From Sporichthyaceae bacterium (GTDB lineage: Bacteria > Actinomycetota > Actinomycetes > Sporichthyales > Sporichthyaceae), in the NCBI GenBank assembly GCA_036493475.1, contig DASXPS010000021.1:1-57419 (forward strand): DNA of 57,419 nucleotides, in the 5' to 3' direction. Of the stretch, positions 1 through 57,419 are shown piece after piece. Numbering within the stretch: the first letter of the stretch is position 1; each line of letters starts with the position of its first letter. The position numbers and the translations under genes are program-made. The notes beneath the pieces are model-generated. The model ran no database searches. It was not told where the DNA came from and saw only the letters and a program-made list of their open reading frames with translations.

Positions 1-480
1 GGACCGCGGACCTTCCGCCTGCTCGCCGCCGCGGTGCTGCTGCCGATCGGGCTATGGCTGCTGCTCCGTCGGCCCGCGCTGCTGCCACGTGAAACGGCGA
101 TGTCACCGCGTACCATCACCGGCCTGGCTCTGGTCGTGGGCCTCATCGGCGGCATCTACGGCATCGGTGGCGGTTCCATCCTGGGGCCGGTGCTGGTGGG
201 CAGCGGGATGTCGGTGGCCGTGGTCGCTCCCGCGGCGCTGGCCTCCACCTTCGTCACGTCGTGCGTCGGCGTCGGGACCTACGCGTTGCTGTCCCTCGGC
301 TCGAGCGACCACGTCGCGCCCGACTGGCCGCTCGGATTGCTGTGCGGGCTCGGCGGTTTGATCGGCGGCAACCTCGGTGCACGTCTGCAGCCACGTTTGC
401 CCGAGGCGACGCTGCGACGGCTACTGGGAACGCTCGCGGTCGCCCTGGCAGTTGCCTACCTGGTGCAGGCCGCCCGATAG
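1..480 (+). CDS. TSUP-family permease (TauE/SafE-like), 5' truncated by window edge
   Basis: The reading frame is open from base 1, so the true start lies outside the window; about 159 residues are visible. It is a strongly hydrophobic protein with alternating membrane segments and the glycine-rich stretch GLIGGIYGIGGGSILGP, typical of the TauE/SafE (TSUP) anion-exporter family, followed by a second glycine-rich segment (GLGGLIGGNLGARL). Family members export or import sulfite, sulfonates or other small anions across the inner membrane; the substrate cannot be read here. It ends in a TAG stop 55 bp before the convergent hydrolase gene and has no visible functional link to it. Confidence 0.8.
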   Translation, partial: GPRTFRLLAAAVLLPIGLWLLLRRPALLPRETAMSPRTITGLALVVGLIGGIYGIGGGSILGPVLVGSGMSVAVVAPAALASTFVTSCVGVGTYALLSLGSSDHVAPDWPLGLLCGLGGLIGGNLGARLQPRLPEATLRRLLGTLAVALAVAYLVQAAR

Positions 481-535
481 GCGCAGTGGACCTACGTGCA
501 CAGGGCGGCAAAGTGCCGGCCGCGAGTTGATCGCT

Positions 536-1417
536 TCAGTTTGATGGCTCGGGTGAGAGCAGGTCCTCCTCGAGGAACGCCCGAATCCGCGCGGCAATCA
601 CCGGCCAGTCGGGGCCGAGCCAGACGAAGTGGCTGGGGGCGTTGCTGACGATGAGTTCAGCGCGGCGGATCACGTCCGCGAAGGACTGCGAGTGGTGGAA
701 GGGAACGCCGCGGTCGGTGCGGGTGGCGATCACAAGTGTGGGTTGGTCGATTTGGGTGGTCACGTCCGGCGTGGGGCGCAGGTCGTTGCGGAACCCACGC
801 CCGGAGCGCATGTGCGCGAAAAGGGCGAGCAGCACGGCGCGGTCCTGCGCCGACAACGCGGTCGCGACCTCGCCACCCGGTCGGGTGGACAGCCGTCCCA
901 GCATCATCCGCAGCCCGGTGCCGGGTGCGACGCGGATGAGCCCGCGTACCGCTGCCCAGGTGAGGCGTTCGGTCCGGCCGGCGAACGCCAGGTGCGAGCC
1001 CAGGCGGGTACAGCGGTCCGGATAGGGCAGCCAGCTCACGGCGCTGATGAGGATCAAGCGCTCGACGAGGTCAGGATGGCGCGCCGCCATCGTCGCGGCG
1101 GTCGGCCCGCCCCCGGAAATACCCACGACGGCGGTGACCCGGTCGATGCCCAGCTGGGCACACAGCGCCCGGACCACGTCGGTACAGCCCTGCACCGATC
1201 TGCCGGTGGACAGCGGCGTGCGGCCGTAGCCCGGACGCGAGGGCACCAACACCGTGGCGCCGGCTTCGGCGAAGACCTCCTCGCCCAGTGCCAGCCCGGC
1301 CCGCACGTGCCCGCCGTGGAACACCAGCACGACCGCTTCACCGCGTCGTTCCAGCCGGTACTCGATCTGGCCGGTGGGCAGGCTCGCCACTGTCGTCGGA
1401 CGGAGGAGGTCGAGCAT
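536..1417 (-). CDS. alpha/beta hydrolase
   Basis: About 293 residues with the alpha/beta hydrolase layout: an oxyanion-side HGGH segment near the N-terminus, a GISGGG nucleophile elbow with the catalytic Ser, a late Asp (ATRTDRG) and a C-terminal His (APSHFVWLG). I chose the ATG at 1417 because a GGAGG lies about 10 nt upstream; a longer TTG-initiated form would start inside the operator at 1468. It is divergent from the TetR gene and shares its palindromic operator, so it is probably a target of that regulator. The substrate is unknown; it may act on the compound exported by the adjacent ABC system, which is inference. Confidence 0.85.
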   Translation of the reverse strand: MLDLLRPTTVASLPTGQIEYRLERRGEAVVLVFHGGHVRAGLALGEEVFAEAGATVLVPSRPGYGRTPLSTGRSVQGCTDVVRALCAQLGIDRVTAVVGISGGGPTAATMAARHPDLVERLILISAVSWLPYPDRCTRLGSHLAFAGRTERLTWAAVRGLIRVAPGTGLRMMLGRLSTRPGGEVATALSAQDRAVLLALFAHMRSGRGFRNDLRPTPDVTTQIDQPTLVIATRTDRGVPFHHSQSFADVIRRAELIVSNAPSHFVWLGPDWPVIAARIRAFLEEDLLSPEPSN

Positions 1418-1461
1418 CGGGACTGTGCCTCCGGTGGCCGGTGGCCGCAGGGGCGTGGCCG

Positions 1462-1490
1462 GGCACAATGTTAGTGGCTAACATTGTGCC
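1462..1490. promoter_or_regulatory. 29-bp perfect palindrome, operator of the divergent hydrolase/TetR pair
   Basis: Two 13-base arms (GGCACAATGTTAG and its exact reverse complement) flank the centre TGG. The right half contains TAACAT at 1479-1484, ending six bases before the GTG of the tetR gene. By symmetry a TAACAT faces the hydrolase on the minus strand (1473-1468). The sequence therefore looks like an operator that overlaps both divergent -10 elements, so one bound dimer could shut both promoters. Confidence 0.85.
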
Positions 1491-2063
1491 GTGACCACCG
1501 CATCCCCGGCCGGCGGGAAGCGCGAGCGGACCAGCGCCCGCCTGCTGCTCTGTGCCCTGGCGCTGTTCGAGTCCCAAGGCTTCGAGGAGACGACGGTCGC
1601 GCAGATCGCGGAGACGGCCGGGGTCGCGCCGATGACGTTCTTCCGCCACTTCGCCGCCAAGGCACAGGTGCTGCTGGACGATCCCTATGACCCGGTCATC
1701 GCCGCGTCGATAGCCCGCCAGCCGAGGCGGTTGCGCGCGTTGGCGCGAACCACGGCCGGGCTGCGCCAGGCCTGGGCGGAGTTGCCCGAGCCGATCAGCG
1801 AGATCCAGCGCAGGCGGGTCCGGGTCGTCGCGACCACGCCGTCGCTGTGGGGCGAGATGCTCGCCAGCAACGCCAGGACCGAGCAGTTGATCGTCGACCA
1901 ACTGGTGCGCGACGGCACGGACCGGCTCACCGCCCGGGCCGCGGCGGCGGCCACCCTGGCCGCGGTCGCCGCCGGGCTCGTCGAGTGGTCCCAGCAGGAC
2001 GACGGTTCCATCGGTGACGCGGTGACGCGCGCGCTGGGCGTGCTTGACGGCGCCGATGGCTGA
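1491..2063 (+). CDS. TetR-family transcriptional regulator
   Basis: 190 residues. The N-terminal helix-turn-helix reads FEETTVAQIAETAGVAPMTFFRHF, here shortened to its core TVAQIAETAGVA plus TFFRHF, a textbook TetR DNA-binding domain. The C-terminal helical half is the ligand-binding and dimer region, without recognisable ligand. GTG at 1491 is the only sensible start and it immediately follows the operator. A TAACAT -10 element six bases upstream predicts a leaderless mRNA. The gene overlaps the next ATPase gene by a few bases, so regulator and exporter are probably one operon, repressed by the regulator itself. Confidence 0.9.
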   Translation: MTTASPAGGKRERTSARLLLCALALFESQGFEETTVAQIAETAGVAPMTFFRHFAAKAQVLLDDPYDPVIAASIARQPRRLRALARTTAGLRQAWAELPEPISEIQRRRVRVVATTPSLWGEMLASNARTEQLIVDQLVRDGTDRLTARAAAAATLAAVAAGLVEWSQQDDGSIGDAVTRALGVLDGADG

Positions 2064-2778
2064 GTTGGGATGTCGCGAATTGAGCCGGGTCTTTCCGGGT
2101 GGCGCCGGGGTGCACAGCATCGACCTGCGGGTGGCGTCCAGGACCGTGCACGCCCTGGTCGGGCTCAACGGTGCGGGCAAGACGACGCTGCTGCGACTGC
2201 TGTTGGGCATGCTCCGACCGGACTCCGGCACCGTGGCGTTGAACGGCCGTGAGCTGAGCCGACTGCGACCGGCCGACTGGATGCAGGTGGGACACCTGGT
2301 CGGCGCGCCACTCGCCTACCCCGAGCTCGGGGTGCGGATGAACCTGGAGTTGGCGGCCCGGCTGGCCGGCGTCCGGCGAAGCGAGATCCCGGACGTGGTC
2401 GATGCCGCCCTGGACGAACTCGAGTTGGGGCCCTACGCCGACAAGCGGGTCGGCGTGCTCTCGCAGGGCAACCTGCAACGAGTCGGCCTCGCGGTCGCGT
2501 TGCAGCACTCGCCGCAGGTGATCGTGCTCGACGAACCGTCCAGCGCGCTCGATCCCTCCGGGGTCGTCCTGCTGCGCGAGTTGCTCCTGCGCCGGGTTGC
2601 CGCCGGAGCGGCCGTCCTGGTCTCGAGTCACCACCTCGACGAGGTCGCCCGGATCGCCGACGTGATCACTGTGGTGAACGGCGGCGAGGTGGTCGGCGAA
2701 CTCGAGCCCGGCAGCCCCGACATCGAGCGTGCCTTCTTCGCCCGGGTGCTCGCCCATGACGAGAGCAGGGCGCGATGA
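2056..2778 (+). CDS. ABC transporter ATP-binding protein (drug/antibiotic exporter type)
   Basis: About 240 residues forming one nucleotide-binding domain. Walker A is GLNGAGKTTLL, the signature is LSQGN, Walker B is VIVLDEPSSALD, and an H-loop follows (SSHHLDE). This belongs to the ABC-2 export group (NatA/CcmA/DrrA-like) and should power the membrane protein encoded next. I chose ATG 2056; a TTG at 2044 is the alternative. The start overlaps the end of tetR and its stop overlaps the permease start (ATGA), indicating translational coupling. Confidence 0.9.
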   Translation: MAELGCRELSRVFPGGAGVHSIDLRVASRTVHALVGLNGAGKTTLLRLLLGMLRPDSGTVALNGRELSRLRPADWMQVGHLVGAPLAYPELGVRMNLELAARLAGVRRSEIPDVVDAALDELELGPYADKRVGVLSQGNLQRVGLAVALQHSPQVIVLDEPSSALDPSGVVLLRELLLRRVAAGAAVLVSSHHLDEVARIADVITVVNGGEVVGELEPGSPDIERAFFARVLAHDESRAR

Positions 2779-3527
2779 CACCGGCGCTGTTCGTGGAGTA
2801 TCGCAAGGTCGCCTCCTCCGTCGTGGTGCGTTCCGCCACCGCGCTGCTGGTGCTCGGCATCGTCGGGATCTCGGCCTCCCTGAGCTTGGCGATTGCCCGA
2901 GGTGACGAGCAGGCGCGCGCCAAGCTCGGGCCCCTCGCCGACAAGCAGGGCTGGGATCAACTCACCGGGATGACCGCGATGATCAGCGCTCCCGCGGCGC
3001 TGCTCGGCTTCGGCACCGTGCTCAGCTGGATGATCGGACGCGAATTCGCGGACGGAACGATCTGCGGTTTGTTCGCGCTTCCGGTTTCCCGCCGTGCGCT
3101 CGCCACGGCGAAGCTCATCGTGTTCGGTTGCTGGACAGCTGCGGTCGCGGTCATCGTGGCCGTCTCGTGCGCCGCCCTCGGGTTGGCCCTCGGCTACGGC
3201 CTTCCTCAGGACGCAGACATCGCCGGATTGGTCCGACTCCTGGCGGTCGGACTACTCACCGGCCTGCTCGCCGCGCCGGCCGGCTGGGCGGCGACGCTCG
3301 GCCGCGGACTGCTCCCGGGAATCGCCACCACGGTCGTCATGATCGCGCTCGGCCAGATCTTGGTGGCGGCGGGCGTCGGGGCATGGTTCCCGGTCGCGGC
3401 CCCCGCACTCTGGGCGGTTTTCCCGGACGACGTCTCCGAGCTTCAGCTGACCCTGGTCCCGATCACCGCACTCGTCGTTGCCGCGATGACTGCCCGGGCC
3501 TGGCAGCAACTCCAGCTCGACAAATAA
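2775..3527 (+). CDS. ABC-2 type membrane permease
   Basis: 250 residues with about six hydrophobic segments, for example one near residues 20-40 and others in the middle and C-terminal parts, and a short cytoplasmic N-terminus. The segment WMIGREFADGTICGLFALPVSR resembles the ABC-2 permease loop that contacts the ATPase (core REFADGT). It is coupled to the ATPase by a 4-base overlap. Together they form a two-gene exporter under the TetR regulator, possibly for a hydrophobic toxic compound; the substrate is not evident. No terminator hairpin was recognised in the 190 bp that follow. Confidence 0.85.
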   Translation: MTPALFVEYRKVASSVVVRSATALLVLGIVGISASLSLAIARGDEQARAKLGPLADKQGWDQLTGMTAMISAPAALLGFGTVLSWMIGREFADGTICGLFALPVSRRALATAKLIVFGCWTAAVAVIVAVSCAALGLALGYGLPQDADIAGLVRLLAVGLLTGLLAAPAGWAATLGRGLLPGIATTVVMIALGQILVAAGVGAWFPVAAPALWAVFPDDVSELQLTLVPITALVVAAMTARAWQQLQLDK

Positions 3528-3707
3528 CGCCGAGAGGACACCCGCGGAATCCACGAGCGTCTACTGGTGGCGATGAGACGTAAAGCCGTGCCCGGGCGGC
3601 GAGGAATGAGACCGCAACTGAGACCGGACGACCGGCGCCTGCGGTCCGCCCGGCCGACCAGCCCTCTTTGTGTGGTGGGACCTGCTGGTATCGCCAATAG
3701 GACCGGG

Positions 3708-3717
3708 CTAAGCTTAG
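3708..3717. promoter_or_regulatory. 10-bp palindrome overlapping the toxin-antitoxin promoter
   Basis: CTAAGCTTAG is a perfect palindrome ending three bases before the antitoxin ATG. It contains TAAGCT (3709-3714), a plausible -10 hexamer six bases from the start codon, suggesting a leaderless transcript. The position fits autorepression by the Phd-like antitoxin. Confidence 0.5.
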
Positions 3718-3720
3718 TCT

Positions 3721-3960
3721 ATGCCGACGGTGAACATGCATGAGGCCAAGACGAATCTCTCCAAACTGGTGGAGCGAGCTGCAGCAGGCGAGGACATCGT
3801 GATTGCGCGGGCCGGGGTTCCGGTCGCCCGGCTGGTCCCGGTCCGGCATCACCAGCCCGTGACCCTGGGGCTGCTGCAGGGTCGTATCCGCATTGCGGCG
3901 GATTTCGACGCCCCGCTTCCCGACGACGTCCAGCGCGCCTTCGACGGCCTCGGCTCGTGA
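3721..3960 (+). CDS. type II antitoxin, Phd/YefM family
   Basis: 79 residues. The N-terminus MPTVNMHEAKTNLSKLVERA is the conserved Phd/YefM fold that binds DNA and dimerises, followed by a GEDIVIARAG segment and a C-terminal tail expected to wrap the toxin. Its stop overlaps the PIN gene start (GTGA), the usual arrangement for a co-translated pair. It probably neutralises the PIN RNase and represses its own promoter through the palindrome just upstream. Confidence 0.9.
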   Translation: MPTVNMHEAKTNLSKLVERAAAGEDIVIARAGVPVARLVPVRHHQPVTLGLLQGRIRIAADFDAPLPDDVQRAFDGLGS

Positions 3961-4334
3961 AGCTCCTGCTGGACACCCATGTCGTGCTGTGGGCCTGGGG
4001 CGATCCCGACCGAATAAGTGCGCCGGCCCGGCAGGCGATCCTCAACCCCGCCAACGCGAAAGTGGTGAGCGCAGCCAGCGCGTGGGAGGCGTCGGTGAAG
4101 TCCGCGGCGGGCCGCCTGAACCTGCCGGAGGATTTCGGCGACTCCCTGCGGGCGAGCGGCTTCGAGCCGTTGGCCATCACGGTCGAGGATGGGTTGGCTG
4201 CGGGCGCACTGCCACCGCACCACGGCGACCCTTTCGATCGCATGCTCGTCGCCCAGGCCCAGGGCGGTGGCTTCACCCTCGTCACCCGCGATGAACAACT
4301 CACGGCTTATGACGTGGCGATCCTGCGGGCTTAA
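3957..4334 (+). CDS. PIN-domain toxin (VapC-like RNase)
   Basis: 125 residues forming one PIN domain. It starts MKLLLDTHVVLWAW with the first active-site Asp, has an internal acidic residue (AWEASVK), and carries the late motif HHGDPFDRMLVAQA with further catalytic acids, then VTRDEQL. Family members cleave RNA, often tRNA or rRNA, using Mg2+ held by the acidic cluster. It starts at GTG 3957 within the end of the antitoxin gene. It ends 24 bp before the convergent tRNA-Ile. Confidence 0.9.
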   Translation: MKLLLDTHVVLWAWGDPDRISAPARQAILNPANAKVVSAASAWEASVKSAAGRLNLPEDFGDSLRASGFEPLAITVEDGLAAGALPPHHGDPFDRMLVAQAQGGGFTLVTRDEQLTAYDVAILRA

Positions 4335-4358
4335 GCGCGCCACACGCAATCAGCTGGG

Positions 4359-4433
4359 TGGGCCTAGATGGACTTGAACCATCGACCTCTTCCTTATCAG
4401 GGAAGCGCTCTAACCGAGCTGAGCTATAGGCCC
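4359..4433 (-). tRNA. ileT: tRNA-Ile (GAT anticodon)
   Basis: The minus strand folds into a complete cloverleaf of 75 nt including the discriminator A: acceptor GGGCCTA/TAGGCCC, D arm GCTC/GAGC, anticodon stem CTTCC/GGAAG with loop CTGATAA (anticodon GAT), and T arm GATGG-TTCAAGT-CCATC. CCA is not encoded. A TATGGT (4452-4447) sits 13-19 nt upstream and may be the -10 element. In many actinobacteria a tRNA-Ala follows this gene; here the PIN toxin gene occupies that place. Confidence 0.96.
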
Positions 4434-4492
4434 CGGGTGCGGCAGGACCATACCCCACCGCGCCGGCCGGGCCGAAATCGCCCGGAACGTCG

Positions 4493-4526
4493 AACGGGCC
4501 CCGACGCTTTCGCGCAGGGGCCCGTT
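4493..4526 (-). terminator. hairpin downstream of the DUF3566 gene
   Basis: A ten-base perfect stem (AACGGGCCCC at 4493-4502 with GGGGCCCGTT at 4517-4526) has a 14-base loop that itself contains GCGAAAGC. It starts 22 bases beyond the DUF3566 stop. There is no long U run, as is common in high-GC genomes. It likely ends the gyrB-gyrA-DUF3566 transcript. Confidence 0.7.
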
Positions 4527-4547
4527 TATCCGCCGACCGGAGGGTCG

Positions 4548-5396
4548 TTACTCCTCTTCGGCCAGGGTGACCTCGACGCCACCGACCATGTCGGTGGACA
4601 GGTTGTACAGGTAGGCGCCCAGGGTGGTCAACGCGGTGATCATGATCGTGTCGACCAGCGCCACGATCGTCGCCATGCCCATGACGCGGGGCAGTGAGAA
4701 GAACGCGACGACGTCGAACCCCTTGGAGTTCTGGTTACCGCTGACGTCGCTGACGGTGCTCGCCACGGTGGAGAAGAAGCCCATGAAGTCCAGGGCCAGC
4801 CACAGCAGGCCGATCGCCACCAGCAGCACGATGCCCAGCGCCACGGAGAACAGGAAGGAAACCTTCATCACCGACCACGGGTCGATGTTGACGATCTTCA
4901 GCCGGGCCCGGCGCACCCGCGGCCCACCGCGGCCGGTGTCGGCGCCGCGCGCGCGGCCCAGCCGCGACTTGGGCACCGGTGCGTCGCTGCTCACCGGCTT
5001 GGCCGGGGCGGGCACGGTCATCCGCTCCGGCATGACCGGCGCGTCCATCGGCCTGGTCTCGAACCTCGGCTCGGGCCGGGTCATCGGCGCGGTCTCGGCG
5101 AACGTGACCGCCTCCGCCTCCTCGGCCTCTGCCTTCTCGGCGTTGGGCTTACGGCCCCACCGTGCCTTCTTGGGTGCGGCCTCGGCGTCCGCCGTCTCGG
5201 CGGACGACTCCGACGCGGCCGTGACGTCGGCAACCGGCTGAGCGCTGCGCGATGCCGCGTAGTCACTCACGCTGTCCGCCACCACGATCGCCACCGCGGC
5301 ACCCGAGTCGTCGGCGTTCGGCTCCCCCGAGCCGTCGCCGACCTTTCCCAACCCGAAGGCGCGGCCGAATCCCCCGCGCATCTTCTCGTCAGCCAC
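4548..5396 (-). CDS. DUF3566 membrane protein, downstream of gyrA
   Basis: 282 residues. The N-terminal half is a long low-complexity region rich in Ala, Glu and Pro, probably disordered and cytoplasmic. The C-terminal third is the conserved DUF3566 domain, with two membrane segments (around VALGIVLLVAIGLLWLAL and in MATIVALVDTIMITALTTL). The family sits next to gyrA across Actinobacteria; its role is not established and may concern the cell envelope. It begins at GTG 5396; a GAGGAG formed by the end of gyrA acts as Shine-Dalgarno, so the two are translationally linked. Confidence 0.88.
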   Translation of the reverse strand: MADEKMRGGFGRAFGLGKVGDGSGEPNADDSGAAVAIVVADSVSDYAASRSAQPVADVTAASESSAETADAEAAPKKARWGRKPNAEKAEAEEAEAVTFAETAPMTRPEPRFETRPMDAPVMPERMTVPAPAKPVSSDAPVPKSRLGRARGADTGRGGPRVRRARLKIVNIDPWSVMKVSFLFSVALGIVLLVAIGLLWLALDFMGFFSTVASTVSDVSGNQNSKGFDVVAFFSLPRVMGMATIVALVDTIMITALTTLGAYLYNLSTDMVGGVEVTLAEEE

Positions 5397-5402
5397 CGCT
5401 TG

Positions 5403-8012
<2,610 letters not shown>

Positions 8013-10017
8013 TGCGCTGGATGAAGTTGCGGCGGGACTCGACGTCCTCGCCCATCAGCACGCTGAACAACTCATCGGCCATCGCCGCCTCGTCCAGAGT
8101 GACCTGGAGCAGCACCCGAGTGCCCGGGTCCATGGTGGTGTCCCACAGTTCCTTGGCCGGCATCTCACCCAGACCCTTGAACCGCTGGATGCCGTCGTCC
8201 TTGGGGATCTTCCGGCCGGCCTGCACGCCAGCGGCGAGCAGTGCGTCGCGCTCCCGGTCGGAGTAGGCGTACTCCACGTTGTCCTTACCGCCGGGCCATT
8301 TCAGCTTGTACAACGGCGGTTGGGCGAGATAGACGTATCCCCCTTCGACCAACGGCTTCATGAACCGGAACAGCAGGGTGAGCAGCAGCGTGCGGATGTG
8401 CTGACCGTCGACGTCGGCGTCGGCCATCAGGATGATTTTGTGGTACCGCAGTTTGAGTACGTCGAACTCATCGTGGATGCCGGTGCCCAGCGCGGTGATG
8501 ATCGCCTGCACCTCGGTGTTCTGCAGCACCCGGTCGATGCGCGACTTCTCGACGTTGAGGATCTTGCCGCGGATCGGCAGGATCGCCTGGGTCATCGGGT
8601 CGCGGCCACCGACCGCGGAGCCACCGGCCGAGTCACCCTCGACGATGAAGACCTCGCAGCGCTCCGGCTCATTGGACTGACAGTCCCTCAGTTTGCCGGG
8701 CATTCCGCCGCCGGTCAGCAAACCCTTGCGGTTACGGGCCAGATCCCGGGCCTTGCGCGCCGCGATCCGCGCGCTGGCCGCATCGATCGACTTGCGCGCA
8801 ATCTGCTGGCCCTCTTTGGGATTCTCCTCGAACCAGCGGCCCAGACGTTCGTTGAGGATCGTCTGCACGAAGGTGCGCGCCTCCGTGTTGCCCAGCTTGG
8901 TCTTGGTCTGCCCCTCGAACTGAGGCTCACTCAGTTTGACCGACACGATCGCGGTCAGGCCCTCGCGAATGTCCTCGCCGGTGAGGTTCGCGTCCTTCTC
9001 CTTGAGCAGGTTCCACTGCCGACCGAACTTGTTCACCAGGGAGGTCAGCGAGGATCGGAAGCCCTCCTCGTGGGTGCCGCCCTCGTGGGTGTTGATGGTG
9101 TTCGCGAAGGTGTACACCGACTCGTTGAATGAGTGGTTCCACTGCATCGCGATCTCCACCGCGATGTGCCGATCGGTGTCCTCGGCCTCGAAGGACAGGA
9201 TCGTCGGGTGCGAGGGCGTCTTGGATTCGTTGAGGTGGCGGACGTAGTCGACGATGCCGCCGTCATAGCAATAGGTGAACGAAAGCGGCGCCCCGGTCTC
9301 GGGGTCGGCGTGTTCGGCACGTTCGTCGGTCAGCGTGATGGTCAGGCCCTTGTTGAGGAAGGCCATTTCCTCCAGGCGTCGACGCAAGGTCTCGAAGTCG
9401 TAGTCGGTGGTCTCGAAGATCTCCGGGTCCGGCCAGAAGGTGACCACGGTTCCGGTGGCATCGGTTGCCTCGCCCCGGGCGAGCGCGGCCGTCGGGGCGC
9501 CGCCGGAGTACGTCTGCCGCCACACGTAACCGTCGCGGCAGATCTCCACATCCAGCCGGATGGACAGCGCGTTGACCACCGAGACGCCCACGCCGTGCAG
9601 ACCACCGGAGACCGCATACCCGCCGCCGCCGAACTTGCCGCCCGCGTGCAGCGTGGTCAGCACCACCTCAACCGCGGGGCGCTTCTCCGCCGGGTGCTCG
9701 TCGACCGGGATCCCGCGGCCGTTGTCCACCACGCGCACCGCGCCGTCGGCCAGGATTGTCACTTCGACGGTGTCGCAGTAGCCGGCCAGCGCCTCGTCCA
9801 CCGCGTTGTCCACGACCTCGTAGACCAGGTGGTGCAGGCCCCGCTCGCCGGTGGACCCGATGTACATGCCGGGTCGCTTGCGAACGGCCTCCAACCCCTC
9901 CAGCACGGTGATCGCGCTGGCGTCGTAGGAATGTCCAACTGCGGGCTTGCCATTGTTCGAAGGTTCGGCGGCCTGTTCCGGCATGACCGCCAGACGCTCC
10001 GCGATCTCTTCGCTCAC

Positions 10018-10336
10018 GTAACCCCTAAATAACCCGTTCGACTCGCCGAACGGCGGGTCACGTCGTCAATTCTACTGGTTCTCGGGCAGGCGACCCGGCC
10101 TTCCGGGCCTCAAAACGGCGCCGAGCCGCGATCACCCCCCGTCCACGTGTCCCCCCACACGGGTGACGGTCTACCTGCCCATTGTGGCGTGGGCCACAGT
10201 TGTCCCCGGGGAACTATCCCCATCTGTGGAAAACCCTGTGGACAACGCCCCTGGTCGAGGCTGACGTCATCCGCGTCGACCACCTGAGGCCCCGAATTGT
10301 GGCCAAGGAGGATGACATCAGCGTTGGCCACCGGGC
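10018..10336 (-). promoter_or_regulatory. gyrB upstream spacer with DnaA-box-like sites
   Basis: This 319-bp gene-free stretch separates the DUF721 gene from gyrB. It holds a perfect inverted DnaA box TGTGGACAA (10237-10245), a one-mismatch copy TGTGGAAAA (10225-10233) and a weaker TTGTCCCCG (10200-10208), all within 46 bases. Nearer gyrB lie the candidate -10 TAGAAT (10074-10069) and a 7-bp-stem hairpin (10034-10053). DnaA could regulate gyrB here or the sites could be an accessory origin part; both are inference. Confidence 0.6.
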
Positions 10337-10852
10337 TCAGCCGTAGGTGTCCCGCGGGCCACGCCCGTCGCGTGCCCGCAGCGGCCCGTAATTCCACGAC
10401 GGGGCGTCCGGGCCGCGCACATCGAGTCGGGTGACGCTGCCGTGCCCGAGTTCGACGTTCAACCGCCGCACGATGTCCGCGGACATCAACCGCAGCTGGG
10501 TGGCCCAGGCGGTGGATGCGGCCCGCACGGTGAGCACGCCGTCGGCGAATGCCAGCGGTTCGGTGTGCGCCGCCACGTCCGCCCCGACGATCGCCGACCA
10601 CCGGTCCAACACACCGACCGCGGCCGCGGGCAGCTGCCAGCCGCGCTCGGTGACCAGCCGATCGAGCGTCGCGCCGAACAACAGCGGATCCCGGTCGGCG
10701 GACTCGCGTGCTTCGCGCACCGGCCGGAGCCGGCGACGCGCGCCGCCGGCCGCGCGGGCCTGCTGCTGCGCCCGGGCCAGCGCCGCCCGGGCCAGGTCCA
10801 CCCCGGGCGCCGGGTCCTCGCGCGGGCCGGGCGCCTCGGTGTCATCCGACAC
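10337..10852 (-). CDS. DUF721 / DciA-like protein
   Basis: 171 residues. An Arg- and Ala-rich N-terminal third precedes the DUF721 domain, which runs from about residue 45 with the pattern [22 protein letters not shown] shortened to [16 protein letters not shown] and then [17 protein letters not shown]. DciA proteins are considered replicative-helicase loaders or operators in bacteria lacking DnaC/DnaI, which suits the location between recF and gyrB and the intein-split dnaB elsewhere in the window. The start overlaps the end of recF by 11 bases, so it is co-translated with recF. Confidence 0.88.
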
Positions 10853-12056
10853 GATTCACCGTCCCGTCGCGCACCTCGTAGCGGGCACCCGTCAACTCAG
10901 ACGGTACGTCCTCGGGCACCGCGGCGGTGATCAGCACCTGCTCCGCCCCGGCGATCAGCCCGGCCAACCGGGACCGGCGGTGCACGTCCAGTTCGGCGAA
11001 CACGTCGTCCAGGATCAGCACCGGATCGGTGCCGGTGCCGAGCGTCCCGCGCAGCAACTCATACGAGGCCAGCCGCAGCGCGAGGGCGAACGACCAGGAC
11101 TCGCCGTGGCTGGCGTAGCCGCGCGTGGGCAACGGACCCAGCGACAGAATCAGGTCGTCGCGGTGCGGTCCGACCAGGGAGATGCCGCGGTCCAGTTCGT
11201 TGGATCGCGCCTCCAGCACCGCCGCGGCCAGCGCGGCCTCCAACGTCTCGCGGTCCGCGGCCGGATCGAGCTCGGGCCCCAGCGAGCTGCGATAGACCAA
11301 CGTCGCGGGACCGCCGCCGGAGGAGACCTCGTCGTAGGCCTTCTCTACCAGCGGTTCCAACGTGCTGACCAGCGACAACCGGTGCGCGAGCAGCTCCGCG
11401 CCGGTGCGCGACAGGTGGGCATCCCAGGTCTCCAACGTGCGCAGATCCCCGCGTCCGGACCGGCTGTCGTCGCCACCGCCTCGGCTACCGCCTCGGCTGT
11501 CGTCGCCATCGCCTCGGCTACCGCCTCGGCGACCGCCTCGGCGGCCGGCCCCGGCGGTCTTCAACAGGGCGTTGCGTTGCTTGAGCACGCGGTCGTAGTC
11601 GGCGCGCACCGCGGCCAGCCGCGGCGTCACCGCCACCAACAGGTCATCGAGGAACCGCCGCCGCTCGCTCGGGTCGCCCTTGACGATGGCGAGATCCTCC
11701 GGCGCGAACAACACCGTGTTCAGCACGCCGAGCACCTGGCGCGGCCGCTGCACCGGATTGCGGTTGAGCTTGATGCGATTCGCCCGCCCCGGATTCAGCT
11801 CGATCTCCACCAGCGCGCGGCGGTCCTCGCGCACAATCGCGGCCCGGATCACCGCGCGCTCGGCGCCGAGTCTGATCAACGGTGCGTCGGCAGCCACCCG
11901 GTGGCTGCCCAACGTGGCCACGTAGCCGAGCGCCTCGATCAGATTGGTCTTGCCCTGGCCGTTCAGGCCGAGCAGCGCGCAGGGCCCCGGCGGTAATTCC
12001 AGCGTCGCGCTCGCGTAGGAGCGGAAATCGGTCAGCTCCAGGGATTCGACGCGCAC
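10842..12056 (-). CDS. recF: recombination protein RecF with an internal Arg/Gly/Asp-rich insertion
   Basis: 404 residues. The ABC-like head has Walker A GLNGQGKT (residues 30-37), and the C-terminal part has the signature and Walker B ([13 protein letters not shown]). RecF helps load RecA at gapped DNA. Between roughly residues 165 and 205 there is a repetitive Arg-Gly-Ser-Asp-rich stretch encoded by a 33-bp tandem repeat, absent from ordinary RecF proteins as far as I recall. It precedes the family motif [17 protein letters not shown]. The gene sits between gnd and the DUF721 gene in the usual dnaA-gyrB order. Confidence 0.95.
11461..11526. repeat. 33-bp tandem repeat (two copies plus partial third) inside recF
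   Basis: Bases 11461-11493 and 11494-11526 are identical except for one base (ACCGCC versus ATCGCC), and a degenerate third partial copy continues to about 11548. Because 33 is a multiple of three, the repeat adds 11 codons per copy ([11 protein letters not shown] / [11 protein letters not shown]) without changing frame. Copy number could vary by slippage. Confidence 0.9.
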
Positions 12057-12091
12057 GCCGCCATCGTCTCAGGCTGCGCCGACCGTCTCGG

Positions 12092-12970
12092 TCAACCCGA
12101 GGTGCTCACCGCGTGCCCACCGAACTGATTGCGCAGGGCCGCGATCACCTTCATCGACGGGGAGTCGATCTGCCGCGAGGCGAAGCGGGCGAACAACGCC
12201 GCAGAAATCACCGGCATTGGCACGGCGTTGTCGATGCCCTCCTCGAGGGTCCACCGACCCTCACCGGAGTCCTCGGCATACCCCTTCAACTCCGACAGGT
12301 CGTCATCGGCGTCCAGCGCACGGTCGAGCAGGTCCAGCAACCAGGACTGGATGACCGTGCCCTTGCGCCACGACTTGATCACCGCGGGCGCATCCTTCAC
12401 CACGTCGCAGGCGACCATCAGCTCGTAGCCCTCGGCGAAGGCCTGCATCAGCCCGTACTCGATGCCGTTGTGCACCATCTTCGCGAAGTGCCCGGCGCCC
12501 ACGCCGCCGGCGTGCACGAAGCCGAACTCGCCCTCCGGCTTGAGCGCGTCGAAAATCGGCTGCACCCGGGCCACGTCGGCGTCCGCACCGCCGACCATCA
12601 GGGCGTAGCCATTGGTGCGACCCCACACGCCGCCGGACACTCCGGCATCGATGTAGCCGATCTGCTTCGGCGCCAGGTGCGCGGCGTTCTCGACGTCGTC
12701 GGTCCACCGCGAATTGCCGCCGTCGATGACGATGTCGCCCGGCTCCAGCAGCTCGCCCAGCTCGTGCACGGTGTCTCGGGTCGGGGCGCCGTGCGGCACC
12801 ATCACCCAGATCGCCCGCGGCGCCTCCAACGCCTTGACCAACTCCGGCAGCCCGGCGACCTCACTGACCTTGGGGTCCCGGTCGAATCCCACGACCTGGT
12901 GTCCGGCGGCCTCCAGCCGCGCCTTCATATTCCCGCCCATTCGGCCCAGGCCGATCAATCCCAGCTGCAT
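12092..12970 (-). CDS. gnd: 6-phosphogluconate dehydrogenase, decarboxylating (short NAD-type form)
   Basis: 292 residues, matching the short GndA-type enzymes rather than the 470-residue form. The Rossmann motif is GLIGLGRMGGNM, followed by DGGNSRW, the substrate segment GVSGGVWG and the catalytic Lys region HFAKMVHNGIEYGLMQA. It oxidises 6-phosphogluconate to ribulose 5-phosphate in the pentose phosphate pathway. Location between dnaN and recF is a recurrent actinobacterial arrangement. Cofactor preference is inferred from length and family only. Confidence 0.93.
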   Translation of the reverse strand: MQLGLIGLGRMGGNMKARLEAAGHQVVGFDRDPKVSEVAGLPELVKALEAPRAIWVMVPHGAPTRDTVHELGELLEPGDIVIDGGNSRWTDDVENAAHLAPKQIGYIDAGVSGGVWGRTNGYALMVGGADADVARVQPIFDALKPEGEFGFVHAGGVGAGHFAKMVHNGIEYGLMQAFAEGYELMVACDVVKDAPAVIKSWRKGTVIQSWLLDLLDRALDADDDLSELKGYAEDSGEGRWTLEEGIDNAVPMPVISAALFARFASRQIDSPSMKVIAALRNQFGGHAVSTSG

Positions 12971-13012
12971 CGAGGTCTCCCATCGCTCCGGTGCATCTGG
13001 TCTAGCCAGACG

Positions 13013-14140
13013 TCAGCCGGACAGTCGCACCGGCATCAATAGGTGGCGGTAATCCGACCCGGAGCCGGCCTCCCCGTCGGCGCTGCCCCCGGTGATCACC
13101 GCGGGCTTGGTCGAGGTGGTGAAGGCCAGCCGGGCGTGACCGGCGTCCAATGCATTCAACCCGTCCACCAGGTACGTCGGGTTGAACGCAATCGCAATTT
13201 CCGGTCCGTCCAACTGGGCCTCGATCGCCTCGGTGGCCGAGGCCTCCTCACCCGATCCCGCCTCCAGCACCAGCTCGCCCGGCGCGAAGTTCAACCGCAC
13301 CGGGGTATTCCGCTCGGCAACCAGCGATACCCGACGCACCGCGTCCAGGAATGTGGCGGTCTCCACGGTCGCGTAGGACGTGGACTCCGCGGGCAGCAGG
13401 GAGCGGTATTTCGGGAACTCACCCTCCAGCAGCCGCGAGGTGGTCCGGCGGCCATTGGCGGACAGGCCGATCATCCCGGCCCCGCCGACGCCCGCGCTCA
13501 ACGACAACTCAACCTCGCCGGTCATCGACTTGGCCGCGTCGGCCAGCGTCTTGGCCGGCACCAGGGCCTGCAACGCGGCACCGGGCGTCTCCGGTTTCCA
13601 GGCGAACTCGCGCACCGCCAACCGGTAGCGGTCGGTGGCCGCCAACGTCACCATGTCGCCCTCGATCTCCACCCGAATGCCAGTGAGGATCGGCAGGGTG
13701 TCATCCCGCCCCGCCGCGATCGCCACCTGCCCGACCGCGTGTGCGAGCACATCGGCGGCCACCGTGCCGGACCGGGTCGGCATCTCCGGCAGTGTGGGGT
13801 AGTCCTCGACCGGCAGCGTCAACAGGTTGAACCGGGCGCTGCCACAGGCCACCAACACCTTGGTGCCCTCGAGGGTGACGTCGATCGGCTTGGCGGGCAG
13901 GCTCTTACAAATGTCGGCGAGCAGTCGTCCGGACACGAGCACCCGCCCGTTGTCGGCGATGTCCGCGGAGACCTCTGCTCGTGCGGAGATCTCGTAATCG
14001 AACCCGGACAGGGCCAAACCGTTCTCGTCGGCCTCGACCAGCATTCCGGCCAACACGGCAACCGGGGGGCGGACTGGCAGGGTGCGCGCGGTCCACGCGA
14101 CCGCCTCGGCCAGGACGTCACGATCCACCCGGAACTTCAC
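13013..14140 (-). CDS. dnaN: DNA polymerase III beta sliding clamp
   Basis: 375 residues, the expected length for the three-domain clamp. It begins MKFRVDRDVLAEAVAWTARTL and ends with the hydrophobic-pocket strand YRHLLMPVRLSG, typical of DnaN (LMPVRL). The ring tethers polymerase III and other partners to DNA. The gene lies directly across oriC from dnaA and is transcribed in the same direction. ATG 14140 is the only good start. Confidence 0.97.
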   Translation of the reverse strand: MKFRVDRDVLAEAVAWTARTLPVRPPVAVLAGMLVEADENGLALSGFDYEISARAEVSADIADNGRVLVSGRLLADICKSLPAKPIDVTLEGTKVLVACGSARFNLLTLPVEDYPTLPEMPTRSGTVAADVLAHAVGQVAIAAGRDDTLPILTGIRVEIEGDMVTLAATDRYRLAVREFAWKPETPGAALQALVPAKTLADAAKSMTGEVELSLSAGVGGAGMIGLSANGRRTTSRLLEGEFPKYRSLLPAESTSYATVETATFLDAVRRVSLVAERNTPVRLNFAPGELVLEAGSGEEASATEAIEAQLDGPEIAIAFNPTYLVDGLNALDAGHARLAFTTSTKPAVITGGSADGEAGSGSDYRHLLMPVRLSG

Positions 14141-14614
14141 CGGTCACCGCCTCCATTCGTCCGACGGGGGTCAGTCTGGCAGGCCCCGCGCGCGGAACCC
14201 AGGCAGGTGTGCACCTGTCGGACTTGTAGTGGCATGTCCAGAAATATCGATGTGCAGTCGTAGTACATCGGTGCGGTGGATGCTGTGGACAACGGCGTCC
14301 GTGCAGGTCGAGGCGCCGCGGTGAACGGCGATGTTGTGGACGGATCCGGGGACGGAGTCGGGGCCGCGGTGGATGGCAGCCGGCGCGGCGAACTATGCCC
14401 GGTTTGATCCCCGGGTCGGACCACACGATCCCCACCGTCGGTGCACAGGCGGCGAGTCTGGGGTATACCCGGCATCGCGAGGAGCGAAACATCGACGGCC
14501 CGAAAATCCTCTTAGGAAATTCTCAGTCCACAGGGTTGTTCACACCTGTGGGTATGTGAGATAGGACGAGAATGGGCCCGTCCGGAATTTCGAGAACGGC
14601 CGAACAACAAATCT
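14141..14614. other. oriC: chromosomal replication origin oriC (dnaA-dnaN spacer)
   Basis: 474 gene-free bases between dnaA and dnaN. A perfect inverted DnaA box TGTGGACAA lies at 14284-14292. Weaker copies are TGTGGACGG (14335-14343), CAGTCCACA (14524-14532) and TTGTTCACA (14536-14544, one mismatch). The segment 14500-14525 (AAAATCCTCTTAGGAAATT) is the most AT-rich stretch and adjoins the last two boxes, so it is the likely unwinding region. A GGGTATACCC palindrome is at 14461-14470. Consensus boxes are few compared with Streptomyces origins. Confidence 0.85.
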
Positions 14615-16063
14615 TCAGGCGTTCCGGTTCTGCTGTTTGATCCTTGCCGTTAACTCGGTGACCTGCTGATAGACACTGTGGCGTTGGGCCATCAAATCGC
14701 GGATCTTGCGTTCCGCGTGCATGACCGTGGTGTGGTCGCGGCCACCGAATTGCTGGCCGATCTTGGGCAGTGACATGTCGGTCAGCTCCCGGGACAGATA
14801 CATAGCGATCTGTCGCGCGGTCACCAACACCCGGGACCGGGACTGTCCGCACAGGTCGTCGATGGTCAGCCCGAAGTACAGCGCGGTCTGGGTCATGATC
14901 GTGGCCAGCGAGATCTCCGGGCCTGCCGCGTCGGCCAACATGTCCTTCAGCACGATCTCGGCCAGCGACAAATCGATGTCCGTCTTGTTCAGGCTGGCGA
15001 ACGCCGTCACCCGGATCAGCGCGCCCTCGAGCTCGCGGATATTCGCCGAGACCTTCTTCGCGATGAACTCCAGCACCTCGGGCGGGATCACCGTGCGTTC
15101 CTGGGCGGCCTTTTTGCGCAGGATCGCGATACGCGTCTCCAGTTCCGGCGGCAGCACATCGGTGAGCAGGCCCCACTCGAACCGGTTGCGCAGCCGATCC
15201 TCCAACGTGATCAGCTGCTTGGGCGGCCGGTCGGAGGAGATCACGATCTGCTTGTTCGCGTTGTGCAGCGTGTTGAACGTGTGGAAGAACTCCTCCTGTG
15301 TCTGCTCCTTGTTCTCCAGGAACTGGATGTCGTCCACCAGGAGCACGTCCACCGCGCGGTACCGGGAGCGGAAACCCTCGGCTCGACCGTCACGGATGGA
15401 GTTGATGAAGTCGTTGGTGAACTCCTCCGAGCTCACGTAACGCACCCGCGAGCCGGAAAACAAGCTCGAGGTGTAGTGCCCGACCGCGTGTAACAGGTGG
15501 GTCTTGCCCAGCCCGGACTCCCCGTAGATGAACAACGGGTTGTACGCCCGGGCCGGTACCTCGGACACCGCGACCGCCGCGGCGTGCGCGAAGCGGTTGC
15601 TCTCCCCGGTGACGAAGCTGTCGAAGACGTACTTCGGGTTCAGCCGCGCCTCACGCTCGGTGTTGATCCCGGACAACGCCTTCCCGGTGGGCCAGGCAGC
15701 GGGCTCCGGCTCGTCGTCGTCGATGTCGTCGTCCACAACTCCGTACACCGCTGCGGCCGGGTCGAGATCCGTCGGTGCACCGTCCTCCCCCGCCGCGGAC
15801 GGGCTGTCATCCACCGTCACGGCGATCCGGACGTCCTGCCCGGTGGCCCGGGACAGCGCGGAGGTGAGCTCCTCGCGCACCCGGGTCTCGATGACATCCT
15901 TGGCGAAATCGTTCGGGGCGGCGAGCACCGCCGTCCCCTCCACGAACGCAATCGGCCTGGTCAAACGCAGGAACGCGCGGTGGTTCTGGGGCAGGGCCTG
16001 TACGGCGTCGTCCACCAGCACCCGATCCCAGACGGCGGTCAGGTCTGGGTCGCGGTCGGTCAC
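14615..16063 (-). CDS. dnaA: chromosomal replication initiator DnaA
   Basis: 482 residues. Domain I covers about residues 1-80, followed by a short acidic domain II (around 90-125). Domain III (AAA+) begins near [11 protein letters not shown] and contains Walker A GESGLGKT (181-188) and Walker [10 protein letters not shown]. Domain IV carries the DNA-binding signature [15 protein letters not shown]. It binds DnaA boxes and opens oriC. GTG 16063 has GGGGGA about eight bases upstream. Domain II is much shorter than in Streptomyces DnaA. Confidence 0.98.
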
Positions 16064-16258
16064 GGTGGTCCCCCATATGACGGTGGTTCGCGGCGCTGAC
16101 TCATCCCTCGCTACCGCTTGCGGATGTGCCGAATTATGTCGGTTCGTCCTGGTTCTGCCGAGGGCGTTCGGCGCGTCGCCCGGGGATCATCCACAACGTC
16201 GTCCACAGGTGTGGACGAGCTGTAACACGGGCGTGACGCTGCGCCGCGCGCCAACGGT
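16064..16258. promoter_or_regulatory. dnaA-rpmH divergent spacer with three clustered DnaA-box-like sites
   Basis: Three nine-base sites, each one mismatch from TTRTCCACA, lie within 32 bp: TCATCCACA (16187-16195), TCGTCCACA (16199-16207) and its inverted copy TGTGGACGA (16210-16218). The minus strand also has CATAAT (16138-16133), a possible -10 for dnaA about 70 bases from its start. The cluster lies just upstream of that promoter, so DnaA may repress its own gene or the sites may extend the origin. Confidence 0.65.
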
Positions 16259-16288
16259 TTGACCCTGTGCAGCGGGCATGCGTACCGT
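16259..16288 (+). promoter_or_regulatory. sigma-70-type promoter of rpmH
   Basis: TTGACC (16259-16264), an 18-bp spacer and TACCGT (16283-16288) form one of the clearest housekeeping promoters in the window. The expected transcript start near 16295 leaves a leader of about 60 nt before the rpmH GTG. Confidence 0.7.
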
Positions 16289-16357
16289 GGGGCCGCCGCT
16301 TGCGCGGCGACCGGCTTGCCATGCGCAGCCGGCCCACCCAAGCCCGCGGAGATTGTC

Positions 16358-16495
16358 GTGAGCAAGCGCACATTCCAGCCGAACAACCGTCGTCGTGCCA
16401 AGACGCACGGGTTCCGGCTGCGTATGCGGACCCGGGCCGGTCGGGCGATCATCACGGCGCGGCGGGCCAAGGGTCGACAGAAGCTCTCGGCCTGA
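16358..16495 (+). CDS. rpmH: 50S ribosomal protein L34
   Basis: 45 residues, beginning [19 protein letters not shown] after the initiator and ending [11 protein letters not shown], the full L34 sequence. The correct start is GTG 16358 with GGAG just upstream; longer frames extending to 16259 are not real. L34 is a small basic protein of the large ribosomal subunit. It heads the conserved rpmH-rnpA-yidD-yidC-jag-rsmG cluster that diverges from dnaA. Confidence 0.97.
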
Positions 16496-16504
16496 TCCGC
16501 TGCC

Positions 16505-16867
16505 GTGCTGGCGGCCGCGAATCGTTTGTGTCAACGCAACGAGTTCGCGTTGGCGGTGCGCCGTGGCCGCCGCGCGGGACGCGGTTGCGTGGTCCTGCAC
16601 CTGCATGTCGATGACAGCCCTCGCGAGGAACGCCGGGTGGGCTTTGTTGTCGCCCGTTCGGTGGGTCCGGCCGTGGTCCGCAATCGGGTGCGTCGTCGGC
16701 TTCGGCACCTCATGCGCGACCGGCTCAGCGCGGTGCCCGCCGGCGCGTTGTTGGTCGTTCGGGCCGCACCCACTGCCGCCACCGTGAGCCGCGCCGGCTT
16801 GGCGGCCGATCTGGACCAGGCGTTGACTGCCTTGCGCTCGGCCGAACGGACTCGGACCCCACGATGA
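16505..16867 (+). CDS. rnpA: ribonuclease P protein component
   Basis: 120 residues. The family features are the N-terminal LCQRNEFALAVRRGRR and the RNR motif region VVRNRVRRRLRHLMRDRL. It assists the RNase P RNA in trimming tRNA 5' leaders. The gene begins GTG 16505, ten bases after rpmH, and its stop overlaps the yidD start by 4 bases (ATGA), so the two are coupled. Confidence 0.95.
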   Translation: MLAAANRLCQRNEFALAVRRGRRAGRGCVVLHLHVDDSPREERRVGFVVARSVGPAVVRNRVRRRLRHLMRDRLSAVPAGALLVVRAAPTAATVSRAGLAADLDQALTALRSAERTRTPR

Positions 16868-17205
16868 AATACGTGTTCATGGGCCTGATCCGGGTCTACC
16901 AGGCGACCTTGAGCCTGTGGCTGGGGCCGCGGTGCCGCTTTTATCCCTCGTGCTCGCACTACGGCTACGAGGCTTTCCGTCGGCATGGCACCGCGCGCGG
17001 CCTCTGGCTGACCGCCCGCCGACTCCTCCGTTGCCACCCGTGGAATCCGGGCGGCGTCGACGAGGTACCGCCGGCCGCGGACCGGCCGCGTCGGTGGTTC
17101 CGAAGGGCGGGTAGATTGGCCCATTCCACTCCGCACGACCACGCGACAGCTGCGGGCTCGTCGACGCGCACACGCGTCCCACCGCCACAGGGAGCACGAC
17201 GGTGA
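16864..17205 (+). CDS. yidD: membrane protein insertion efficiency factor YidD
   Basis: 113 residues. It contains the family signature CRFYPSCSHYGYEAF, an amphipathic N-terminus (GLIRVYQATLSLWLGP) and the WNPGGVDEVP end of the domain, followed by a variable tail of about 35 residues. YidD assists YidC-dependent insertion of membrane proteins. It overlaps rnpA at its start and yidC at its end by 4 bases each. Confidence 0.95.
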   Translation: MKYVFMGLIRVYQATLSLWLGPRCRFYPSCSHYGYEAFRRHGTARGLWLTARRLLRCHPWNPGGVDEVPPAADRPRRWFRRAGRLAHSTPHDHATAAGSSTRTRVPPPQGARR

Positions 17206-18158
17206 AGATCTTCGAGCCGCTCTACGACGGTGTTTCGTGGATTATTCTCACGTTACATAAGGCCTTCGACCACATCGGCATGAACGAGGACTGGTCGTGG
17301 TGTCTGGCCATCGTCGGCCTGGTGATGTTGATCCGGATCGCGCTCATCCCGCTGTTCGTCAAGCAGATCCGCTCGATGCGCAACATGCAGGTGCTGCAGC
17401 CGAAGATCCGGGCCATCCAGGAGCGCTACAAGGGTGACCGGGAGAAGACCTCCCAGGAGTTGATGAAGCTCTACAAGGAGCACAACACCAACCCCCTGTC
17501 GAGCTGCTTCCCGGTGCTCGCCCAGTCCCCGTTCTTCTTGGCGCTGTTCCGGGTGCTCAACGGGATCGCGAAGGGCCACGCCGTCGGGGTGCTGACCCAG
17601 GCCGATGTGAACAGCGCACGCAAGGCCACGTTCCTCGGTGCCAGCCTGTCGGACAAGTTCGTCGGCGCGAACACCACCCACGTGCAGATCGTGACGATCA
17701 TCATGATCGTCGCGATGTCGGCGTCGCAGTTCTACACGCAGCGCCAGCTGATGACGAAGAACATGCCGGCCCCGGTACCGGGCCAGCCGCAGAGCCCGTT
17801 CATGCAGCAGCAGAAGCTGATGATGTACCTGTTCCCGATCATGTTCGGGGTCTTCGGCATCAACTTCCCGGTCGGCGTGCTGCTGTACTGGCTGGTCTCG
17901 AATTTCTGGTCAATGGGCCAGCAGCTGTACGTCATCCGGCGCATGCCCGCGGTGGGTAGCCCGGCGTACGAGGCCATGATGAAGCGCAAGGAGAAGCACG
18001 ACCCCGGGGCGGATGCGGCCACGACGGCCAAGGCCGGCGGCGGGTCGAACGGCGCGGCACCCGATGGCGGCGGCGATGAGGGCGACGGCGGAACCAAGAC
18101 CGCACGCCAACAACCGCAGCGCCAGACGCGCAGCCAGCGCAGCCCCAAGAAGCGTTGA
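17202..18158 (+). CDS. yidC: membrane protein insertase YidC/OxaI
   Basis: 318 residues with about five membrane segments. The insertase core includes the conserved membrane-cavity Arg context LIRIALIPLFVKQIRSM and the segment LAQSPFFLALFRVL. There is no large periplasmic domain, as expected in Actinobacteria. The C-terminus is a hydrophilic Gln/Arg-rich basic tail that may touch the ribosome. It inserts small membrane proteins with or without SecYEG. Confidence 0.95.
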   Translation: MKIFEPLYDGVSWIILTLHKAFDHIGMNEDWSWCLAIVGLVMLIRIALIPLFVKQIRSMRNMQVLQPKIRAIQERYKGDREKTSQELMKLYKEHNTNPLSSCFPVLAQSPFFLALFRVLNGIAKGHAVGVLTQADVNSARKATFLGASLSDKFVGANTTHVQIVTIIMIVAMSASQFYTQRQLMTKNMPAPVPGQPQSPFMQQQKLMMYLFPIMFGVFGINFPVGVLLYWLVSNFWSMGQQLYVIRRMPAVGSPAYEAMMKRKEKHDPGADAATTAKAGGGSNGAAPDGGGDEGDGGTKTARQQPQRQTRSQRSPKKR

Positions 18159-18203
18159 CGTCGCCGCACCGGCGGCATTGGTCGAGATTAGGGAGTCCCT
18201 GCG

Positions 18204-18782
18204 GTGAGCAAGGCCACTGAGTCGACGGCGCTCGACGACGAAGTCCTCGAGGACGACGACGAGCAATCCGACGCGGAGTCCGGGACAGGCTCGGGCGGAC
18301 GGTCCCGCAAGCCGTCGCCGGCGCGCCTGGAGCTACTCGAGCAGGAGGGCGAGATCGCGGCGGACTACCTCGAGGGTCTGCTGGACATCGCCGATCTGGA
18401 CGGCGACATCGACATGGACGTCGAGGGCGACCGGGCCGCGGTGTCCATCGTCGGCGCCGACCTCAAGCAGTTGGTCGGCAAGGGCGGCGCGGTGTTGGAC
18501 GCGGTCCAGGAACTGACCCGGCTCGCGGTCCTGCGGGCCACCGGCGAACGCAGTCGCTTGATGCTGGACATCGGCGGCTTCCGCGCTGCCCGTCGCACCG
18601 AGCTGACCGAGCTGGGCGCCAAGTCCGCAGAGCAGGCCAAGGAGACCGGTGAGCCGGTACGGCTGGCGCCGATGACGCCGTTCGAGCGCAAGGTGGTGCA
18701 CGACGCCGTCGCCGCCGCCGGCCTGCGCAGCGAATCCGACGGTGAGGAACCCAACCGGCGCGTGGTCGTCTACCCGTCCTGA
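18204..18782 (+). CDS. jag: Jag/KhpB-type KH-R3H RNA-binding protein
   Basis: 192 residues. An acidic low-complexity N-terminus (about 35 residues) precedes a KH domain with the VGKGGAVLDAVQEL loop, and a C-terminal R3H domain ends ERKVVHDAVAAA...EPNRRVVVYP. These proteins bind RNA and are linked to cell-wall growth control. GTG 18204 has GGGAG upstream. It is the usual gene between yidC and rsmG. Confidence 0.93.
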   Translation: MSKATESTALDDEVLEDDDEQSDAESGTGSGGRSRKPSPARLELLEQEGEIAADYLEGLLDIADLDGDIDMDVEGDRAAVSIVGADLKQLVGKGGAVLDAVQELTRLAVLRATGERSRLMLDIGGFRAARRTELTELGAKSAEQAKETGEPVRLAPMTPFERKVVHDAVAAAGLRSESDGEEPNRRVVVYPS

Positions 18783-18801
18783 CCCATCCGGGAGCAACAC
18801 G

Positions 18802-19482
18802 GTGATGGTCGAGCAGACGGCGGTGACCGTCCCCGCTCCGCCGCGCGGCGCCGTGGAGTTGCTGGGCGACCGCCTGTCGGTGATGGTGCGCTACGCCGAG
18901 GCGTTGGCCGGCGCGGGTGTGGTGCGCGGGCTGATCGGCCCGCGGGAGGTGCCGCGGCTGTGGGACCGGCACCTGCTGAACTGCGCGGTGCTCACCGAGG
19001 CACTCCCGCCCGGCGAACGGGTGGCCGACGTCGGCTCCGGAGCCGGGTTGCCCGGGCTGGTGCTGGCGATCCTGCGGCCGGACTTGGAGTTGGTGTTGCT
19101 CGAACCGCTGCTGCGACGCACTGTCTTCCTCACCGAAATGGCGCAGACGCTGGAGTTGCCCAACGTGACCGTGCGCCGCGCTCGCGCGCAGGACTGCCCC
19201 GATCTGCGGGGGGCGTTCGATGTGGTGACCGCCCGAGCGGTGGCGCCGTTGCCCAAGCTTCTTGACTGGTCTCTCCCCCTGGTCCGCGACGGCGGCAGAC
19301 TGCTCGCGCTGAAGGGCGAGAGCGCGGCCGCCGAGGTGGCCGAGGTGCGCGCCGGCAAGCGCCGGTACGCCATGGCATCGATCGAGGTGCGGTCGCTGGG
19401 CGAGCGATTTGTGGACACGCCCACGACGGTGGTGGAGTTGCGCCTGCGCGCCGGCAATGTTTCACGTGAAACAGGTAGGTGA
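18802..19482 (+). CDS. rsmG: 16S rRNA (guanine-527-N7) methyltransferase
   Basis: About 226 residues. The SAM-binding motif is VADVGSGAGLPGLVLAI and the family motif FDVVTARAVAPL is present. It methylates G527 of 16S rRNA; loss gives low-level streptomycin resistance in known bacteria. I chose GTG 18802 with GGGAGC upstream; ATG 18805 is equally possible. The last codons (NVSRETGR) are formed by a parS site, and the stop overlaps parA by 4 bases. Confidence 0.95.
   Translation: MMVEQTAVTVPAPPRGAVELLGDRLSVMVRYAEALAGAGVVRGLIGPREVPRLWDRHLLNCAVLTEALPPGERVADVGSGAGLPGLVLAILRPDLELVLLEPLLRRTVFLTEMAQTLELPNVTVRRARAQDCPDLRGAFDVVTARAVAPLPKLLDWSLPLVRDGGRLLALKGESAAAEVAEVRAGKRRYAMASIEVRSLGERFVDTPTTVVELRLRAGNVSRETGR
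19458..19473. other. parS: parS centromere site inside the 3' end of rsmG
   Basis: A full 16-base parS palindrome (TGTTTCACGTGAAACA) lies 5 kb from oriC. It is embedded in coding sequence for the last residues of RsmG. ParB binds such sites to begin chromosome segregation. Confidence 0.95.
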
Positions 19483-20417
19483 CTGTGGTCGCAGGGTGGG
19501 TGTTCCGACCTCCGCGGGGTCCGTTGGGCGACACCGCGGACGAGCAGCCGATCGACGAGCCGCCTATCGCGTCCGCGGCGCGGGTGGCAGCGGCGGTGCG
19601 CACCGGCATGATGACGCGGCTGCCCCGTCCACCGCGGCGGCGGGTCATGGTGGTCGCCAACCAGAAGGGCGGCGTGGGCAAGACCACCACGACGGTGAAC
19701 CTGGCCGCGGCCCTCGCACTGCAGGGCCAATCAGTCCTGGTGCTCGATCTGGACCCGCAGGGCAACGCCTCCACGGCGTTGGGGGTTCCGCATTCCGAGG
19801 GCACGCCGTCCACCTACGACGTGCTGATTGACGGCGTTCCTATTAAGGACGTGGTCTGCCAGGCCGCACACCTGCCGAACCTGACGTGCGTGCCGGCGAG
19901 CATCGACCTGGCCGGCGCCGAGATGCAGATGTTCGGCATGGAGTCCCGCGAGTGGCTGCTCAGTCGGGCGCTCGAGGCCTACGACCTCGAGCAGGTCGAC
20001 TATGTGTTCATCGACTGCCCGCCGTCGCTCGGTCTGCTGACGCTCAACGCCCTGGTCGCGGCCGGCGAGGTGTTGGTGCCGGTGCAGTGCGAGTACTACG
20101 CGCTGGAGGGTCTGACCCAGTTGATGCGGACCATCGAGATGGTGCGCGCCGGCCTGCGTCCCGAGTTGAGGCTGTCCACCATTCTGCTCACCATGTACGA
20201 CGGCCGCACCCGGCAGGCCGAGCAGGTCGCGACCGAGGTGCGCAACTACTTCGGCGGCCTGGTGCTGCGCAGCACGATCCCCCGATCGGTTCGCGTCTCC
20301 GAGGCGCCCAGCCACGGCCAGACCGTGCTCACCTACGACCCGGGCTCGCCGGGCGCGCTGTCCTATTTGGACGCCGCCCGTGAGATTGCCCGCGCCGCGT
20401 TCGACCCGCCGGAGTAG
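19479..20417 (+). CDS. parA: chromosome partitioning ATPase ParA/Soj
   Basis: 312 residues. A Pro/Arg-rich N-terminal extension of about 55 residues precedes the deviant Walker A KGGVGKTT (about 63-70), with DLDPQGNAST, FIDCPPSLGLLTLNAL and the C-terminal SVRVSEAPSHGQ, all standard for chromosomal ParA. It moves ParB-parS complexes. GTG 19479 overlaps the rsmG stop. A second possible start is ATG 19607 or 19610, giving a shorter N-terminus near MMTRLPRPPRR. Confidence 0.95.
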   Translation: MTVVAGWVFRPPRGPLGDTADEQPIDEPPIASAARVAAAVRTGMMTRLPRPPRRRVMVVANQKGGVGKTTTTVNLAAALALQGQSVLVLDLDPQGNASTALGVPHSEGTPSTYDVLIDGVPIKDVVCQAAHLPNLTCVPASIDLAGAEMQMFGMESREWLLSRALEAYDLEQVDYVFIDCPPSLGLLTLNALVAAGEVLVPVQCEYYALEGLTQLMRTIEMVRAGLRPELRLSTILLTMYDGRTRQAEQVATEVRNYFGGLVLRSTIPRSVRVSEAPSHGQTVLTYDPGSPGALSYLDAAREIARAAFDPPE

Positions 20418-20446
20418 ATACCGGGATCCGTCGCGATCGACGGTTA

Positions 20447-20462
20447 CGTTTCACGTGAAACA
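20447..20462. other. parS: parS site in the parA-parB spacer
   Basis: CGTTTCACGTGAAACA matches 15 of 16 parS bases, with an intact 14-base GTTTCACGTGAAAC palindrome. It is 24 bp upstream of the parB start codon and may both anchor the origin and allow ParB to act on its own gene. Confidence 0.92.
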
Positions 20463-20485
20463 TCACCGCACCCAAGGAGCGCGGC

Positions 20486-21469
20486 ATGACGCAGAAGAGT
20501 CGGGGCCTGGGTCGGGGCCTCGGGGCGTTGATCCCGACAGGTCCGCTGTCCAATGAGGCCGCCGAGCACCTGGTGGGCAGCCCGGGCGGGACAGCGCTCG
20601 CGGTGAAGCCGAGGGGCGCCAAGCGCCTGGACCTGGTGGTCGACGAACCGCCCGCCCCGGCGAGTGTGGACGGCGCGTACTTCGCGGAGCTCCCGGTCAC
20701 GGCCATCGTGCCGAACCCGCGGCAACCGCGCAGCGTGTTCGATCCCGACGCGATGGCGGAGTTGGTGACCTCGCTGAAGGAGGTTGGCCTGCTCCAGCCG
20801 ATCGTGGTGCGCAGTACCGGTTCGGGCAGCTACGAGTTGGTGATGGGGGAGCGCCGGTGGCGCGCGTGCCAACTGGCCGGGTTCGACAAGGTGCCCGCGA
20901 TTGTCCGGCAGACCGAAGACGACTCGATGCTGGTCGACGCCCTGCTGGAGAACCTGCACCGCGCGGCGTTGAATCCCCTGGAGGAGGCGGCCGCCTACGA
21001 CCAACTGCTGCAGGACTTCGAGTGCACACATGACGTGCTGGCCGCTCGCATCGGCCGCTCCCGCTCCCAGGTGTCCAACACGATCCGACTGTTGAAGCTG
21101 CCGCCCGCGGTGCAGCGCCGGGTGGCCGCCGGCGTGCTGTCCGCCGGCCACGCCCGGGCGCTGTTGTCCCTGGACGACGGCGACGCGCAGGAGCACCTGG
21201 CCTCGCGAGTGGTGGCGGAAGGCCTGTCTGTCCGCGCGATTGAGGAACTGGTCGCCGTCGGCGACACGGTCAAGCCGAAGAAGGCCAAGCGGGCCGGTGC
21301 GGCGAAGCGGGTGTCCGCCGCGATGGACGAGCTGGCCGGTGATCTCGCCGACCGCTGGGACACCCGGGTGAAGATCCAGATGGGCCGCGGCCACGGGAAG
21401 CTCATCGTGGAGTTCGCCTCCGCCGAGGATTTGGACCGCATCGTCGGCCTGATGCGGGCCGCGCGTTAG
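20486..21469 (+). CDS. parB: chromosome partitioning protein ParB/Spo0J
   Basis: 327 residues. It begins with the basic RGLGRGLGALIP tail that stimulates ParA. The CTP-binding/nuclease-like domain has PNPRQPRSVFD and MGERRWRACQLAG. The helix-turn-helix that reads parS includes AARIGRSRSQVSNTIRLLKLP. A Lys-rich linker and dimerisation domain follow. AAGGAG lies upstream of ATG 20486. It loads on the two nearby parS sites and helps recruit SMC. Confidence 0.96.
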   Translation: MTQKSRGLGRGLGALIPTGPLSNEAAEHLVGSPGGTALAVKPRGAKRLDLVVDEPPAPASVDGAYFAELPVTAIVPNPRQPRSVFDPDAMAELVTSLKEVGLLQPIVVRSTGSGSYELVMGERRWRACQLAGFDKVPAIVRQTEDDSMLVDALLENLHRAALNPLEEAAAYDQLLQDFECTHDVLAARIGRSRSQVSNTIRLLKLPPAVQRRVAAGVLSAGHARALLSLDDGDAQEHLASRVVAEGLSVRAIEELVAVGDTVKPKKAKRAGAAKRVSAAMDELAGDLADRWDTRVKIQMGRGHGKLIVEFASAEDLDRIVGLMRAAR

Positions 21470-21508
21470 GCCGAATGGGTGAATGGGTCGATTAGGCCGA
21501 ATGGGTGA
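21466..21508. repeat. 17-bp direct repeat across the parB stop codon
   Basis: TTAGGCCGAATGGGTGA occurs at 21466-21482 and again at 21492-21508, 26 bp apart. The first copy includes the parB stop codon. It looks like a small local duplication; no function is evident. Confidence 0.8.
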
Positions 21509-21593
21509 ACCCCCGGCCGGGCAAGCAAGGTAATGCGTTTGTTGGTGTTTTGTTTGCCTTCTCTTGGGGATGGCTGCGGTCTATCCTCTGCTG

Positions 21594-22211
21594 GTGACTC
21601 GCCGGCTGGTGAACATCACGCTGGACAACCTCGATGAGTTGCCCAGCCGCTGCCGCTCCTGCGTGTTCTGGGAGTTGGACCCGGTAGCCGGTGATCGGGC
21701 AGCGCGCGGTGGGGACACCGCGTTCGAGAAGGAGGCCTGGGTCTCCGCGACGCTGTTGGAGTGGGGCTCCTGCGGCAAGCTGGTCCAGGTCGACGGCATC
21801 ACCGCGGGCTATGTCGGCTATTCACCGCCCGGCTATGTGCCCCGCTCGATCGCCTTCCCGACCAGCCCGGTGAGCCCGGATGCGGTGCTGCTGACCACCG
21901 CCTTCATCCTGCCCGAGTTCGCCGGCGGCGGCTTGGGCCGGATGTTGGTCCAGGGCGTGGCCAAGGACCTGACCCGACGCGGGGTCAAGGCCATGGAGGC
22001 CTTCGGTGACGCGAAGTGGGAAGCACCGAACTGCTTGGTGCCCGCGGACTACCTGCGCTCGGTGGGCTTCAAGACCGTCCGTCCGCACCCGCGCTTCCCG
22101 CGCCTGCGGCTGGAGCTGAAGAGCACCGTCTCCTGGCGCGAGGACGTGGAGGTAGCCCTCGAACGTTTGCTCGGTTCCATGTCCCCGGAGCCAGCCTTCC
22201 GGCCAGTCTGA
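21594..22211 (+). CDS. GNAT-family acetyltransferase next to parB
   Basis: About 205 residues. It carries a GNAT core with the acetyl-CoA loop in LPEFAGGGLGRMLVQGVAKDL and the earlier SRCRSCVFWEL segment seen in the parB-linked actinobacterial family. The substrate is unknown. I chose GTG 21594 because TATCCT (21582-21587) sits six bases upstream, predicting a leaderless mRNA; TTG 21564 or ATG 21570 would place codons over that promoter. It converges with the amidase gene, with 12 bp between stops. Confidence 0.85.
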   Translation: MTRRLVNITLDNLDELPSRCRSCVFWELDPVAGDRAARGGDTAFEKEAWVSATLLEWGSCGKLVQVDGITAGYVGYSPPGYVPRSIAFPTSPVSPDAVLLTTAFILPEFAGGGLGRMLVQGVAKDLTRRGVKAMEAFGDAKWEAPNCLVPADYLRSVGFKTVRPHPRFPRLRLELKSTVSWREDVEVALERLLGSMSPEPAFRPV

Positions 22212-22223
22212 GGCAGCGTCAGT

Positions 22224-23405
22224 TCAGCCGCCGGACAGCAGCTCGCCGATGCGCAGGACCCCCGTCGGGGCATCCTCATCCGGCGGCAGATAGAGCCGCT
22301 GCACGGCGATCACGATGGATTCGGCGACGACGTCCCGGAACGACGGGTCGGCCAACCGGGCCGCGTCGCCGGGATTGGTCAGATAACCCAGATCCACCCG
22401 CACCGTGGGCATTCGGGTGCGTCGCAGCAGGTCCCAGGTCTTCCCGTGCACGCCGCAATCGGTCAGGTCGGTGCGGGCCACGATCTCGCTGAGCAGCAGC
22501 TCGGCGAAGCGCTCGCCGACCGCGCTGGACTGCCCGTACCGGTCGGTGCCGAAGAAGTAGGTGGCCACTCCGTTGGCCGCCGGGTTCGAATGACCGTCCA
22601 CGTGCAGCGAGACCACCAGGTCGGCGCGCGCCTCGTTGGCGAACATCGCCCGGGCCTCGTCGTCCAGGTCGACGCGGGCTGCATGCCGGGCGCTGACCGC
22701 GCGGGTCAGGTAGGCCTGCACGCCGGTGGCGGTGAGCCGGCCCTCGATGCGCGCGGCCAGATCCTCCACGACGCCGGACTCGGTGAGCCCATTGCCGATG
22801 TGTCCGTGGTCCAAGCCACCGTGGCCGGGATCGATCACCACGACCTTGCCGCCCAGGCGGGGGCCGGAGCGCATCACCGCCTCGGCCTCGCGCAGGTGGT
22901 GGGCGTGACCGCCGACCACCGTGCGGGTCAACCGCTCCAGCGCCCGGAAGGTCTCCGGGCCGCAGGTGCCATCGGCGTTGACCCCCAGACTCTGCTGCAG
23001 CTCGCGCAACGCGCGGGCGCTGTCCGGCCCGAAAATGCCGTCCACCTGGCCGCAGTTGAAGCCGAGATCCAACATGCGCCGCTGCAGCGCGGCCACGTCA
23101 TCGCCCCGCTGCAGACGGCTGACCTGGTGGGACAGGATCCGGTCGCCCAGCCGCCAGCGGGCTTCCTCCAGCGCGTCGTAGGTCTCCCGCCCGACCAAGC
23201 CGTCGACGTTCAGCCCGCGTTGCTGCTGAAAGTGCCGAACGGCCCGGTCGCAGGCCTCGTCGAAGACGGCGTCGTTGGGGTCCTCGACGACGTCGGGGGA
23301 GTCGGGCAACAGCGCAAGGATGGCCAGCTTGCGGCGGACCTCGGCCACCGTGGGCCCGCGGTCACCCTTGCGGTGCACGGGGTACGGCCGCCGCTGACTG
23401 TCCAC
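22224..23405 (-). CDS. cwlM: CwlM-like N-acetylmuramoyl-L-alanine amidase family protein
   Basis: 393 residues. Two N-terminal peptidoglycan-binding domains (each around VAALQRRMLDLGF- or VRRKLAILALL-type repeats) precede an Amidase_3 domain. Zinc-ligand motifs are present: DPGHGG, LTESG and SLHVDGH. The position usually holding the catalytic Glu (LVE-G-LSN-type motif) reads RVDLGYLTNPGD, with Asp instead. In mycobacteria the homologue beside trxA is a regulator of MurA rather than an active amidase, and the substitution fits that. It is the last gene of the trxB-trxA-cwlM run. Confidence 0.88.
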   Translation of the reverse strand: MDSQRRPYPVHRKGDRGPTVAEVRRKLAILALLPDSPDVVEDPNDAVFDEACDRAVRHFQQQRGLNVDGLVGRETYDALEEARWRLGDRILSHQVSRLQRGDDVAALQRRMLDLGFNCGQVDGIFGPDSARALRELQQSLGVNADGTCGPETFRALERLTRTVVGGHAHHLREAEAVMRSGPRLGGKVVVIDPGHGGLDHGHIGNGLTESGVVEDLAARIEGRLTATGVQAYLTRAVSARHAARVDLDDEARAMFANEARADLVVSLHVDGHSNPAANGVATYFFGTDRYGQSSAVGERFAELLLSEIVARTDLTDCGVHGKTWDLLRRTRMPTVRVDLGYLTNPGDAARLADPSFRDVVAESIVIAVQRLYLPPDEDAPTGVLRIGELLSGG

Positions 23406-23462
23406 GCCGACCTCACCCCCCAGCTCGGGACGACGCCCACCACCGTCCGCCCAAACCGGAGC

Positions 23463-23786
23463 TTAGACGTACTCGGCGAGATCCTTCAGGATCAACGGCT
23501 TCGGCTTCGCGCCGATGATCTGCTTGACCACCTCACCGCCGCGGTACAGGTTCATGGTCGGAATCGAGACCACCCCGTACTTGGCCGCGGTGCGCGGGTT
23601 CTCGTCCACGTTGAGCTTGAGGATGCGGATTTTGCCCTCGCTCTCGGCGGCGATTTCCTCCAGGATCGGGGCGACCTGGCGACACGGTCCGCACCACGGC
23701 GCCCAGAAGTCGACCAATACCAGCACGTCGGCGTCGAGGACGTCGGCCTGGAAGGTCTGGTCGGTGGTGGCTGCAATCGAGCCCAT
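23463..23786 (-). CDS. trxA: thioredoxin
   Basis: 107 residues with the active site WCGPCR in DFWAPWCGPCRQVAPIL and the cis-Pro strand GVVSIPTMNLYRGG. It reduces protein disulfides and is recharged by the thioredoxin reductase encoded just upstream. The start ATG 23786 has AGGAGG upstream. The pair with trxB and the neighbouring SigM operon form a conserved oxidative/envelope stress group. Confidence 0.96.
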   Translation of the reverse strand: MGSIAATTDQTFQADVLDADVLVLVDFWAPWCGPCRQVAPILEEIAAESEGKIRILKLNVDENPRTAAKYGVVSIPTMNLYRGGEVVKQIIGAKPKPLILKDLAEYV

Positions 23787-23851
23787 GGTGTTTCTCCTCC
23801 TGATGGTCCGCCGCCGGCGGACCGGTGTTGGAACTTACGTGGGTTGGTTGG

Positions 23852-24787
23852 TCAGTGGTGACCGAGCGCGGCCAGGTAGCGCTCCGCGTCCAGAGCGGCG
23901 GCGCACCCGGTGCCCGCCGCGGTGATCGCCTGCCGGTAGATGTGGTCGACCACGTCGCCGCAGGCGAACACCCCGGCGAGGTTGGTACGTGTGCTGGGGC
24001 TGTCCACCAGCACATACCCCTCGGGGTCGGTGTTCACCTGCCCGGCCAGCAGCTCCGAGCGCGGCTCATGCCCGATGGCCACGAACAGCCCGGTCACGTC
24101 CAGCTTGGACTCCTCGCCGGTCTTCAGGTTGCGCACGACGAGCCCGGCGAGCTTGTCCTCGCCGATGATGTCAATCGGCTCGGTGTCCCACAGGAACGAG
24201 ATCTTCGGGTTGTCGAACGCGCGCTGCTGCATGATCTTGCTGGCGCGCAGCTCGTCCCGACGGTGGATCACCGTGACGCTGCGGGCGAAGCGAGCCAGGA
24301 AGGTGGCCTCCTCCATCGCCGAGTCGCCACCGCCGACCACGGCGATGTCCTGGTCGCGGAAGAAGAAACCGTCGCAGGTGGCGCACCAGGAAACCCCGTG
24401 GCCGGACAGCCGCTTCTCGTGGGCCAGGCCCAGCTCCTTGTACTTCGACCCGGTGGCCAGGATCACCGTGTGGGCGGTGTATTCCACACCCGAGGCAACC
24501 ACCTTCTTGATCTCGCCGGTGAGGTCCACCGCGGTGACGTCGTCACCGACCAGCTCGGCGCCGAAGCGCTCGGCCTGGGCACGCATCGCGAACATCAGGT
24601 CCGGGCCCTGGACTCCCTCGGCGAAGCCGGGGAAGTTCTCCACCTCGGTGGTGTTCATCAGTGCGCCGCCCATAGTGACGGCGCCCTCGAACATCAGCGG
24701 CTTGAGGTCCGCGCGGGCCGCGTAGACAGCAGCGGTGTAGCCGGCCGGACCCGAGCCGATCACGATCACGTTGCGTGGGTCGGTCAC
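23852..24787 (-). CDS. trxB: thioredoxin reductase
   Basis: 311 residues. The FAD motif is [18 protein letters not shown], the redox-active CATC lies in [11 protein letters not shown], the NADPH motif is [12 protein letters not shown], and the C-terminal FAD strand is [16 protein letters not shown]. It passes electrons from NADPH to thioredoxin. Start: GTG 24787, with AGGGG in the leader. Confidence 0.96.
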
Positions 24788-24902
24788 TGTTCCTCGCTAC
24801 CCCTTCAGCGTCCTGGCAGGTATTTCGCCCTGCGTGCAAGCCAACCGATCCTAGGGGCCGGTTGTTCCCGAGCAATGCTCGCACCACGGGGCCGGAACGA
24901 CG

Positions 24903-24929
24903 AAGGCCCCGCCCGGCGGGCGAGGCCTT
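24903..24929 (-). terminator. hairpin between the anti-sigma gene and trxB
   Basis: A 12-base stem with one mismatch (24903-24914 pairing with 24918-24929) closes a GGC loop, with AAGGCC/GGCCTT ends. It starts 19 bases beyond the anti-sigma stop and has weak T-rich flanks on both strands. It should separate the sigM transcript from trxB. Confidence 0.7.
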
Positions 24930-24947
24930 TCGTGCAGGTGAGGGGGC

Positions 24948-26486
24948 TCAGCGCTCGACGGACTCGCTGCGCGAACTGGAGGCGCTGGGCGACGTGCCAC
25001 CGACGCGCGGCACCGGAGTGGAATCAGTGTTCGACTGCGGAGCGGGCTTGTTCACCCGCTGCTCCCACTGGGCGGTGTCCTCGGTGGCCGGGCTGCTGTT
25101 CGAGCAGTTGCCGTAGAAGACGTAGCCGATCACCTGGTTGGCGTTGTCCTGGGCCGCGACGACCACGATGGTCGCCTTGTGCCCGGCCCACATGCCCTCG
25201 TCACCGGCCAGCGCGGGCTGGCCCAGTTGCCGCGCGCAGCGTTGCACCCGGTATTTGACCTCCGGCGCGGCGGGGCCGCGGCCGGGGGCTGAGGGGGCCA
25301 TGTCGAACCGCTGGTAGCTGAGCGCCATGTTCTGCGGGTAGATCGACGGCGACGGGCCCGTGGTGGGACCGGCCGTGGGGCCCGCGTTCGGGTCGGTCTG
25401 CGGACCGCCGGCGGAGGTGGAGGTGTAGCTGCCCGACGGGGAGTCGTGCGAGGCCTGGGTGAGCAGGTCCATCACCTTGTTGGCGAAGTTGTCCTGGGTG
25501 TACTCGCTGCCCGACTGCGAGACGTAGGTGTTCTTGGCGTCTTGCGTAGTGACCTTGTTGTTGTCGGGGTTGCTCGACCCCGACACATTGCTGGGGGCCT
25601 TGGTGGTGGCCGGGCGCACCTGCTGCGCGGGCGCGGCGGTGGCCTCCGGCGCGTTCACCGCGGCCGGATCCTGGACCGGGGCCGGCTGCGCGGTGGCTGC
25701 GGGCTGGGCCGGCTTGGGGTTGGACTTCGACCCGTTGTCCTTCTTGCCGTTGTCCTTGGGCTGCTTGATCGTCGGCGGGACACCGGTGGACTTCTGCTGC
25801 GGCTTGGGCGCGATCACCGTCGGCGGGTCGCTCTTGTTCGCACCGGGCAGCACCACCGTGCCGTCGGGCAGCAGGACCTTGCCGTTCGGCATGTAGATCC
25901 AGCCGCTCTTCTCGTCGACCTTGATGCCGTGCTTGCGCTTGACGGCATCCTTCGGCGGCGTGGGCAGCGTGTCGAACGAGCGCGCCGGGGCGATGGCCTC
26001 CTGAGAGGGCCCGGGGGACACCAGGTCGGTGTGGTTACCGAGGGTCTGCACGCCCAGCGCGGCGCCGCCGATCAGCAGCACCACACCAGCGGCAACGGTG
26101 CCCACCCGACGCAGGCCGGTCACCATCACCTTGCGTCGAGTCGCCAGGTCGATGACCTTGGCGCCGCCGGCCTCGGCCTCGGCCGGGGCATTCAGGATCG
26201 GAACGGCCTCGGGATTCGGTAGGCCCCCGGGTTGAAGACGCACCGGAGGTTCGGCGGCGACCAGCTCGGCCAGCACGGCGTCGATCCGGGTTGCGTACTC
26301 GGCGGGCATTGGGCCCACCTCATCGGCGCGCAGAATCTCCTGCAGGGAGACCAGCAGCATGGCCTCGGACCGGCAGGGTTCGCAGTCATCGAGGTGGGCC
26401 TGTACCCGCCCGGCCTCGGACTCGCCAAGAAGACCCTCGGCGTGGTCCGCCAGGGTCTCTGTACTTACATGGTCACGGTAAGTCAT
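24948..26486 (-). CDS. zinc-binding anti-sigma factor (SigM partner) with long extracytoplasmic region
   Basis: 512 residues. The cytoplasmic N-terminus holds the ZAS zinc motif H31-x3-C35-x2-C38 (QAHLDDCEPCRSE). A single membrane segment is near residues 128-147 (VGTVAAGVVLLIGGAALGV). Everything after is outside the cell: a long Pro/Ala/Thr/Gln/Asn-rich low-complexity stretch and a more ordered end with two Cys. It should hold the ECF sigma factor inactive. ATG 26486 overlaps the sigma stop (ATGA). Longer frames to 26966 read antisense to the sigma gene frame and are not real. Confidence 0.88.
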   Translation of the reverse strand: MTYRDHVSTETLADHAEGLLGESEAGRVQAHLDDCEPCRSEAMLLVSLQEILRADEVGPMPAEYATRIDAVLAELVAAEPPVRLQPGGLPNPEAVPILNAPAEAEAGGAKVIDLATRRKVMVTGLRRVGTVAAGVVLLIGGAALGVQTLGNHTDLVSPGPSQEAIAPARSFDTLPTPPKDAVKRKHGIKVDEKSGWIYMPNGKVLLPDGTVVLPGANKSDPPTVIAPKPQQKSTGVPPTIKQPKDNGKKDNGSKSNPKPAQPAATAQPAPVQDPAAVNAPEATAAPAQQVRPATTKAPSNVSGSSNPDNNKVTTQDAKNTYVSQSGSEYTQDNFANKVMDLLTQASHDSPSGSYTSTSAGGPQTDPNAGPTAGPTTGPSPSIYPQNMALSYQRFDMAPSAPGRGPAAPEVKYRVQRCARQLGQPALAGDEGMWAGHKATIVVVAAQDNANQVIGYVFYGNCSNSSPATEDTAQWEQRVNKPAPQSNTDSTPVPRVGGTSPSASSSRSESVER

Positions 26487-27190
26487 GTCCGCTGGTCCGC
26501 TCCTTCCGCCTGCCCACTCGGTGGGCTTGGCGGTCCCCCAGTCGCCGATGTCGGGCCCCGGTGCAGAGGCACAACGTTGGCGCTCACTCCAGGTTCGACG
26601 CAGGCAGCGGCAATCTCGTTCCCTTGCCTTAAATGCGACAACAACGGAAGAAGTCGGGCCCGGCCACGGGCGCACCGACTCTTCACGGTCCCGGTCGGGA
26701 CGCCAAGAATCTTGCCCGCCTCCTCGACCGGATAACCTTGGAGATCTACCAGGACCAGCGCCGCCCGTTGGTCCATGGGCAGCGTGGCGAGCGCAGCCGC
26801 GACATCCATGGACAAATCGGCGTCCTCGGTGGGGTCCTCGGAAATTGCCAGGTCCCGGCCGGCGCGGTCCTCCTCGGTGTCCTGCTCGGGCAGCGGCACC
26901 GTGCGCCGGATGCTCTTGCGTCGAGCCCGGTCCAGGCAGGCGTTGACCACGATGCGGTGCAGCCACGTGGTGATCGCGGCGTCGCCGCGGAAACCGGCGG
27001 CGGCCCGGTAGGCCGAGACCAGGGCGTCCTGGACGGCGTCCGCGGCCTCCTCCGGGTCACCCAACGTGCGCAACGCGACCGCCCACATGCGGTCCCGGTG
27101 GCGCCGGACGATCTCCCCGAACGCGTCGGGATCACCCTCGCGGTGCAAATCCAGCAGCGCGCGGTCGGTGGCCTCGATGAGGTCAGGCAC
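26483..27190 (-). CDS. sigM: ECF sigma factor, SigM-like
   Basis: 235 residues. Region 2 includes FGEIVRRHRDRMWAVALRTL and DAVQDALVSAYRAA; region 4 includes LPMDQRAALVLVDLQGYPVEEAG and GVPTGTVKSRCARGRARL. The C-terminal 45 residues are a Pro/Gly-rich tail. Placement between the murJ block and trxB/trxA is that of SigM in other actinobacteria, on which the symbol rests. Start: GTG 27190. Translationally coupled to its anti-sigma factor. Confidence 0.9.
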   Translation of the reverse strand: MPDLIEATDRALLDLHREGDPDAFGEIVRRHRDRMWAVALRTLGDPEEAADAVQDALVSAYRAAAGFRGDAAITTWLHRIVVNACLDRARRKSIRRTVPLPEQDTEEDRAGRDLAISEDPTEDADLSMDVAAALATLPMDQRAALVLVDLQGYPVEEAGKILGVPTGTVKSRCARGRARLLPLLSHLRQGNEIAAACVEPGVSANVVPLHRGPTSATGGPPSPPSGQAEGADQRT

Positions 27191-27362
27191 GGCACCGCAT
27201 CCCGGCGCCGCGCTGGGTTACGCAGGGCATACCGGGGACGAATGCGTGCGACATCGCAGCTGTCTCCCGGCGCTCGACGGACGGATCAGAAAATACGGTA
27301 CTCGGCGGTTACCGCCGCGGTCCCCACCTAGCCCGGCCGGGTGCGCCGGGCACAGCAGCCTC

Positions 27363-28826
27363 TCAACCGCTCACCGACACCTCGGAAATGCCCCCGCGGT
27401 AGCCGCCGGCCGGGTCCTTCGGGAGCTTGGTCAGCCAGATCAGCAGGAACCGGGTACGGGTGGCGAACGACAGCCGCAGCGTCTGCTCGGTCCCCAGGTC
27501 CTCCTCGGCGTCCGCCACCAGGTAGGCGTTCAGGCCCGCCGGTGCGGTGATGGCGTTGGCGTTCACCGCGCGGACCTCCACCGAGGTGCCCTCCCGCGGG
27601 AAGATCAACTTGACCTGGCGCACGGTCTGCACCCGGCCCAGGTCCAACACCAGGCCGACGCCCGGCTTGAGCTTGCCGAAGGTGGCCGAGGTGTACCGGT
27701 CGGTGCGCCAAACGGTGTCGGGGTTGCCGTCGACCGCGAGGGAGACCTGGTCGCCGTTCTCCTGGCCGTCGCCGCCGGGAGGTGGGTCGAAGTCACGCAC
27801 GTCGGCGATCCGGACGGCCTGCAACGGGCCGGTGGACGGGATCGCGTCCGCATCGCCGTTGGACCCGACCGCGCGCACGATCTGCCAACTGAGCAGCACC
27901 AGCCCCAGCACCAGCATGCCGATCACGCCGATCTGCACCCCGCGGGTGGCCGCGGACGGCTTCCAACCGCCGTCGGAGCCCGGGAACGGCGCCAGGATCT
28001 GGTTCACCGCGGCCATCGGGCCGGTCGCGTCGGGCGCCGGGCCGGGACCGGACGGCGGGCGGGGCCTGGGCAACTGACGCAGTTCCGCGGCCAACTCGCC
28101 GGGGCTGCGCAACGGGGTGCCCTCCCGGGGGTGTGCATTGAGCACCCGGTCCACGATCGCATCGACCCCGTCCGGCACCCCGGCCCGCACCTGACGGGGG
28201 GTGCAGATAGCACCGTTCTCGTACGGCGCCGCGGACAACCCGAACGCCTCACCCTCCGGCCACTTCGCGGTCAGCGCCGCATGCAGCACCCGACCCAGCG
28301 CGCGGGTGTCCGCGCGGGCGGGATCAGTGGCCGAGGTGGAGTGCAGCGCGGCCTCCACGCACAGGCCGAAGATCTTCACCTGGCCCTCGGGGGTCAGCAG
28401 CACGGTGTCCGGCTGCAGCCGCAGGTGCGCCAACCCGGCCGCATGCGCGAGCGCCAGCGCATCGGCCGCGTCGGTGATCATCCGTTGGGCGTCCATCGGA
28501 TCCAGCGGACCCTCGCGGGTGAGCACGTCGCTGAGCGCACGGGCCTCGGGCAGCCATTCGTAGACGATGTGCACGGTGCCGCCGCGGTGCACCGCGTCGA
28601 GGATGCGGACAAAGCGGGCATCCTCGAAGGTGGCCGCCGCCCGGGCGGCGCCGATGGCGGCCTCGGCGAGTTCGTGGTCTTCGGGGATGAGGTACATGCC
28701 GACCGGGCGGGCCAACATCTCATCGGTCGCGTGCCAGATGGAAATGCCGTCGGCGTCGCTGATGCACTCCGAGAGCCGGTACCGGTCGGCCAGCCGAGCA
28801 CCGACCTCCGGCGTGGCTCGCAGCAC
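27363..28826 (-). CDS. MurJ-associated pseudokinase with membrane anchor and extracellular sugar-binding-like domain
   Basis: 487 residues. The N-terminal half is a kinase fold without catalytic residues: the catalytic loop is HLRLQPDTVLL in place of HRDLKPxN, and the DFG motif is IFGLC. A membrane segment follows (VIGMLVLGLVLLSWQIV, about residue 290). The C-terminal domain (DFDPPPGGDGQENGD..., LILPREG-type strands) resembles the F5/8 or discoidin-like fold of MviN-associated proteins. In mycobacteria this part is fused to MurJ; here it is a separate gene 130 bp after murJ. Likely scaffold for peptidoglycan-synthesis control. Confidence 0.82.
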   Translation of the reverse strand: MLRATPEVGARLADRYRLSECISDADGISIWHATDEMLARPVGMYLIPEDHELAEAAIGAARAAATFEDARFVRILDAVHRGGTVHIVYEWLPEARALSDVLTREGPLDPMDAQRMITDAADALALAHAAGLAHLRLQPDTVLLTPEGQVKIFGLCVEAALHSTSATDPARADTRALGRVLHAALTAKWPEGEAFGLSAAPYENGAICTPRQVRAGVPDGVDAIVDRVLNAHPREGTPLRSPGELAAELRQLPRPRPPSGPGPAPDATGPMAAVNQILAPFPGSDGGWKPSAATRGVQIGVIGMLVLGLVLLSWQIVRAVGSNGDADAIPSTGPLQAVRIADVRDFDPPPGGDGQENGDQVSLAVDGNPDTVWRTDRYTSATFGKLKPGVGLVLDLGRVQTVRQVKLIFPREGTSVEVRAVNANAITAPAGLNAYLVADAEEDLGTEQTLRLSFATRTRFLLIWLTKLPKDPAGGYRGGISEVSVSG

Positions 28827-28956
28827 TTGACTATTTCCTTCCGCACCGGGCGCGCGACGTCCTCCGTGCCGTCGGCTGCCCGTGCTACTTGCCGGCCATA
28901 CTAGGCACGGTTCGGTCCCGTCGCCGGGCTATTCCGACGGTGCGTTCCGCATCGAT

Positions 28957-30606
28957 TCAGCGACCGAGCCGCGCCCGTAGCGTGGAGATCAGATCGGCCA
29001 CCTCACAGATCCCCATCCGGGCCGCGATCACCAGGTAGGCGACGAGCAGCGACAGGCCGCCGACGACCACAGTGACCATGGACCCGGTGGCGCTGTTCCC
29101 CCAGTGCCGGTAGCAGATCTCACTGATGAGCAGGGTGGGCACGGCAGCTCCGACACCGGCCACGATCAACCGGTCGTAGGCGCGCAGCACCTCGGCGCCC
29201 AGGGGGCCGATGCGCCGGGACAGCTTGCGCGCGGAGATGCCGACGCCGACCAGATAGGACAAGGAGTAGCTCGCCGCCAACGCGACGGAGATCCAGCGAT
29301 CCGGCAGCAGTGCATTCGCGCCGAGGGCCAGCGCGATGTTGCTGCCCGCGATCCACACGTTGATGGTCACCGGGGTGCGGGTGTCCTCGAACGCGTAGAA
29401 CCCGCGCAGCAGTTGGTAGTGCACGGTGAACGGCACCAGGCCGAGCGCGAAGGCGGACAGCACGAACCCGATGTACTGCGCGTTGTCCACGGTGGTGTTG
29501 CCGTGCGCGAACATCGCAATGCACAGGCTGGGGCCCAGCACGCCGAAGCCGATGGCCGCGGGCACGATCGCGGCGCCGGTCAGCCGCAGCCCGGAGATCA
29601 TGTCCGCGCGTACTTCGTCCAACCGCGCGTCGTGCACCGAGCGACTCATCTTCGGCAGCAGCGCGGTGACCACCGAGACGGTGACCACGGCGTGCGGCAG
29701 CAGCATGATCAGGTAGGCCTTGGTGTACGGGGTGAAGCCGCGGCCGGGGTAACCGGCGTCGGCGGCGTGCAGGCCCGCGGCGGTGGAAAGCTGCACCACC
29801 ACGATGTAGGCGACCTGGTTGACCAGGACGAACAGCAATGTCCACTTCGCCAACGCGTAGGAGTGGCCCAGGCCCTTGCCGCGCAGGTCGAAGCGCGGCC
29901 GGTAGCGGTAGTCGGTGGTCTTCAGCGCGGGCAGCAGGGCGAGCGCCTGCACCACCACGCCGAGGGTGGTGCCGATGCCCAGCAGCCGCACCTGTCCGGC
30001 GCTGACGGTGTCCGGCGTGACGCTATGCCCGTGGGTGGCAACCAGGAACATGATCCCGGTGACGATCACCACCAGGTTGTTCAGGATCGGGGTGACCATC
30101 ATCGGCCCGAACCGGCCGCGGGCGTTGAGCACCTGACCGAACATCACGTGCAGGCCGTAGAAGAAGATCTGTGGCAGGAAATAGCGGGCGAAGGTGACCG
30201 CTACGTCGTAGTCGGCCTTCGAGTCCGAATGCGAGAACGTGTACGCGTAGGACCGGATCACCAGTGGCGCGAAGATCACCGTGAGCACAGTGACGACCAA
30301 CAGCACGAGTCCGATCGCAGTGATCAGCCGGTCGGCGAAGGCCTGGCCGCCGTCCGCGTCATTGCGCAACGCCCGGACCAACTGCGGCACGAACACCGCG
30401 TTCAGGGCGCCGCCGGCGAGCAGGATGTAGACGATGTTCGGGATCGTGTTCGCGACGTTGTAGGTCTCGGCGAACACCGTGGTGCCGATCGCCCAGATCA
30501 TCACCAGGTCCCGGAAGAACCCGGTGATCCGGGAGCCGACCGTGCCCAGCGCCATGACCGCGCCGGCGCGCGTGACGGCGGCGTCGACCCGGGGGGCGTC
30601 GCTCAC
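28957..30606 (-). CDS. murJ: lipid II flippase MurJ (MviN)
   Basis: 549 residues with about 14 membrane segments and the MOP-superfamily start AGAVMALGTVGSRITGFFRDLVMIWAI, shortened here to GTVGSRITGFFRDL. Conserved features include NTIPNIVYILLAGGALNAVFVP (core LLAGGALNAVFVPQL). It moves lipid II across the membrane for peptidoglycan assembly. GTG 30606 overlaps the DUF6049 stop by 4 bases. It lacks the cytoplasmic kinase-like extension found in mycobacteria; that function is supplied by the next gene. Confidence 0.94.
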   Translation of the reverse strand: MSDAPRVDAAVTRAGAVMALGTVGSRITGFFRDLVMIWAIGTTVFAETYNVANTIPNIVYILLAGGALNAVFVPQLVRALRNDADGGQAFADRLITAIGLVLLVVTVLTVIFAPLVIRSYAYTFSHSDSKADYDVAVTFARYFLPQIFFYGLHVMFGQVLNARGRFGPMMVTPILNNLVVIVTGIMFLVATHGHSVTPDTVSAGQVRLLGIGTTLGVVVQALALLPALKTTDYRYRPRFDLRGKGLGHSYALAKWTLLFVLVNQVAYIVVVQLSTAAGLHAADAGYPGRGFTPYTKAYLIMLLPHAVVTVSVVTALLPKMSRSVHDARLDEVRADMISGLRLTGAAIVPAAIGFGVLGPSLCIAMFAHGNTTVDNAQYIGFVLSAFALGLVPFTVHYQLLRGFYAFEDTRTPVTINVWIAGSNIALALGANALLPDRWISVALAASYSLSYLVGVGISARKLSRRIGPLGAEVLRAYDRLIVAGVGAAVPTLLISEICYRHWGNSATGSMVTVVVGGLSLLVAYLVIAARMGICEVADLISTLRARLGR

Positions 30607-32702
30607 AGCTGCACTTTCTGTTCGGTGGCCCGTCGGTTCTGCCGGGCCGCCCGGACCCGGCGGATGTTGCGCAGCACGGCGATGGTGAACAGCAGGCCGC
30701 CGCCGCCGATGACCACGATCAGGCCGACGCTGCCGTAGTTGGTCACGTTCACGCGCAGCGGCAGGGGCGTGGTGAACGAGTTGCCCGCGGCGTCCAGAAG
30801 TTCCACCTCCAACCGCGCGATGCCGTTCGCGGTGGCCTCGGCCGGAATCTGCACACTCTTCTTCCGGCCGGCCGGGATGGTGACCAGGTCGGGCGCGCCG
30901 GTGCGCAATCGGCCGGGCACCAATGACCGGATCTCCGGTCGAACCGCAATGGCCTGGCTCAGCCCGTTGGAGATGGTGATCGGGATGGTGCCGTGGCTGC
31001 TGGACAGGGTCACCAGGCTGCGGCCGATGATGCGCACCTTGCCCTGGTCGCCGCGCACGTCATCACGCAGCTCCTGCAGGTAGTCCCGAGCACCGGAGGG
31101 GTCGGGTATCCACGCCGAGGACGCGGCGCGCAATGCGGCGGCCGTGTAGTTGTCGATGAGCTTGCCCGGGCTGACCATCACGTTCGCCAGTCGGTCCAGC
31201 TCCGCGGTGGTGCGCCGCAGCCGCAGCACCTGGAAGCTGCGCAGGCCGTCGGTGGGCACCGGCGCGGGATTGGTGAAGGCGGTGGCGGCCAGTTCCGGTG
31301 GCACCGGCGTGCTGCTCAACGTGGCCAGGCTGACCGTGCGCAGCCACGGGGCGGCGGCGGCCGCGGCCAGTAGCCGTTGCGCGGTACCCGGGGCCGGCGC
31401 CCATCGTCGGGGTGGGGAGATCAGCACGGATCGGCCGGCGTTGGGCCGCTCCAGGGTGATCATGGCGGTGTCCGCCAACATCTCCTGCTGGGCCAGCGTG
31501 GTCGCCCCGCGGGCGGCCAGGTCGCCGGCGAAAATCGTGGCCAGGCCGGTATCGGCGATCAACACCTCCAGCGGGCCCGCCGAGGTCGCCACCGTGGCCC
31601 GTCCGGTCGGGGTGTAGGTGAGTGTGGCCAGCGCGGGGATCTGACTGCCCGCCAGGACCACCGTGCGCGCGCCGACCCGGCGCAGCGTGGCCAGCGTGGT
31701 GGCGTCGGTGGTGGCCTGTACCGGCCAGGCCACCGTGGTGTCCGATTCCCGGCCGAGTTGCCGCGCGGTCACGGTCCGGGCCCGGGCCAGCGCGCGGGTG
31801 ATCGCGTCGCTGTCCGTGCCGATGCTCAACGCGGCGGTGTCCGGGTCGGCGTAGGGCAGGGCAGCTACCGGGCGACCGTTGAGTTGGGCGCGCAGGGTGC
31901 TCAGCCAGCGTGCCGCGTTCGGATCGGCCGCGGCGTCGGAGACCGCGGTGCCGGTGCGGCGCTCGTGCGTGGCACCGAGCGCGGCGGCGGCTTCCAGTAC
32001 CTCGGGGTCGACCATCCAGGTGACCGGCAGGGCGCCGGGCGCGGCGGCCAGGTCCGCGAGCCGACCGCCCGGCGCCACCTCGGTGGCCAGGGTGTCGTTG
32101 ACGAACGCCCCGCGGGCATCCCGGCCGGGTTGGTCCACCAGCGGCCAGATCCAACTGACCCGGGTGGGCTGGTAGGTCTTGGTCTCCGGCAGGTAGGGCA
32201 GGAACGTGGTCAACGTCGCGGCCGTGGCACCCGTCCCGTCGCGGTCTCCGTGGGCTGCCACCTGCAACGCGTACACGCCGTTGCCGGCCAACTTGAGGGA
32301 CTCCATGGGGACAGAGATCTTCCAGGTCACGCTCGACCCGGGCGCGACATCGGCCAGCGGTCGGGCGCCGCCGGGCACGGCGGCGGCGCCCTTCAACGGC
32401 GTGACCTCGGCGGCCAGCGAGTGCAGTTCCCCGCGGGTGGCCACCGGTCGATGCCGCACCGCCACCGACACGGTGGGCGTGTGCCACACGCCGGGGCCGG
32501 GGTTGATGACCGCGCCGCGAAAGACGAGCTTCCCGTCTGGCTTGACCGCGGCCGGACCGACGGTGTCCAGCACCACCTGCACCGCGCCGGCAGGCTCGAC
32601 GGCGTGCGAGGGCGTCGGGCCGAGCAGGCTCAGCAGCGGGGCGAACGCACACGCCGCGGCGGCGAGGCCCACCGTCGCGCCGGGTCGCGAGTCGAGCGTC
32701 AC
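30603..32702 (-). CDS. DUF6049 secreted/membrane-anchored protein
   Basis: 699 residues from GTG 32702. A signal peptide ([17 protein letters not shown]) is followed by a large extracytoplasmic region and a C-terminal membrane anchor ([19 protein letters not shown]) with a basic cytoplasmic tail. The family is conserved between the Nudix gene and murJ in Actinobacteria; its function is not established, but constant linkage to murJ suggests an envelope role. The start overlaps the Nudix stop (GTGA) and the end overlaps murJ, so four genes are probably translated as one operon. Frames extending to 33383 are spurious. Confidence 0.85.
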
Positions 32703-33217
32703 CCGCCGTCCGCGGCCGGGTTGTCGGACGGCGGGTCCGCGGCCGAGTGCCCCGCGCCGTATTGCTCGGGCAGCGCGGAGAGCAACTTGCGTTCGGTGTC
32801 GTAGGACAGTCGTCGGGACAGGTCGTCCAGCGGTACCCAGGCCACCTCGTCCACCTCGACGTCGGCGTCGGACAGCTCGCCGGACTGCGCCTCGAGCAGG
32901 AAGTGGTGCACGGTCTTGTGCACGCGCTGTCCGTCGGCCACGAACCAGAAGTCGATCACACCCAGCTTCTGCAGGACTTGGCCGAGGATGCCGGTTTCCT
33001 CCTGCACCTCGCGCACCGCCGCGTCCTGCGGACTCTCCCCGGCCTCCAGGTGACCCTTGGGCAGCGACCACAGCAGACGCCCGCGTCGATCCAGCCGACC
33101 GATCAGGGCGGCCTGCACGATCGGGCCGGCGCGATCCAGCACCAGACCGCCGGCGGAGACCTCCGATACCGTGCGCAGCCGCCGCGAGGGCGTCGGCGAG
33201 CGCGGCGTGGAGGGCAT
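32699..33217 (-). CDS. Nudix hydrolase
   Basis: 172 residues. The Nudix box is intact: [17 protein letters not shown] then QEETGI fits GX5EX7REUXEEXGU. It lies after the strand SLPK. Homologues at this locus are called MutT-like or ADP-ribose pyrophosphatase-type, but the true substrate is not readable. Start: ATG 33217, divergent from pcnA with 66 bp between. It heads the DUF6049-murJ operon. Confidence 0.9.
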
Positions 33218-33283
33218 TCGTCGATGCTATTCCCGAGCCGGCGCGGGCAGTGGGCTCGACGCTTCGGGTTAGGGTGGCCGATC

Positions 33284-34759
33284 GTGCCGCGTCAGACCCC
33301 GCCTGCGATCCCCGAGTCCGTCGACCCGGCGGGGCTGACCGCAGCCCAGGGTCGGGCGGTGGTGGAACTGCTGCGCATCTCACCGGTGGCCGTCGAACTC
33401 GGTCGACGCTTCGCGGCGGCCGGGGAGGAAATCGCGCTGGTCGGCGGGACGGTGCGGGATGCCCTGCTCGGGCGGCTGGGCGAGGACCTGGACTTCGCCA
33501 CCTCGGCCCGCCCGGATTCCACGGCAGCCATCCTCAAGGGCTGGGCCGAGTCGATCTGGGACGTCGGGGCGGCGTTCGGCACTGTCGGGGCGGCCCGCAG
33601 CGGCTACAAGCTGGAGATCACCACCTATCGGGCGGACGCCTACGACCGTGAATCGCGCAAACCCGAGGTGGCCTTCGGCGAGGACCTGGTCGCGGATTTG
33701 GCCCGCCGCGACTTCGCGGTGAACGCGATGGCGGTGCGGTTGCCCGACGTCGAGTTCGTCGACCCGTACGGCGGGCTGCGTGACCTCCGCGATCGCGTCC
33801 TGCGGACACCGAGAGGCCCGGTGGAGTCGTTCTCCGACGATCCGTTGCGGATGATGCGGGCGGCCCGCTTCGCCGCGCAGCTGGACTTCAGCGTGGCCGA
33901 GCCGGAACGGGCCGCGATGGCGGAGATGGCCGAGCGGATCGGCATCGTCTCCGCGGAGCGGGTGCGGGAGGAACTGGTACGGCTGATCAACAGCTCGAGC
34001 CCGCGGCGTGGCCTGGAGCTGTTGGTGAGCAGCGGCCTGGCCGCCCTGGTGCTTCCGGAATTGCCCGCGCTGCGGCTGGAGATCGACGAGCACCACCGGC
34101 ACAAGGACGTCTACGAGCACACGTTGACCGTGCTCGAGCAGGGGATGGCGCTGGAGGAGGACGGTCCGGACTTCGTGCTGCGCTTCGCTGCGCTCATGCA
34201 CGACGTGGGCAAGCCACGGACGCGGCGCAACGAGCCCGGCGGGCGGGTCAGCTTTCACCATCACGAGGTGGTCGGGGCGCACCTGACCAAGGCCCGGATG
34301 AAGGCGTTGCGCTTCGACAAGGTGACCACCGAGGACGTGGCCCGGTTGGTCGAGCTGCACCTGCGGTTCCACGGCTTCGCCGGCGGGGAGTGGACGGACT
34401 CTGCGGTGCGCCGCTACGTCCGCGACGCCGGGCACCTGCTGGCCCGGCTGCACAAGCTCACCCGGGCGGACTGCACCACCCGCAACAAGCGCAAGGCCGC
34501 CGCGCTGGCCCGGTCCTATGACGCCTTCGAGCAGCGCATCGCGGCGTTGGCCGCGCAGGAGGAACTGGACGCGTTGCGTCCGGCGCTGGACGGCAACGAG
34601 ATCATGGCCGAACTGGGCGTGGCGCCGGGTCCGGTGGTCGGCGAGGCCTACCGCTATCTGCTCGACCTACGCATCGAGCAGGGGCCGATGAGCCGCGCGG
34701 ACGGCGCGGCCGCGTTGCGCTCCTGGTGGGCAAGCCGTGAAGCGGAGCAGACCAAGTGA
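33284..34759 (+). CDS. pcnA: CCA tRNA nucleotidyltransferase
   Basis: 491 residues. The nucleotidyltransferase head has LVGGTVRDALLGR and the catalytic DLDFATSA, then RRDFAVNAMAV; an HD domain follows with RFAALMHDVGKPRTR and FHHHEVVG. It adds or repairs the CCA end of tRNAs, which matters because tRNA-Ile here lacks an encoded CCA. I chose GTG 33284; TAGGGT (33270-33275) eight bases upstream suggests a leaderless mRNA. The assignment as CCA enzyme rather than poly(A) polymerase follows the actinobacterial family. Confidence 0.93.
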   Translation: MPRQTPPAIPESVDPAGLTAAQGRAVVELLRISPVAVELGRRFAAAGEEIALVGGTVRDALLGRLGEDLDFATSARPDSTAAILKGWAESIWDVGAAFGTVGAARSGYKLEITTYRADAYDRESRKPEVAFGEDLVADLARRDFAVNAMAVRLPDVEFVDPYGGLRDLRDRVLRTPRGPVESFSDDPLRMMRAARFAAQLDFSVAEPERAAMAEMAERIGIVSAERVREELVRLINSSSPRRGLELLVSSGLAALVLPELPALRLEIDEHHRHKDVYEHTLTVLEQGMALEEDGPDFVLRFAALMHDVGKPRTRRNEPGGRVSFHHHEVVGAHLTKARMKALRFDKVTTEDVARLVELHLRFHGFAGGEWTDSAVRRYVRDAGHLLARLHKLTRADCTTRNKRKAAALARSYDAFEQRIAALAAQEELDALRPALDGNEIMAELGVAPGPVVGEAYRYLLDLRIEQGPMSRADGAAALRSWWASREAEQTK

Positions 34760-34888
34760 CTCCGTTCGAGGGACGGCCCCGCATCGAAGCGGTAACGACC
34801 CTTGATCCGGGCTGTGAGCCGCCCCGTACCGTGCTGAGCAACCCCGGCCGGAGCTGAGGGTCACTCGCTTGTGAGGGAGCGTCGGAAT

Positions 34889-36538
34889 ATGCGGCTCGAG
34901 CAGATGCGCGGCTACCGCGCCGTTGCTGTCGGCGTCGCCGGCATGTTGGTGCTGGCGGGCTGCGGCGGTGGGGGCGGGAAAAGCTCGGCGCAACCCAGTT
35001 CGGGCGCCAGCTCGGCCTCCGGCCAGTCCGGCTCGATCACCGTGTCCGGGTGTCGACCGCAGAACCCGCTGATCCCCTCGGACACCAACGAGACCTGCGG
35101 CGGCAACATCCTGGACCAGATCACCGCCAAGCTCGTCCGCTACGACGCGGAGACCGGCGAGCCGAGCAACGACATCGCCGAGTCCATCGACACCAAGGAC
35201 GCAAAGACCTACACGATCAAGCTCAAGCAGGGCGTCAAGTTCCACGACGGCACCGACGTCAAGGCCAAGAATTTCGTCGATGCCTGGAACTTCGGCGCAT
35301 ACGCGGGCAACGCGCAGGTGGACGCCTCGTTCTTCGAGCCCATCAAGGGCTACAAGGACGTCTCGGCCAAGGACTCGAAGGTCGACACGATGTCCGGGCT
35401 GAAGGTGGTGGACGACTACACCTTCACCGCCACCATGGAGCGCAAGTACGCGATCTTCCCGTTGATCGTGGGCTACACCGCGTTCGCGCCGCTGCCCGAC
35501 TCCTTCTTCGCCGATAAGGGCGCGGCGTTCCAGAAGCACCCGATCGGGGCGGGCCCGTTCAAGTTCGTCTCCGGCGACCCGGACAACGGTTACGTGCTCG
35601 AGGCCGACCCTGCCTATGACCGGGCCGGCAAGCCGCACATCCAGAAGGTGACCTACAAGGTCTACACGTCGGCGCAGGCGGCCTACAACGACATCATCAG
35701 CAACTCCCTGGACATGCTCGACGTGCTGCCCACCTCGGTGCTGGTCGGCAACGTCTACCAGAAGGACATCCCCGGCCGTTCGTTCGAGAAGACCGTCGGT
35801 CAGTTCCAGGCGATCGACTTCCCGCCGTCGAACGTGGACTCCTCCTACGACAACCCGAAGCTGCGGCACGCGATCTCCATGGCCGTCGACCGGCAGGCGA
35901 TCATCGACGCGGTGTTCGGCGGCACCAAGACCATTGCCACCGGCTGGGTCTCACCGGTGGTGAGCGGTTACAAGGAGGGTGCCTGCGGCGAGTGGTGCAC
36001 TTACAACCCGACCCGGGCCAAGCAGCTGTACGACGAGGCCGGCGGGCACAAGGGCCCGATCACCATCTCCTACAACACCGGGGAGGGTGCCGACCACGGG
36101 CCGTGGATCACCGCGGTGTGCAACAGCATTCACCAGGTGCTCAACGCCGAGTGCGACCCGACCCCGGTCGCCACCTTCAAGGCGTACCGGGACCAGATCC
36201 AGAGCCGCAAGATGCACGGCATGTTCCGGGCCGGTTGGCAGATGGACTACCCGTCGATCGAGGACTTCCTGACCCCGCTGTACTCCACCAAGGCCTCCTC
36301 GAACGACAACGACTACTCCAACGCCGCCTTCGACGCCAAGCTGAAGGACGCCGGGGCGAAGACCTCGCTGGACGAGGCCAACCTGGCCTACGAAATGGCG
36401 GAGCAGATGCTGGGCAATGACATGCCCTCGCTGCCCATGTGGAGTTCCAAGCTCATCGGTGGCTTCTCCAACCGGGTGGCCAACGCCGGTCTGACCGTGT
36501 TCGGCACCTACAACCTCGCCGCCGTCACCTTGAAATAA
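34889..36538 (+). CDS. peptide ABC transporter substrate-binding lipoprotein
   Basis: 549 residues from ATG 34889 with GGGAGC upstream. A lipoprotein signal ends in the lipobox LAGC (Cys25), then a Gly/Ser linker. The remainder is an SBP_bac_5 (DppA/OppA) domain, with KLKQGVKFHDGTDVKAKNFVDAWN core VKFHDGTDV and an AQAAYNDIISNSLDML pattern. It captures oligopeptides outside the membrane for the DppBC/DF proteins that follow. A stem-loop separates it from the permease genes and may allow more binding protein to be made. Confidence 0.92.
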   Translation: MRLEQMRGYRAVAVGVAGMLVLAGCGGGGGKSSAQPSSGASSASGQSGSITVSGCRPQNPLIPSDTNETCGGNILDQITAKLVRYDAETGEPSNDIAESIDTKDAKTYTIKLKQGVKFHDGTDVKAKNFVDAWNFGAYAGNAQVDASFFEPIKGYKDVSAKDSKVDTMSGLKVVDDYTFTATMERKYAIFPLIVGYTAFAPLPDSFFADKGAAFQKHPIGAGPFKFVSGDPDNGYVLEADPAYDRAGKPHIQKVTYKVYTSAQAAYNDIISNSLDMLDVLPTSVLVGNVYQKDIPGRSFEKTVGQFQAIDFPPSNVDSSYDNPKLRHAISMAVDRQAIIDAVFGGTKTIATGWVSPVVSGYKEGACGEWCTYNPTRAKQLYDEAGGHKGPITISYNTGEGADHGPWITAVCNSIHQVLNAECDPTPVATFKAYRDQIQSRKMHGMFRAGWQMDYPSIEDFLTPLYSTKASSNDNDYSNAAFDAKLKDAGAKTSLDEANLAYEMAEQMLGNDMPSLPMWSSKLIGGFSNRVANAGLTVFGTYNLAAVTLK

Positions 36539-36561
36539 CCCCGCGGTGCGGGGTGTGGGCA

Positions 36562-36592
36562 GCGGGGCCGGCGCTCTCTAGGCTGGCCCCGC
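36562..36592 (+). terminator. stem-loop between binding-protein and permease genes
   Basis: An eight-base perfect stem (GCGGGGCC at 36562-36569 with GGCCCCGC at 36585-36592) with a 15-base loop lies in the 99-bp spacer. It has no U run, so it is more likely a partial terminator or an mRNA-stabilising structure than a full stop. Confidence 0.5.
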
Positions 36593-36637
36593 ACGCCGCG
36601 CTCGTCCCGACCGGCGGGCGCTCGGTGAGGAGTCCGC

Positions 36638-37561
36638 GTGGGTCGGTACGTGCTGCGGCGGATGCTGCAGATGATCCCCGTGCTGCTCGGTGCCACGTTC
36701 CTTATCTTCGCGATGGTGTTCGCGCTGCCCGGCGACCCGTTGGCGGGCAAGTGCGGTGACCGGCCCTGCCCCGAGGCCTACGCGCAGGCCTACCGGGCCA
36801 AGTTCCACCTCGACGACCCGCTGCCGGTGCGTTACGTGAAGTACCTCGGCAACCTGGCCAAGGGCGACCTGGGTGACGACAGCTCCGGGACACCGATCGC
36901 GCCGCAGATCAAGCGCGCCTATCCGCACACCATCAAGCTGGCCGCGATGGCCATCGCTCTGGAGATCGGCATCGGCATCGGCATCGGTGTGCTCACCGCG
37001 ATCCGACGACGCGGGATCCTGGACAAGGCCGTGCTGGTGATCACCCTGATCCTGATCGGGTTACCGGTGTTCGTCACCGGCGTGGTGCTGCAGTACTTCT
37101 TGGGCATCAAGTGGAGCGTGCTGCCGGCCACGGCCGGTGACAGCAGTGTGCACGAGTTGCTGATGCCGGCCTTCGTGCTGGCCAGCCTCTCGCTGGCCTA
37201 TGCCAGCCGGATCACCCGCACCAGCCTGGCCGAGGTGCTGCGCGCGGACTACGTGCGCACGGCCCGCGCCAAGGGCCTGACCCGCCGCCGGGTCATCGGG
37301 GTGCACGCGCTGCGAAACGGGCTGATCCCGGTGATCACGTTCATCGGCGCGGACTTCGGCGCCTTGATCGGCGGCGCCATCGTCACCGAGGGCATCTTCA
37401 ATGTGCACGGCGTGGGCAACCTGGTGTTCCGCGCGATCGGTCAGAAGGAGGGCAACACCGTCACCAGCGTGGTGGCCATCCTGGTGTTGGTGTTCCTGCT
37501 GATGAGCCTGCTGGTGGACCTGCTCTACGCGGTGATCGATCCGAGGATTCGTTATGAGTAG
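36638..37561 (+). CDS. dppB: peptide ABC transporter permease (DppB-like)
   Basis: 307 residues with six membrane segments and the permease-ATPase contact loop (EAA-like) near ADYVRTARAKGLTRRRVIGVHALRNG, shortened to ARAKGLTRRRVIGVHALRN. The first half has the long periplasmic loop typical of DppB. A GATCGG(CATCGG)n microrepeat near 36965-36985 encodes GIGIGIG. GAGGAG lies 5 bases before GTG 36638. Its end overlaps the dppC start. Confidence 0.93.
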   Translation: MGRYVLRRMLQMIPVLLGATFLIFAMVFALPGDPLAGKCGDRPCPEAYAQAYRAKFHLDDPLPVRYVKYLGNLAKGDLGDDSSGTPIAPQIKRAYPHTIKLAAMAIALEIGIGIGIGVLTAIRRRGILDKAVLVITLILIGLPVFVTGVVLQYFLGIKWSVLPATAGDSSVHELLMPAFVLASLSLAYASRITRTSLAEVLRADYVRTARAKGLTRRRVIGVHALRNGLIPVITFIGADFGALIGGAIVTEGIFNVHGVGNLVFRAIGQKEGNTVTSVVAILVLVFLLMSLLVDLLYAVIDPRIRYE

Positions 37562-38483
37562 CGTCGACGCGACGTTGGCGGTGCCGCCGGAGGCGGCCGC
37601 CCCGGAGCCGGGCGACCGACCCCGCTCTCTCGGCCGGGACGCCTGGGAGGATCTGCGCAAGAACCCGGTCGTGCTGGTCTGCGTCGCGGTGATCTTCGTC
37701 CTGGTGTTGATGGCGGTCTTGCCCGGGCTGTTCACGCACTCCGACCCGCACCTGTGCAAGCTGTCCAACACCCGCAAGGGACCGAGTTCGCAGGCCTGGT
37801 TCGGCTTCGACCAGCAGGGCTGCGACATCTACTCGCGCACCATCCACGGGGCGCGCGCCTCGATCGCCGTCGGGGTGCTGTCCACTGTCGGGGTGACGCT
37901 GATCGGCGGCACCGTCGGCATGCTGGCGGGGTTCTACGGGGGCATCTGGGACACGATCGTCTCGCGTACCGCGGACGTGTTTTTCGCGATCCCGTTCCTG
38001 CTCGGCGCGATCATCGTGCTGACCACGTTCCCATCCGGCAACGCGCACAGCTTCTGGCTACCCGTCAGCAAGGTGGTGTTGGCGTTGACCCTGTTCGGTT
38101 GGCCGAGCCTGGCGCGCATCATGCGGGCGACCACCCTGCAGGTGAAGGAGGCCGACTATGTGGCCGCGGCCCGTGCGCTGGGTGCAAGCACGCCGCGGAT
38201 CCTGCGGGTGCACGTGCTGCCCAACGCCGTGCAGCCGGTCATCGTCTACGCGACCATCGCGCTCGGCGGCTTCGTGGGTGCCGAGGCGACGCTGTCCTTC
38301 CTCGGTGTCGGCCTGCAGCCGCCCTCTATCTCGTGGGGCATCGACATCAGCGCGGCCGAGCCACTGGTCCGCGTCTCGCCGCACATCATGATGTTCCCGG
38401 TGCTGTTCCTGTCGGTGACCGTGCTCGCCTTCATCCTGCTCGGCGATGCCGTGCGGGACGCCCTGGACCCGAAGCAACGATGA
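37554..38483 (+). CDS. dppC: peptide ABC transporter permease (DppC-like)
   Basis: 309 residues. A cytoplasmic N-terminal stretch precedes six membrane segments; the binding-protein-dependent transport motif with EADYVAAARALGAST and LPNAVQPVI is present. It pairs with DppB to form the membrane channel. It overlaps dppB by eight bases and dppD by four (ATGA). Confidence 0.93.
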   Translation: MSSVDATLAVPPEAAAPEPGDRPRSLGRDAWEDLRKNPVVLVCVAVIFVLVLMAVLPGLFTHSDPHLCKLSNTRKGPSSQAWFGFDQQGCDIYSRTIHGARASIAVGVLSTVGVTLIGGTVGMLAGFYGGIWDTIVSRTADVFFAIPFLLGAIIVLTTFPSGNAHSFWLPVSKVVLALTLFGWPSLARIMRATTLQVKEADYVAAARALGASTPRILRVHVLPNAVQPVIVYATIALGGFVGAEATLSFLGVGLQPPSISWGIDISAAEPLVRVSPHIMMFPVLFLSVTVLAFILLGDAVRDALDPKQR

Positions 38484-39523
38484 GTAGTACCGGGACGGAG
38501 AACGCCGCCTCGTTCGAGCTGGTGCACGACGACGCGCCGCTGCTCGAGGTCGACGACCTGCATGTCGAGTTCCGCACCCGGGAGGGCATCGCCCGCGCGG
38601 TCAACGGCGTTTCCTACTCGGTGCGCGCTTCAGAGACGCTGGCCGTGCTCGGTGAATCCGGGTCGGGCAAGAGCGTCACCGCGCAGGCGATCATGGGCAT
38701 CCTGGACACCCCGCCGGGCTTCATCACCGGCGGCTCGGTGCGCTTCCGGGGCGAGGACATCCTCACGCTGCCGGAGGAGAAGCGCCGGGCGCTGCGCGGG
38801 GCCTCGATGGCGATGATCTTCCAGGACGCGCTGTCCGCGTTGAACCCGGTGTTCTCCGTGGGCTGGCAGATCGGCGAGATGTTCCGGGTGCACCAGGGCA
38901 TGTCCCGCAAGGAGGCGAAGCTCAAGGCCATCGAGCTGATGGACCGGGTGGGCATCCCGTCGGCCAAGCAGCGGGTCAACGACTACCCGCACCAGTTCTC
39001 CGGCGGCATGCGGCAGCGGGTGATGATCGCGATGTCCATCGCGCTGAACCCGGCGCTGCTCATCGCCGATGAGCCGACCACGGCGTTGGACGTCACCGTG
39101 CAGGCGCAGGTGATGGACCTGCTCGCCGAACTGCAACGCGAGTCCGGCATGGGCCTGATCCTGATCACCCACGACCTTGGCGTGGTCGCCGACGTGGCCG
39201 ACCGCATCGCGGTCATGTATGCCGGGCGCATCGTGGAGGCCGCGGACGCCAACGACCTGTACGCCCGGCCCGCGCACCCGTACACCAAGGGCCTGCTCGG
39301 CTCGATCCCCCGGTTGGACGCCAAGGGCCAGGACATCGCGGTCATCGGCGGGCTGCCGCCGACGCTGACCAAGTTGCCGAGCGGGTGTTCCTTCCACCCG
39401 CGCTGCCCGTACATGCGGCCGGAACCCTGTCAGACCGAGGTGCCGCCACTGGTGAGGTTCGACGGCAACCGGGGCAGTGCATGCCACTTCTGGCAGGAGG
39501 TGCTCGATGGCACCGACAACTGA
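38480..39523 (+). CDS. dppD: peptide ABC transporter ATPase (DppD-like)
   Basis: 347 residues. Walker A is GESGSGKS, the signature is FSGGMRQRV and Walker B is [12 protein letters not shown]. The C-terminal oligopeptide-ABC domain has a Cys cluster ([15 protein letters not shown]) typical of DppD/OppD. One of two ATPases powering the transporter. It overlaps dppF by 17 bases. Confidence 0.94.
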
Positions 39524-40532
39524 AGTGGTCCTCGACGTCCAGGACCTGGTGAAGTATTTCCCGCTGACCCGGGGAGTGGTGTTGCGCCGTCAGGTCGGCG
39601 CGGTGCAGGCGGTCGACGGAGTCAGCTTCCAGCTGCACCGGGGCGAGACGCTGGGCCTGGTCGGCGAGTCCGGCTGCGGCAAGTCCACCGTGGCGAAACT
39701 GCTGATGGGCCTGGAGTCCCCGACCGGTGGCCACGCCTACTACAAGGGCAACGACATCTTCACCCTGGACGCCGGGAGCCGGCGCAAGCTGCGCCGGCAG
39801 ATCCAGTTGGTCATGCAGGACCCGTACTCATCGCTGAACCCGCGGATGACCGTCGCGGACATTGTCGGTGAACCGTTCGAGATCCATCCCGAGGTGGCGC
39901 CCAAGGGCGACCGGGAGCGCAAGGTCAAGGACCTGCTCGACGTGGTCGGGCTCAACCCGGAGCACATCAACCGCTACCCGCACCAGTTCTCCGGCGGCCA
40001 GCGTCAACGCATCGGCATCGCCCGGGCGCTGGCGCTGCGTCCGGAGATCATCATCTGCGACGAGCCGGTGTCCGCGCTGGACGTATCCATCCAGGCGCAG
40101 GTGATGAACCTGCTCGAACAGCTGCAGGACGAGTTCGGGCTGTCCTACCTGTTCATCGCGCACGACCTGTCGGTGGTCCGCCATCTCTCCGACCGGGTCG
40201 CGGTGATGTACCTGGGGCGGATCGCCGAGATCGGTACCGACGTGCAGATCTACGAGCACCCCACCCACCCGTACACCCAGGCCCTGCTGTCGGCGGTGCC
40301 GGTGCCGGACCCGACAGTGCGCGGGCGGCGGGACATCATCCGGCTGCAGGGCGACGTGCCCAGCCCGGCCGACCCGCCGTCCGGCTGCCGGTTCCGCACT
40401 CGGTGTTGGAAGGCGCAGCAGAAATGCGCCGACCAGGTGCCCGAGTTGGTGGAGCGCTCAGTGACGGACACCGCCTTCGTGCACCCCAGCGCGTGTCACT
40501 TCGCTGAGGAGCGCGAGGTCATTCCGACGTAG
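39507..40532 (+). CDS. dppF: peptide ABC transporter ATPase (DppF-like)
   Basis: 341 residues. Walker A GESGCGKS, the motif [16 protein letters not shown], signature [12 protein letters not shown], Walker [13 protein letters not shown], and a C-terminal Cys cluster ([14 protein letters not shown]). I chose ATG 39507, preceded by GGAGG. A start at 39477 would overlap more of dppD. It completes the ABC system and converges with the MFS gene, with the ends overlapping by 14 bases. Confidence 0.94.
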
Positions 40533-41871
40533 GGTGCGACTGCTCGACCGGCACCGGCACCGGGATGAGATTGCCCGCGCTGTCCACCGGTAGCTGCGGC
40601 ACCGGCCGGGCCACGCCGACCGCGCGCAGGTAGAGCACCGCGGCGACGGCGTAGCCGAGGCTGACCGCGGACAGGATCGCGTAGGACTTGCCGGACTCCG
40701 GCATGGTCAGCGAGGCCACCGCGGCCGCGGACACGAACGCCGAGTTGAACAGCACGTCGTAAACGGAGAACACGCGACCGCGGAACTCGTCGTCGATGCT
40801 CTCCTGCACGATGGTGTCCACGCAGATCTTCACCGCCTGCGCGGCCAGGCCGAGCAGGAACGCCCCGAGCACCAGCGGCGGCGGCTGATAGGGCACCACC
40901 AGCGCGAAGCCGAACACCGATGCGGCCAGCATGGACACGACGATCCAACCCGACTTACCGATCCGCGGGGTCACCTCGGGGGTGATCACCGCGGCCACGA
41001 AGTAACCCAGCCCGGCGGCGGCGAACACCGCGCCCAACCCGGCCATCGCGGCGTCGCCGTTGGACGTCGGGTCGTGGAAGTAGTTCCGATAGAGCAACAG
41101 GGTGGCGATGGTGCCGGTGCCGTAGCAGAACCGTTGCGCGGTGATCAGCGTCAGCGCGTAGCGGGCAGCGGGCCGAGCGCAGACGTGGCGGCCGCCCTCG
41201 ACCAAGCCGACGGCCACCGCGCGGAAGGCGTGCCGGGCCGACGGCGGAGGCACCTCGTGGTGCGGACCGAGCCGATCCGGGTGCATCCGGGCGGCCAGGC
41301 AGGCGGCGAGCAGGTAACCCACGCCGGTCATCGCCATCAGCAGGGTCGGGGTGTGCAGCGTTTGATGCAGTGCCAGGCCCAGACCACCACCGGTCAGGGT
41401 GGCCAACGAACCGGAGGTGGCCATCACCGAGTTGGCCATCACCAACTCGCGGCGCGCCACCACGTGGGGCAGCGAGGCGGACATCGCGGTGAGGAAAAAC
41501 CGGCCGCCGGAAAGGGCGAGCAACGCGGTGAGGAAGATCGCCGGGCCCCGCACGCCGCTGCTGATCAGGACGGCGATCAGCGCGACCAGGACCATCCGGA
41601 CGAGGTTGGTGCGGACCAGCACGTGGCGGCGACGCCAGCGATCCAGCACGATCCCGGCGAACGGCCCGACGAACGTGTACGGGAGCAGCAGCGTGGCGAA
41701 CGTCGCCGCCGCCGCACCGGCGGTCGCCTGCTTCTCCGGGGTGAAGAACACATAGGAGGCCAGGGCGACCTGGAACAGTCCGTCAGCGGCCTGGGAAGCC
41801 AACCGGGGCGCGTACAACTTCCGAAAGTCGGCATGGGCGACAACAGCCCTGAAGTCGGAAGTGAACGACAC
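40519..41871 (-). CDS. major facilitator superfamily protein
   Basis: 450 residues with about 12 membrane segments. The loop [21 protein letters not shown] is the MFS motif A region (core [10 protein letters not shown]). The substrate is not recognisable; distant similarity is to drug or macrolide efflux pumps. I chose GTG 41871 because TAGCCT (41884-41879) lies seven bases upstream and no Shine-Dalgarno is present. ATG 41895 would add eight residues. The C-terminal tail is hydrophilic with Pro/Val repeats. Confidence 0.85.
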
Positions 41872-41991
41872 GCTTTCGAGGCTAGGTCGGTGCATCGTGG
41901 CCCGCAGGGCGAACGCGGAAGCTCGTTCCCCGGCCGGCCGAATCGTGACGGCTGCATGCCATGTCGGTGACATTTGCCGGTGCAAAACAGA

Positions 41992-42016
41992 GCCCGACCC
42001 CGGTAAGGGGTCGGGC
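41992..42016 (-). terminator. rho-independent-like terminator of ino1
   Basis: GCCCGACCCC (41992-42001) pairs perfectly with GGGGTCGGGC (42007-42016) around a 5-base loop, 26 bases past the ino1 stop. On the minus strand the stem is followed by TCTGTTTTGC, giving some U richness. Confidence 0.85.
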
Positions 42017-42041
42017 CGTGTCCGGTGATCAGGGGTGCGGC

Positions 42042-43121
42042 CTAGCGGTCGACCTGACCGGCGATGAACGCCTCGACCGCGCGGTGGCACACGTCGTCGG
42101 CGTACTGCTCCGGCGGGGACTTCATGAAGTAGCTGGACGCCGACAGCAGCGGCCCGCCGATGCCGCGGTCCAGTGCGATCTTGGCCGCGCGGATGGCGTC
42201 GATGATCACACCCGCGGAGTTGGGGGAGTCCCAGACCTCGAGCTTGTACTCCAGGTTCAGCGGGGTGTCACCGAAGGAGCGACCCTCCAGCCGCACGTAC
42301 GCCCACTTGCGGTCGTCCAGCCACGGCACGTGGTCACTCGGGCCGATGTGCACGTCGGCGTTGCGCATCTCGTGCGGGATCTGCGAGGTCACCGACTGGG
42401 TCTTGGAGATCTTCTTCGACTTCAGCCGCTTGCGCTCCAGCATGTTCATGAAGTCCATGTTGCCGCCGAAGTTGAGCTGGTAGGTGCGCAGCAGTTCGAC
42501 GCCACGGTCCTCGAACAGCTTGGCCATGACGCGGTGCGTGATGGTCGCGCCGACCTGGGACTTGATGTCATCGCCGACGATCGGCACGCCGGCGTCGGTG
42601 AACTTCTGCGCCCACTCCGGATTCGAGGCGATGAACACCGGCAGGGCGTTCACGAAGGCAACCTTCGCGTCCAGGCAGCACTGGGCATAGAACTTGTCGG
42701 CCGCCTCGGAACCCACCGGCAGGTAGGAGACCAGCACGTCGACCCGGGCATCCTTGAGCACCCTGACCACGTCGACCGGCTGCTCGTCGGACTCCTCGAT
42801 CATCTCGCGGTAGTACTCGCCGAGGCCGTCCAAGGTGTGACCGCGCTGGACGGTAATGCCGGTGGGCGGCACATCGGCGAACTTGATGGTGTTGTTCTCG
42901 CTGGCACCGATCGCGTCGGCGAGGTCCATGCCGACCTTTTTGGCGTCCACGTCGAAAGCAGCGACGAACTCCACGTCTCGAACGTGGTAGTCGCCGAACT
43001 GCACGTGCATCAGCCCCGGCACCCGCAGGCTCGGGTCGGCGTCCTTGTAGAACTCGACCCCCTGGACGAGGGAGGCGGCGCAGTTACCAACGCCGACGAT
43101 GGCTACACGAACGGAACCCAT
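42042..43121 (-). CDS. ino1: inositol-3-phosphate synthase
   Basis: 359 residues, the actinobacterial/archaeal short form. The NAD motif is [14 protein letters not shown]; conserved later features include the [22 protein letters not shown] and [16 protein letters not shown] segments. It converts glucose 6-phosphate to inositol 3-phosphate, feeding phosphatidylinositol and mycothiol. AAGGAG sits upstream of ATG 43121. The adjacent PadR gene on the same strand probably regulates it. A mycothiol-enzyme homologue also occurs in the window. Confidence 0.95.
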
Positions 43122-43146
43122 AACTGGGTGCTCCTTACTCGGCGGA

Positions 43147-43731
43147 TCAGTGTTGGGGAAGGTGGGTTTGCGCTTCGACGTCTGTGCTGCGCTCGGTCGC
43201 GATGAGCTCGTTGAGCCACCGGACCTCGCGCTCCACGGATTCCAAACCGTGCCGTTGCAGTTCGAGGGTGTAGGCGTCCACCCGCTCCGCGGTGCGCCGG
43301 CCGGCGCCCGCGCGGAAGGTGTCCGCGCGCTCCTCCAGGCGCCGGCGGCGGCCCTCGAGGATGCGCAGTCGCACCGGGGCGTCGGTGCGGCCGAAGAATG
43401 CGAAGCGGATGCCGAACGAGTCGTCGTCCCACTCCTCGGGCCCGCAGGCGCTCATCAGTTCGGCGAAGTGCTCCTTGCCGTCCGCGGTGAGCTTGTAGAC
43501 GATCTTGGCCCGCTTGCCGGCCAGCGCCGGAACCCTGGCTTCGGGGGTCTCCTCGATGATCCAGCCGGTGCCCACCAGGGACTTCAAGCAGGGGTACAGC
43601 GAGCCGTAGGAGATCGCGCGCAGCGTGCCCAATAGGCTGTTCAACCGCTTGCGCAGCTCGTAGCCGTGCATGGGCGACTCGTGCAACAGACCGAGCACCG
43701 CGAGTTCGAGCACGCCGCTGCGCTTGCTCAT
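43147..43731 (-). CDS. PadR-family transcriptional regulator
   Basis: 194 residues. The N-terminal winged helix reads [23 protein letters not shown] (core [14 protein letters not shown]), and the middle contains [19 protein letters not shown] helical C-terminal half serves dimerisation. It lies 25 bp upstream of ino1 and is co-oriented, so it is probably an autorepressor controlling both genes through tandem sites upstream. Start ATG 43731 with GGGAG. Confidence 0.92.
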
Positions 43732-43765
43732 ACTCGCTCCCTTCGCCCGGCTTGGGTGTGATTGC

Positions 43766-43790
43766 TCGATGTATCGGCTCGATATATCGA
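43766..43790. promoter_or_regulatory. tandem operator-like sites upstream of padR-ino1
   Basis: Two 12-base sites sit end to end with one spacer base: TCGATGTATCGG (43766-43777) and the perfect palindrome TCGATATATCGA (43779-43790). The AT-rich centres contrast with the GC-rich surroundings. The location, 35-60 bases before the padR start, suits PadR autoregulation. Confidence 0.65.
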
Positions 43791-43936
43791 AGCCTGTAGC
43801 GCACCCTAGGGGGTCAGGGCGCTCGCCGGCAAACTCCGGGTTCGGTGTGTTGTCTGGAGTGACTCACCTGCCGGAAGTAACCAGAGTGTTTCCCAGCGGC
43901 TCTGGTGACCGGCCGGTAGGACTACTCTGCTGCGCC

Positions 43937-44341
43937 ATGTGGTCCCAACGGTTGCACGTCGACTACGCGCTGCAGCGGCGCGCGACGTTGCAGGCGTTGT
44001 TCTACGGCGGGGCGCTGACCAGCATCGATGTCTGCGACGCAGATCCGTACCTGTTGCGCGCTGCCCGCCATCACGGCGAGCTGACCGAATCGCGGTGCCC
44101 GGTGTGTCGGCGTGGCCCGCTGACCCACGTCACCTACGTGTTCGGCGACGAGCTGGGGTCCTATTCGGGCCGAATCAGGGCCACTGTCGAGCTGGAACCG
44201 ATGGCCCACGAGTATGGCGAGTTCCGGGTGTACGTGGTCGAGGTATGCCAGACGTGTTCCTGGAATCATTTGAGTTCGTCGTTCGTCCTCGGCGATGGGA
44301 TGCCACGAAGTCGGCCCCGTCGTCGGGTCGCCGAGGAGTAG
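43937..44341 (+). CDS. DUF5318 protein with zinc-ribbon motif
   Basis: 134 residues. Conserved opening MWSQRLHVDYALQRRATL. CPVCRRGPLTHVTYVFGDEL contains one CxxC and the later EVCQTCSWNHL a second, together forming a likely zinc ribbon. The family lies between padR and the class A PBP gene in actinobacteria; function not established. TACTCT (43923-43928) eight bases before ATG 43937 indicates a leaderless mRNA. Eight bases separate it from the PBP gene. Confidence 0.85.
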   Translation: MWSQRLHVDYALQRRATLQALFYGGALTSIDVCDADPYLLRAARHHGELTESRCPVCRRGPLTHVTYVFGDELGSYSGRIRATVELEPMAHEYGEFRVYVVEVCQTCSWNHLSSSFVLGDGMPRSRPRRRVAEE

Positions 44342-44348
44342 CCACCGC

Positions 44349-46877
44349 ATGAATCTCTTCCGTCGCGGGCGCAAGCAACAGGCGCCGGCCAGCGGACCGC
44401 TGCACCCCGACGACAATCAGTGGTTCCGGCCGGCCGAGCCGACCAACCGGGGTGCCAAGAAGCGGAAGTCCGCCGCCAAGCGCCCGGTACAGCTGATGCA
44501 GCAGACCCAGCCCGTGCCGCGTCCGGTCACCCCGGACGACGAGACGCAGACCATCACCCCGCCGCCGGACTGGCTGGACGACACCACCCAGATTCCCCGG
44601 GTCGACGGGTCCGCGCCCGCGGCAGCGGGCGGTGCGGGGGGCACCCGGGCCGCGGCGAAGAAGGCCGCGCCGCGGCCGCCACGGCGCAAGCGCAGCAAGC
44701 TGCGCCGGGTGGCCTGGGGCACGCTCACCCTGCTCACGCTCGGCTTCATCGTGGTCCTGGTGGCCTACGCGCGCATCACCATCCCGGACGCGAACGCGGC
44801 TGCGGTGCGCCAGACCACCCGGGTCTACTACGCGGGCGGCAGCGAGGAGATCGGCCGTTTCGGTGACGTCAACCGCACCGAAGTAACGCTGGACAAGATG
44901 CCGCAGTCGTTGCGGGATGCGGTATTGGCCGCGGAGAACCGCAACTTCTATTCCGACAGCGGCATCTCGCCCAAGGGCATCACCCGCGCGCTGTGGGTGA
45001 ACTTGCGGGGCGGCAGTGCCCAGCAGGGTGGCTCGACGATCACCCAGCAGTACGTGAAGAACTACTACCTGACGCCGGCGCGCACGCTCAAGCGGAAGGT
45101 CCGCGAGGCGCTGCTGTCGATCAAGATCGACCAGAAGCTGTCCAAGGACCAGATCCTCGAGGACTACCTCAACACCATTTACCTGGGCCGTGGCGCGTAT
45201 GGGGTGCAGGCCGCGGCCAAGGCCTACTTCGGCGTCGACGTCAGCCAACTGACGCCGGGTCAATCGGTGCTGCTGGCCTCGATCATTCGCGCCCCCAGCC
45301 GGTACGACCCAAGTGACAAAGAGGGTCTGGGGCTGCTCAAGGCGCGGTGGGCCTACGTGGCCGACGCGATGGTGGCGACCCACACCCTCAACCCGCAACA
45401 ACGGGCCGCGCTGGTGTTCCCGAAGTTCCCCAAGCAGGCGCAGTCGCAGAGCCGTTACGGCGGACAGCGCGGCTACATCCTCACCACGGTGCGCAACGAG
45501 TTGCTGGCCCGCGGGCTGAGCAGGGAACAGATCGACAACGGCGGCTACCGGGTGGTCACCACGCTGGACAAGCAGGCGCAGGAGTCCGCGCTGGCCGCGG
45601 TGGCCAAGGAGTTCCCGAAGACCAAGAACAAGGGCCTGCGGGTCGGCCTGGTCGCCGTGCAGCCGAAGACCGGCAACGTCATGGCGATGTACGGCGGCAA
45701 GGACTTCCTCGGCAAGGACCGGTACGCCCAGGTGAATGCCGCGTACTACCCGATCCAGCCGGGTTCCACGTTGAAGATCTTCACCACCGCGGCGCTGCTG
45801 GAGAACGGCTACACCATGGACAGCGTGTTCACCGGGAATTCCCCGCTGCACCTGCCCGGCTCCAAACCGGTGCGCAACGAGTTCAACAAGAGCTACGGCT
45901 CGGTCACCCTGCAGCGGGCGCTGGACGAGTCGATCAACACCGCGTTCGTCCAGGCCACCTTCAAGCTCGGCTCGGCCAAGGTGCGCGACGCCATCGAGGC
46001 GGCGGGCATTCCGCACGACACCCCTGGTCTGGAGACCAACGCCCGCATCACCCTGGGTATCGCCTCGGTGCGTCCGGTGCTGGTCGCCGACGCGGTGGCC
46101 ACGTTGTGCGGCGGTGGCATCCACGCCGAGCAGCACATCGTGGACAAGGTCTACGCCACCAATGGCGGCGAGGCGCCGCTGCGCAAGCCGGTGATCTCGC
46201 CGAACCCGGTGTTCCCGCCCGAGGTGGTGTCGAAGACCATCGCGGCGATGGAGGACGTGGTCAAGCACGGCACCGGCACCGCGGCGCTGAAGCTGCATCG
46301 CCCGGTGGCCGGCAAGACCGGGACGCACCAGAGCCTGACCGCGTGGTTCTCGGGCTGCACCCCGCAGTTGGCCGGGTCGGTCGTCTACTTCAAGGGCGAC
46401 GGCACGAAATCCCTGGACGGCGTCGCCGGCCTGCCCACGTTCTTCGGTGCGGTGTATCCGGCGGCGACCTGGACCACATTCATGAAGGGCGCCCTGCGCG
46501 GGCAACAGGTGGAGAAGTTCCCGGTGGCCACCGCGGACGGTCAGGGACAACCGACGGCCAACCCGAACCAGATCAGCGGCTCGCAGCCGGTAGCGCCGCC
46601 CGAGGGCGGCACCGTGCTGCAGTTCCCGGGCTTCGACAACGGCCCGAGCAGCTACACGCCGGCGCCGAAGGTCACCCCGACCCCGACGGCCACCGGGAAG
46701 TCGACCGCGAAGCCGAGTGCGAAACCGGTCACGGTGACCAGCGCGGTCTGCACCAACGACCGCAAGAAGGCGACGCAGTCCGTGCCGTACGACGCGCGAT
46801 GTAGCGCGGACGGCCGGCTCGGAAAGACCGGTGGCGGGGCACCGGCGGCGCGCGGGGGCGCGCCACCACCGACCTGA
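44349..46877 (+). CDS. class A penicillin-binding protein (transglycosylase/transpeptidase)
   Basis: 842 residues. A disordered basic cytoplasmic N-terminus precedes a membrane segment (WGTLTLLTLGFIVVLVAYA). The GT51 domain has LAAENRNFYSDSGIS and QGGSTITQQYVKNY. The transpeptidase has the nucleophile motif STLK, SIN and KTGT. The C-terminus is a Pro/Thr/Lys-rich extracellular tail. It polymerises and cross-links peptidoglycan (PonA-like). Start ATG 44349. It is grouped with DUF5318 and followed by glycosyltransferases, the ponA1-like locus order. Confidence 0.94.
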   Translation: MNLFRRGRKQQAPASGPLHPDDNQWFRPAEPTNRGAKKRKSAAKRPVQLMQQTQPVPRPVTPDDETQTITPPPDWLDDTTQIPRVDGSAPAAAGGAGGTRAAAKKAAPRPPRRKRSKLRRVAWGTLTLLTLGFIVVLVAYARITIPDANAAAVRQTTRVYYAGGSEEIGRFGDVNRTEVTLDKMPQSLRDAVLAAENRNFYSDSGISPKGITRALWVNLRGGSAQQGGSTITQQYVKNYYLTPARTLKRKVREALLSIKIDQKLSKDQILEDYLNTIYLGRGAYGVQAAAKAYFGVDVSQLTPGQSVLLASIIRAPSRYDPSDKEGLGLLKARWAYVADAMVATHTLNPQQRAALVFPKFPKQAQSQSRYGGQRGYILTTVRNELLARGLSREQIDNGGYRVVTTLDKQAQESALAAVAKEFPKTKNKGLRVGLVAVQPKTGNVMAMYGGKDFLGKDRYAQVNAAYYPIQPGSTLKIFTTAALLENGYTMDSVFTGNSPLHLPGSKPVRNEFNKSYGSVTLQRALDESINTAFVQATFKLGSAKVRDAIEAAGIPHDTPGLETNARITLGIASVRPVLVADAVATLCGGGIHAEQHIVDKVYATNGGEAPLRKPVISPNPVFPPEVVSKTIAAMEDVVKHGTGTAALKLHRPVAGKTGTHQSLTAWFSGCTPQLAGSVVYFKGDGTKSLDGVAGLPTFFGAVYPAATWTTFMKGALRGQQVEKFPVATADGQGQPTANPNQISGSQPVAPPEGGTVLQFPGFDNGPSSYTPAPKVTPTPTATGKSTAKPSAKPVTVTSAVCTNDRKKATQSVPYDARCSADGRLGKTGGGAPAARGGAPPPT

Positions 46878-46895
46878 CCTCCTCCATGCGACACG

Positions 46896-48245
46896 ATGGG
46901 ACCCGTGCCCGGCCAGCTCGTGTTCCCGACCCGGGACGACCCGACGATCGCCGCCGGCTGCGAGGTACTCGGCGGGCCCATGGGTCGCCGGGCGACGTCG
47001 AGCAGAAGCTGGTGGACGCCACTGCGGGTGGTGCTCGCGCTGGCCGTCGTCGCTCTGGCGCTGGGCGTGGTGGAGCGCGAGCCGTGCCGGGCGCACGCGT
47101 GGAGTCGCGCGGACGGACAGCAGTACGCGCACGCCTGTTACTCCGACATCCCGCACCTGTATCGGGAACGCGGCTTCGCCAGCGGTGACGTGCCCTACTT
47201 CGACCACGGTGACCACCAGCCGTTGGAGTACCCGGTGCTCACCGGGGCCTTCATGCAGGTGGCCGCGGAAATCGTGAAGCCGTTGGCCGGCACCGGGGTC
47301 GACGTACGGGCGGTGCGCTTCTATGACGTCAACGCCGTGCTGCTGGGGTTGGCCGCGTTGGTCGCGATCGCGGCCACCGTGGGCCTGGCCGGGCGAAGAC
47401 CGTGGGACGCCGCGCTGGTCGCGGTGTCCCCGGTGCTCGCGCTGGACGCCACCATCAACTGGGACCTGTTCGCGGTGGCGTTGACCATGCTGTCGATGCT
47501 CGCCTGGGCCCGTCGACGACCCGGAGTTGCCGGCCTGCTGTTGGGTCTGGCGGTCTCCGCGAAGTTCTATCCGGTGGTGCTGCTGGTCCCGTTCGCCGCG
47601 CTGTGCCTGCGGGCCCGACGGCTGCGCGAGTTCGGCGCGCTGCTCGGCGGTGGTGTGGTGGCCTGGCTGGTGGTGAACCTGCCGGTGGCCTTCGCGGCCA
47701 CCGACGGGTGGAGGGAGTTCTACACGTTCAGCGCGCACCGCGGCGCGGACTTCGGGTCGGTTTGGTACGTGCTGCAGCAGGCCGGGCATCCGGTGGCCGC
47801 GCTGAACACGGTCACCTCGGCGTTGACCATCGCGGGGCTGGCCGGGGTGGCGGCGCTGGCCTGGCTCGCCCCCGCGCCGCCGCGGTTGGCCCAGTTGTGC
47901 TTCCTCGCGGTGGCCGTGTTCGTTCTGGTCAACAAGGTCTGGTCGCCGCAGTACGCGCTGTGGTTGCTGCCGCTGGCCGCGCTGGCCCGTCCGCGCTGGC
48001 GTGACCTGTTGATCTGGCAGACCGGGGAGACGATCTACTTTCTCGGGGTCTGGTTGTACCTGCTCGGTGGCTATGACCGTGGTCTGTCGCAGAACGGGTA
48101 CGGGGCGCTGGTCATCCTGCGGTTGGCGTCACTGCTCTACCTGGTCGTGCTGGTCGTTCGGGACTGCTTGGAACCGCGCCACGACCCGGTGCGGGCACAG
48201 GACTGGTCCGACCCGGCCGGCGGGGTGTTGGAGCCGGCGCGGTGA
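46896..48245 (+). CDS. GT87-type polyprenol-dependent glycosyltransferase (DUF2029)
   Basis: 449 residues with about ten membrane segments. The first periplasmic loop contains YFDHGDHQPLEYPVLTG, with the acidic residues expected of GT-C glycosyltransferases, and the middle has LALDATINWDLFAVALT. Family members transfer mannose or arabinose from a polyprenol phosphate sugar to envelope glycolipids. The acceptor is unknown. It follows the PBP gene by 18 bp and overlaps the next gene by 4 bases, so the pair is one operon. Confidence 0.85.
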   Translation: MGPVPGQLVFPTRDDPTIAAGCEVLGGPMGRRATSSRSWWTPLRVVLALAVVALALGVVEREPCRAHAWSRADGQQYAHACYSDIPHLYRERGFASGDVPYFDHGDHQPLEYPVLTGAFMQVAAEIVKPLAGTGVDVRAVRFYDVNAVLLGLAALVAIAATVGLAGRRPWDAALVAVSPVLALDATINWDLFAVALTMLSMLAWARRRPGVAGLLLGLAVSAKFYPVVLLVPFAALCLRARRLREFGALLGGGVVAWLVVNLPVAFAATDGWREFYTFSAHRGADFGSVWYVLQQAGHPVAALNTVTSALTIAGLAGVAALAWLAPAPPRLAQLCFLAVAVFVLVNKVWSPQYALWLLPLAALARPRWRDLLIWQTGETIYFLGVWLYLLGGYDRGLSQNGYGALVILRLASLLYLVVLVVRDCLEPRHDPVRAQDWSDPAGGVLEPAR

Positions 48246-49402
48246 GTGTGTCGGTGGCGGGCCGGTCGGTGCGGGCACGGCCGGGTGACGTCATCGCGCT
48301 ACGGCTGTGGTTGCTCAGCCGGGTGGCGGTGTTCGCGTTGGTGTCCGCGGCCGGGTGGTTGTTCGCCGACCGGGCCGCGCGCAGCCCGGTGCACTACCTG
48401 GACCGGTGGACGCAGTGGGACACTGTCCACTACGTGACCATCGCGCACTGGGGTTACGGCGGGGACCCGCGCACCGGCCCCCAAGTGCCGCTGGAGGCGT
48501 TCTTCCCGGGCTTCCCGCTGACGATGCGCGCCGTGCACGAAGTGCTGGGCATCGGGTACGTGGCCGCCGGGCTGTTCATTTCGTTGGTGGCGAGTGGCAT
48601 CGCCATCGTCGCGTTGGCCCGGCTGGCCGCGGACGAGGCGGGCGGCGGCGCCCTCGGGGATCTGCTCGCCGAACGCACCGTGCTGCTGTTCCTGCTCGCG
48701 CCATCGGCGATCTTCCTGGCCGCTGCCTACACCGAGGCGCTGTTCCTGGCCTTCGCGTTGCCCGCCTGGCTGGCGGCGCGGCGCGGCCGGTGGTTGATCG
48801 CCGGGTTGTGCACGGCGGGTGCGAGCAGTGTGCGGGTCACCGGGTTGTTCCTCGCGGTGGCCCTGGTTGTGGAGTTCCTCACCGCGCGCGACGGGCGCCG
48901 GCGTTGGCTGCAGGCGCCATGGTTGCTGCTCGGCTTCGCGCCGGTCGCCGCGTACTTCGCCTACCTGCACCACCGCACCGGGGACTGGCACGCCTGGCAG
49001 CACGCGCAGGAACGCGGCTGGTACCGCGACTTCCACTGGCCCTGGCAGGCGCTGCGGATCACCTGGCACAACGCGCACGGCGGCAACCAGACCACCGACT
49101 TCGAGTGGATGTTCCGCGCCGAGATCCTCGCCGTCGCCATCGGGATCGCGTTGCTGGTCTGGTTGCTCCGGCACCGGCGGTGGGGGGAGTCCACCTACAT
49201 CGCGTTGCAGCTCTACGCGTTCACCACCGGCATGTGGTTCTTCTCGGTGCCGCGGGCGACGTTGCTCTGGTGGCCGTTGTGGACCGGCCTTGCCGCCTGG
49301 TCGCTGCGTCGACCGGCCGTGCTGCAGGGGTATCTGACGGTGTTCGCGCCGTTCTCGGTGGTGCTCACCCTGTTGTTCTGCACCGGGAGATGGGCGGGCT
49401 GA
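48242..49402 (+). CDS. PIG-V-like mannosyltransferase
   Basis: 386 residues with 8-10 membrane segments. The first loop has YLDRWTQWDTVHYVTIAHWGY, containing the WDTxHY motif characteristic of PIG-V/GPI mannosyltransferase II relatives (GT-C fold). Later segments include APSAIFLAAAYTEALFLAF, also typical. It probably mannosylates a membrane glycolipid from a polyprenol donor. Together with the preceding GT87 gene it suggests glycolipid or lipoglycan assembly near the cell-wall synthase. Confidence 0.85.
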   Translation: MSVSVAGRSVRARPGDVIALRLWLLSRVAVFALVSAAGWLFADRAARSPVHYLDRWTQWDTVHYVTIAHWGYGGDPRTGPQVPLEAFFPGFPLTMRAVHEVLGIGYVAAGLFISLVASGIAIVALARLAADEAGGGALGDLLAERTVLLFLLAPSAIFLAAAYTEALFLAFALPAWLAARRGRWLIAGLCTAGASSVRVTGLFLAVALVVEFLTARDGRRRWLQAPWLLLGFAPVAAYFAYLHHRTGDWHAWQHAQERGWYRDFHWPWQALRITWHNAHGGNQTTDFEWMFRAEILAVAIGIALLVWLLRHRRWGESTYIALQLYAFTTGMWFFSVPRATLLWWPLWTGLAAWSLRRPAVLQGYLTVFAPFSVVLTLLFCTGRWAG

Positions 49403-49424
49403 GTTGCCGTGGCATGCTCGCCGC

Positions 49425-50180
49425 ATGGAGCACCGGGAGTACCTGGACGGCCTGCATACGCAGATCACCGGCATGGCCGCGGACCTGCAGGGCAAGGACC
49501 CGAGCACGACGGTGTCAACCTGTCCGGACTGGGATCTCGCCGAGTTGATTCGGCACACCGGTCGGGTGCATCGCTGGGTTACCGAGATCGCGCGCACCCG
49601 ATCTCTGGAATACGTCAACTGGAAGAAGCTCGAGCTCGGGCTACCCGAGGACCCGTCGGGGTTGTCGGAATGGTTGGCGGCGGGTGCGGACCCGCTGATC
49701 GAGGTGCTCTCCGCGGCGGACCCGGCGACGCCACTGTGGTCGTTCGCGCCGGACGCCGGCGTTGGCTGGTGGACGCGACGACAGCTGCACGAGACGACCG
49801 TGCACCGCACGGACGGGCAGTTGACGGTCGGGGAGTCGCCGGAGATCCCCGCCGCGGTGGCGCTGGACGGCGTTGAGGAATTGCTCGGCGTGATGTTCCC
49901 GGCGGTCGGGTCGGCCAAGCGCGCCGCGGAGCTGGGCCGGGCCGGGGATTCGGTGCACCTGCACGCCACCGATGCGCCCGGCGAGTGGACGATCACGCTG
50001 ACCGAGGACGGGTTCAACTGGGACCGCGGGCACAGCAAGGCCACCGTCGCGGTGCGCGGTGCGGCCGAGGATCTGTATCTGCTGATGTGGAATCGCCGCC
50101 GGTTGGCCGATGCGGAGCGCTTCGAGACGTTCGGCGACGCGGCATTGATGGACGCCTGGTTGGCCGCGACCGGCTTCTAG
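49425..50180 (+). CDS. maleylpyruvate isomerase-family mycothiol-dependent protein
   Basis: 251 residues. The opening EYLDGLHTQITGMAADL and CPDWDLAELIRHTGRVHRWV form the DinB-like mycothiol-binding metal domain; the metal ligands would be the His in LIRHTGRVH and the later QLHETTVHR. The C-terminal part (LLMWNRRRLADAERF) is the MDMPI_C domain. Specific substrate unknown. I chose ATG 49425 rather than ATG 49404, which adds seven unlikely residues. It fits an organism making mycothiol, for which ino1 supplies inositol. Confidence 0.85.
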   Translation: MEHREYLDGLHTQITGMAADLQGKDPSTTVSTCPDWDLAELIRHTGRVHRWVTEIARTRSLEYVNWKKLELGLPEDPSGLSEWLAAGADPLIEVLSAADPATPLWSFAPDAGVGWWTRRQLHETTVHRTDGQLTVGESPEIPAAVALDGVEELLGVMFPAVGSAKRAAELGRAGDSVHLHATDAPGEWTITLTEDGFNWDRGHSKATVAVRGAAEDLYLLMWNRRRLADAERFETFGDAALMDAWLAATGF

Positions 50181-50194
50181 CGAAGGAGACACCG

Positions 50195-50443
50195 ATGCAA
50201 GGTCCCGGTCAGATTCTGCCCGCGGCGGCGGCGAGGTGGCCCGCCAAGACCGCGCTGATCACCGCGACGCGGTCGCTGACCTACGCCGAACTCGACGACG
50301 CCTCAAGCCGGTTGGCCTGTGGCTTGTTGCGCCGGGGCGTGCAGCCGGGGCGGGTCGTCTCGCTGTACGGGCCGAACTCGTGGCAGTGGGTGGTCGCCTA
50401 CCACGGCATCGTCAAGGCCGGCGCAGGGTCCTGGCTGACGTAG
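50195..50443 (+). pseudogene. 5' stump of an AMP-dependent acyl-CoA synthetase
   Basis: 82 codons from ATG 50195, preceded by GAAGGAGAC. The protein has the family N-terminus: TALITATRSLTYAELDDASSRLACGLLRRGVQ and VSLYGPNSWQWVVAYHGIVKAG, then ends GAGSWLT and TAG. Normal synthetases exceed 500 residues and need the AMP motif further on, none of which remains. No matching sequence is seen downstream in any frame, so the rest has been deleted or moved. It lies at a possible rearrangement edge. Confidence 0.85.
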
Positions 50444-50445
50444 CG

Positions 50446-50574
50446 TCAGTTACAGGTGGCGGTCAAGACTCCGGACGAGAACTGGCAGCTGCGGCTCGTC
50501 GTGGAAGCCCAACCGCCGACGTAGGTCTTGATCGTGACACCGATGCTCGCGGCGATGATTGTGCGGCGCTTCAC
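50446..50574 (-). CDS. 42-residue small protein of unknown function (candidate)
   Basis: GTG 50574 is preceded at seven bases by TGGAG. The peptide starts VKRRTIIAASIGV, has Gly-Gly at positions 20-21, a Ser/Thr-rich segment and Cys at 30 and 41, and ends SGVLTATCN. About 36 of 42 third codon positions are G or C, as in real genes here. No homologue or domain is recognised. A hydrophobic or signal-like start and a double-glycine before a Ser/Thr/Cys tail resemble a small secreted or modified peptide, but no processing gene is near. The stop almost abuts the synthetase stump stop. Confidence 0.3.
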   Translation of the reverse strand: MKRRTIIAASIGVTIKTYVGGWASTTSRSCQFSSGVLTATCN

Positions 50575-50660
50575 GGCGCGGCTCCAGTCGGATGATCTTC
50601 AGGACTTGCCGGAATCGATAACGGCCGAGCCCCGTTAGTACCCGCCCAACGGTGCCGGGC

Positions 50661-53600
50661 TCAGCCCGGCGCCATGTCCACGAACCGGGAGTAGTGCCCC
50701 TGGAATGCGACGGTGACCGTCGCGCACGGACCGTTGCGGTGCTTGGCCACGATCAGGTCGGCCTCTCCCGCCCGCGGCGACTCGCGCTCGTGCATGTCCT
50801 CGCGGTGCAGCAGCACCACGATGTCCGCGTCCTGCTCCAGGGAGTTGTGCACGTTGACGCCGTCGGCGACGAAGTTGTGCGTGCCGAGCACGGTGGCGTC
50901 GTAGACGGTCTGCTCGCCGAGACTCTCCACCGATTCCACGGTGTCCCAGGAGACGTCGTTGGTGGCGAGCACGTCGAGGTCCGCGTCGTCGAGGATGTCC
51001 GCGACCCGGGCGAGTCGTTCCCGACCGGGCGCCTGCTTGACCATCGTCGATCCGCAGGGCTGGGTACTCCCGTCCGCCGCGAACGGACCGTCGATTCCCG
51101 GTTCGACCAGGGCCTGGCGGACCTGCCCCCAGACCGCCTGCGGCACGCTGTCCACGTTGCCGTTTCCACACACTTCGGCCAGCGCGGTGCGCAGTTCGGC
51201 CACGGCGGCACCCGCAGTGCCGTGCACGCCGATGTCCGAGCAGAACCGCAGTTGGTTCTCGGCGCCGTGAATGTGTAGGCGATAGCTATCCCGGCGGCCG
51301 GGCCTGTGCATGGCCTCGATCCGAGAAAAGATGTTGAACCGCAGCAGCAAGCGGGCGAGGTCATCGACCAGGCGCCGCGACGTCGAGCTGTAGTAGATCC
51401 GCGATTGTTCGGGGCGGGCGTCCGGGCGCACTGAGCAGTCGGTCGCCCAGAGGTGCCGCAGGAAGGTGCGGACCTGGCGCTTGGGCAGTCGGAATACGTC
51501 CGCCGGGACGAACTTGTCGTGGCTGCGCGAGCGCCCGAGGAGGTGGGCCAGCAGCAGCACCTCCTCCTCGTCCCGGGCCACCGGCTGCAGCGGTGGCGGC
51601 ACGTGCCGGAGCACGCCGATCCGAGTGCCCGCGGCCAGATCCCCCAGTGCCCGCCAGCCGTCGTAGGTGAGGAAGGGGTGGTTCGCGGTGGCGCTGATCT
51701 GGCGACCGGAGGCGAGCTTGAGGCGGTAGACCTCCTTCACCCCGCTGGGGAAGACGTGGGTCATCGTGCGCGGTACCAACTTGAGTCGGTCGTCCAGCGA
51801 CCAAACCGGGATGTCCCGGCTGCCGGCGACGAGCAGGTCGCCGAGGGAGACCTCGGCACCGGTGTCGGCCCGCATGAGCCGGGTGTCGGCGGTCAGGCAT
51901 CCGGATTCGCGTAGGTCGGAGAGCAGCGGCTTCTTGTCGGTGCGTTGTTCGGGGCCACGGTTGAGCTGGGAGAGCGCCACCACCGGCACCTCGAGCTCCT
52001 TGGCCAACAGCTTCAGCGACCGGGAGAACTCCGAGACCTCCTGCTGGCGGGACTCGACCTTCTTGCCCGAGCTCATCAGCTGCAGGTAGTCCACGATCAC
52101 CAGCGACAGGTCGTGGCGCTGCTTGAGCCGGCGGGCCTTGGCGCGGATCTCCATCATGGTCATGTTCGGCGAGTCGTCGATGAACAGCGGCGCCGAGGAC
52201 ACCTCTCCCATCCGCCGGGCCAGCCGCGTCCAGTCGTCGTCGGACAGCGTGCCGGAGCGGATGTTCTGCAGCGACACCCGTGCCTCGGCGGAAAGCAGCC
52301 GCATGGTGATCTCGTTGCGGCCCATTTCCAGGGAGAAGATCACCGCGGTGCGCCCGTGCTTGATCGACGCCGCGCGGGCGACGTCCAGGGCCAGGGTTGA
52401 GTTGTGCGTCGGGATCATCGAGCGCCCGGCGATGAACAACCCGTCCGGTGCGGCGACCTGGATGCACCGCACGGGCACACTCGCCACTGGGCGGACGTCG
52501 ACGATGAAACGGGAACCGGCCCGCGGCGGGGTCTTGGAGCCGTACCGGTCCTTGTGCGTGCGTTGCTTGCGCTCCAGCCGGAACACCACATCCGGCGTGG
52601 TGAAGGTCAGGGTGTAGGCGATCGACGAGCGCTCCGTTGCTCCGCGGACCCGCCGGGTAGACATGCCGCAGCGGTAGCCCAGGCTGACGATCAACTCGCG
52701 CACGTCCGCGGCCAGGCGGGGACTCGTGCTGGTGAACTGAGGTGATCCCCCGGCGCTGACCGTTCCGTCGGTGTCCAGCAACCCGGCCAGCAACGCGCGC
52801 CGTTGCGACTCGGAGGCCCGCAGATAGAGATCCGGGATGTGCTTGTTGTCGAGCACGCCCATGGTGCGCAGCAGCGCCTGCGGGGTGCCGGTCTGACGCC
52901 AGCACAGCTCGCACTGGCTTCGCCGGACGGTCCGGAGCCGACGCCCGCAGATGCAGATGGGCGGCCTTACCGGAGCGGTCGATCGTGCCCGAGCACCGCA
53001 AGTGCGTCCGCAGGTGCGGACCTCGGGTTGCTTCGGGACGAACGAGGCGCCGCAGACCACGCACTCCCGTGCCGCCGTAGCGGGCGGCTCGGGCCAGCGC
53101 AGCCCGTAGCCGTACTTCCCGGATCCGGGGCGGACCATCATGCCCTCGGCCTCGAGGTGCATGACGAGCTCGACATCCGCGGTGGTGATCCGGGCGCCGG
53201 CGCTGTGCCCGTCACCCAGCCAGACGCCGAGCACGTAGGGCGGCAGCGGTAGGTCCCGCTCGGGCAGGGCCAAGGGGCGGGCGTTGTGGATACTGTGGTT
53301 GAGCCGTCGGTCCGTCGTCGCGCAACGCAGCGTGGTCGCGATGGTGGCGGTGGTGCGGACCTCGGCGAACGTGCGCTGGTTGCGGTACCGGTGGTAACCG
53401 ATGGCAGCCGCCTGACGCGATTTGCGGGAGGCGCGGGTTTCGGTCAGCCACAGGTGCTCGGCATCGGCGGTGATCACCGAACCGTCGTCGAACTCCACCT
53501 CGTAGCACGGCCTGCCGCGCATCACGTCCGTTGCCGCGACCACCCGGGTGGGCTGCCCATCGGCCCCGATCACGTCGTCGCCGACCGCGAGCTGCCCCAT

Positions 53601-54329
53601 CGTGGTCCAGCCATCGACTGTGGGCACCGGTGTGTCCAGCGCCAGCGCCTTTCCGACGGCCGGTCTCGCCGCGACGATCACCATCTGGCCGCCGTGCAGA
53701 CCGTTGGTAAGTTCGTCCAGGCCGGCGAAGCCGGTGGGCACGCCGGTCATGCCGCCGCCGCTGTTGCCGATCGACTCGATCTCGTCGAGGGTGCCCTCCA
53801 TGATCGCGGACAGCGGCAGGTAGTCCTCGCTGGAGCGGCGCTCGGTGACCGCATAGATCTCCGCCTGCGCGGCGTCGACGATGTCGTCGACCTCGCCGTC
53901 CGCGGAAAAGCCCATCTGGGTGATCCGGGTGCCGGCCTCGACCAGGCGGCGCAGCACGGCGCGGTCCCGCACGATGCGGGCGTAGTAGCCGGCATTGGCC
54001 GCGGTGGGCACGGTGGAGATCAGCGAGGCCAGGTAGTGCGCGCCGCCGACCCGGGCGATCTCTCCGCGCTTGGTCAGCTCCGCGGCGACGGTGACTGCGT
54101 CCACCGGCTCGCCGCGGCCGTACAGATCGAGGACGGCGTCGTAGACCAGTTGGTGCGCGGGCCGGTAGAAGTCGGCGCCGCGCACCGTCTCCACCACATC
54201 GGCGATGGCGTCCTTGCTGAGCATCATGCCGCCGAGCACGCACTGTTCGGCGACCACGTCCTGCGGCGGCGTGCGCTCGAACTCGGCCGGACCCGAATGG
54301 GCCGGCGGCGGCAGTTCGATGATGCTGAT
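50661..54329 (-). CDS. dnaB: replicative DNA helicase DnaB interrupted by two inteins
   Basis: 1222 codons. Without the inteins the protein is about 454 residues and matches actinobacterial DnaB throughout: EFERTPPQD and AEQCVLGGMMLSKDAIAD at the N-terminus, Walker A GKST split by intein 1, VDYLQLMSSGKK, SQLNRGPEQR and RESG split by intein 2, then LEQDADIVVLLHRED. The coding frame upstream of GTG 54257 encodes the conserved N-terminus but has no ATG, GTG or TTG before an in-frame TAG. ATC 54329 with GGGAGGG nine bases upstream is the probable start. Conventional start would be 54257. Confidence 0.95.
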   Translation of the reverse strand: MSIIELPPPAHSGPAEFERTPPQDVVAEQCVLGGMMLSKDAIADVVETVRGADFYRPAHQLVYDAVLDLYGRGEPVDAVTVAAELTKRGEIARVGGAHYLASLISTVPTAANAGYYARIVRDRAVLRRLVEAGTRITQMGFSADGEVDDIVDAAQAEIYAVTERRSSEDYLPLSAIMEGTLDEIESIGNSGGGMTGVPTGFAGLDELTNGLHGGQMVIVAARPAVGKALALDTPVPTVDGWTTMGQLAVGDDVIGADGQPTRVVAATDVMRGRPCYEVEFDDGSVITADAEHLWLTETRASRKSRQAAAIGYHRYRNQRTFAEVRTTATIATTLRCATTDRRLNHSIHNARPLALPERDLPLPPYVLGVWLGDGHSAGARITTADVELVMHLEAEGMMVRPGSGKYGYGLRWPEPPATAARECVVCGASFVPKQPEVRTCGRTCGARARSTAPVRPPICICGRRLRTVRRSQCELCWRQTGTPQALLRTMGVLDNKHIPDLYLRASESQRRALLAGLLDTDGTVSAGGSPQFTSTSPRLAADVRELIVSLGYRCGMSTRRVRGATERSSIAYTLTFTTPDVVFRLERKQRTHKDRYGSKTPPRAGSRFIVDVRPVASVPVRCIQVAAPDGLFIAGRSMIPTHNSTLALDVARAASIKHGRTAVIFSLEMGRNEITMRLLSAEARVSLQNIRSGTLSDDDWTRLARRMGEVSSAPLFIDDSPNMTMMEIRAKARRLKQRHDLSLVIVDYLQLMSSGKKVESRQQEVSEFSRSLKLLAKELEVPVVALSQLNRGPEQRTDKKPLLSDLRESGCLTADTRLMRADTGAEVSLGDLLVAGSRDIPVWSLDDRLKLVPRTMTHVFPSGVKEVYRLKLASGRQISATANHPFLTYDGWRALGDLAAGTRIGVLRHVPPPLQPVARDEEEVLLLAHLLGRSRSHDKFVPADVFRLPKRQVRTFLRHLWATDCSVRPDARPEQSRIYYSSTSRRLVDDLARLLLRFNIFSRIEAMHRPGRRDSYRLHIHGAENQLRFCSDIGVHGTAGAAVAELRTALAEVCGNGNVDSVPQAVWGQVRQALVEPGIDGPFAADGSTQPCGSTMVKQAPGRERLARVADILDDADLDVLATNDVSWDTVESVESLGEQTVYDATVLGTHNFVADGVNVHNSLEQDADIVVLLHREDMHERESPRAGEADLIVAKHRNGPCATVTVAFQGHYSRFVDMAPG
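50844..51899 (-). other. intein 2 in dnaB (RESG/S site), degenerate endonuclease
   Basis: 352 residues beginning Cys (CLTADTRLM) and ending FVADGVNVHN before Ser. Block B is TANHPFLT and block F is TVYDATV, as in class 1 inteins, so splicing should work. The usual first LAGLIDADG motif reads LLLAHLLGRSRS, where the Asp is Arg, while the second (FLRHLWATDCSV) keeps its Asp. The endonuclease is probably inactive. It splits DnaB at the same RESG/S junction used by several known bacterial DnaB inteins. Confidence 0.92.
52401..53648 (-). other. intein 1 in dnaB (Walker A site, class 3 type) with LAGLIDADG endonuclease and zinc-finger-like motifs
   Basis: 416 residues inserted between Lys and Ser of the helicase Walker A. 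It starts with Ala (ALALDTPVPT) and ends PTHN before Ser. Trp67 (HLW), Cys395 (VRCIQV) and Thr414 (PTHN) supply the WCT triad of class 3 inteins. LAGLIDADG motifs are VLGVWLGDG (139-147) and LLAGLLDTDG (286-295), both with acidic residue intact. Between them lie four CxxC-like pairs (Cys196/199, 213/217, 232/234, 246/249; 52902-53063). The intein should self-excise, and its endonuclease may be active. Confidence 0.93.
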
Positions 54330-54805
54330 GGTCCCGACCCTCCCCGGTTGTGCAGCGCGGCGCCCGTGGTGGGGACGGGCGCCGCGCCCGTGTGCGTAGG
54401 TCTAGCCCGCGGGTCCGACAAAAACCGGCGGGTTGACCGTCGTGCGGGCCCGCTTTGGCCCACCGGAGCCCCTACCTGCCGGGAGTCGCCCGTGTTGCCG
54501 GGAGAGCACCGGAGTGCTGCGGGTCGGACCTGCTCGGGTACGGGTGCGGTGGGTGGTTCACCGTAGGAGCCGCGGACCGTGTGCGCCAAGCCCACCGTGC
54601 ACAGCCGATGTGGACGTCCTGTGGATCACCACGGGTGGCGCGGGGTGCTTCGTGTGCACAACGTGTGGAGCCGAGCGCAGGGCAGGCGTGTTCACCTGCG
54701 TGGACGTCCGCAGTGCCCTGTGGAGGAAGAAAGTCGGGATGCGGATCGGATTGGTCGTGCGACACGCCGCTGGGTTCGCTAGTTGTTCACCATGTGAGAA
54801 AACCG
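54330..54805. promoter_or_regulatory. dnaB-rplI spacer with dnaB leader hairpin
   Basis: 476 bases without a supportable gene. A nine-base perfect stem (GGCGCCCGT 54359-54367, ACGGGCGCC 54375-54383) lies about 30 bases before the presumed dnaB start; its minus-strand loop CCCCACC could pair with the GGGGAGGG Shine-Dalgarno. Degenerate DnaA-like sequences occur: TGTGGACGT (54608-54616), TGTGGATCA (54619-54627) and TTGTTCACC (54783-54791). No clear promoter hexamers for dnaB were found. Confidence 0.5.
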
Positions 54806-54835
54806 AGGGCCCGCAGCGTTTCCACAGCGGGCCCT
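54806..54835 (-). terminator. terminator of the rpsF-ssb-rpsR-rplI operon
   Basis: AGGGCCCGC (54806-54814) pairs with GCGGGCCCT (54827-54835) around a 12-base loop, 16 bases past the rplI stop. On the minus strand it is followed by CGGTTTTCTC. It separates the ribosomal operon from dnaB. Confidence 0.85.
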
Positions 54836-54851
54836 GAGTTCTGACGATGGG

Positions 54852-55298
54852 TCAGGCGGCAACCACATTCACCGTGACGGTGGCGGCCACCTCGGGATGC
54901 AGCCGCACCGACACCTGGTGCGCGCCGAGGGACTTGATCGGGTTGCCGATCTCCACCCGACGACGGTCCAGCTTCGGGCCGCCGGCCGCGCTGACCGCCG
55001 CCACGACCTCGGCCAGGGTGACCGCGCCGAACAGTCGACCGGAGTCCCCGGCACGCGCCTTCAGGTCCACCTTCAGCGACTCCAACTGCTGCCGCACAAC
55101 CTTGGCCTGGTCCTGGTCCGCGATCTCGCGGATCTGCCGAGCCCGACGGATCGTGGAGACCTGCTTCTCACCGCCGCGGGTCCAGCGCAGCGCGAACCCG
55201 CGCGGCACCAGGTAGTTACGGCCGTAGCCGTCCTTGACCTCAACGACGTCGCCGGGCGAACCGAGCCCGGAGACCTCCTGAGTGAGAATCAGCTTCAT
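54852..55298 (-). CDS. rplI: 50S ribosomal protein L9
   Basis: 148 residues. N-terminal domain [21 protein letters not shown] then [14 protein letters not shown] is the L9 signature; a long helix and C-terminal domain follow. Start ATG 55298 with GGCAGGA upstream. It binds 23S rRNA at the L1 stalk base. Last gene of the operon before the terminator. Confidence 0.97.
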
Positions 55299-55312
55299 TC
55301 CTGCCACCCCTC

Positions 55313-55549
55313 TCAGCGGGCCGTGCTGGTGTAGGGCAGCAGCGCCATCTCGCGGCTGTTCTTCACCGCCACAGCGATGTCGCGCTGGTGCTGAGTGCAG
55401 TTGCCGGTCACTCGCCGTGCGCGGATCTTGCCGCGGTCGGAGATGAACCGGCGCAGCAGTGGGGTGTCCTTGTAGTCGACGTACTTCACCTTGTCCTTGC
55501 AGAACATGCAAACCTTCTTCTTCGGTTTGCGGATCGGTGGCTTGGCCAC
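55313..55549 (-). CDS. rpsR: 30S ribosomal protein S18
   Basis: 78 residues. [21 protein letters not shown] with CMFC and a later Cys ([16 protein letters not shown]) gives a zinc-binding (C+) form of S18. It contacts S6 on the small-subunit platform, and rpsF is in the same operon. Start ATG 55549. Only 14 bp separate it from rplI. Confidence 0.96.
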
Positions 55550-55601
55550 TGTGGTGCCTCTCGTTCAGGCCCCGCCGTCGCGGGCGGGAATGGTCAATGT
55601 C

Positions 55602-56126
55602 TTAGAAAGGAGGTTCGTTGCTGTAGTCGTCGCCGCCGGAGCCCCAATTGCCGCCGCCGCCGCCGCCGCCGCCGCTAGCCCCGCCGGCCGGTGTCGCACT
55701 GGCCCACGGATCCTCGGCAGCCCCGCCGCCGTAACCGCCGCCGCCGCCTCCGCCACCCCGGTTGGCCCGGTTGACCTTGGCGGTGGCGTTGCGCAGGCTC
55801 GGGCCGACCTCGTCGACCTCGATCTCGTACACGGTGCGCTTCTCCCCCTCCTTGGTCTCATACGAGCGCTGCCGCAGCCGGCCGGACACGATCACCCGGG
55901 TGCCCTTGGTCAGCGACTCGGCCACGTTCTCGGCCGCCTGACGCCACACGTTGCAGGTCAGGAACAGGCTGTCGCCGTCCTTCCACTCGTTGGTGGCACG
56001 GTCCATGACCCGGGGGGTGGACGCGATGCGGAACTTGGCGACCGCGGCACCGCTGGGCGTGAAGCGCAGCTCCGGGTCGTCGACGAGATTGCCGATGATC
56101 GTGATGACGGTGTCGCCTGCGGCCAT
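55602..56126 (-). CDS. ssb: single-stranded DNA-binding protein
   Basis: 174 residues. The OB fold starts [21 protein letters not shown] and includes [21 protein letters not shown]. The C-terminus is a Gly-rich linker (runs of Gly near residues 125 and 155) ending in the acidic tip DDYSNEPPF that binds replication partners. It coats single-stranded DNA at forks. Placed between rpsF and rpsR as usual. Start ATG 56126. Confidence 0.97.
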
Positions 56127-56162
56127 GTCCTTCGGCTTCCGGTGTCGGCGGGTGGGTGAGGG

Positions 56163-56453
56163 TCAGCGAATGTCGGGGCGCATGACCTTGGTACGCAGCA
56201 CGCTCTCGTTGAGGTTGAGCTGCCGGTCGAGCTCGGCGACCACCGCGGGCTCGGCGGCCAGTTCGACCACCGCGTAGAACCCGTCGGCCTTCTTGCGGAT
56301 CTCGTAGGCCAGCCGGCGCTTGCCCCACACATCGACCTTGTCGACGGTGCCGCCGCCATTGCGGATCACGGAGAGGAACTGTTCGAGCGAGGGTGCGATG
56401 GTCCTCTCGTCGAGATCGGGGTCGAGGATGACCATCAATTCGTATCGACGCAT
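56163..56453 (-). CDS. rpsF: 30S ribosomal protein S6
   Basis: 96 residues from ATG 56453, with GAGGAGG about ten bases upstream. It begins [16 protein letters not shown] and contains [25 protein letters not shown] (core [15 protein letters not shown]), the complete S6. Longer frames to 56651 are not supported. First gene of the rpsF-ssb-rpsR-rplI operon. Confidence 0.97.
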
Positions 56454-56578
56454 GAGGCGCCGACCTCCTCTGGACTCAATCGGTCGCGGTCTCTCCGCGA
56501 CAGGAGGGTGCTGAACGCGGTACAGACTAGTGGGCCGGCCCGACAGTTTCCGAATCGCCTGTGGATGACTGACCGGGC

Positions 56579-57364
56579 CTAGCCCGGCAGTCGGGCGCGC
56601 AACCACGCGATGTCCGCGGCCTGACCCTGTGTGCCGCCCGGCGTCTCGCACACCACCGGGGCGCCCGCGGCGAGCACCACGGCCACCAGATCGGCCGGGT
56701 CCACGTTGCCCGCGCCGAAATTCTCGTGCCGGTCCCGGCCGGAGTCGAAGGAGTCCTTGGAGTCGTTGGCGTGCACCAGGTCGATGCGCCCGGTGATCGC
56801 CTTCACCCGGTCGGCGACGCCCGCCAACTCCTCACCGCCCGCGTGCGCGTGGCAGGTGTCCAGGCAGAACCCGGGGTCGAACTCGCCGATGACGTCCCAC
56901 AGTCGGCCGATGGCGTCGAGCTTGCGGGCCATGGCCAAATCGCCGCCCGCGGTGTTCTCGATGAGCACCGGGATCGGGCAGTCCATGCGCTGGAAGGTCT
57001 TGCGCCAGTTCTCCACGCCGATCTCGGGCTCGTCGCCCTTGAGCACGTGGCCGCCGTGCACGATCAGCCCGGCCGCGCCCAGTTCGGCCGCGGCCTGCAG
57101 GTGTTGGGCGAGCAGCTTGCGGCTCGGGATACGGATGCGGTTATTCGTGGTGGCCACATTGATCACGTACGGCGCGTGTACGTAGAGGGTGAGTCCGGCC
57201 GCCGCGGCGGCCTCGCGCAACGCGGCCGGCCCGCCGGGGTAATCGACCCGCGGCCCCTTCCACCCCTGCGGATCACCCAGGAAGAACTGCACCAGATCCG
57301 CGCGGCGGGCCGCCGCCTCGGCGATTGGATCGCAGGAATCGACGTGCGCACCGATGCCAAGCAT
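56579..57364 (-). CDS. AP endonuclease family 2 protein (endonuclease IV-like)
   Basis: 261 residues of TIM-barrel (AP2Ec) type. It starts [16 protein letters not shown], and metal-ligand motifs follow: [67 protein letters not shown] (core [12 protein letters not shown]) and CETPGG. Endonuclease IV cuts abasic sites with a three-metal centre, and all ligand positions appear to be present. Length is a little short of the usual 280. Start ATG 57364. On the same strand as rpsF, 125 bp upstream of it. Confidence 0.9.
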
Positions 57365-57419
57365 CTACCGACCCTACGACGGGTGACGCGCGTCCTGACC
57401 ACCATCGGCGCCGACCGGG

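Follow-up and report, generated by a model that had tools for sequence, protein, structure and literature searches.

DnaA is described as regulating its own gene by binding to the dnaA promoter in Streptomyces lividans and in slow-growing mycobacteria (in the part of the review PMC8203912 drawn on here), and PMC3982210, in the portion used here, names it as one of the proteins that may exert negative control over mycobacterial dnaA. A divided origin is defined, in the section of PMC4285127 used here, by a cluster of DnaA boxes on each side of dnaA together with a DUE on one side. In M. tuberculosis, M. bovis and M. smegmatis, oriC function is reported only for the 3' flank of dnaA, as far as the accessible part of PMC2607554 goes. 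We analyzed a stretch of 57,419 nucleotides from a Sporichthyaceae bacterium (the window) that contains three closely packed DnaA boxes between dnaA and rpmH. Autoregulation by promoter binding has been stated for S. lividans and mycobacteria, and we therefore propose, with a probability of about 0.8, that this triplet is an element of the dnaA promoter to which DnaA would bind, tuning dnaA expression, and that the origin proper would be in the spacer between dnaA and dnaN, across the gene from the triplet.

The original prediction had placed three boxes, each one mismatch from consensus, in 32 bp between dnaA and rpmH, and the positions, spacing and mismatch status were all confirmed (Table 1). 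Each box differs at one position from TTNTCCACA, the start-to-start distances are 12 and 11 bp, and the triplet lies 124-155 bp upstream of the dnaA start, with the second and third boxes, at 16199-16218, forming a 9+2+9 inverted repeat with perfect arms (TCGTCCACA/TGTGGACGA). The packing is non-random, as 1000 dinucleotide-shuffled copies of the window never contained three such boxes within 32 bp and 20,000 shuffled versions of the 294-bp rpmH-dnaA spacer never contained three boxes anywhere. Nor are DnaA boxes frequent genome-wide, since the pattern TYNTCCACA has 120 matches in the 4.27-Mb genome compared to 151 for a control in which the pattern is reversed, and among the matches listed (100 of the 120) the rpmH-dnaA triplet is the sole group of three within 50 bp. 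An extra copy of TCGTCCACA is located inside the dnaA coding sequence at 15729-15737.

Table 1. Location of the genes, DnaA boxes, promoter elements and origin marks discussed in the text (positions within the window).
Feature	Position	Strand	Remarks
Presumed oriC (dnaA-dnaN spacer)	14141-14614		Holds the cumulative GC-skew minimum (14162)
Presumed origin-unwinding core	14255-14292	-	Box TTGTCCACA at 14284-14292, weak second box at 14275-14283
Lowest-stability 40 bp in the entire 57.4-kb window	14502-14541		Nearest-neighbour stability
Three-box block with triplet-like geometry	14524-14555		One inverted box, then tandem pair (11 and 12 bp); five-member family alignment
dnaA CDS	14615-16063	-	TIGR00362, 516 bits
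Predicted dnaA -10, CATAAT	16133-16138	-	5/5 family members
Predicted dnaA -35, TCGGCA	16156-16161	-	17 bp from -10; same hexamer in 4/5 family members
DnaA box TCATCCACA	16187-16195	+	dnaA-proximal member of tandem pair
DnaA box TCGTCCACA	16199-16207	+	Second member of tandem pair, 12 bp spacing
Third DnaA box, inverted, TGTGGACGA (TCGTCCACA on the - strand)	16210-16218	-	11 bp spacing
Predicted rpmH -35, TTGACC	16259-16264	+	18 bp from -10; GGTCAA (read on the dnaA strand) in 5/5 family members
Predicted rpmH -10, TACCGT	16283-16288	+	Identical in 4/5 family members
rpmH CDS	16358-16495	+	TIGR01030

The distribution of this arrangement was determined from loci around dnaA taken from relatives of the window and from named genomes (two overlapping subsets of the 60 relative genomes contributed, 30 by yielding loci and 40 in the form of stretches), and the rpmH-dnaA spacer was extracted from each. 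Once duplicates and loci whose stretch lacked rpmH had been removed, 119 distinct spacers remained, an uneven sampling in which Streptomyces is over-represented; dnaA-dnaN spacers longer than 1400 bp (or 3100 bp, depending on the analysis) were left out. A tandem pair, defined as two boxes on the strand opposite to the direction of dnaA and spaced by 11-13 bp (mostly 12), is present in 110 of the 119 rpmH-dnaA spacers. Both boxes are within one mismatch in 58 of these, and in the other 52 one of the two has two mismatches. In ten shuffled sets of 119 spacers each, the strict form never occurred and the relaxed form occurred 0-1 times per set. The pair was not found by this criterion in nine of the 119 spacers, four of which are among the 14 from Streptomyces. 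The inverted third box stands 11-12 bp in front of the pair with at most two mismatches in 62 of the 110 loci, where about one is expected, and a CACA core occupies its place in 86. All three boxes within one mismatch and in the order seen in the window are found in 10/119 spacers, including those of the mycobacterial loci L089 and L101. Scored as a three-box geometry with a weight matrix trained on boxes of the downstream (dnaA-dnaN) spacers from the same loci, 108/119 rpmH-dnaA spacers exceed 18, compared to a maximum of 8.2 among shuffles and two of 595 stretches outside both spacers. The spacers from Streptomyces are weaker (the pair in relaxed form in 10/14, a score above 18 in 8/14), and when they are set aside the pair and a score above 18 are each found in 100/105. 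A pair or triple is likewise seen between rpmH and dnaA in mycobacteria and most other actinomycetes. The upstream box element is, judged by sequence comparison, an actinomycete-wide feature of which the window carries a strong version. The cooperative DnaA binding that had been suggested from the tight packing is likely, because the cluster is non-random and its spacing of 11-12 bp is found again and again across the class.

A far larger number of boxes is found upstream of dnaA in nine loci (L093, L078, L071, L064, L052, L034, L039, L041, and L120), which have 7-11 boxes within one mismatch against a shuffle mean of 0.18 per spacer. Eight of these loci are named and represent Nocardiopsis, Sphaerisporangium, Planobispora, Streptosporangium, Acrocarpospora and, three times, Nonomuraea, genera that we take to belong to the order Streptosporangiales. 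As candidates for a bipartite origin, these loci rank above the window.

The surroundings of the boxes speak for a promoter element. In the alignment of a five-member family (the window and L111-L114), the conserved blocks of the rpmH-dnaA spacer are the box element and two predicted promoters, those of dnaA and rpmH, so that the boxes upstream of dnaA have conserved promoter hexamers downstream of them. Moreover, the element is found at the same place in the groups with demonstrated autoregulation, as the strict triple in the two mycobacterial loci and as the relaxed pair in Streptomyces. Binding of DnaA to the three boxes, the tandem pair and the inverted one, would be cooperative, and the bound protein would be situated at approximately -61 to -92 from a transcription start that we infer from the predicted -10, placing it upstream of the -35. 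From this position DnaA would tune, and most likely repress, dnaA transcription according to its level and state. The triplet is 25 bp from the predicted dnaA -35 in the window and only 3-4 bp in three relatives, which does not point to a single fixed mechanism. The promoter assignment comes from the family alignment only, because base composition over the 110 loci gave no fixed-distance promoter signal downstream of the pair.

Several independent marks put the presumed origin proper in the dnaA-dnaN spacer, which includes the point where the cumulative GC skew of the window is lowest. At 14502-14541, the weakest 40 bp of the window have a value of -1.287 kcal/mol per step, compared to -1.453 for the best site of the rpmH-dnaA spacer, and the predicted DUE is thus on one side of dnaA, the downstream one. 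The downstream spacer is less stable than the upstream one in 97/106 loci, and four of the five family members have the weakest site of their 15-kb locus within it, the one in L111 being elsewhere. The three-box block of this spacer (boxes at 14547-14555, 14536-14544, and 14524-14532) adjoins a conserved stretch that in the letters of the window reads CTGAGAATT..CTAAGAG, and the same geometry scores above 18 in 79/106 downstream spacers, where the scores lean towards the matrix because it was trained on those boxes. A general rule that the stability minimum is found beside this block was rejected, as the minimum is within 60 bp of it in only 7 of the 79 loci. The window and L112 do have it there; in most loci the minimum is some 180-240 bp further towards dnaN, by a double box, and the double-box stretch of the window (14227-14266) is the third separate weak site within 7.9-18.2 kb. 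That the dnaA-dnaN spacer of the window has few consensus boxes, as had been noted, is right by count (two within one mismatch; the weight matrix gives six, one of the lowest numbers in the 112 spacers), but this says little because the mycobacterial spacers of L089 and L101 hold just two and four.

The second conserved downstream block begins with the double box, in which one box is followed by another at +9; after four further bases come C(T/G)A trinucleotides. The double box is found in 99 of 112 dnaA-dnaN spacers, including those of all five family members, and in 69/112 it is followed by three or four trinucleotide units in register, an arrangement absent from 336 shuffles and from the 119 upstream spacers. 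In the window a trio-like CGATGTACTACGACTG follows the double box and ends at 14255, with an imperfect register that is common to the family, whose boxes are clear in 5/5 members and whose units are out of register (1/4 units in each). A strict search for [CT]T[AT] runs (at least three trios, with the central A on the bound strand) gave none in the five family members and 30 in the 106 loci of the class, and is too narrow for high-GC origins. Base counts anchored on the double box alone, using the 66 distinct of 75 non-Streptomyces spacers that pass the stricter level, gave T or G on the box strand as the middle base of units 1-5 in 64, 62, 50, 50, and 47 of 66, with G accounting for 16, 32, 28, 29, and 26. 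Since T or G on the box strand is A or C on the strand bound by DnaA, a cytosine is about as frequent as an adenine in mid-unit from the second unit on. The number of G-centered units rises with the GC content of the spacer (r = 0.45; 55 non-Streptomyces loci with at least three units).

We suggest that these C-centered trinucleotides represent naturally occurring deviant DnaA-trios. In B. subtilis, cytosine is reported to replace the central adenine of a trio better than G or T (PMC10721633, in the part considered here), and trios lacking the central adenine had been suspected earlier (PMC8287927, likewise in part). The residues given as contacting the trio in the accessible context of these two papers, Asn187, Ile190, Ile193, Arg202, and Glu228, are identical in the DnaA of the window, where alignment with 8btg places them at Asn217, Ile220, Ile223, Arg232, and Glu258 in our numbering. 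C-centered natural trios are what the available portions of PMC10721633 and PMC8287927 would lead one to seek in high-GC genomes, and literature searches on DnaA-trios in Mycobacterium or Streptomyces showed no paper on the point among the results listed, which does not prove that none exists. The arrangement resembles the basal unwinding system (BUS), as outlined in the part of PMC8287927 drawn on here, in having a box, a second box, a short gap and trinucleotide repeats in the dnaA-dnaN spacer. It differs from the BUS in that the actinomycete second box is directly at +9 and the central position of the trios, on the bound strand, is often C rather than A, and in the family of the window the register is imperfect and the strict central-adenine form is absent from all five members. 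M. tuberculosis provides little precedent for the site of unwinding, as the opening of its origin has been mapped at -500 to -518 from dnaN (in the portion of PMC2607554 at hand) and the double-box signature in L089 and L101 is 309 and 316 bp from dnaN; these positions disagree, which counts against such a precedent.

The original prediction had raised a different role for the upstream boxes, in which origin function could be shared by the two sides of dnaA. In a bipartite origin like those of B. subtilis and Helicobacter pylori, the boxes would form a subregion that loops across the gene to the dnaA-dnaN spacer. The window has boxes flanking dnaA on both sides as they do, the three-box geometry is common to both spacers with the frequencies given above, and both modules exceed the threshold together in 72 of the 106 loci in which both spacers were scored. 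The sequence also allows the divided-origin definition cited above (from the same section of PMC4285127), where three boxes upstream and two (strict) or six (matrix) downstream amount to clusters or not depending on the definition of a cluster. However, the upstream side has three boxes only and carries no unwinding signature, which at the stricter level is found in 89/112 downstream spacers compared to 2/119 upstream, and the skew minimum, the lowest stability and the signature of two boxes plus trinucleotides are all in the dnaA-dnaN spacer. Mycobacteria, as represented by L089 and L101, have the same upstream element and yet need no upstream side, with oriC function only 3' of dnaA within what PMC2607554 is drawn on for here. 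A shared origin in the window is thus unlikely, and a looping subregion of the B. subtilis type is an improbable role for the triplet, which may nevertheless have a helper role in the origin. Searches of the literature for an actinobacterial bipartite origin, and for boxes upstream of dnaA in Actinobacteria, each showed no paper on the point among the results listed, and absence is not proven by either. A more speculative thought, which we consider doubtful, is that the promoter triplet of Actinomycetia is a twin of the origin module, such that the same DnaA assembly on both would allow dnaA transcription to read origin occupancy. The twin could then act in cis as a dormant first half of an origin that was divided in an ancestor, and it would have its fullest form in Streptosporangiales-type loci with their 7-11 upstream boxes.

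The triplet might instead serve titration or timing, mainly sequestering DnaA near the origin and hardly affecting transcription. It is indeed close to the origin and another group of boxes exists upstream of gyrB at 10225-10245, although three sites are few and both the placement upstream of a conserved promoter and the orientation relative to dnaA have been kept, so that we see slim prospects for such a role. It is most improbable that 16199-16218 is the palindromic operator of another regulator, as relatives keep the letters of the boxes rather than the symmetry that the perfect arms give it in the window, with a central gap of 2-3 bp. The group upstream of gyrB, between a DUF721 gene and gyrB, comprises two perfect boxes, TTTTCCACA and TTGTCCACA, 12 bp apart. 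A group of boxes occurs there in 5/5 family members, and across the wider set any box is found in 26/84 loci and a tandem pair in 5/84, which perhaps makes this a family-specific DnaA site that regulates gyrB.

We return to the dnaA promoter as the place where the triplet would act. The observation is ordinary in kind; what is new is the class-wide geometry, together with the by-products described above. What had been guessed to be part of a bipartite origin becomes a class-wide and testable promoter element, and the fixed three-box geometry could serve to predict DnaA autoregulation in actinomycetes. In the loci examined, the element shares with the dnaA promoter boxes of S. lividans and mycobacteria its place between rpmH and dnaA, the type of box, and the 11-12 bp spacing of the pair. 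The window is distinguished from those promoters by having all three boxes within one mismatch and by the position of the group 25 bp above the predicted -35, unlike the Streptomyces spacers, in which the pair abuts a TTGAAC-like -35 (a hexamer judged by eye).
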